Shown piece after piece: positions 1-34,792 of a stretch of DNA of 34,792 bases. Position numbers and translations under genes: made by a program. The notes under the pieces were generated by a model. That model was not told where the DNA came from. It searched no databases and saw nothing but the letters and a program-made list of their open reading frames with translations. The DNA is from Nitrososphaerota archaeon (GTDB taxonomy: Archaea; Thermoproteota; Nitrososphaeria; Nitrososphaerales; Nitrosopumilaceae), in assembly GCA_029782475.1 (NCBI GenBank), contig JARPSM010000013.1:1-34792 (forward strand). Direction: 5' to 3'. Within the stretch, counting starts at the first letter, position 1. Each line of letters starts with the position of its first letter.

Positions 1-370
1 TTTTTTTGTCTTTTCCATTCAAGAGAATTCTTTGATGGTGGAGAGTGTGGATTTTCATAGTAGGCTTGGCTTTTTTTCTAAATCTTTGTTTACCTTGACT
101 ATATTCTCAATGATTAATTTTGTCTGTATTGACTCCTCTTGTAATTGCATGATGATCTTCTCATGGCCGCAAGCTGACATGTATTGTATTCTGGTTTAGT
201 TGATCTTTGATCTTTTTGTCTAATGTTATTGATTTGTGCGTGAAGGTTGATACATACATACATACGCCCAAACTGTGTCTCGGCTTTGTAGTAGATGTCA
301 CGTCATGAGAGTGATCCAAGTGATACATCATCAGGCATGTCTTTCCAGTCTGGAAGGTCTGAACGCACTG

Positions 371-694
371 CTACCAGGGATTCGTTATCAGGCATTCTAC
401 CCACCGACCACCGCTGAAACGCCAACGAGGGCTCCGGACTTTGCACGCATCAGGGTTGCCTCTGCTGGAATCATCGCGTGTGCAGGTACTGTATAAAACT
501 GCTCTTGGAACTGTATCATGAAGAGTATTCCTCTCTTTGATACCTGCTCTCTCTCCTCTTAGCAGTGTATCTGCATGTACTGCCGGAACCGGCGGAAATG
601 CAATGCTGGCAGTTTGTTTGGTGCATCGTTCCACCTGTATTTGTGAATTGTTTAGATTGGTTTCATTTACACTGTATGAATCATTTGAATTCAT
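371..694 (-). CDS. hypothetical protein (uncertain)
   Basis: 107-aa ORF with a strong Shine-Dalgarno-like AAGGAGGAAACC just before the ATG; no recognisable domain; the region looks more GC-rich than its surroundings. Confidence 0.35.
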   Translation of the reverse strand: MNSNDSYSVNETNLNNSQIQVERCTKQTASIAFPPVPAVHADTLLRGERAGIKERNTLHDTVPRAVLYSTCTRDDSSRGNPDACKVRSPRWRFSGGRWVECLITNPW

Positions 695-808
695 TTGGTT
701 TCCTCCTTAAAGGACTGTACCGCACACCCATCCGCTGAGTCGGTTTCCAGCTTGCGCTAAAAATAAAATGGGTTTGGGCCAGCAGGCTCAGTCAGGAAAA
801 AAATTATT

Positions 809-1039
809 CTAGAGTTTTGACTCTATCTTTTTGAGAATGTCTATCATCTCTGTGTGGTTTTGTTTCTGCGATGATATCATCTCCTTCTGCGATGATATCA
901 TCTCCTTCTGCGATGATGCTATCTCCTTGAGAATCTCTGTCTGTTTGCCTGAGCGTTCATCAAGATGTTTCAGGATTGTATTTTGCTCGTTGAATCGCTC
1001 ATGCAGCTTCTTTGCCACATTGTCTGTTGCAAGCATCAT
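809..1039 (-). CDS. coiled-coil protein with heptad repeats, probably 5'-truncated by the adjacent IS
   Basis: MMLATDNVAKKLHERF...SSQKEMISSQKEMISSQK; the frame stays open upstream as SIIAGAVGIY (TM-like) up to the IS end near 1066. Confidence 0.5.
   Translation of the reverse strand: MMLATDNVAKKLHERFNEQNTILKHLDERSGKQTEILKEIASSQKEMISSQKEMISSQKQNHTEMIDILKKIESKL
865..927. repeat. 21-bp tandem repeat x3 (tctgcgatgatatcatctcct)
   Basis: Period of exactly 21 nt starting at 865, 886 and 907; third copy diverged; encodes a 7-aa coiled-coil heptad. Confidence 0.85.
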
Positions 1040-1153
1040 GTATATTCCTACGGCACCGGCAATAATAGATGAGTTGTGTAATTATTTTTAAGTATGGGTT
1101 TTGAGTAGGTTAATTTCCAGAAATTCGCCTATATTGAATTTGTAGGCACAAAT

Positions 1154-1916
1154 TTGACTAAAATTCAAAATGTTGTCAAAAACCATTTCAATTACGCAAT
1201 TGATCTAAAGAATGCAGGGCACAGATCGGCTGTACATCCAAGAAAAAAGGCGATTCTATGGCAAAAATCGTGCGTAAATTGCTGTTGGATTGCATCAGAA
1301 ATGGTATCCAGACAGGTTTGGTTGGTAGATAGAGAATTTTTTTCAACTGGTGTGATTCATGAATTGAAACTAACAAAAAAAATATTTCTAATGCCTGCAG
1401 TAAAGACTTTGGTAGTCAAAAATGCAATAATGGAATACGTTGCAGGGACAAGGGCAGCGATATCTGAATGTAAAATTCATTCTGCATCAGGGCATGTTGA
1501 ATCATACACTCTGGTGATCATTCCGAATCCAAATCCAAAACTTGCCAAGTCCGAGATTACAGACCAACCTGGTATTTGCAACAAACATGCCAAAAGGAAA
1601 AATATTTGGAGATCTCCATTCTCTGCCAGAAGAATATCGTGCAAGATGGGGGATTGAGACAGGCTATTATGCATGTGTGGAAAAGTTTAGGCCTAGAACG
1701 ACAAGCAGGAATCATTCTGTAATATATTTCTATTTTCTCTATTCGTTAATTTTGTTTAATACATGGATAATTGCAAACACTATGTTTGCAAAGGGAAATT
1801 CTTACAACAACGACAAGCCGATTTTAAACATCGCAATGCTGAAATGTATTATGGAGATGATTGTCGTGGATTGGTTTAGAGACCGAGGAAAGTATCATTT
1901 GGAATGCAAAAGATGA
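1154..1916 (+). pseudogene. frameshifted DDE transposase (IS4-like YRxRWxIExxY motif)
   Basis: ORFs 1154-1657 and 1542-1916 are in different frames and together give a transposase-like sequence ending LPEEYRARWGIETGY... Confidence 0.6.
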
Positions 1917-2026
1917 GTCACTTTTCCATCTACTAGTTATGGATATGATTACAGTAGATTGGTTTAGAGACCGTGGAAAATATCATTTGGGATGCAAAGA
2001 ATGAGTCACTTTTCCATCTACTGATT
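1851..2026. repeat. imperfect 88-bp tandem duplication of the transposase 3' end / IS right end
   Basis: atggagatgatt...ttccatctactagtt (1851-1938) versus atggatatgatt...ttccatctactgatt (1939-2026). Confidence 0.85.
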
Positions 2027-2030
2027 ATCA

Positions 2031-2201
2031 GGTTATTTTACTGAAAATGAATCATCATTGTTTGGATTTCCAAATGCCATGTTACTCTATGCGTTAATGC
2101 CCTTTGCATTAATCTGGTTTGGTACTAGAAAAGATGGATGTGGAAGTTGTAATCAAACATATAATATTTCAGAAACAGAGCATGAAAAAAATAAAAAATG
2201 A
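2031..2201 (+). pseudogene. 3' fragment of a membrane protein truncated at the IS right end
   Basis: Open frame GYFTENESSLFGFPNAMLLYALMPFALIWFGTRKDGCGSCNQTYNISETEHEKNKK* with no proper start. Confidence 0.45.
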
Positions 2202-2369
2202 TATTTAATTTTTTATCAAAGCAGATAAAATTATAGCAGTTCAAATAATGATTTTCATGAAATATAGAAAGATTTGACTTGGAAACCTGTCTGTTCAAAC
2301 TGAAATAACAATTGGATAAATGAATTTAAAATAAAGTATATTCAGTTTAAATGGAAAATAGGATTTGAA

Positions 2370-2534
2370 ATGACTGAACAAGATGAATATCATCAAAAAG
2401 ATATGTATGAATTACTAGATGAAATTAATACAAAAACTAAATTTTGGTTCCAAAAATTAAAAGAACAATCAAAAAATACAAGTATGAAAATGCAAGTAAT
2501 CATAATTAAGAATCTATTTTTTTGCAATGACTAA
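2370..2534 (+). CDS. small hypothetical protein (54 aa)
   Basis: ATG-initiated ORF MTEQDEYHQKDMYELLDEINTKTKFWFQKLKEQ...; converges with and overlaps the MTase at 2514. Confidence 0.35.
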   Translation: MTEQDEYHQKDMYELLDEINTKTKFWFQKLKEQSKNTSMKMQVIIIKNLFFCND

Positions 2535-3398
2535 ATCTACATCATAATTCAAAGTTGCACGTGGATTGAGTTTTAAATTCCAAGGTATGTGAGAAAAAGT
2601 ATTTGTTTGTAAAGTAATTTTAAAGTCTAAATTCTGTAAATTTGTGCGTAATAATTTTTCATTAAGAGGATTTTTTACAGAATTAATTCCCCTATCAAAA
2701 TCATATGGATCACTAATAACAAAATACCCCTTATGGATTTGTTTTGAAACATGTTTTAAAAAGTCCATAGGTTCAACAAGTTCTAAAACATTTAGTGCCA
2801 GAATAAGATCAAAAGATAATTTTCCAAATATAGGAGATAAAAAGTCGGCTACAACATAATCAAGATTATTTTTGGATAATTTTTTTGCAATTTTTAAAGC
2901 GAAAAAGGATCTATCAACACCAAACACCATCTTGTGATATTTAGCTAAAAAGGAAGTGGTAATACCAATAGAGCACCCATACTCCAAAACAAGATTAGAC
3001 TTTTGTAAAGAATTAAGATTTTTTTGTATTTCAGAATAGAATTTTGAAGATTTACTGTTTTGATATATCAGTGACCATCGTTCTTCAAGGGCAGTTCTAT
3101 CTTCATGGGTTTGAGAAATATTTGATAATGAAGATTTACAAAATTTCTTGAGTTTTATACTTTCAATTAATCGATAGAGTTTGCCTCCTAGTTTTTTACG
3201 TGATGAAAGATAAAGAGAAAAATCATTCCATAGAATAGGTATTTTTTCAATTATAGGGTATTGTCCATTACATTTGGGACATTCTAAAATTCCTTCAACT
3301 ATTTCCTTGTCTTGTTTGAATGAATCTAATTCTAATTTTGAGCCGCAATTTATGCATTTTAAAAATTCAAGGCTAGATTCTAACATGTTAGATGACAA
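2514..3398 (-). CDS. class I SAM-dependent methyltransferase with N-terminal Trm112-like zinc ribbon
   Basis: CINCGSKLEL...CPKCNGQYPIIEKIPIL, then VLEYGCSIGITTSFLAKYHKMVFGVD (motif I). Confidence 0.75.
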   Translation of the reverse strand: MSSNMLESSLEFLKCINCGSKLELDSFKQDKEIVEGILECPKCNGQYPIIEKIPILWNDFSLYLSSRKKLGGKLYRLIESIKLKKFCKSSLSNISQTHEDRTALEERWSLIYQNSKSSKFYSEIQKNLNSLQKSNLVLEYGCSIGITTSFLAKYHKMVFGVDRSFFALKIAKKLSKNNLDYVVADFLSPIFGKLSFDLILALNVLELVEPMDFLKHVSKQIHKGYFVISDPYDFDRGINSVKNPLNEKLLRTNLQNLDFKITLQTNTFSHIPWNLKLNPRATLNYDVDLVIAKK

Positions 3399-3480
3399 AT
3401 CAATAGGTTTTGAATTAATAATTCTTTGATAGTAAAAATCAAGGTAATCTTAAATGGAGTAATTCGGAATTTTATTCAAA

Positions 3481-4677
3481 TTGGGAGAATTTCAAGAATT
3501 TGCAGATGCTTTGTTTGGACAATTATCAGTTGAAATTAATGAAGAAAAAGAAATTGTAGAACTAGCAACCAAGGCTAGGGACGATATTGCAGACAAAGTA
3601 CAATTCAAAGAATTAGATGTTATTGCGACTGAAATATTACCTGATTTTAAAAATAAAATAAAAGAATTTGTAGGAATACAAATTCCAGAAAATATTTCGT
3701 TAAAATTTCCAGAATTAGAAGAGTTGAAAAGAATCAAGGGAAACAAAGTATTTGCAGATAAAGAATCAAAAGAATTTGTCAGAGAATTATTTAATGCAGT
3801 TGCAAAAGAAAACCTAACAAAGATTGCAGAATTGATGCAACAAGATACTGCAAAATATTTAGTATATTCTACATATGCTATTCAATACATTTCAAAAATT
3901 ACAACAACATATGGAGATTATTTAGACTCTGAAATTTATTTGAATAAATTCATTTTGTCAAGATATCCACAAATAATTTTACATAAACAAGGTGAACCAT
4001 ATGATTCAAGATTTCAAAATGTTAACTCAGGATATTTAGGAGCAGTGAAAATGACAGTTCTTGAAGAATTAATTCATTCAACGCAAGAAAATCTTCAACA
4101 AGTAAACAAAAGAGCAGCAATGGAAGTAAATAAAATAAATGAAGAGTTGGCCAAAATCATCTTATCATTAGATACTGAAACAATCAATAAATTATCAGAG
4201 TATTGTCAATTACAAGCAGTTCCAGATGATTTTCCATTTGCAAAAAAAGCTAATTTATTTTTCTTTTTGAATCCAGATCACTTCTTAATTGAACAAATTG
4301 GACCAGATGTAATGACATTCACTCATGTAAAAATAGATCCTAAAATTGGAGAATCAATTCCAGAGTTACTAGATATTTACAAAAGATGGTTAGTTCCAAT
4401 CCAACAACATCATGCTGCATTTACTGCAATGGAGGGAATGGCAGCATTTGTTATTGAAAAAATCCTAAAAGATGATCAAGATTTTCAAAATTATTTATCA
4501 ACATTCATGGGAACTGACTTTTCATCATATCAAGTAAGGAAAAGTATGGGTAAGGACTTTACAAAAATACTATATGAAAAACTAGGTAAAGATACGTTCA
4601 AAAAAATGATAGAAATCCCTCCAAATACCAGAGAACTCAAGGAGCCACAACTATATCTTAAAAAACTGAGTTTGTAA
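3481..4677 (+). CDS. conserved hypothetical protein (398 aa)
   Basis: Long TTG-started ORF, normal composition, 3 nt upstream of the SirB1-like gene. Confidence 0.6.
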   Translation: MGEFQEFADALFGQLSVEINEEKEIVELATKARDDIADKVQFKELDVIATEILPDFKNKIKEFVGIQIPENISLKFPELEELKRIKGNKVFADKESKEFVRELFNAVAKENLTKIAELMQQDTAKYLVYSTYAIQYISKITTTYGDYLDSEIYLNKFILSRYPQIILHKQGEPYDSRFQNVNSGYLGAVKMTVLEELIHSTQENLQQVNKRAAMEVNKINEELAKIILSLDTETINKLSEYCQLQAVPDDFPFAKKANLFFFLNPDHFLIEQIGPDVMTFTHVKIDPKIGESIPELLDIYKRWLVPIQQHHAAFTAMEGMAAFVIEKILKDDQDFQNYLSTFMGTDFSSYQVRKSMGKDFTKILYEKLGKDTFKKMIEIPPNTRELKEPQLYLKKLSL

Positions 4678-4680
4678 TAA

Positions 4681-5499
4681 TTGGAAGAAAAATTTGATCC
4701 ATTAGTTGCAGAGTGGCTTGCATTTGTAAAGAATCCAAATTTCAACTTGGTCGAAAAATGTCTCAAGTTTTCACAAATTTTAGAATATCCAGATCTAAAT
4801 GTGGATGATTATATTCAAAAAATCAATCATATTGGAAAATCACTAAAAGAATCAATCAGTGATGTGAAAAATCCAACGTATTTGATTTCAATGTTAAACG
4901 AATATCTTTTTGAAAATTTAGCTTTTAGTGGAGATGATGATGACTACTATAACCCAAAAAATAATTTTCTAAATGAAGTAATTGATAAAAAAACAGGACT
5001 TCCGATCACCATTTCAATTCTATATGTGGAAATTGCAAAATTTATTGGATTAGAATTAAAGATAGTGGGATTTCCCAGTCATGTTTTGGTAAAATACAAT
5101 GAAGAGATGATTTTGGATCCATTTTATGATGGGCGTTTGCTAGATATAGATGACTTGCAAGATATTCTTGATGTAAATTATGGAGGACAATTAGAATTTA
5201 AACCAGAATTTCTTGATGAAGTCGAACCAGAACAAATACTTGTAAGACTAACTAGAAATTTAAAAAATTCTTACGTCCAATCATTTGTTTATGAAAAAGC
5301 TTTACGATGTGTAAACATGGTATTATCTATTGAACCAGAATCACCTGAAGATATCAGAGACAAAGGGATTTTAGAAGACAGATTAAAAAATTATGAAATT
5401 GCTTTAAAATATTTGAATAAATATTTAGAAATAAACCCAAATGCAGAAGATGTAGATTTTATTTTAGAATTAATTAGAAGTATAAAGACAAAAAATTAA
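4681..5499 (+). CDS. SirB1-family transglutaminase-like protein with TPR-like C-terminus
   Basis: NNFLNEVIDKKTGLPITISILYVEIAKFIGLELKIVGFPSHVLVKY...ILDPFYDG. Confidence 0.75.
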   Translation: MEEKFDPLVAEWLAFVKNPNFNLVEKCLKFSQILEYPDLNVDDYIQKINHIGKSLKESISDVKNPTYLISMLNEYLFENLAFSGDDDDYYNPKNNFLNEVIDKKTGLPITISILYVEIAKFIGLELKIVGFPSHVLVKYNEEMILDPFYDGRLLDIDDLQDILDVNYGGQLEFKPEFLDEVEPEQILVRLTRNLKNSYVQSFVYEKALRCVNMVLSIEPESPEDIRDKGILEDRLKNYEIALKYLNKYLEINPNAEDVDFILELIRSIKTKN

Positions 5500-5666
5500 T
5501 CAATAATTGAATCTACATCAGTTCCTTTTTTGATCATAGAGATTTCATGACGAGCAATTTTGTTTCTTAGTGCTTGTTTGAGGATATCAACTTCACTTCT
5601 AAGTAATGCAATTTCGTCTTCAAGTTTTGCAACTCTCTCATAGATGGTTTCAGCTTCTGAACTCAT
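5496..5666 (-). CDS. small coiled-coil protein (56 aa)
   Basis: Manual translation MSSEAETIYERVAKLEDEIALLRSEVDILKQALRNKIARHEISMIKKGTDVDSIID*; not in the supplied ORF track. Confidence 0.6.
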   Translation of the reverse strand: MSSEAETIYERVAKLEDEIALLRSEVDILKQALRNKIARHEISMIKKGTDVDSIID

Positions 5667-5877
5667 AATTATCTATCAGCAAAAATTTGTCTTAAAAAGT
5701 TATGGGTAAATGTTTTGATGGACAGGTGGGTTTTTTTGAACTATAATTCAGACTAGGAAATATTGACTTTTTCTTTTAAAGACTGACTATTTTAGGCATA
5801 ATTTTCATTCAAAAAAGGTCTCAATCATACTCTTTCTAGATTTAATTTAATCATAAATTGTAATTTTAAAAAGATTT

Positions 5878-6843
5878 TTGTATTCTTGTTTTGAAGAAAA
5901 TGAATTGGATTACTTGCCATTTGTCAAATTCTTAAAATCTCAAATTTCTGATGATGTTTCTTGCAGTTTTGAACAAATTGAGCAAATTTTAGGAAAGCCT
6001 ATGCCTAGTTCTGCATACAAATATCCCGCATGGTGGGCAAATTCCCCTACTCATACACTGATGAATGCCGTTTTACATGCTGGATGGATGTCAAAAAAAA
6101 CAAATTTACAAAAAAAGACTGTTTCATTTTACAAGGATTCTTTGGCAATACAAAAGGCAGTATTAACTAAAGGTAAAAAAATAAAAAAACATACAATCGA
6201 TTTGGAAAAAGAAAAAGAATTTAGAAGAAATAGAGATACTCAATTGGAAAAAGAAAAACCCGATTTTGTTGTTGGTGGTAAAAATATCTATTTTGAACAG
6301 TTGATTGATGAATTTGTTTCCCATATTACTAAAGGTAAAACCGAAATTTACAATGAAGCAAGTGTTCAGTATGAACTTGCAATGTTTCTTAGAGAGAAAA
6401 TTCCAGATTATAAAATTCAACTAGAACGAAATGTAAAATTCTTTAATTTAGAAAAAAAGAATTTTGTGAAAAAAGAGATCGATATTGTATTGTTTATCAA
6501 GTCTCAAAATAAGAAATTTGCAATTGAAATAAAATTTCCAGTAAATGGTGAAATACCAATTCAAATGTTTCATTTTTGCAAAGATGTTAAATTCTTAGAA
6601 CAATTAAAAGAATCAGGCTTTACTGACAATTTCTTTTTAGCTCTTACCCCTCATAGATCTTTTTGGAACGATAATGGGAAACAAGGTACAATATATGAAA
6701 AATTTAGAAAAGAAAAAGAATTGTATGGAAAAATCAAAAATGACATCGGCGATAGTACAGAAAAAGTGAATCTCAATGGCAGGCACAAAATTAATTGGCT
6801 TTCAATAAATGATACTGTAAGATACTTTGTAATGAGAGTCTAG
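5878..6843 (+). CDS. DUF7662-like N-terminal domain fused to a PD-(D/E)XK nuclease-like domain
   Basis: N-term SFEQIEQILGKPMPSSAYKYPAWWANSPTHTLMNAVLHAGWMSKKTNLQKKTVSFYK; C-term EIDIVLF...KKFAIEIKFP (D...ExK). Confidence 0.65.
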   Translation: MYSCFEENELDYLPFVKFLKSQISDDVSCSFEQIEQILGKPMPSSAYKYPAWWANSPTHTLMNAVLHAGWMSKKTNLQKKTVSFYKDSLAIQKAVLTKGKKIKKHTIDLEKEKEFRRNRDTQLEKEKPDFVVGGKNIYFEQLIDEFVSHITKGKTEIYNEASVQYELAMFLREKIPDYKIQLERNVKFFNLEKKNFVKKEIDIVLFIKSQNKKFAIEIKFPVNGEIPIQMFHFCKDVKFLEQLKESGFTDNFFLALTPHRSFWNDNGKQGTIYEKFRKEKELYGKIKNDIGDSTEKVNLNGRHKINWLSINDTVRYFVMRV

Positions 6844-6846
6844 ATT

Positions 6847-7584
6847 TTGATCAAAATCAACAAAGAATCAGACATCACATATCTTAATGCATCAGTTACG
6901 GATTTTGCAGATTCTCTAGGGTACTGTGAGTACAAAATCCCACTATCAATTCAAGGGATTAAACCCAAACCTTCCCAGGCATTGATTCAAGGAACTAAAG
7001 CTCATTCTGCTGAAGAAAAATATGAAGCAGAACATGTTGAACTAGAACCAGTATCAGTTGAGCAAATTGAGGATAAAGAAGAAGACATTGAGTTTGCTCG
7101 AGAAAACATTCACTCTACCTTGATGATGCCCTTTGAATTTCCAAAAGAGAATGTATTGCTAACACTATCAGGCAGAATCGATAAAATTCTTAGAATTGAT
7201 GAAACTCTAGTAGTTCAAGATGACAAGTTTGCAGGTAGGCCTCAAGTGTATGATGGCAAGACACAGCCTTATCCTAGTCAACTACTGCAAGTGTTAGCAT
7301 ATCTCAATTCCAGTTTTTCAGCAAAAAGAAAACCAGATGTGGACGATTTTTTTGAAATGCCTCATACTCAGAAAAAATGGCAGATTAGAATTTGTGACAG
7401 AAAGACTAGAGAACCATACAAAGTATTCTCAGAAATACAAGATGCTTTCTCACTCCATTATCTACACACATCATTGCAGAAATTTACAACCATTTCACTT
7501 GGTATGGATGAACCTGAACACCACAATAGTGTAAACAAGTGTAATGCGTGTAATTTGAAATCTTTTTGTGATTATAAAATTTAG
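6847..7584 (+). CDS. Cas4/RecB-like PD-(D/E)XK nuclease with putative Fe-S cluster
   Basis: GRIDKILRIDETLVVQDDKF core; N-terminal Cys (GYCEYKI) plus C-terminal CNACNLKSFC (CxxC-x5-C). Confidence 0.7.
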   Translation: MIKINKESDITYLNASVTDFADSLGYCEYKIPLSIQGIKPKPSQALIQGTKAHSAEEKYEAEHVELEPVSVEQIEDKEEDIEFARENIHSTLMMPFEFPKENVLLTLSGRIDKILRIDETLVVQDDKFAGRPQVYDGKTQPYPSQLLQVLAYLNSSFSAKRKPDVDDFFEMPHTQKKWQIRICDRKTREPYKVFSEIQDAFSLHYLHTSLQKFTTISLGMDEPEHHNSVNKCNACNLKSFCDYKI

Positions 7585-7587
7585 AAT

Positions 7588-8072
7588 CTAATTTGTTTCT
7601 GCATTATCTGCCACCATTCGAGCAAATGCGCTATTTAGTTCACTAACAATTCTTAATGAAATTTTGGATAATTTTTGCATTGTTTCAAAACTATCCCATG
7701 TAGGATTCAGCCCTTTCAGTATTGATGTAACTTCCATATTTTCAATAATGGGATCAATCCTTTCAGGAATGATGTACAATGCATTGTATGTCCATTTGAT
7801 CACGAATATCTTCAATTCTTGTCAAGTCATCAAATAGTGCTTTATTGATAATTCCCCTTTCCAATAGAAATTGCTTTGTAAATTACAGCTAAATTTGCTT
7901 CTAGAGTATTTTTTCGTGTAGTGAATTCGTTGCGATGTTCTTCAACAAACTGATTTGAATTGATTTTATCGCCTATTTTCATTACTGCCAAACATCTGGC
8001 AAATTGTGGACGTATATCAAAACCATAATTTTTATCAAAATCAAATTCTTTGAGAACTTTGCAAGCCTTCAC
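7588..8072 (-). pseudogene. frameshifted hypothetical gene
   Basis: ORFs 7842-8072 and 7588-7815 abut; the third frame carries the bridging peptide IINKALFDDLTRIEDIRDQMD, implying two frameshifts. Confidence 0.5.
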
Positions 8073-8121
8073 GACGGCCTGTTAGTCGTTTTAGGTTATT
8101 TAGTGTAATTGTGTAAAAAAC

Positions 8122-8283
8122 CTATAATTCAAATTCCTGACGGCATTTTTCACATTTTGCTCTCTCTTCTCCAGGAGACCCAAGAATGAAAATTTTACCA
8201 ATTGTTTTACAAAGAGGACACATACCAGTGGTTGCATTTTTTGGACCAGTACGAATGATTTTTTGTGATTTTCTTCGTCCCAT
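8122..8283 (-). CDS. small zinc-ribbon protein (53 aa)
   Basis: Manual translation MGRRKSQKIIRTGPKNATTGMCPLCKTIGKIFILGSPGEERAKCEKCRQEFEL*; two CxxC knuckles. Confidence 0.8.
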   Translation of the reverse strand: MGRRKSQKIIRTGPKNATTGMCPLCKTIGKIFILGSPGEERAKCEKCRQEFEL

Positions 8284-8311
8284 GAAAAAACTTTGTGAAT
8301 CGGTCTATTAA

Positions 8312-8331
8312 GTTTTAATGGCGCGGGGAGA
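8312..8331. repeat. att-like direct repeat, copy of the tRNA-Ser 3' end (distal copy)
   Basis: gttttaatggcgcggggaga, identical to 11961-11980. Confidence 0.85.
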
Positions 8332-8389
8332 TAGTCAGACGCTTGAATTTTGCACTAGATACGAATTTTTGCTCTAGGAACAAATGGCA

Positions 8390-9592
8390 TTATAGAGAAA
8401 TTTTGAATTCCCATGGCCCTTCCAAAACAGAGAGTTTGTGGTGGGATGCAGACATGGTCCCCATGTTTGGAGGAACTGATGGAGGATGATCTCGCAGGCG
8501 TTCTCTTTTTGCCCATGCTATCTCATTTACAACAATTGTAATTTCTTTTGCATTGGGATCCAATGTAGAAAAAAACACATAGCCACCAGAATAGTTAGAT
8601 ATCATTTCATGAGATGTTGGATCAGGACCGCTACTTCCTCCTCCTCCGCCAGAATATCCATCTGAATATACATTACCTAGATCATCCTTGATTTGAATTG
8701 TCAGTTCCGGACTATCCATACGTATAGGCATATCATTAAATTTTGATGGGTTTGATAGAAGATCTTCTGAAAGCTTGATTCGCTGGTGAGTATACCAACT
8801 CAACTTCATGTTGTTTTCAAAGACTTCAAGTGAAGAAAATGCAATGTCAGTGTCATGCAAATGTAATTTTTTTACTATTGGGATCACCCTGAGAAGAGAC
8901 AAGGATTCTGGTTTTGGAAGTTTGTCTTTAAACTCACTGAATGGAATATTTTGAAATTCAAATTTTGTATTTTTTGTGACAATCCAAAACTCTTTGTCTT
9001 CAGGCTTTGCATCAACAATCAAAGATGAAAACTTTGGAGTGTGAGAATGTCCGCCCCTGGAAGTTTGTTGATGCTTTTGTGCAAAGTCATGTTGAAATGA
9101 TGTGTGTATTCTTTCTTTCTTTTTTACCAGTCTGCCAAACAGTGGTGAGAAATCAATATTGTCTTTGTAGTTGGGCATTGTTTTCTCTGTAAATTCCACC
9201 GTACCCAAGGTAATCACATCTGCTTCTGGAATTGCATCCTTGAAGTTTTCAGTCAGTTTTTCTAATTTTGCCAGCCTCATGCGTTTGGAAGGGCAAGCAT
9301 TACTAAATACAAGACTACTCATTATCATCTTGGGATATTCTATCTCTTTGTGGGATGGATTGAGATACTCAATTTGGATATCCTGTTGTTTTGTTTTTTC
9401 AAGATCTATCTGGCTTGATGAAAAGCAAAAGGCAACTGCCTTGTCCGTGCCTGAAACCTGTACAATGTCACCCTCGTTTATTCCGAGTTTTTCCATGTAT
9501 TGTGGCTCTATTTTGATTATAGTTTTACAGTGATCTTCGTTTTCAAGCAGATATGAGCTAAACGTGATGGAATTATCAGTGTCACTTGACAT
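8390..9592 (-). CDS. orphan protein: Cdc48-N/double-psi-beta-barrel-like N-terminus, Gly-rich beta-rich C-terminus
   Basis: N-term KIEPQYMEKLGINEGDIVQVSGTDKAVAFCF; C-term IKDDLGNVYSDGYSGGGGGSSG...YVFFSTLDPNAKEITIVVNEIAW...PWEFKISL. Confidence 0.55.
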   Translation of the reverse strand: MSSDTDNSITFSSYLLENEDHCKTIIKIEPQYMEKLGINEGDIVQVSGTDKAVAFCFSSSQIDLEKTKQQDIQIEYLNPSHKEIEYPKMIMSSLVFSNACPSKRMRLAKLEKLTENFKDAIPEADVITLGTVEFTEKTMPNYKDNIDFSPLFGRLVKKKERIHTSFQHDFAQKHQQTSRGGHSHTPKFSSLIVDAKPEDKEFWIVTKNTKFEFQNIPFSEFKDKLPKPESLSLLRVIPIVKKLHLHDTDIAFSSLEVFENNMKLSWYTHQRIKLSEDLLSNPSKFNDMPIRMDSPELTIQIKDDLGNVYSDGYSGGGGGSSGPDPTSHEMISNYSGGYVFFSTLDPNAKEITIVVNEIAWAKRERLRDHPPSVPPNMGTMSASHHKLSVLEGPWEFKISL

Positions 9593-10050
9593 TAAAACAA
9601 TGAGGATATACAGTGTTTTTTAGGTTTCCTCAAGAGATTATTCTTCATCAAGTATCATCCAAGACAATCCATAGAGTTGTTCCCAAGATTCAGTTTTATC
9701 ATTTGGCATGTTATAGTGTTACAAAATTTGCTTAAAACCCTAATGAACAAATCGTTCATAGAAATCATCAGTGTTCACTAAAGATTATTTTATAAAATCA
9801 AATTATAATTTAAACACTCACCAAACACTCAATCTACTTTGTTCTAAATTTCAGCTTTTGAAATGTTGGCCCACATGTTTTGACCAAGGATACAGTATTC
9901 ATCAGAGTTTGGGAAGAGTGTTATAGCAAAGAGACAAAGTTCGTGAACTAAAAATCATCGAAAAACTAGCGATTAGTGGATTTTATTAAGGTAAATGTGA
10001 ATAAGCGAACTGAAATGCATGAAAAATGACTCACGAACTTTTGCTTCTCG

Positions 10051-10404
10051 CTATAGTTTTTGCCATTTGCAGAGATTGTTGTTAATGTAATGTGGGTCAT
10101 TAAGGTATTCAAGACCAATCAGATTCATCTCAAAAGTATCGTTACAACAATCTAAAACCATTTGGAGTTGTTCTGGGCCGGATTTGTATGGTTCATCATT
10201 TTGTAAAACCTCATTTGAATCAAAATACACGCACTTGACGACTCTGTCAAAACCTTCATGGTTAATCTCACAAAATTTTTCATCATCCCAAGTAAACAAA
10301 TGACTTGAGAAATACCACATAGGAATAATTGAAACCAGTAAGATAGATGAAATTATTATTATTATTATTATTTTGTTTCTAATTTTTATTTTCTCTCCCA
10401 CCAC
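10051..10404 (-). CDS. membrane-anchored hypothetical protein
   Basis: N-terminal TM segment NKIIIIIIISSILLVSIIPMWYF; overlaps the next ORF. Confidence 0.5.
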   Translation of the reverse strand: MVGEKIKIRNKIIIIIIISSILLVSIIPMWYFSSHLFTWDDEKFCEINHEGFDRVVKCVYFDSNEVLQNDEPYKSGPEQLQMVLDCCNDTFEMNLIGLEYLNDPHYINNNLCKWQKL

Positions 10405-11432
10405 TTTGCATCATCATTTAACGCACACAATGACGGAAATTCAGAGTCCAACCCATAGTCTTTGACATAACTATCAACTATGGCACCACTGAAAAAACTA
10501 ATTCTGTAACCACTAGGTAGTTCACCACAGTATCCAACTGCATCAGGATCAGTAAAGTTGAGATTCAGTTTTCCAATTTTGAATTTTTGCTCAATGTTTT
10601 TCATTCCAGCATTGTTTTTGATGTAATCAAGCAAGATGTTTGCATATTTTTCCTCTTCATCTTCAGTAAAATAAGACAATTTCTCAAGTGTTAATACAGT
10701 CAAGTTGGTTTGTGCATTACAAAAACATGAAGTTGTGTTTACCTCACAAGGATGGGGGTTTTCTGGAAATAGCGTCATCGTCTTGGGGTTGGATATAGAA
10801 TCTATTTTGAACCAGTGAGTTACATCATCTGTATCAATTACTGCGCCGCACCCAGGACCACCTGAAAATGGTGGGCCTCTTGTTACCACCAGAGTGTTTT
10901 GAAGATAGTCTATTTGGTTTACAGATAGCAAGTAATCCATACCTGATGGAGGTACAGGGACTCTTAGTTCTTGTATGTACTCAGAAGCACATCCTTGCTT
11001 GCTTAGAATATTCTCAGTTACACAGTTATCTGATATGATCTTGAAAATTTGCACTTGTATTTTGTCTATAGATTCATGCTCTGCAAATGAGGTCATCAGA
11101 TAATATCGATTGCCGTCATCTGCAATAGACTCTGCCATGAAAAATTCATTTTCCCATTTGAAACCGTCAACAACTGTCAGCTGTTTAGAATTGATTCTAT
11201 ATTTTTCCAACGTCATATCAAATACAGTAGTTGCTTTTTGCTTTAGGAATTCCTCAAACGGCGCATCAGATCCAGAAAAACTGCAAGACAAGTCCCATTG
11301 TAATCCTTCTGAGCACTGCATATATGCAGGAACGTAAAGACATAACAAAAATAATGCGACTAGACAAATTGCAGATATCAAAATAATATGATTTTTGGTA
11401 ATCATTTTTTTTTTCTTCTTCTTCTTCCTCAT
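10386..11432 (-). CDS. membrane-anchored, Cys-containing extracytoplasmic protein
   Basis: Lys-rich N-terminus, TM helix IILISAICLVALFLLCLYVPA, long exported domain. Confidence 0.6.
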   Translation of the reverse strand: MRKKKKKKKMITKNHIILISAICLVALFLLCLYVPAYMQCSEGLQWDLSCSFSGSDAPFEEFLKQKATTVFDMTLEKYRINSKQLTVVDGFKWENEFFMAESIADDGNRYYLMTSFAEHESIDKIQVQIFKIISDNCVTENILSKQGCASEYIQELRVPVPPSGMDYLLSVNQIDYLQNTLVVTRGPPFSGGPGCGAVIDTDDVTHWFKIDSISNPKTMTLFPENPHPCEVNTTSCFCNAQTNLTVLTLEKLSYFTEDEEEKYANILLDYIKNNAGMKNIEQKFKIGKLNLNFTDPDAVGYCGELPSGYRISFFSGAIVDSYVKDYGLDSEFPSLCALNDDAKWWERK

Positions 11433-11458
11433 CTTGGCCTTTGTAATGTTCCTTAATC

Positions 11459-11770
11459 TCTTTTGCTCATCAATGTCTTTTGTAGTTGCACTCCATCCTC
11501 AAACTTTGCCATGATGTCTTTTTCCTTTTCAGTCATTACTCCCATGTAGTCAAGTGACTTTTCCTTGATGAAAGACACCAAATCCTCGTAGTCAATTACA
11601 AACCCCAGTATTACATGTCCAGTCTTGGCATCATCAAGGAGAGATGTTTTTGTTTTTTACATCCTCAATGATGCTACGGTATAATGTTTGGTGTAGATTG
11701 ATTGCAGTCAATATTTCAGGGAATATGTATGAGTTGTTGGAATAAATCACTGCCAAGATAATACCATTTT
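11459..11770 (-). pseudogene. frameshifted gene fragment at the tRNA side of the island
   Basis: Manual reading ILAVIYSNNSYIFPEILTAINLHQTLYRSIIEDVKNKNIS / LLDDAKTGHVILGFVIDYEDLVSFIKEKSLDYMGVMTEKEKDIMAKFEDGVQLQKTLMSKRD*, broken by one frameshift; boundaries approximate. Confidence 0.5.
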
Positions 11771-11960
11771 TGCATTAAAATAAATAAAAAATAAAATCAT
11801 AATTTGAAAATTCACTTTTTATCTATCTTTTATTTTTTAAAATATCTCTTTTTTAAAATAAGATAGATTTTAGAAAATATCTTTTATTTCAATAAAAGAT
11901 AGACATTTACATATTTTCAGAATGAATTAGCGCAAAATCGTAAGCTCCAGCTATACACAC

Positions 11961-11980
11961 GTTTTAATGGCGCGGGGAGA
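11961..11980. repeat. att-like direct repeat (tRNA-proximal copy)
   Basis: gttttaatggcgcggggaga, overlapping the tRNA 3' end and encoded CCA. Confidence 0.85.
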
Positions 11981-12054
11981 GGGATTCGAACCCACGAGTT
12001 CTTGCGAACATGAAATTAGCAATCTCACGCCCTACCGGGCTAGGCGACCCCCGC
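11971..12054 (-). tRNA. tRNA-Ser (anticodon GCT)
   Basis: Minus strand GCGGGGGTCGCC...TGAGA-TTGCTAA-TTTCA anticodon arm, long variable arm (type II), GGGTTCGAATCCC T-arm, CTCCCCGC-G followed by encoded CCA (11970-11968). Confidence 0.95.
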
Positions 12055-12086
12055 ATAGTATGCCTAAAATGATTCTGTAAATAAAT

Positions 12087-12905
12087 TCATACGTCCCCAA
12101 ATTGACTGTAATTATTCACAATATCCTCAATTGGGAGTCGTTTTCCACCTACAATTTTTAGATCAACTTGTACTGTTTTGTTAGCGATGGTAAGAATATT
12201 GTAAGTATTTTCAAAGAATCCACGAACTCTCTCAGATGTAGCAGTTCCAGCATTAACTACAGTAAGTGCTCCAAAAGTCCATGCCCATGGCCTATGCTTA
12301 TGTCCACATAATACTACATCAACTTTAGAATTTAAAACAGTTCGTAGCACGTCACCTGCATCAACTACTGTAAGTTGATCAGAACCAGTATCAGGAATTG
12401 CAATTAAATGATGATGCATTGCAACAATCTTTACTTTGTCTTTGTATTTTTTCATAGTTCGTTCTAACCATAAATTTTGTCTGTATCCCACTTCACCCTC
12501 ATTTCTATCAGGTCTAGCAGTTCCAACTGTAACTAAAACAACATCATCACTTAGTTCATTTACAGTTTCAAAAGGAAAAAATTTTTTGAATAAAAGATAT
12601 CCAGTATTCCTATAATCATGATTTCCACTTATAGTAATAATTTTTTTAGTATTGAATTTTCTTAAAAAAGATGTACATTGTTCATATTCTTTCATCAATC
12701 CTTCATTAGTTAAATCACCAGTAATTATGATAACATCAGGATTTAGTTTATTCACTTCATCGACCAAAATATCAAATTTTTCTTGCAAAAATTGAGAGCC
12801 CACATGTAGATCAGAGATTTGTACAATCTGCATTTGAGTATTATTTTTTAAATTAGGTATTAAATCATCTCTATAGAAATCATATAGGGAACATTTCAAT
12901 TTCAA
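12087..12905 (-). CDS. metallophosphoesterase
   Basis: QISDLHVGSQF, IITGDLTNEG, SGNHDYR, AMHHHLI, LCGHKHRP motifs. Confidence 0.85.
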   Translation of the reverse strand: MKLKCSLYDFYRDDLIPNLKNNTQMQIVQISDLHVGSQFLQEKFDILVDEVNKLNPDVIIITGDLTNEGLMKEYEQCTSFLRKFNTKKIITISGNHDYRNTGYLLFKKFFPFETVNELSDDVVLVTVGTARPDRNEGEVGYRQNLWLERTMKKYKDKVKIVAMHHHLIAIPDTGSDQLTVVDAGDVLRTVLNSKVDVVLCGHKHRPWAWTFGALTVVNAGTATSERVRGFFENTYNILTIANKTVQVDLKIVGGKRLPIEDIVNNYSQFGDV

Positions 12906-12944
12906 GGTAGAATTAAATAATAATCACCTCAAAATCTTGCAGTT

Positions 12945-13976
12945 TTGAGTAAAAAAGCCGCTGTAATGAAAGGGGATGGGATCGGACCTGAAGTTGTAGA
13001 TTCAATGTTAAAGGTGTTAAATGAATGTAATTTTCAATCAGAACTAATTCTTTGCGAGGTAGGCTCAGAACAATGGGAAAAAAATGGAAGAAAAGACGCA
13101 TCATACATTCCAGATGCAACGATGAAAATTTTAGAAGATTCAGACTGTTGTTTCAAGGGTCCAACTACTACAATTCCAGTTCCAGGTGCACCGAAAAGTG
13201 TTGCAGTTACATTAAGACAAAAATTTGATCTTTATGCAAATATCAGACCAACTAAAACTTATGATAGGTTAACTCCAAATAGAAAACTTGACTGTGTATG
13301 TTTCAGAGAAGCTACAGAAGGACTGTACACGGGTGTAGAGGCAAAAATTACAGATGATGCTGCAATAGCAATTAGAAAAATAACAAGACAGGGGAGCAGG
13401 AGACTAGTGGATTCTGCAGTAGATTGGGCAAATAAATTCAATATGAAAAAAATGGTTGCAATAACAAAAAGAAATATCCTAAAACAAACAGATGGGATAT
13501 TTTGGGATGAAACACAAAAGGCAGTTGAAGGAACCGGAATTGAATTATCTGAAATTTACATAGACAACATGGCACAACAGATGGTAATTGCAACGGAACA
13601 GTTTAACGGTTCAGTATTGGTCAGCACCAACTTATTCATGGATATTATTTCTGAATTAGCATCAGCACTTGTAGGTTCAATTGGATTAATCTATTCTGCA
13701 AATATTGGAAATAATTATGCAATGTTTGAAGCAGCGCATGGAAGTGCCCCACAATTTGCAGGACAAAATAAAGTTAATCCTACTGCAACTGTCTTATCAG
13801 GAGCTTGGATGGCAGATTATCTAGGTGAAAGGGAAATTAGAGATGCAATCTTTGATGCAACTGATAAAGTAATCAATGAAGGAAAAGCAGTAACATGGGA
13901 TATTGGCGGTAATGCTACAACTACACAAATGACTGATGCAATTATCACATATGCCAAAGAGAATCTAAGAAAATAA
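12945..13976 (+). CDS. isocitrate/isopropylmalate dehydrogenase family
   Basis: [55 protein letters not shown] start. Confidence 0.9.
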
Positions 13977-14513
13977 TCACTTGATAGTTTCTACAAGAAT
14001 TAGTTCTTCAAAAAATAGTTTCTTTTTTGCCATAATTCGTGTTTTCAAGCCTAATTTTTGAACATATTCAATTAATTTTGGATAATTGGAAAGCGACGAT
14101 GTTACAAAGATAAATTTCCCATTTTCAGCCAGATTATCAATCACAGAATCAAAAATTTTTTTAGGAATTTCAAATCCATCTGTACCCCCATCTGTTGCAA
14201 TGTCTATAATTTCGTCAGTTGCAAGATAAGGTAAATTACATACGATAAAATCAAATTTTATTTTCAATGCATCTGAGCCATTGCAACAAATTAGATTTTT
14301 TGTTTTGTACAAAGTTTGATTTTGCAATACATCACAATTAATATCAGTTCCAACAACTAATGAAAAATGTTCACAAAGTAATTTTGTAAGATATCCAGAA
14401 CCACTTCCAACATCTAAAGCACAATTACCTTTTTCATTTTCAATATTATTTGCAATGAAAAAAGTATCCTCAGAAGGAGGATATTCATCATTTTTCAAGG
14501 ATTTGATTTGCAA
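13977..14513 (-). CDS. HemK2/PrmC-like protein methyltransferase
   Basis: EYPPSEDTFFIANNIE, ALDVGSGSGYLT, DFIVCNLPYLA (NPPY-like). Confidence 0.85.
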   Translation of the reverse strand: MQIKSLKNDEYPPSEDTFFIANNIENEKGNCALDVGSGSGYLTKLLCEHFSLVVGTDINCDVLQNQTLYKTKNLICCNGSDALKIKFDFIVCNLPYLATDEIIDIATDGGTDGFEIPKKIFDSVIDNLAENGKFIFVTSSLSNYPKLIEYVQKLGLKTRIMAKKKLFFEELILVETIK

Positions 14514-15195
14514 GACGGATTATTTCTTCTCCAGATAGATCATCTACTCGTTTATCTATTTCAGATTCCTTGTTAAATTGTTTTAAAATATTTTTAACTG
14601 TTTTTCTTCGATATGAAAATATTTTATTAATTGTTTGAATAAGTTCTTTAGATAAATTATTTTTTTTAATTATTTTTAGAACCATAGAATCAATTTTTGG
14701 GGGTGGAGAAAAATTATTTTTTCCTACTTTTAATACGACTGTTATTTCAAATGCAGATGTGGCAATAATGCTTATAGCTTTTCTATTCTTGGATGATTTT
14801 GCAAGTAATTTATCAGCAAATTCTTTTTGAACCATGATTACTCCGTGTGAAAAAGAAGTCTGCGCCAACCATTCAATTGCATCCTTACTCCTAGAATAAG
14901 GCAAATTAGAAACAAAAATTGTGAAAAGATCTTTTTTCTTGAAACCATCACCGGATTTTAATACAAGGTTGTCTATATCAGAAAATTTTGATTTAGCATT
15001 TCTAATTAGATCCTCATCCATATCAACTGAAATTACCTTGTTAGACTTTTGACATAAAAGAGGAGTTAAAATTCCCTGCCCAGTTCCAATTTCAAAAACA
15101 ATATCATTTTTTGTGATTTTAGCCTCAGAAACTATGGATTTTGCTATAGAATTTGATGTTAGAAAGTGTTGGCCAAGGCGTTTTCGTTTTATCAT
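14488..15195 (-). CDS. rsmA: 16S rRNA dimethyladenosine transferase RsmA/KsgA
   Basis: KRLGQHFLTSNSIAKSIV, VFEIGTGQGILTPLL, FVSNLPYSRS. Confidence 0.92.
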   Translation of the reverse strand: MIKRKRLGQHFLTSNSIAKSIVSEAKITKNDIVFEIGTGQGILTPLLCQKSNKVISVDMDEDLIRNAKSKFSDIDNLVLKSGDGFKKKDLFTIFVSNLPYSRSKDAIEWLAQTSFSHGVIMVQKEFADKLLAKSSKNRKAISIIATSAFEITVVLKVGKNNFSPPPKIDSMVLKIIKKNNLSKELIQTINKIFSYRRKTVKNILKQFNKESEIDKRVDDLSGEEIIRLANQILEK

Positions 15196-15770
15196 CTCTT
15201 TACAAAGAGATTCATTCTACTTTCTCCTGTAATTTCATCCAGGATTCGCTCTGAAATATGTCTGATTGGTTCTTTAAATCCAACACGGTCTTGTAAATCC
15301 TGATAGCTTTCAAATTTTTGTTTCTCTCTTTCTTCCAACATAGTTTTCATGTATGTTTTTCCGATTCCTGGAATCAATTCTAATGCATGAATTCTTGGCG
15401 TTAGAGGTTGTGCATTGTTTAGATATGTAACAAATTTTTGTTCATTTGCAGTTACAATAGTTTCAACTACTAAATCTAATTCGTTTTGAGCAGATAATGA
15501 AATTTTATCATATTCCATCTTTCCTAAAACAGAGAGAATCTTTGTTCTTCCCTCTTTTCCGATATAGATTTTTTCGCCAACCTCAAATGTAGAATTTGGA
15601 ATTCCAAGAACTTCTAGAAGAGTTAATCTGTCTTCCCCAATAGCAGTGACGATAATTCCATCTCTACCTCTTACAGTTGATGATTTACCTCTAGAATTAA
15701 AATCCAATACGTATGCATACTCTTCATACTTTCTAACTGGGGGTTGTGCCCGATACAAAATAGAATACAC
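15192..15770 (-). CDS. DUF655 family (helix-hairpin-helix nucleic-acid binding)
   Basis: YAYVLDFNSRGKSS...RIHALELIPGIGKTYMKTMLEEREKQKFESYQDLQDRVG. Confidence 0.85.
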   Translation of the reverse strand: MYSILYRAQPPVRKYEEYAYVLDFNSRGKSSTVRGRDGIIVTAIGEDRLTLLEVLGIPNSTFEVGEKIYIGKEGRTKILSVLGKMEYDKISLSAQNELDLVVETIVTANEQKFVTYLNNAQPLTPRIHALELIPGIGKTYMKTMLEEREKQKFESYQDLQDRVGFKEPIRHISERILDEITGESRMNLFVKR

Positions 15771-15778
15771 CCAAAAAC

Positions 15779-16117
15779 TTACGAATGCTCCTTGATTATT
15801 TTGAGCATTTTTTCTAGGGTTTCAGCAAGAATTAATTTTTTCCAACCAAATGTAAAAGAACGTAATTCAGCTAAACTTGTAGGTCTGATGTTAACTATTT
15901 CAACAGCCTCGTCTTCAGTTAATTCACATTCTTTGATGAGTAGTTTCTTCATATCTTTTGCTTCTTTTGGTTCAGTTGTTACAAATTTTGAAACATAATC
16001 ATATGTCCAACGTTGAATTTGATCCATTTCTTCAACATCAACTTTACCTAAAATTTCTTTAACTTCTGCAAGAGAAATAGCTTGTTTCTTTTTTACTTCT
16101 TCCATATCATACACCAA
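15779..16117 (-). CDS. rpoF: DNA-directed RNA polymerase subunit F (Rpb4-like)
   Basis: Rpb4-like helical protein between L21e and DUF655, the conserved archaeal order. Confidence 0.85.
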   Translation of the reverse strand: MVYDMEEVKKKQAISLAEVKEILGKVDVEEMDQIQRWTYDYVSKFVTTEPKEAKDMKKLLIKECELTEDEAVEIVNIRPTSLAELRSFTFGWKKLILAETLEKMLKIIKEHS

Positions 16118-16406
16118 ATGGTTTAATGTGATCTAATCTAGTGATTAAGGTTTTTGTTTTATCACCTAATTTTACAGCAAGTGTAACTGAACGTCTACCA
16201 ACATTTGTAACTAGACCAACTTTTCCGTGGTATCGTCTGTGTGGTAATCCTTTGTGCTGTCTTGGATCAATAATGACAAGTGCCTGTTCACCTTCTCGGT
16301 ATTCACGTAACAAAAATGAGACTCCTCTAGGGGCTTTTTTTGTCATAATATTTCTAGATTTATGCTTAAATCCATGTGAACGGCCAGAGGATTTCTTAGT
16401 TGCCAT
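16107..16406 (-). CDS. rpl21e: 50S ribosomal protein L21e
   Basis: ALVIIDPRQHKGLPHRRYHGKVGLVTNVGRRSVTLAV. Confidence 0.95.
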   Translation of the reverse strand: MATKKSSGRSHGFKHKSRNIMTKKAPRGVSFLLREYREGEQALVIIDPRQHKGLPHRRYHGKVGLVTNVGRRSVTLAVKLGDKTKTLITRLDHIKPFGV

Positions 16407-16459
16407 GTGTGTAAAATCTTCAAAAGCCCTATTTTAAGACTTAGAAAAGATAGATGCGT

Positions 16460-17515
16460 TTAATCAGCAAGATCAGTTCTAAGTTGACCACACGCAGCTG
16501 AAATCTCAGTGCCTTTTTCGATTCTAATTGTACAATTTACTCCTGCCTTGGACAAAATTTGTTCAAATTCTTTGACATTTTTTTCTGATGGACGCTTGAA
16601 ATCACCAGCAGTAGGATTAATCGGTATCAAATTCACATGAGAGCCATTTCCATCTAAAAGCATAGCTAATTCTGTTGCAATTTCAGGTGAATCATTTATC
16701 CCCTCCATAAGAGCATACTCAAAAGTCACACGACGACCAGTTTTTTTAAAATAATTTCTCCCAATTTCAATAATTTCTTCTACAGAATTAGGAGTGGCTG
16801 TGGGAACTAATTTTTTTCTCAATTCATTGTTTGGAGCATGTAAAGAAATTGCTAAACCTATCTGTAGGTTTTCTTCAGCTAGTTTTTCAATTCTAGATTT
16901 AATTCCAATTGTAGAAATGGTAATGTGTCTCTGACCTAAACCAAATCCCCTATCATGTGTTAAAATTTTTACCGCTCGAATCATTTCATCATAATTTGCC
17001 ATAGGTTCCCCCATACCCATAAAAACTAAATTTGTTACATGTTCCCCTCTTTGTTGTAATATTTCTGCAAAATGAATTACTTGTGATACAATATGTTCAG
17101 CATTCAAATTAGTTTCAAATCCCATTTGGCCTGTTGCACAAAATACACACCCCATTGCACAACCAATTTGAGTAGAAACACAAATGGTAGAACGTGGATG
17201 ACCACCAATTTTCGAGGGGTCATATTGCATCAAAACAGTCTCTACAGAATTATCATTGGTCAGATTTAACAATAATTTTGTCGTATCTCCATCATCACTT
17301 ACAATACGATGTGTTTCTTTTGCAGAACCAATTGTATATCCTGCCATAGTCAAATCTTCTCTTAGTTTTTTTGGAAGTTGTGGGATATCATTGAGATCCT
17401 TTGGGAATTTGTAATAAAGGGGAAGTAGGATTTGATCTGCTCGATACCTAGGATATCCCATATCTATTACAAGTTGCTCCATCTCTTCTGGAAGTAATCG
17501 ATAAAGATCTGTCAT
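16460..17515 (-). CDS. rlmN: RlmN-family radical SAM rRNA methyltransferase
   Basis: STQIGCAMGCVFCATGQMGF, VFMGMGEPMANYD, LAISLHAPNNELR. Confidence 0.92.
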   Translation of the reverse strand: MTDLYRLLPEEMEQLVIDMGYPRYRADQILLPLYYKFPKDLNDIPQLPKKLREDLTMAGYTIGSAKETHRIVSDDGDTTKLLLNLTNDNSVETVLMQYDPSKIGGHPRSTICVSTQIGCAMGCVFCATGQMGFETNLNAEHIVSQVIHFAEILQQRGEHVTNLVFMGMGEPMANYDEMIRAVKILTHDRGFGLGQRHITISTIGIKSRIEKLAEENLQIGLAISLHAPNNELRKKLVPTATPNSVEEIIEIGRNYFKKTGRRVTFEYALMEGINDSPEIATELAMLLDGNGSHVNLIPINPTAGDFKRPSEKNVKEFEQILSKAGVNCTIRIEKGTEISAACGQLRTDLAD

Positions 17516-17607
17516 GATGTATTTACAGATTCATGTAAGATATTTCATAATTTAATGATTCCATTCAGATGTAATCAAAAAATAATAAAAAGATGAAGAA
17601 AGAGGTA

Positions 17608-18717
17608 TTACTCTTCTTTCGGATCGAAATCATCAGATTCGATTTCTACTGTAGCCTCTACCTCAGGTGTTTCTACTGTAGCCTCTACCTCAGACTTTTT
17701 TGTCTTTTTAGCAGTTGCTTTCTTGGTTGCCTTTTTGGCAGTCTTTTTCTCAGCTTCTTCAGGATCTACTACACCTGCTTCTGCTAGAGCAAAGATTACT
17801 TCTTCCTCAGGATGGTGAGGACTATCCACCATTCTGGCAATTCGTTTCTTACCTGATTTCTTAAAGTAGATTCTGTAGGTACTTGTATGTGCAACTACGT
17901 TTCCACCGATGGGTCTAGTTGGATCTCCAAAGAAAACATCAGGTGATGCCATAACTTGGTTGGTTGCAATTGCAGCACAGTTGTATGTTTCTGCAATTCT
18001 AGACAACAAATGAACAAAGTGATTTAGTTTTTGTTGTCTTACAGATAATGTTCCTCTTCCAAGATATTCAGCACGGAATAGACCGACTGCAGAATCTGCA
18101 ACAATTAATTTGACATTGTTTTCTTCAATTACAGGGCCAGCTTCTTCTAAAATCAATATTTGGTGTGAGCTGTTATATGCACGAGCTACGATGATATTGT
18201 CTAAAACTTTTTCAGGATCCATATCATGGGCTTTAGCAATAGATACAATTCTTTCAGGTCTGAAAGTATTTTCAGTGTCAATGTATAAGACAGAACCTTC
18301 AAGTCCACCTTCTTCTTTGCTTTTTTGAACCATCACAGACATGGTATGTGCAAATTGTGTTTTACCACAACCAAACTCTCCATAAACTTCAGTTAAAGCT
18401 TGAGTCTCAATACCACCATCAAATAAAGTATCAAGACAATTAGTACCAGTTGTAATTCTACCAATGCTTTGTCTATTTTTGTAAATTTCAGTTGCACTTG
18501 TAAAATGATTGGCAAGTAATCCACCATCAACTAAATGTTGTCGGGCTTTATTGACAATTTTTTCAGCAGTGTCCTTTTCCATTCCAGTGATGGAGGCAAT
18601 TTCAACAGGACCCCTAACGATGAGGTCCATGACGTTGTGGACACCTGCATCGGATAATTTTCTTGTAGTTACAGGACCTACGCCCTCTAAACTATCTAAT
18701 CTTAAATCTTCTACCAT
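17608..18717 (-). CDS. radA: DNA repair/recombination protein RadA with Lys-rich/acidic C-terminal tail
   Basis: EVYGEFGCGKTQFAHTMSV Walker A, LIVADSAVGLFRAEY, ATNQV; tail KKTAKKATKKATAKKTKKSEVEATVE... Confidence 0.95.
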   Translation of the reverse strand: MVEDLRLDSLEGVGPVTTRKLSDAGVHNVMDLIVRGPVEIASITGMEKDTAEKIVNKARQHLVDGGLLANHFTSATEIYKNRQSIGRITTGTNCLDTLFDGGIETQALTEVYGEFGCGKTQFAHTMSVMVQKSKEEGGLEGSVLYIDTENTFRPERIVSIAKAHDMDPEKVLDNIIVARAYNSSHQILILEEAGPVIEENNVKLIVADSAVGLFRAEYLGRGTLSVRQQKLNHFVHLLSRIAETYNCAAIATNQVMASPDVFFGDPTRPIGGNVVAHTSTYRIYFKKSGKKRIARMVDSPHHPEEEVIFALAEAGVVDPEEAEKKTAKKATKKATAKKTKKSEVEATVETPEVEATVEIESDDFDPKEE

Positions 18718-18733
18718 ACCGTATAGTACGGTA
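18717..18733. promoter_or_regulatory. perfect inverted repeat at the radA start codon (candidate operator)
   Basis: TACCGTA-TAG-TACGGTA (7-bp arms); TATA-like TTTATAAA at 18741-18748; adjacent palindrome GTACTAGTAC 18731-18740. Confidence 0.55.
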
Positions 18734-18839
18734 CTAGTACTTTATAAACATTGTTTTTTTAGGTTCTGTTAATTTGTTAACACATAGTTCAATTAATCAT
18801 AGATTAGGTATATGGATCTGGGAAAGATCAAAATAATAC

Positions 18840-18969
18840 TAGATGAGTTGTGTAATTATTTTTAGGCATGGGTTTTGAGTAGGTAAATTTCCAAAAATTC
18901 GCTTATATTGAATTTGTAGGCACAAATTTGACTAAAATTCAAAATGTTGTCAAAAACCATTTCAATTAC
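18840..18969 (+). repeat. solo left-end remnant of the IS at 1066
   Basis: ~130 bp nearly identical to 1066-1196 (tagatgagttgtgtaattattttta...aaccatttcaattac). Confidence 0.85.
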
Positions 18970-19178
18970 TAAACCAATCTATTATAGCGTGTTGTCCACT
19001 TGTTTTTTCCATATTTTTGTAATTTGGCTTCATAATATTACCAGAAAAATGATTCAGGCGATCAAAATATCACACATTTTAATCCTAATTGACTGTACTG
19101 GAGAAAATAAGATCACTTCTCATATCATAAAATATTCTAATTTGAAAAATCATATTTTTATTCAAAAAATGAAGTAAT

Positions 19179-19439
19179 TCATTTAAAGAAATTAAAATTT
19201 TCTTGATTATTGCTTGTTGAATTTTGTTTTACATCCAAACTAACAACTTGACATATTCCGTTTAATGATTCTGTTTCTTTTCCACATTTTAGCTCTGGTG
19301 CAGAGCTTGATTCTGGCGTTGGTTCTGGTGATGGACACTCATCCACATCTCCATTATGGCGTGTTTTCCATGTTTTTTTTAACTTTAATACTGTAATTTT
19401 GTTTAGAAATATTACTGAAAAATAATGTTCTTTGAGCAC
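19179..19439 (-). pseudogene. remnant of an exported protein (CG-x-ES-L-NGICQVV motif)
   Basis: PSPEPTPESSSAPELKCGKETESLNGICQVVS; short, no signal peptide, next to an IS scar. Confidence 0.35.
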
Positions 19440-19527
19440 ATAGTTCCCGTAAATCAGAATTATCTTTTTAATTTGTTTATCATGATGTTTGGTTAAAGAT
19501 CTAAAATTAATTTAGAATAATTTGCTG

Positions 19528-20751
19528 TCACATTTCAGAATCAAGCTTTTGAATTTTATCCGTGGTTTTTTTCTTTTTTATCTTTTTAGCTTTTGGTTTT
19601 TCAGACATAGTTTTTTCCTTGTCTTCTGTCTTGAATCCTAGATCTGGCTGTGGGCCCCATTCCATTTTTTCGAGTTTTTCACGTAATTCCATGGTTTTTA
19701 GGGAAACTGTTGTAACTTTTTTTAGCAGAGATATGACATGCTCTTTGTGGTCTGCAAAGTTGTATGTGTTGAATTTTTCTCTTACTTTTGGGTCATTTGA
19801 TGATTTATCTGATATTTGATTCTTGGTTTCTCTATAGAATTCCAGTATCCATTCCAATGCACATTTTGAGCCTAACATGTATTGGGTAGCTGTTGGCGGA
19901 ATACCTTTGAGGGTGGTGTTCTCATCAATAATTATTTTGTAATCATTCTCTTTTGTTTGCTTTAGTTGTAGTTTTACGTTGTTATGCTTTGATTTTTTTG
20001 TGCTAGATTCCAATCCATATTCTTTTTGATTGTCAAATTCTGTATGGATAAGAAATAATTCTTGTCCTATCTTTCTAAATAATTCAAAATTTTCTACTAG
20101 TGGAATTCGTGGAAATGTTCGTTGGAGATTAAATCTGTATATTTTTTCATACTTTGGATCATTTAGAATTGCATATACATAATAGAAAATATCCTCAATA
20201 GAAATTATGTTGTTTTTATAATACAAGCAGAATAACTCTTGACCATATTTTGTAATGTTAGTTTTACCATTAATGTACAATGGTATGCATTGAGCATTAT
20301 TGATACAATCATAACACATCATTTTTTCTGTCGCCAATACACTAAATTCTCTTGAAGGTTTAGGGTTTGTAAAACCTATTATTTTATTTTCTTTAAAATT
20401 TTGAAAAATACGATCAAATTTTCTTTTTCTATGAGTAATTATTTCATCAAAATATTGAAATTTATTACAAAATGGTCTATATGTGGATATTCTTATATTA
20501 TTATTTGAAAATTTTATTATTTTCTTTCTTTTTATATTATTAATTAGATTATCTGTTAGTTTTATTTTATAAATATTTCTATTATCTTTATTTTGATTTT
20601 TTATAAATTTGTTATAATATTCAATGAAATATTTAATTTTTTGAACAAGTTTTTTCTTATCAAAGTCATGTGTCCAATCATCTCTACCTGTCATATATCC
20701 CATAGACAATTCTTTGAAAAGTGATTTTCCGTCATTAGAAATGATGGGCAT
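19528..20751 (-). CDS. C-terminal target-recognition region of a type ISP-like restriction/modification enzyme (separated by frameshift)
   Basis: In-frame upstream extension without stop ILCQTVILPDKNHVWLNQTNNNFEEL-MPIISNDGKSLFKELSMGYMTGRDDWTHDF; continuous with the MTase apart from the GA tract. Confidence 0.8.
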   Translation of the reverse strand: MPIISNDGKSLFKELSMGYMTGRDDWTHDFDKKKLVQKIKYFIEYYNKFIKNQNKDNRNIYKIKLTDNLINNIKRKKIIKFSNNNIRISTYRPFCNKFQYFDEIITHRKRKFDRIFQNFKENKIIGFTNPKPSREFSVLATEKMMCYDCINNAQCIPLYINGKTNITKYGQELFCLYYKNNIISIEDIFYYVYAILNDPKYEKIYRFNLQRTFPRIPLVENFELFRKIGQELFLIHTEFDNQKEYGLESSTKKSKHNNVKLQLKQTKENDYKIIIDENTTLKGIPPTATQYMLGSKCALEWILEFYRETKNQISDKSSNDPKVREKFNTYNFADHKEHVISLLKKVTTVSLKTMELREKLEKMEWGPQPDLGFKTEDKEKTMSEKPKAKKIKKKKTTDKIQKLDSEM

Positions 20752-22667
20752 TAGTTCTTCAAAATTATTATTTGTCTGATTAAGCCATACATGATTCTTG
20801 TCTGGTAGAATAACTGTCTGACATAAGATCTCTCTCTCTCTCTCTCTCTCTCTCTAAGTATACCGCGCAAATTATTCTTTAGCCATTGGAGTTTCTCTTC
20901 TGTTTTTAGATAATCTGGAACTTCACTATAATGAATCTGGGCCAATTCATCAGGTTTCTTTTTTCCTGTCTTTACAAAAAATGATATTGATATTCCAACG
21001 CGTGCTTTTTGTCCAAATATTTTCCCTCCTTGTCTACGCCAAGCCTCTCCTGCAAGCCTAGCATTTCCTTTTAGATTAACAATGTGAATATGATCAAACT
21101 CTTCTGCTACAACTTTTCTAAAGCCATCATCGGATGTTGCTTCTAAAAAAGAATTGTTACTGATAAATGCAACAATACCCGAATTACCTATTCTATCAGT
21201 AGACCATCTCAAAAAACGTTTATACATATCATATTGAGCATTTTTACTTTTAGATATACTGCTTTCAACATAAGTATCTTTTATTCTCTCATCCACTTTT
21301 GGATAATCTTTTGCTGCATTGTTATCATTGTAGCTAACTTGAATTGCATTGTATGGAGGATTGCCAATAATTACCGATATCAATGTATTTCTTTGCTTTG
21401 TAATTCTCTTAATATTGTCATAGTTGCCAAACCATGCATCCATCTTGCTGAGATCTTTTACACCTGCATCTAATGTATCCATCCAACAAATGTTTTCAAA
21501 TTCTTTTGGTTTTCCTGTTCTCTTTTTGTATGTATTTTCAATGTTGAGAGCTGCAATATAATAAGCTAGAATAGATATGTCATCAGCAAAGATATCGTTT
21601 TTGTACTTTGATTCAAGACTGTCTTTATCAAAATATTCTAACATGTGTGAAACAAATGCTCCTGTACCTGTTGCAGGGTCAAGTATCTTTACGTTCTTTT
21701 CAGATATTGAACTATCAAAATATCGTTTTAGTAAAATGTCAGTTGACTCTATCATAAAGTCAACTACCTCAGAAGGTGTGTATACTATACCCTGTGTATC
21801 TGCTGCATCTCTGTTGTATTTTTCATAAAATGTCTCATATACCTTTTTTAGTAGTTCTTGCCTGTCTTTGTTCTCAGTAATTGATTCTGCAACAAGCTCA
21901 ATAGTAGTATAGTTTACGTTCATGGAATCGGCAGTTAGTCCAAGCAGTTCTATGAGATGATTAAGATTTCGGGCAACAACATTTGTCTTGTGAAATTCAT
22001 GCTCATCATAGACTAGTGCAAATATTCTAAATGTTAGAATATGCTGAATTAGCATCTCTGTTACATCATCAGAAGTTATCTTATCACTGATCACATTTTT
22101 GCACATTTCAAGAAATTCCTGCTTGTCTTTTTCATATTCTGGATTTGCCTTGCCTGATGCCTCAATAGCATCTCGGGTATCAAGTATTACCTCTTCTAGG
22201 TTATCTGCAAACTCATCTATTGCCTGCTGATATGTGTTAAATTGAGCAAATGCCTCTTTCATCTTGAGAATTGTTTTGACATCAGTATCTTCCTGTTTGA
22301 CTCCAATCTTTGCCATGAATTTTGTTAGAATGTTTTGCTGTGTGGAATCATTAATTACAATATGTGAGGGTTTTTGTTTACCGTCCTCGTATATTGGTGT
22401 GGAAAACACATAGTGATTTCCAGTAACATGCGTAACTATAAGGCACATGTTATTGTTTTTTGTGATTAGTTCAGTTGCAATGGAACGCCAGTTTGATTTT
22501 GCATCAACATGTATAACTACAAAATTTTCCTTTCTCGCAATTATATAACATGAACCAATAAATTTATTTTTTGAAATATTTCGTGTATCATACAAGTCAT
22601 CAGCATATGTATATCCCTTATTGACAAACAATATTCGCAGATCTTTGGCATTACTAGGCAGACTCAT
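20751..22667 (-). CDS. N6-adenine DNA methyltransferase, type ISP-like (truncated frame after the GA tract)
   Basis: VKILDPATGTGAFVSHMLEYF (motif I), SVIIGNPPYNAIQ (motif IV); ends ...LRERERERERSYVRQLF... Confidence 0.85.
   Translation of the reverse strand: MSLPSNAKDLRILFVNKGYTYADDLYDTRNISKNKFIGSCYIIARKENFVVIHVDAKSNWRSIATELITKNNNMCLIVTHVTGNHYVFSTPIYEDGKQKPSHIVINDSTQQNILTKFMAKIGVKQEDTDVKTILKMKEAFAQFNTYQQAIDEFADNLEEVILDTRDAIEASGKANPEYEKDKQEFLEMCKNVISDKITSDDVTEMLIQHILTFRIFALVYDEHEFHKTNVVARNLNHLIELLGLTADSMNVNYTTIELVAESITENKDRQELLKKVYETFYEKYNRDAADTQGIVYTPSEVVDFMIESTDILLKRYFDSSISEKNVKILDPATGTGAFVSHMLEYFDKDSLESKYKNDIFADDISILAYYIAALNIENTYKKRTGKPKEFENICWMDTLDAGVKDLSKMDAWFGNYDNIKRITKQRNTLISVIIGNPPYNAIQVSYNDNNAAKDYPKVDERIKDTYVESSISKSKNAQYDMYKRFLRWSTDRIGNSGIVAFISNNSFLEATSDDGFRKVVAEEFDHIHIVNLKGNARLAGEAWRRQGGKIFGQKARVGISISFFVKTGKKKPDELAQIHYSEVPDYLKTEEKLQWLKNNLRGILRERERERERSYVRQLFYQTRIMYGLIRQIIILKN
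20829..20855. repeat. (TC)13-T simple sequence repeat = A(GA)13 on the coding strand
   Basis: Uninterrupted dinucleotide tract in the MTase ORF, coding RERERERER. Confidence 0.95.
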
Positions 22668-22668
22668 A

Positions 22669-25600
22669 CTAATCCACCATGATACTGTACAGAATTCTGG
22701 GTTTTATTATTTCATCTCTTCTCGTTTCTCTAATGTCATCAATGTGTTCATCATAAATTGATTCCAATTCCGCCAAAAATTCCATATCTCCAATTCCTTT
22801 TTGAGCTGACTTGTGAAGATTCTTCATTTTTGTATCAAGTGTTCTATCAAGTATTGGATTACTGGAAAACTTTACCAAACGTGATATGTCTTTTTCTGTG
22901 TGTGGGTTTCTCTGTACAATCTCTATTAGTTTTGTAGAGAACCATTTCTGATATGCCTTTATTGAGGGCTGTCTTATCTTTACATGATTCATATCTGAAA
23001 TGAATTGCTCCCATGCAGCTTTGATTCTTTTATTATAATCAACTGCATCGTCTTTTGACTCTGTATTTGTGTATTCTTTGATTTTAGATAGTACAATTCC
23101 AGATGTTGTCTTTTTTGGATTCAAATCAGAGCCAACTTCATAATATCTTCTAAATGCAGTACCATTGGGATTTGTTGCCTCACAGCTAATCAACAGCATT
23201 TTATTTCCAACAGTAGATCTTATCCCGTATGGAAGGGATTCTATGTCCTGCCATTTTTCAGTATTTCGTATCTGTCTTACATCAGTCTCAAATTTTGATG
23301 CTTGAAATGACAATATATCATCAGTATCCAAGATATCATCATTTCTTTCATCGTAAACTGCATACATTGCATCAGTATTGACCTGTTCTGTATTGGTAAG
23401 AATTGGATTTCCCATACCGATTATAGCATGTATTTTACCAATCTTTGACTCTACAATCTTTTTTAGATTCAGGGAATCTTCTAGTTTTGGATTTGGTAAA
23501 AAGTTGATTATCTCTATTTTCTCATGATTACTTCCAATTCTATCGATTCTTCCCACTCTTTGAACTAGCTTTGTAGGATTCCAGTGAAAATCATAATTAA
23601 TAACCATCTGTCCAGTCTGAAGATTAACACCTTCAGCTAGAACATCAGTAGATATCAAAAGAGAAATCGGATTATCTATGCTTTCTTTGCCTGGATTATG
23701 TTCAGGATCAAAACGCCTTACAATATTCATCTTTTTTTCCGAGCTAGATGAAACAACAGCCATTTTGTCAGAAAGTTCCTTGATCTCTTTTTTTATGTAT
23801 CTTCCAATATATTCTGCTGTAACTTTTGATTCTGTAAATACCAGAATTTTTTTGTCAATATTTTTTTGAATTAGTTCCTTTAGTTTGTGAAGCTTTTCAT
23901 CATCTTTTTCTTTGTTTTTTGGTATTCGTGATTCTATTTCGTTGAATTTTGCAATGTCATTTATGATATCCTCTTGAAGTAGGTCTATATCAAATGCCTT
24001 GATATCATATTTTGATGTAATGTCAGGTATCTCAAAATCAATATCCTCTTCACCTTCTGATATGTCAATTATGGTGTCATAGATTTCTTTGGAGAATTCT
24101 TTTCCTATTGGCATCTTGCCTTCCCTGAGATACTCTATAAATCGATCACAGCCAAGCTTGTAGTGCTTTATGCTGTCTGCAAATGCAGCGACACTACTCT
24201 CCATTCTTTTTAGCAGGGATGTACGTATCAGTCCTTCTAGCGATGCAGATGATTTGAAGAGATTAACATATTTTTCATCATTTTGATACTCTGGTAGCAA
24301 GTATTTCCCTGGAACATATCTTGCAAGTTTCAGACTTTGATTTCCAAGTAATTGTTCTATTGAATCATATTTTCCAATGTATACCTTGTCAATGTCATAC
24401 TGTTCGGGATTTGACATGTCTCGTTTTGGGAAATATTGTCTTTTTTCATTTACAGTGATGTATGGTTTGTTATTCTCATCTTTGTCTGCATAGTTTTCAA
24501 TGATATATTTTCGTGTCCTGCGTATCATGACATGATGGAGAAAATCTCTAAATTCTTCTTTGTTGTTATCCAGTTTTTCCCTGCTGAATCTCTTGAAGAA
24601 CTCGTCTAATCCAACCTCGTCAGCAGGAGGTATGCTTGTTTCATTGCCATTTGGGAATAGTTTCAATTGATGCTTGATTTCTAGTAGATCATTTGAAAGC
24701 GGTGTTGCAGTAAGCAGTATGACCTTGGGATTATTTTTTATCATAAATGACTCTAGCATGTTGTATGATTTTGTATTGGTATTTCTGAAATTATGGCTCT
24801 CGTCAATTAAAACCAGATTGCAATTACTGTACTTTTCCATACTAAAATTATCTCGACCTAACTTTCCTCTGGATATTATCTTTGCATTGATATTGTTTGC
24901 ATCACTGTATTCTTCCCACATTGGAATCAGATGAGGCGGACATATTATCAGAGCATTTGTCTTATCACGCTCTTGCAGATATTTTAGTATTGTAGATCCA
25001 ATGTATGATTTTCCAAGACCAACAACATCAGCTACAATTATCCCACCATATTTTTCAAGTGATGATATCGAATCAATTACGGCATCTTTTTGGAAATCAA
25101 ACAGTTTCATGGTGTTTACTTTGATAATCTCTCGTTCTGTCTTTTGATCAAACTTGTGTTTGAATTCATGTGCAAGTGCCTTGTGATAGACATCTATTGG
25201 CTGGTATTTTTTTCCAGTCCATGAATTTGCCATAATATCTGCTAGTTCTTTAGTAAAAGGTTCGCTTTCGTTCCAGTGTTCCTCAAACCATTCAAGAAGT
25301 TTTACAGCATCACTTGGTTCTCGTGTCTTTAGATTAAGCTCACTATGCTCACGTATTCCCGATATGGACATGTTACTAGAGCCAACTATTGCTACTGCAG
25401 GAAGCTGATTATTATCTAGCTCAAATATGTACACCTTTGCATGAAGTTTTTCTTTGGTGTATACTCTGACTTGTAACTTTTCATTCTTAACCATTAATAG
25501 TAATTTACTCACAACGTCTTGATCAGAATCAGTCTGTGGCATGTATTCTAGAGATTGTTTGACTTTGGTGTTTGTATCTGATATCTTTTCATTGATGCTA

Positions 25601-25902
25601 TCTTGTGACGGATAGCCGTTTTGGGATATCTTCTTTTCAATACTTTGTAGATGTTCGTTGCTTTCAATTAATACCTCTGCTGTACGCTGATCTGTAGTTG
25701 GAGACATGAGTATTCGAACTGTATGATTTTTGTCAGAACTATTGTTTATCTTTTCAAAATAATCTACAATATTTGAAAATCCAGATATGAAAAAATATCC
25801 CACTGCAATGCTTGCCTTTTTTGTATCTGGAAGAATGTGTACTAGCTGATCCTCAAGTATGATGTTTTTATTATCAATTACCCTATCGTCAGTTATAGTC
25901 AT
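22669..25902 (-). CDS. PLD-domain plus SNF2/DEAD-box helicase (defence-type)
   Basis: LHAKVYIFELDNNQLPAVAIVGSSNMS (HKD-like), VADVVGLGKSYIGSTIL (Walker A), LVLIDESHNFRN (motif II), QRVGRIDRIGS (motif VI); 1 nt from the MTase start. Confidence 0.85.
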   Translation of the reverse strand: MTITDDRVIDNKNIILEDQLVHILPDTKKASIAVGYFFISGFSNIVDYFEKINNSSDKNHTVRILMSPTTDQRTAEVLIESNEHLQSIEKKISQNGYPSQDSINEKISDTNTKVKQSLEYMPQTDSDQDVVSKLLLMVKNEKLQVRVYTKEKLHAKVYIFELDNNQLPAVAIVGSSNMSISGIREHSELNLKTREPSDAVKLLEWFEEHWNESEPFTKELADIMANSWTGKKYQPIDVYHKALAHEFKHKFDQKTEREIIKVNTMKLFDFQKDAVIDSISSLEKYGGIIVADVVGLGKSYIGSTILKYLQERDKTNALIICPPHLIPMWEEYSDANNINAKIISRGKLGRDNFSMEKYSNCNLVLIDESHNFRNTNTKSYNMLESFMIKNNPKVILLTATPLSNDLLEIKHQLKLFPNGNETSIPPADEVGLDEFFKRFSREKLDNNKEEFRDFLHHVMIRRTRKYIIENYADKDENNKPYITVNEKRQYFPKRDMSNPEQYDIDKVYIGKYDSIEQLLGNQSLKLARYVPGKYLLPEYQNDEKYVNLFKSSASLEGLIRTSLLKRMESSVAAFADSIKHYKLGCDRFIEYLREGKMPIGKEFSKEIYDTIIDISEGEEDIDFEIPDITSKYDIKAFDIDLLQEDIINDIAKFNEIESRIPKNKEKDDEKLHKLKELIQKNIDKKILVFTESKVTAEYIGRYIKKEIKELSDKMAVVSSSSEKKMNIVRRFDPEHNPGKESIDNPISLLISTDVLAEGVNLQTGQMVINYDFHWNPTKLVQRVGRIDRIGSNHEKIEIINFLPNPKLEDSLNLKKIVESKIGKIHAIIGMGNPILTNTEQVNTDAMYAVYDERNDDILDTDDILSFQASKFETDVRQIRNTEKWQDIESLPYGIRSTVGNKMLLISCEATNPNGTAFRRYYEVGSDLNPKKTTSGIVLSKIKEYTNTESKDDAVDYNKRIKAAWEQFISDMNHVKIRQPSIKAYQKWFSTKLIEIVQRNPHTEKDISRLVKFSSNPILDRTLDTKMKNLHKSAQKGIGDMEFLAELESIYDEHIDDIRETRRDEIIKPRILYSIMVD

Positions 25903-25924
25903 GTACGGGATATTTTCTAATACA

Positions 25925-26085
25925 TTATTTAACCCATGTTAAATTTGAGAAATAAAAACCACCATTCATTGCAGATATTGATTCTGGATGCACTTCTCTG
26001 ATGATTTCGTTTGTGACAACACCGTACCAATTCTCATTTGTATACTGTCGATCAAAAGTTCTTGAATGTAGGCGGGCATCTACTG
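25925..26085 (-). pseudogene. orphan coding fragment upstream of the helicase
   Basis: Manual reading SLSVDARLHSRTFDRQYTNENWYGVVTNEIIREVHPESISAMNGGFYFSNLTWVK*; no start codon at its 5' end; boundary approximate. Confidence 0.35.
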
Positions 26086-26234
26086 ATAAACTTCATCACG
26101 TCAAGTTCCGGTGAGGTGTACGTTTGCACACATCTTCTAATAATTGATGTTTTGTGATAATTTTGCATTGACTAATACGATACAATCAACGATCAAAAAA
26201 TGATTATAATGATATTTACAAAAAAGGAATAGAT

Positions 26235-27674
26235 TTGTCATCCAACGCAACACAAAACCCAAAATTATTCTTTGACAAGGGCACCATTCGTATTGAAGAT
26301 AGTAAACTAATCAGAATTCCAGGTACAAAATTCGATGAAAGATCCAAAGCTCTCCGATCTTATGGTTTGAACTATTCAGAAATTGTGGAATATCTGAAAA
26401 AAAGCGGTTTGGATTTTACTGATAATGTGCCTGATTTCATACCATCGCCTGTTTTTCAAATGAGAAATTTGGAACTAAGAGACTATCAACTGCAAGCCAT
26501 ACAAAATTGGGAAAAATCATCCATGAGAGGTTGTGTCATTTTACCTACAGGTGCTGGAAAAACTGCCATAGGAATCAAAGCAATTCAAAAAGTAAATGCA
26601 TCTACACTGATAGTAGTTCCAACAATTGATTTAATGGAACAGTGGACAAACAACATTACCAAGTATCTCTCAACCGATAGTCAAAATCCTCAAGGTATTT
26701 TTGTTGGACAATTAGGGGGAGGAGAAGATAACCTTCAGGCAATCACGGTAACAACATATGATTCTGCGTATCTTCGAGCATCAACCATAGGAAATCAATT
26801 TAAATTGATAATCTTTGATGAAGTGCATCATCTGCCCGCATCTGGATACCGTTCAATTGCAGAACAATTCATTTCACCATATAGACTAGGTCTCACTGCA
26901 ACAATAGAACGAGAAGATGAATTACATGAGTTAATCCCATACCTTACTGGAGGAGTTGTGTTTCGTCTGGGGTCTCAAGAGCTCTCAGACCAAAAACACC
27001 TAGCAGAATATAGCATAAATAGAATTCAGGTTAACCTCACTCCAGAAGAACAAAAAGAATATGAGACAAACCACACAAAATTTCTAACAAATCTCAGACA
27101 GTTAGGATTCAAGGTTCCATCAATGTATAATCTCAAACGATTAATCATGATGTCCAACAAAAACAAGATTGCAAGAGAAGCAATGCTTGCAAGAAACAAA
27201 GCAAATGAGATTGCACTAAACAGTCAATCAAAGATAGATGAATTGCAAAAAATATTACAACAAAATAAAAACACAAAGACAATAATCTTTACCCAGAATA
27301 ACAAAATGGTCTATGATCTCTCAAACAGATTTCTTATTCCATACATTACCTACAAGACAATAAAGGAAGAAAGACGAGATGTTTTAGAGGGATTCAAGTC
27401 TGGCAGATACAATGCAGTTGTCACCTCGCGAGTCCTAGATGAAGGAGTAGACGTTCCTGATGCAGAATTGGGCATAATTATGAGCGGAACAGGCAGTGGA
27501 CGAGAACTGATACAGAGGTTAGGCAGAATTCTAAGGCCAAAACAAGATGGCAGAAAGGCAAGGTTAGTTGAACTGGTTTCAAAACACACACGAGAAACAA
27601 ACACCAGTGCAAAAAGAATAACTGCACTGAACAAAAATTCTACTAATCAAAATTCATCGTCCTACGGAGTGTAA
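26235..27674 (+). CDS. xpb: XPB-like SF2 helicase
   Basis: LRDYQLQAIQNWEKSSMRGCVILPTGAGKT, IIFDEVHHLPA, RLGLTATIERED, QRLGRILRPK; upstream of Bax1. Confidence 0.85.
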   Translation: MSSNATQNPKLFFDKGTIRIEDSKLIRIPGTKFDERSKALRSYGLNYSEIVEYLKKSGLDFTDNVPDFIPSPVFQMRNLELRDYQLQAIQNWEKSSMRGCVILPTGAGKTAIGIKAIQKVNASTLIVVPTIDLMEQWTNNITKYLSTDSQNPQGIFVGQLGGGEDNLQAITVTTYDSAYLRASTIGNQFKLIIFDEVHHLPASGYRSIAEQFISPYRLGLTATIEREDELHELIPYLTGGVVFRLGSQELSDQKHLAEYSINRIQVNLTPEEQKEYETNHTKFLTNLRQLGFKVPSMYNLKRLIMMSNKNKIAREAMLARNKANEIALNSQSKIDELQKILQQNKNTKTIIFTQNNKMVYDLSNRFLIPYITYKTIKEERRDVLEGFKSGRYNAVVTSRVLDEGVDVPDAELGIIMSGTGSGRELIQRLGRILRPKQDGRKARLVELVSKHTRETNTSAKRITALNKNSTNQNSSSYGV

Positions 27675-27719
27675 TATGTGGTATAACAAAATAATAAAAA
27701 TAATTGGGAGACAGTTCTA

Positions 27720-29390
27720 ATGCTTTCATCTGAACTGTTACGTACTAAAATTAGCAGAGGTAAGATAACACCATTATTTTGTACTACTAACTTTGGAAAT
27801 GGTACTGATTACGAACTTGCAAACAAACTCATTGTATTTTTTACAAATGCACAAAAAAATAAACAGTGTAAAGGGAATTTACTACAAAATATTGGATTGC
27901 TTGAATCTGAATATGATTACAAACTAGTACGTGGATTCTTTGCATTGTTAGAGAGACGTTCTATTTTTAGGCGATTAAACACATCATCGTCTATTGCAAC
28001 TCCAATACTAATTAGACAGAAATTGTTTGAGGAATCCTCAAAGCAAGGTTTGGCTTTGTCGGATTCCCAGAGACAAGACATCATACAAAAAGTTGCAGAT
28101 CAGATGCATATTTCATCAGAAAATGTTGAAACGATAATGTGGAGTGATAAAGATGAGAATCTGTTATTGACACAATTTGACACCATCAGTCCCAAAGATC
28201 TAATTTTATGGTATAATCTTTCATTGTTTCAAACACTTCTTTTCAAATGCACTAGGTTGGAATTTTATGTAAAGGGTGGGTTGTATTGGAAACAAGTTCT
28301 GCGAAATGTCAAAAGATATGGTCTGATGTATAATTTGGAATATTATTCAAAGGGTATTTCAGATGATGATGGTGATGGTGGTGATGGTAGTGGTGGTTCC
28401 ATCAAATGTACTCTAGAAGGCCCTTTCAGTCTCTTCAAAATGACTGATAGGTATGGTACATCAATGGCCAAATTATTGCCCTCGATTGTAGGCACACCAA
28501 CCTGGAAAATCAATGGTTCCATAATGAAAAAAACAGATGATGGTCAAAAAATCTATTCATTTGAATTATCAAATGAAAGTACCAAAGAATTTCTTCGCTC
28601 AACAATAGAATCTCCGTACCAAAATGAGGATGATTATGTTTATGACAGTTCTACAGAAGCCACATTTGCAAAAAGGTTCCATCAGCACTTTGATCAAAAT
28701 GACAAGTTTGGATGGAAAATTTCTAGAGAACCTGACCCATTAATTGCAGATGGTAAAGCAATGATTCCTGATTTTCTTTTTGAGAGGTTTGGACGTAAAG
28801 TATATTTTGAAATTGTGGGGTTTTGGACAAAAGAATATCTTGATAGAAAAGCTGCCAAGCTAAAAGTGTTATTTGATGATGATAATAAAAGTGCGGATTT
28901 GTTGGTAGCAGTAAATTCTGAATTGGCATGTTCACAGATTGAAACAATTTCTAAAGATAAGATTTTTACTTTTCAAAAAGATGTTTCAATCAAGCCAATT
29001 TTAGAACATTTAAAAAAAATTGATGCTGAAATAATTGAAGAAAAGATTCATACCAAAATAAAACTGGATGAAAAAAACCTAGATTTAATTTCTATAAAGC
29101 AAGTTGCTCTTGAAAATTCTCTTCCAGAGGCGGCAACATTAAAGATTCTTCTGGCTGATTATCCAGATGAGTATGTTATAGCAGGAGGATATTTGGTTTC
29201 AAATAAGAAAATCAACATAATGAAGAATAATCTTGATGGAATCTCAAAGTTTGTAGAGGCTTGTAAAATCTTGACATTACAAAAAATTCCCGATTCATGT
29301 CATGCTGATTTATTATCAAAAATGGATTACGATGTAGTTTGGGAGGATTTGGATCCCAATCATGCTAAAATATCAAAACGTGCAGCATAA
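27720..29390 (+). CDS. bax1: Bax1-like nuclease (DUF790), XPB partner
   Basis: MLSSELLRTKISRGKITPLF; IPDFLFERFGRKVYFEIVGFWTKEYLDRKAAKL. Confidence 0.85.
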   Translation: MLSSELLRTKISRGKITPLFCTTNFGNGTDYELANKLIVFFTNAQKNKQCKGNLLQNIGLLESEYDYKLVRGFFALLERRSIFRRLNTSSSIATPILIRQKLFEESSKQGLALSDSQRQDIIQKVADQMHISSENVETIMWSDKDENLLLTQFDTISPKDLILWYNLSLFQTLLFKCTRLEFYVKGGLYWKQVLRNVKRYGLMYNLEYYSKGISDDDGDGGDGSGGSIKCTLEGPFSLFKMTDRYGTSMAKLLPSIVGTPTWKINGSIMKKTDDGQKIYSFELSNESTKEFLRSTIESPYQNEDDYVYDSSTEATFAKRFHQHFDQNDKFGWKISREPDPLIADGKAMIPDFLFERFGRKVYFEIVGFWTKEYLDRKAAKLKVLFDDDNKSADLLVAVNSELACSQIETISKDKIFTFQKDVSIKPILEHLKKIDAEIIEEKIHTKIKLDEKNLDLISIKQVALENSLPEAATLKILLADYPDEYVIAGGYLVSNKKINIMKNNLDGISKFVEACKILTLQKIPDSCHADLLSKMDYDVVWEDLDPNHAKISKRAA

Positions 29391-29523
29391 TCCATTATCG
29401 TATGATTGGAAGATTGAAAAGCAACCGAATTTTACAGTATAAAAGCAACCCTGGACTTTACAGAACCTGTTTAGGTACTGTTTAAGAAATTGATCGTAAA
29501 GTTATAAAATATTCTAAAATTGA

Positions 29524-29706
29524 CTAACGTCTCTTTCTTCTTTGTCCAGGTTTGTTTTGACCTGGGTATCTACCTAGAACAAATCGTTTATTGTAGTTAC
29601 TTTTGTTTCCAACACTAGAACTAGTACCTACAATCTTTCTACCTTCAACTTTAGGAGTTTGTCCTCGTACTTTACCTGCTTTGGTAAGTGAACCGTGTGT
29701 TGCCAT
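29524..29706 (-). CDS. rps30e: 30S ribosomal protein S30e
   Basis: MATHGSLTKAGKVRGQTPKVEGRK...NYNKRFVLGRYPGQNKPGQRRKRR. Confidence 0.9.
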   Translation of the reverse strand: MATHGSLTKAGKVRGQTPKVEGRKIVGTSSSVGNKSNYNKRFVLGRYPGQNKPGQRRKRR

Positions 29707-29746
29707 GATTGGAATGAGGAATTAGTGAATTTATGTATTTGGATGA

Positions 29747-31480
29747 CTACCAGTACTTGGCCTTTACAGTCTCTATGACTTTTTCGTGTTCCTTACTCTT
29801 TCTGCGTGCATATTTCTCCATAGCGCCAAGTGGAATACCTCCAAGAGATCTTGCAAGTGCGTTGAAGGCATATCTTTGTGGACCTTTTGAACCAGTCTTA
29901 GTCATGAATTTTTGAATACCATATTTGAAATTGTGTTGCCATGTCTTGTATAGAACACCCAATTGTGCAGGAGTCATTTCGCTTCCAATGTTAAAGAACT
30001 GTGATTGTTCTAGTAATCCAATTGGAACGAATGTAAGTGCAGTAGCTGTAAACATGGATTCAGGTTGTTCGTGTTCTAATTCACTGATTAATTGAATAGT
30101 TTCCCATGAATCTTCAGGAGTTTCATCATTATCAAGACCCATAATCAAAGTAAATGCTGGAATCCAATAGTTTTCATTCATTGCCTTTACACCTTCTTTT
30201 ACAACCCAATGCCATTCAGATGGATCATATGGTGCAAGTTTTCTATCAGCATATTTACCAATTAATCTAAGACTGCCAGTTTCAAGTCCCGCTTGAACAC
30301 CAATCATGTTGTCAGGACCAGCTTTCATTATTTTTGAAAGGTTTGGAAGAAGTTTTTCATCGGCTATTGCACCTGCCAATGTTCCATGTGTTGGATTTGT
30401 ATGTTCAACCCCAGTAGACATGATTGCAGTGAATAGTTCTTCCAATGCTTCTCTGTTTGGCTCCATTCCTTTTGCAGTTCTAGGATCCATTCCATAAACG
30501 AAAATATCATCACTGTGAATCCATGCAGATTTAGAACCACCTTTCTTTATGTTAACTTCAATTTCCTGTTTGACTTTTTCTGGAGAATAGTATCTTAAAG
30601 ATCTTAATGTGACATCACAAAATTTACAACCCCTACCACAACCACGCATTACTTCAACCATTCCATGCATGCTAGGCTCTACAATATTTGGAATATCTTC
30701 TAAATCAGGTCTATCCCAAAAATTTACAAATCTTCCATGTATTTTTTTCCCTTCTCTTTCAAATTCCTTAATGTTAACTTTGAAATCAGCTCTCTTTCTA
30801 AAAGGATCCATATTTTCAAAATCGCCATTAATCAAATAGTTAAAGAAGCGACCTGCATGTCCGTCAATCTCAGGTGCAATACCACCTAGCTCTCCTTCTA
30901 AAATTGCATAAATTCCAAACTCTTCAATTTTTGCCGGATCATAGTTGTATTGCCACGTTCCAGAAGCACCAGAAATTACTTTTGCTTTACTTCCAGTTCT
31001 TGCTTTTGCAGCTTTAATTCGATGATGTAATTCTGCATTGTAAAATTCATCGTAAGAAGTTTGTTTTCGCCCATAAGTAAATGTCATAGTCACTGGACCC
31101 ATTCCAAGTGGATCCATTTCATAAGTTCCAATAACTTCAGTTTCAGGACCAATGAATTTTTCAATGTGATTTGGATGAGCTACAACTACATCTTTTCGAG
31201 CAAAGCCATCACGTAGCAAACCAGCTTCTAATTTTCTCAATCCATATGGAGCATATTTTGCTGCACCATCAATATCAGGTGACCAATTACAAATAAAATC
31301 AAATAGAACTTTTGGAGTTACTTGATTTCCAAGAATTTTATACCAAAAACTCTTCTTATCTCTATTAGGATCTATTGCTGGAGCACATCCAAAAAATGTT
31401 GCAAGAGACAATCCCCTATAAGGAGACATCAAAGTTCTATCAGCTGTTAAAACTATTTTTGGAGTACCCATACCCTTCAC
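29747..31480 (-). CDS. radical SAM protein with B12-binding-like N-terminus
   Basis: MRGCGRGCKFCDVTLRSLRYYSPEKVKQEI; long N-terminal domain. Confidence 0.8.
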   Translation of the reverse strand: MKGMGTPKIVLTADRTLMSPYRGLSLATFFGCAPAIDPNRDKKSFWYKILGNQVTPKVLFDFICNWSPDIDGAAKYAPYGLRKLEAGLLRDGFARKDVVVAHPNHIEKFIGPETEVIGTYEMDPLGMGPVTMTFTYGRKQTSYDEFYNAELHHRIKAAKARTGSKAKVISGASGTWQYNYDPAKIEEFGIYAILEGELGGIAPEIDGHAGRFFNYLINGDFENMDPFRKRADFKVNIKEFEREGKKIHGRFVNFWDRPDLEDIPNIVEPSMHGMVEVMRGCGRGCKFCDVTLRSLRYYSPEKVKQEIEVNIKKGGSKSAWIHSDDIFVYGMDPRTAKGMEPNREALEELFTAIMSTGVEHTNPTHGTLAGAIADEKLLPNLSKIMKAGPDNMIGVQAGLETGSLRLIGKYADRKLAPYDPSEWHWVVKEGVKAMNENYWIPAFTLIMGLDNDETPEDSWETIQLISELEHEQPESMFTATALTFVPIGLLEQSQFFNIGSEMTPAQLGVLYKTWQHNFKYGIQKFMTKTGSKGPQRYAFNALARSLGGIPLGAMEKYARRKSKEHEKVIETVKAKYW

Positions 31481-31516
31481 GGAAAGAATTTTGTGATTTA
31501 TTTTAAACCTTGCTAG

Positions 31517-32335
31517 TCAAACTTGGTAATTTTCTAAAATTCCAGCCTTGTTTCTATGTAAATGGCCAAATTCCTTGTTTGTAGATAAATGGTCCCCATC
31601 AAACACAGTTCCGTCCCTACATGCAAGATCCTCACCCACACAACAACTACCACATATTCCAACACCACATTTCATCATTCTCTCAAGGCTCGCCTGAACA
31701 AAGATATTTCTTGAATGTGCAGATTGTACAGTTTTGTACATCATTACTTCAGGACCGCAAACATATACAGCATCATAATGGGTTTCATTGACTAATTTTT
31801 CAACTAAATCAGTTACAAATCCTTTTTCACCATAACTACCATCATCAGTTGACACCAATACACGATGTGAATTATGTTGTAAGAGATCGTTTGCTAAATC
31901 TTCAAAGAAAACTTCATCTTTTGATTTTGCACCCATTAGAACAGTAACATCATCTGAAGGTTTTACAAAAGTAAGTAATCGCATCATAGGAACAAGACCA
32001 GTTCCACCTCCAACTAACAATAATTTCCCATTTTTAACATCAAACGAATTTCCATACGGACCTCTAATTCCAATTTGTCCCCCCACTGGAATATTGAATA
32101 AACCAGTAGATGAAGGTCCATGTTTTCTAACAGTAAATGCTGCTTTTCCAGATTCTTTTGAAATCATTACACTCATTGGTAATTCATTAACACCAGGAAT
32201 CCACACCATAGCAAATTGACCCGGAAGAACATTTGGCATTATATCATCAGAAAAAATTAATGTTCTCACTGTTGGTGTTTCATCAATTACTTTTTCAATT
32301 GTGACAATTGTAGGATGATTAAGATTTCTTTGCAA
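31517..32335 (-). CDS. pyrK: dihydroorotate dehydrogenase electron-transfer subunit
   Basis: FAMVWIPGVNELPMSV, LLVGGGTGLVPMM, C-terminal MKCGVGICGSCCVGEDLACRDGTVF 2Fe-2S motif. Confidence 0.9.
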   Translation of the reverse strand: MQRNLNHPTIVTIEKVIDETPTVRTLIFSDDIMPNVLPGQFAMVWIPGVNELPMSVMISKESGKAAFTVRKHGPSSTGLFNIPVGGQIGIRGPYGNSFDVKNGKLLLVGGGTGLVPMMRLLTFVKPSDDVTVLMGAKSKDEVFFEDLANDLLQHNSHRVLVSTDDGSYGEKGFVTDLVEKLVNETHYDAVYVCGPEVMMYKTVQSAHSRNIFVQASLERMMKCGVGICGSCCVGEDLACRDGTVFDGDHLSTNKEFGHLHRNKAGILENYQV

Positions 32336-33230
32336 GACCTGCCATCTCCTTTATTGTACTGAAACCTTTTCTTTCCATGTATTGTATAATGCCTTTGTTA
32401 ATTTCATCAAAAACTCCAACCCAATTATCACCTATTGCACTTCCAAGTTGAACAGCAGATGCCCCAGCTAAGAAAAATTCAATTGCATCTTCCCATGAAG
32501 ATATTCCACCACAGCCAATGATTGGAATATCATATTGTGAAGAAATCTCATAAACACATCTTAATGCAATAGGTTTAATCGGAGTTCCAGATAATCCTCC
32601 AAATTTATTGCTAAGTATAGGACGCTGTATTTCCACATCAATGGCCATTGCTCTAACTGTGTTAATTGCAGTAATAGCATCAATTCCAGAATCTATTGCA
32701 GTGTTAACGGTATTAAGATAATTACTAGTCCCTAATCCAACTTTGGCAATTACAGGAACATTAGTAGTACTTTTTACAGTGGATACAATGGCCTTAACTA
32801 ATCCAGGATCATCGCCAACTTCTAAGCCGACTTTAGCAACATGAGGGCAAGATAAATTCAACTCAAATGCTTTGACTTTACAATTTTCAAATTCTTTTAT
32901 CATAATTTCAAAATCTTCAGGCACAGAGCCAACCAAACTTACAACTATTGGAACATCTTGATTAGGTTCAATCATTTTTGCAAAGTTTGATGCACCAGGA
33001 TTTGAGAGACCTACAGCGTTAATCCATCCGCCACCTTTTACACTAAAGATAGTAGGGTTTGGATATCCTTCCCAAGGAGCAGTACTAAGAGATTTTGTAA
33101 CGACGGCACCAGCTCCAGATGCATAAAGTCGATTAAACACATCCAATGATATGCCTAAGATTCCAGATGCCAGCATGACAGGTTTATCTAATTGAATTTG
33201 ACCTATGGAAGTTGCAATACTAGGTTCCAC
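32319..33230 (-). CDS. pyrD: dihydroorotate dehydrogenase, catalytic subunit (type 1B)
   Basis: KPVMLASGILG, INAVGLSNPG, ELNLSCPHV, GTPIKPIALRCV, IIGCGGISSWEDAIEFFLAGASAVQLGSA. Confidence 0.93.
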   Translation of the reverse strand: MEPSIATSIGQIQLDKPVMLASGILGISLDVFNRLYASGAGAVVTKSLSTAPWEGYPNPTIFSVKGGGWINAVGLSNPGASNFAKMIEPNQDVPIVVSLVGSVPEDFEIMIKEFENCKVKAFELNLSCPHVAKVGLEVGDDPGLVKAIVSTVKSTTNVPVIAKVGLGTSNYLNTVNTAIDSGIDAITAINTVRAMAIDVEIQRPILSNKFGGLSGTPIKPIALRCVYEISSQYDIPIIGCGGISSWEDAIEFFLAGASAVQLGSAIGDNWVGVFDEINKGIIQYMERKGFSTIKEMAGLAKKS

Positions 33231-33308
33231 TTTGATTAATGAACCAAGTTTCGAATATAACAGTTGATTCTGGTACCTTTTTTAAAGGTCATTTAGGATC
33301 AACTAGTC

Positions 33309-34792
33309 ATGTATTCTGTAGTTTTAACAGAGTTAGGAATCTCAGTTTTCAATGATGGAAAATTAGACAAGGCATTTTCATTCTCAAATCCTGTAAAAGA
33401 GTACCTATCAGTTAAAAACAAAGAATCAAAATTAAATGAACTTGTAAATTATCTAGCATCAACTCAAAGAGGGTTTTCTGTAAGTGATGAATCATTACTT
33501 GCAATTCTAAAAAAATACTCAATTGATTGTCATTTAATGGAAGAATCTGAATTAAATGAAATTCAAACAAACAAACCACAGATTATTGTAGATTCGGGTT
33601 TTGCATCAAATCTACAAGATACACTTGGAAAATTAAGAGAGTTTGCATTAGGATTATCATCATCAAAAGTTACCAAAGTTTCAGAAAGTCCAGATCTTCA
33701 CATTATTCAAGCAATTAACTCTCTAGATGAAATTGATAAAATTGCAAATGGACTAAGTTCAAGACTTAGAGAATGGTATGGGTTACATTTTCCAGAGCTA
33801 GACAACATAATAGATAGTATTAACGGATATGCACAAATAGTTATTGCAGGAAAACGAGAATCATTAACTAAACAAATTTTTGAAGAAGCTGGTTTTCCAG
33901 AATCAAAAGTAGAGATGCTGTCATTAATTTCATCAAAGAGCATAGGTGGAGGTATTTCAGATATTAATTTATCAATAGTTCAATCAATTGCAAAACAAGT
34001 TTTAGATTTTCACGAGTTACGTAAAAAACTCGAAGAACATGTTGAGTCAGAAATGCAAGAGATTGCACCAAATACTTCAGCAATACTTGGTACAGCAGTC
34101 GGTGCAAGGGTTTTAGGAAGAGCAGGAAGTCTCAAAAAAATGGCATCATTACCAGCTAGTACAATACAAGTTTTAGGAGCTGAAAAAGCATTATTCAGAT
34201 CATTGAAGACAGGTTCACAACCACCTAAACATGGATTATTATTCCAACATGCAATGGTTCATGCAGCTCCACGATGGCAAAGAGGGAAAATTGCTAGAGC
34301 AGTAGCTGCAAAAGCTGTAATTGCTGCAAGAGTAGATGTGTATGGAGAGGGATTAAACCAAACTTTACTTGACAAGCTCAACATCAGAGTTGATGAAATA
34401 GGCAAAAAATATGAAAATCCTACTGAGAAAGATATGAGACCACCACCATCATTTAGAAGAGAAGGAGGCTTTAGAGATAATCCAAGAAGAGGTGGAGACC
34501 GAAACAGAGGTGGAGACCGAAGAGAAGGAGGCTTTAGAGATAATCCAAGAAGAGGTGGAGACCGAAGAGAAGGAGGCTTTAGAGATAATCCAAGAAGAGG
34601 TGGAGACCGAAACAGAGGTGGAGACCGAAACAGAGGTGGAGACCGAAGAGAAGGAGGCTTTAGAGATAATCCAAGAAGAGACAGTGGAGACCGAAGAGAA
34701 GGAGGCTTTAGAGATAATCCAAGAAGAGACAGTGGAGACCGAAGAGAAGGAGGCTTTAGAGATAATCCAAGAAGAGACAGTGGAGACCGAAG
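33309..34792 (+). CDS. nop5: Nop5/Nop56-58 family C/D box RNP protein, runs off the window 3' end
   Basis: Manual frame from ATG 33309 open to 34792; MYSVVLTELGISVFNDGKLDKAFS; Nop core TSAILGTAVGARVLGRAGSLKKMASLPASTIQVLGAEKALFRSLKTGSQPPKHGLLFQH; absent from the ORF track because it has no stop. Confidence 0.93.
   Translation, partial: MYSVVLTELGISVFNDGKLDKAFSFSNPVKEYLSVKNKESKLNELVNYLASTQRGFSVSDESLLAILKKYSIDCHLMEESELNEIQTNKPQIIVDSGFASNLQDTLGKLREFALGLSSSKVTKVSESPDLHIIQAINSLDEIDKIANGLSSRLREWYGLHFPELDNIIDSINGYAQIVIAGKRESLTKQIFEEAGFPESKVEMLSLISSKSIGGGISDINLSIVQSIAKQVLDFHELRKKLEEHVESEMQEIAPNTSAILGTAVGARVLGRAGSLKKMASLPASTIQVLGAEKALFRSLKTGSQPPKHGLLFQHAMVHAAPRWQRGKIARAVAAKAVIAARVDVYGEGLNQTLLDKLNIRVDEIGKKYENPTEKDMRPPPSFRREGGFRDNPRRGGDRNRGGDRREGGFRDNPRRGGDRREGGFRDNPRRGGDRNRGGDRNRGGDRREGGFRDNPRRDSGDRREGGFRDNPRRDSGDRREGGFRDNPRRDSGDR
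34456..34792 (+). repeat. 45-bp/15-aa minisatellite (GGDRREGGFRDNPRR) at the 3' end of nop5
   Basis: Multiple in-frame copies of agaagagaaggaggctttagagataatccaagaaga plus GGDRNR and DSGDRR variants, continuing to the window end. Confidence 0.95.

Follow-up and report, generated by a model that had tools for sequence, protein, structure and literature searches.

A casposon-derived island without a casposase gene at the 3' end of tRNA-Ser(GCT) in a Nitrosopumilus-group archaeon

The island located at positions 8326-11960 (3,635 bp) of the window, i.e. of the whole analyzed stretch of 34,792 nucleotides, very probably represents a casposon without a casposase: a non-autonomous, internally deleted element at the 3' end of tRNA-Ser(GCT). 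Casposons are transposons whose movement relies on a Cas1 enzyme related to the integrase that inserts CRISPR spacers. In gene content, the island does not qualify as an autonomous casposon; its ends, its target-site duplication (TSD), its insertion register and its descent mark it as casposon-derived. The hosting assembly belongs to the Nitrosopumilus group and comprises 1.92 Mb in 157 contigs at 98.5% completeness. The target locus contains the following features:

11968-12054, minus strand: tRNA-Ser(GCT), the target gene, left intact (ARAGORN and Rfam)
11983-11989, minus strand: T-loop motif TCGAATC at the position of the casposase 'leader' motif (sequence; compare the A. boonei motif)
11961-11974, minus strand: tRNA-side copy of the 14-bp TSD, CGCGCCATTAAAAC (comparison of casposon registers)
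8312-8325, minus strand: distal copy of the 14-bp TSD, followed by the native flank TTAATAGACCG (comparison of junctions)
8326-8331, minus strand: TCTCCC, six bases beyond the 14-bp TSD that complete the 20-bp repeat (compared with the termini in genomes G030, G061, G080 and G096)
8122-8283, minus strand: zinc-ribbon gene, the native neighbor, which adjoins tRNA-Ser in genomes with an empty site (comparison of congeners)

An exact 20-bp repeat is present at 8312-8331 and at 11961-11980, the upper copy covering the 3' end of tRNA-Ser(GCT), whose encoded CCA corresponds to positions 11968-11970. Shuffled sequences gave zero expected matches, and no third copy was found genome-wide with up to three mismatches allowed. 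The perfect repeat described in the earlier note on this DNA thus proved to be exact and unique in the genome. That note had also named a decayed tRNA gene at 8312 as a case that would speak against an insertion; this candidate was rejected, since no T-arm precedes the copy and none of the tools called a tRNA there.

In order to locate empty sites, a query of 166 bases, consisting of the tRNA through position 11961 joined to the flank below 8312, was compared with 95 congeneric genomes. In 75 of them the entire query was contiguous, and in G081 and G084 most of it was. Read base by base, the empty junctions follow the order tRNA-...CTCCCCGCGCCATTAAAAC-TTAATAGACC-zinc ribbon. Because the query is uninterrupted in these 75 congeners, the 3.6 kb represent an insertion, and the native flank sits beyond the copy at 8312. 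An ancestral gene order including both repeats was rejected on the same basis. Hence, the empty site joining tRNA-Ser to the zinc-ribbon gene, which the earlier note had suggested looking for, exists in the congeners, and the proposed insertion of a mobile element at the tRNA 3' end holds. At 5500-8120, where congeners have about 240 bp separating a SirB1-like gene from the zinc ribbon, the window carries a second insertion. It contains genes for a DUF7662 protein and a Cas4/Exo5-like PD-(D/E)XK protein, together with two short ORFs. Further away, PADLOC predicted a defense-like cluster (19528-29390) with a type IIG/I-like restriction-methylase split into two ORFs, an HKD+Snf2-like helicase, a PbeA-like helicase and a 556-aa protein without match.

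Regarding the repeat, its exact length of 20 bp was confirmed, whereas its reading as a single unit was not: the functional repeat comprises 14 bp, and the remaining 6 bp belong to the element terminus on one side and to the tRNA acceptor stem on the other. The TSD consists of the last 4 bp of tRNA-Ser plus 10 bp and is present on both sides, in agreement with the 14-15 bp of the casposase register, and the T-loop motif TCGAATC is located exactly 8 bp upstream of it. Judged from the compared termini, the bases TCTCCC at 8326-8331 are the element terminus, and their identity with the tRNA acceptor stem is coincidental. In Methanosarcina mazei, the TSD likewise combines the final 4 bp of a tRNA, here tRNA-Leu, with 10 bp of flank and begins with CGCA (PMC6977970). 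The casposase of Aciduliprofundum boonei recognizes the motif TCAAATC, which is located 8 bp upstream of its TSD (PMC6614799). The M. mazei terminal inverted repeat (TIR) begins with GGGATATAG (PMC10359463), which is nearly matched by the right termini of the G030 element (GGGAATATAG) and of the window (GGGAGATAG).

Furthermore, cas1-bearing casposons were found at tRNA-Glu(CTC) in G080 and G096. Their TSDs of 14 bp (AGCACGTTTCTATT and AGCATTACATTTTT, respectively) consist of the discriminator with three acceptor bases before it and ten bases after it, and the adjacent TIRs begin with GGGGTATAG or GGGAATATAG. Applied to the window, this register yields GGGAGATAG as right and GTGTGTATAG as left terminus. 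The latter is confirmed by G012, where GTGTGTATAGTTG follows a different target, CGCGTAATTAGTAT; against the casposon reading, the left terminus of the window begins with GTGTG and not with GGG. In G096 (L136 and L137), a tandem pair of casposons occupies tRNA-Glu(CTC), each starting after AGCATTACATTTTT. The termini of the island and the adjoining remnants are:

11929-11960, minus strand: left (tRNA-side) terminus, imperfect TIR GTGTGTATAGCTGGAGCTTACGATTTTGCGCT (shuffles and pattern match)
8326-8356, plus strand: right terminus, imperfect TIR GGGAGATAGTCAGACGCTTGAATTTTGCACT (shuffles and pattern match)
11692-11960, minus strand: left-end block of 269 bp, homologous to the G030 casposon at its left end (81%, E = 3.5e-62)
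11445-11741, minus strand: remnant of a wHTH gene, truncated and frameshifted; wHTH normally precedes cas1 (tblastn and translation)
11692-11709, minus strand: internal deletion junction ACTGCAATCAATCTACA, resembling L033:18222-18239 and L033:15866-15883

TIRs are present in imperfect and short form, and both match other casposon ends. The score of the left terminus against the left ends of G030 and G012 was reached by 0 of 2000 shuffles, and the same result was obtained for the right terminus against the right ends of G030 and G061. Moreover, the pattern ATAG N8-15 TTTTGCRCT occurs four times genome-wide, twice exactly at the island termini. Aligned freely with each other, the two termini of the window showed no significant similarity (182 of 2000 shuffles were as good). 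This weak resemblance between the window's own left and right termini counts against the casposon reading; the TIR assignment rests on comparison with the ends of other casposons.

A relative is present as a 15.8-kb element in G030 (L033:2669-18487), inserted at the same tRNA-Ser site with an identical 14-bp duplication. It encodes a Cas1 (Pfam E = 5e-55) whose best solved relative, the M. mazei casposase 6opm, aligns with it along the entire protein (E = 2e-74, compared with E = 8e-25 for the best CRISPR Cas1), as well as HNH, HTH and wHTH proteins, the start of a truncated polB and other cargo. The cluster polB, HNH, HTH, wHTH and cas1 recurs in further congeners; by its casposase-like Cas1 and this recurring cluster, the G030 element is a casposon. 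In G096, the polB product has 910 aa, and wHTH and the beginning of cas1 overlap; no name for the polymerase was obtained from Pfam, PHROGs or PDB, and it is called PolB from its motifs DFTSMYP, KIVANSSSYG and YCDTD. Large regions in G083 and G021 (L094/L095 and L098-L100) have the look of casposon graveyards: they harbor several Cas1 genes or pieces of them, paralogues of Cdc48-N, and cargo genes for extracellular or membrane proteins that recur.

Descent of the island from a cas1-bearing element is evident from the homology of both ends and of the wHTH remnant to the G030 casposon, with which the remnant is collinear. The 'frameshifted fragment' of the earlier note was identified as this truncated casposon wHTH gene (62% to the L033 wHTH in tblastn, over residues 155-209, E = 7e-22). 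At the junction ACTGCAATCAATCTACA, the window passes from left-end to wHTH sequence, and two parent sites, ACTACAATCACTACA and ACTGCAAACAATCTACA, resemble it. Recombination at this short imperfect repeat probably removed polB, HNH and HTH and truncated wHTH. Unlike the island, the G030 casposon retains cas1, HNH, HTH and part of polB. No cas1 is present in the island and no casposase was found in the host genome; a weak Cas1-like match in the host (C92) was rejected as an unrelated 184-aa protein. A family B DNA polymerase is also missing from the island, its region having been lost with the internal deletion. The absence of both casposon-defining genes is a point against placing the island in the casposon class, as is the truncation of polB in the G030 element used for comparison. 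A host casposase could reside in unassembled DNA, since the genomes are mostly draft assemblies. A search of the 95 genomes for a further copy of this Cas1-less element gave no match.

The remaining part of the island is occupied by cargo genes and nested sequences:

8390-9592, minus strand: stand-alone Cdc48/p97 N-domain-like protein with a beta-rich C-terminal part (relatives and structure model)
10386-11405, minus strand: 339-aa protein, by prediction membrane-anchored; homologues occur in G021 and G105; no Pfam family
10051-10404, minus strand: 117-aa ORF with an N-terminal hydrophobic segment, no Pfam family
9922-10055, no strand: nested MITE (about 135 bp; inverted ends of 25 bp, TATAGC...GTTCGTGA) with 21 matches in the genome
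9633-9782, no strand: intergenic stretch resembling sequences of G012 (L035), G061 (L093) and G017 (L034) (comparison)

The membrane and Cdc48-N-like genes that the earlier note had placed in the island were recovered as predicted products; no family was found for the 339-aa and 117-aa proteins. Relatives of the Cdc48-N-like protein are present in six congeners (61-81%) and, more distantly, in others. A database contig search retrieved one relative, in a Nitrosopumilus MAG. With a dN/dS of about 0.13 against G061, the gene is under purifying selection. In G061, a casposon right terminus follows the Cdc48-N-like gene as in the window; the left TSD of this relative was looked for and not found. 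The structure model of the protein is modest (pLDDT 67, pTM 0.53), and its best matches are p97/Cdc48 N-domains (E ~1e-8). The protein looks like a stand-alone N-domain without ATPase, and one may speculate about a role as adaptor or decoy for the host Cdc48 machinery. Some genomic copies of the MITE lie near tyrosine-integrase genes, and the G017 counterpart of 9633-9782 adjoins an IS5-like transposase.

Concerning the history of the locus, the tree of the SirB1-like neighbor gene placed the window as sister to G035 and G030 as sister to G012 (both pairs 100/99). The tRNA-Ser site is empty in both sister genomes; for this reason, the insertions in the window and in G030 are best read as independent, which is the simplest reading, and the island entered its site only after the lineages of the window and G035 had separated. 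In G064 (L191), a 1.7-kb insert at the same tRNA-Ser was considered as a casposon and rejected: it encodes an MscS-like channel and another ORF and shows no casposon termini.

Location at a tRNA 3' end, direct repeats and restoration of the tRNA are typical of insertion by tyrosine integrases, and the earlier note had accordingly explained the island as the product of such an integrase, namely a satellite or remnant arising from recombination between attP and an attB in tRNA-Ser. The 20-bp direct repeat fits this explanation, although it is better described as a 14-bp TSD plus 6 bp; furthermore, integrase islands use the same tRNA-Ser in G017 and G003, and several integrase genes are present in the host. 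However, both island ends are casposon ends, the 14-bp register fits casposases, and neither a tyrosine recombinase in the element nor one in the genome matching the att sequence was found, the 20-mer being devoid of other genomic copies. The lack of an integrase between the two copies had been stated correctly. The integrase islands in G017 (L034) and G003 (L039) also differ from the window: they read CGCGCTTAG or CGCGCTTCT after the acceptor, so that CCA is lost (CGCGCTT) and the boundary is another one, the core is shorter, the integrase gene adjoins tRNA-Ser, and casposon termini are absent. The encoded CCA is likewise missing in G043 (L042). Given the end homology, the register and the contrast to true integrase islands, insertion by a tyrosine integrase is considered highly improbable; since tRNA-Ser(GCT) is a hot spot shared with integrase islands, the earlier inference is explained.

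Within the casposon reading, two courses of events were weighed. That a full casposon was inserted and was then stripped, at this site, of genes including polB and cas1, leaving a dead remnant, appears narrowly probable. The short imperfect repeat at the deletion junction and the frameshifts in the wHTH remnant support this course, and the truncated polB of G030 indicates that decay in place happens; the cargo, which is intact and differs from that of G030, and the undated deletion count against it. As a possible, though not favored, course, the deletion may have come first, the resulting natural mini-casposon then jumping into tRNA-Ser by means of a casposase acting in trans. In line with mobilization, neither the termini nor the TSD copies are damaged, the insertion postdates the G035 split and the cargo is under purifying selection. 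Moreover, in M. mazei, an engineered TIR-only mini-casposon, which like the island has ends and TSDs without cas1, was mobilized by the Cas1 encoded on the chromosome (PMC10359463). This construct is artificial and depends on a resident casposase, whereas the window's genome yielded none; in addition, the same Cas1-less element was not seen twice in the 95 genomes, the wHTH fragment has decayed and a MITE has entered. The alternatives offered by the earlier note, a satellite mobilized in trans or a decayed remnant, are therefore still the right pair, without their tyrosine-integrase basis.

Among known systems, the family 2 casposons of M. mazei and A. boonei (MetMaz-C1, AciBoo-C1) resemble the island in the 14-bp TSD (M. 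mazei) and in TCRAATC at -8 bp (A. boonei). Relatives also possess polB, HNH and a casposase with C-terminal extension; the island differs by the absence of cas1, polB and HNH, by its target tRNA-Ser(GCT) and by its short imperfect TIRs. According to the covered parts of two reports, the thaumarchaeal casposons NitAR1-C1, NitNF5-C1, NitNF5-C2 and NitNCS1-C1 are, like the island, bounded by TIRs and TSDs, carry variable cargo and occur in the same host group, but they possess cas1 and target ef-2, a glycine-ligase gene, an intergenic site and tRNA-Pro; these parts make no mention of tRNA-Ser or tRNA-Glu targets (PMC4046053, PMC6563490). Cryptic integrated elements and tyrosine-integrase islands of Thaumarchaeota are also located at tRNA 3' ends (PMC6563490). 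A search of the literature available without subscription revealed no report on natural Cas1-less or non-autonomous casposons.

We infer from the ends and the register that the insertion was carried out by a casposase. A Cas1-type enzyme from a fuller parent element, now gone from the genome, would have recognized the T-loop motif TCRAATC and made a staggered cut of 14 bp at the tRNA 3' end, to which the 3' ends of the element would have been joined. Subsequent gap repair would have produced a second copy of the terminal 4 bp of the tRNA and of 10 bp of flank, the tRNA staying intact. Before or after insertion, the short imperfect repeats would have recombined with loss of polB, HNH and HTH and truncation of wHTH, and cas1 would also have disappeared, leaving the two termini, the wHTH fragment and the cargo genes.

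Casposons are recognized by a Cas1-solo together with PolB, and derivatives without Cas1 are consequently missed and mistaken for integrase islands, as happened with the present one. The ends ATAG N8-15 TTTTGCRCT, combined with the rule 'T-loop TCRAATC + 8 bp + 14-bp TSD', provide a way to find them. Furthermore, tRNA-Ser(GCT) and tRNA-Glu(CTC) are added to the casposon targets, in a marine ammonia oxidizer, and the insertion register in Nitrosopumilus is the same as in distant Euryarchaeota. It is tentatively proposed that the island may be a natural non-autonomous casposon, comparable to a MITE or satellite transposon, bringing accessory genes to tRNA-Ser by means of casposases that other elements within the Nitrosopumilus population provide in trans. 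The natural occurrence of casposons stripped of their own Cas1 bears on the question of how Cas1 could separate from transposon ends en route to CRISPR.
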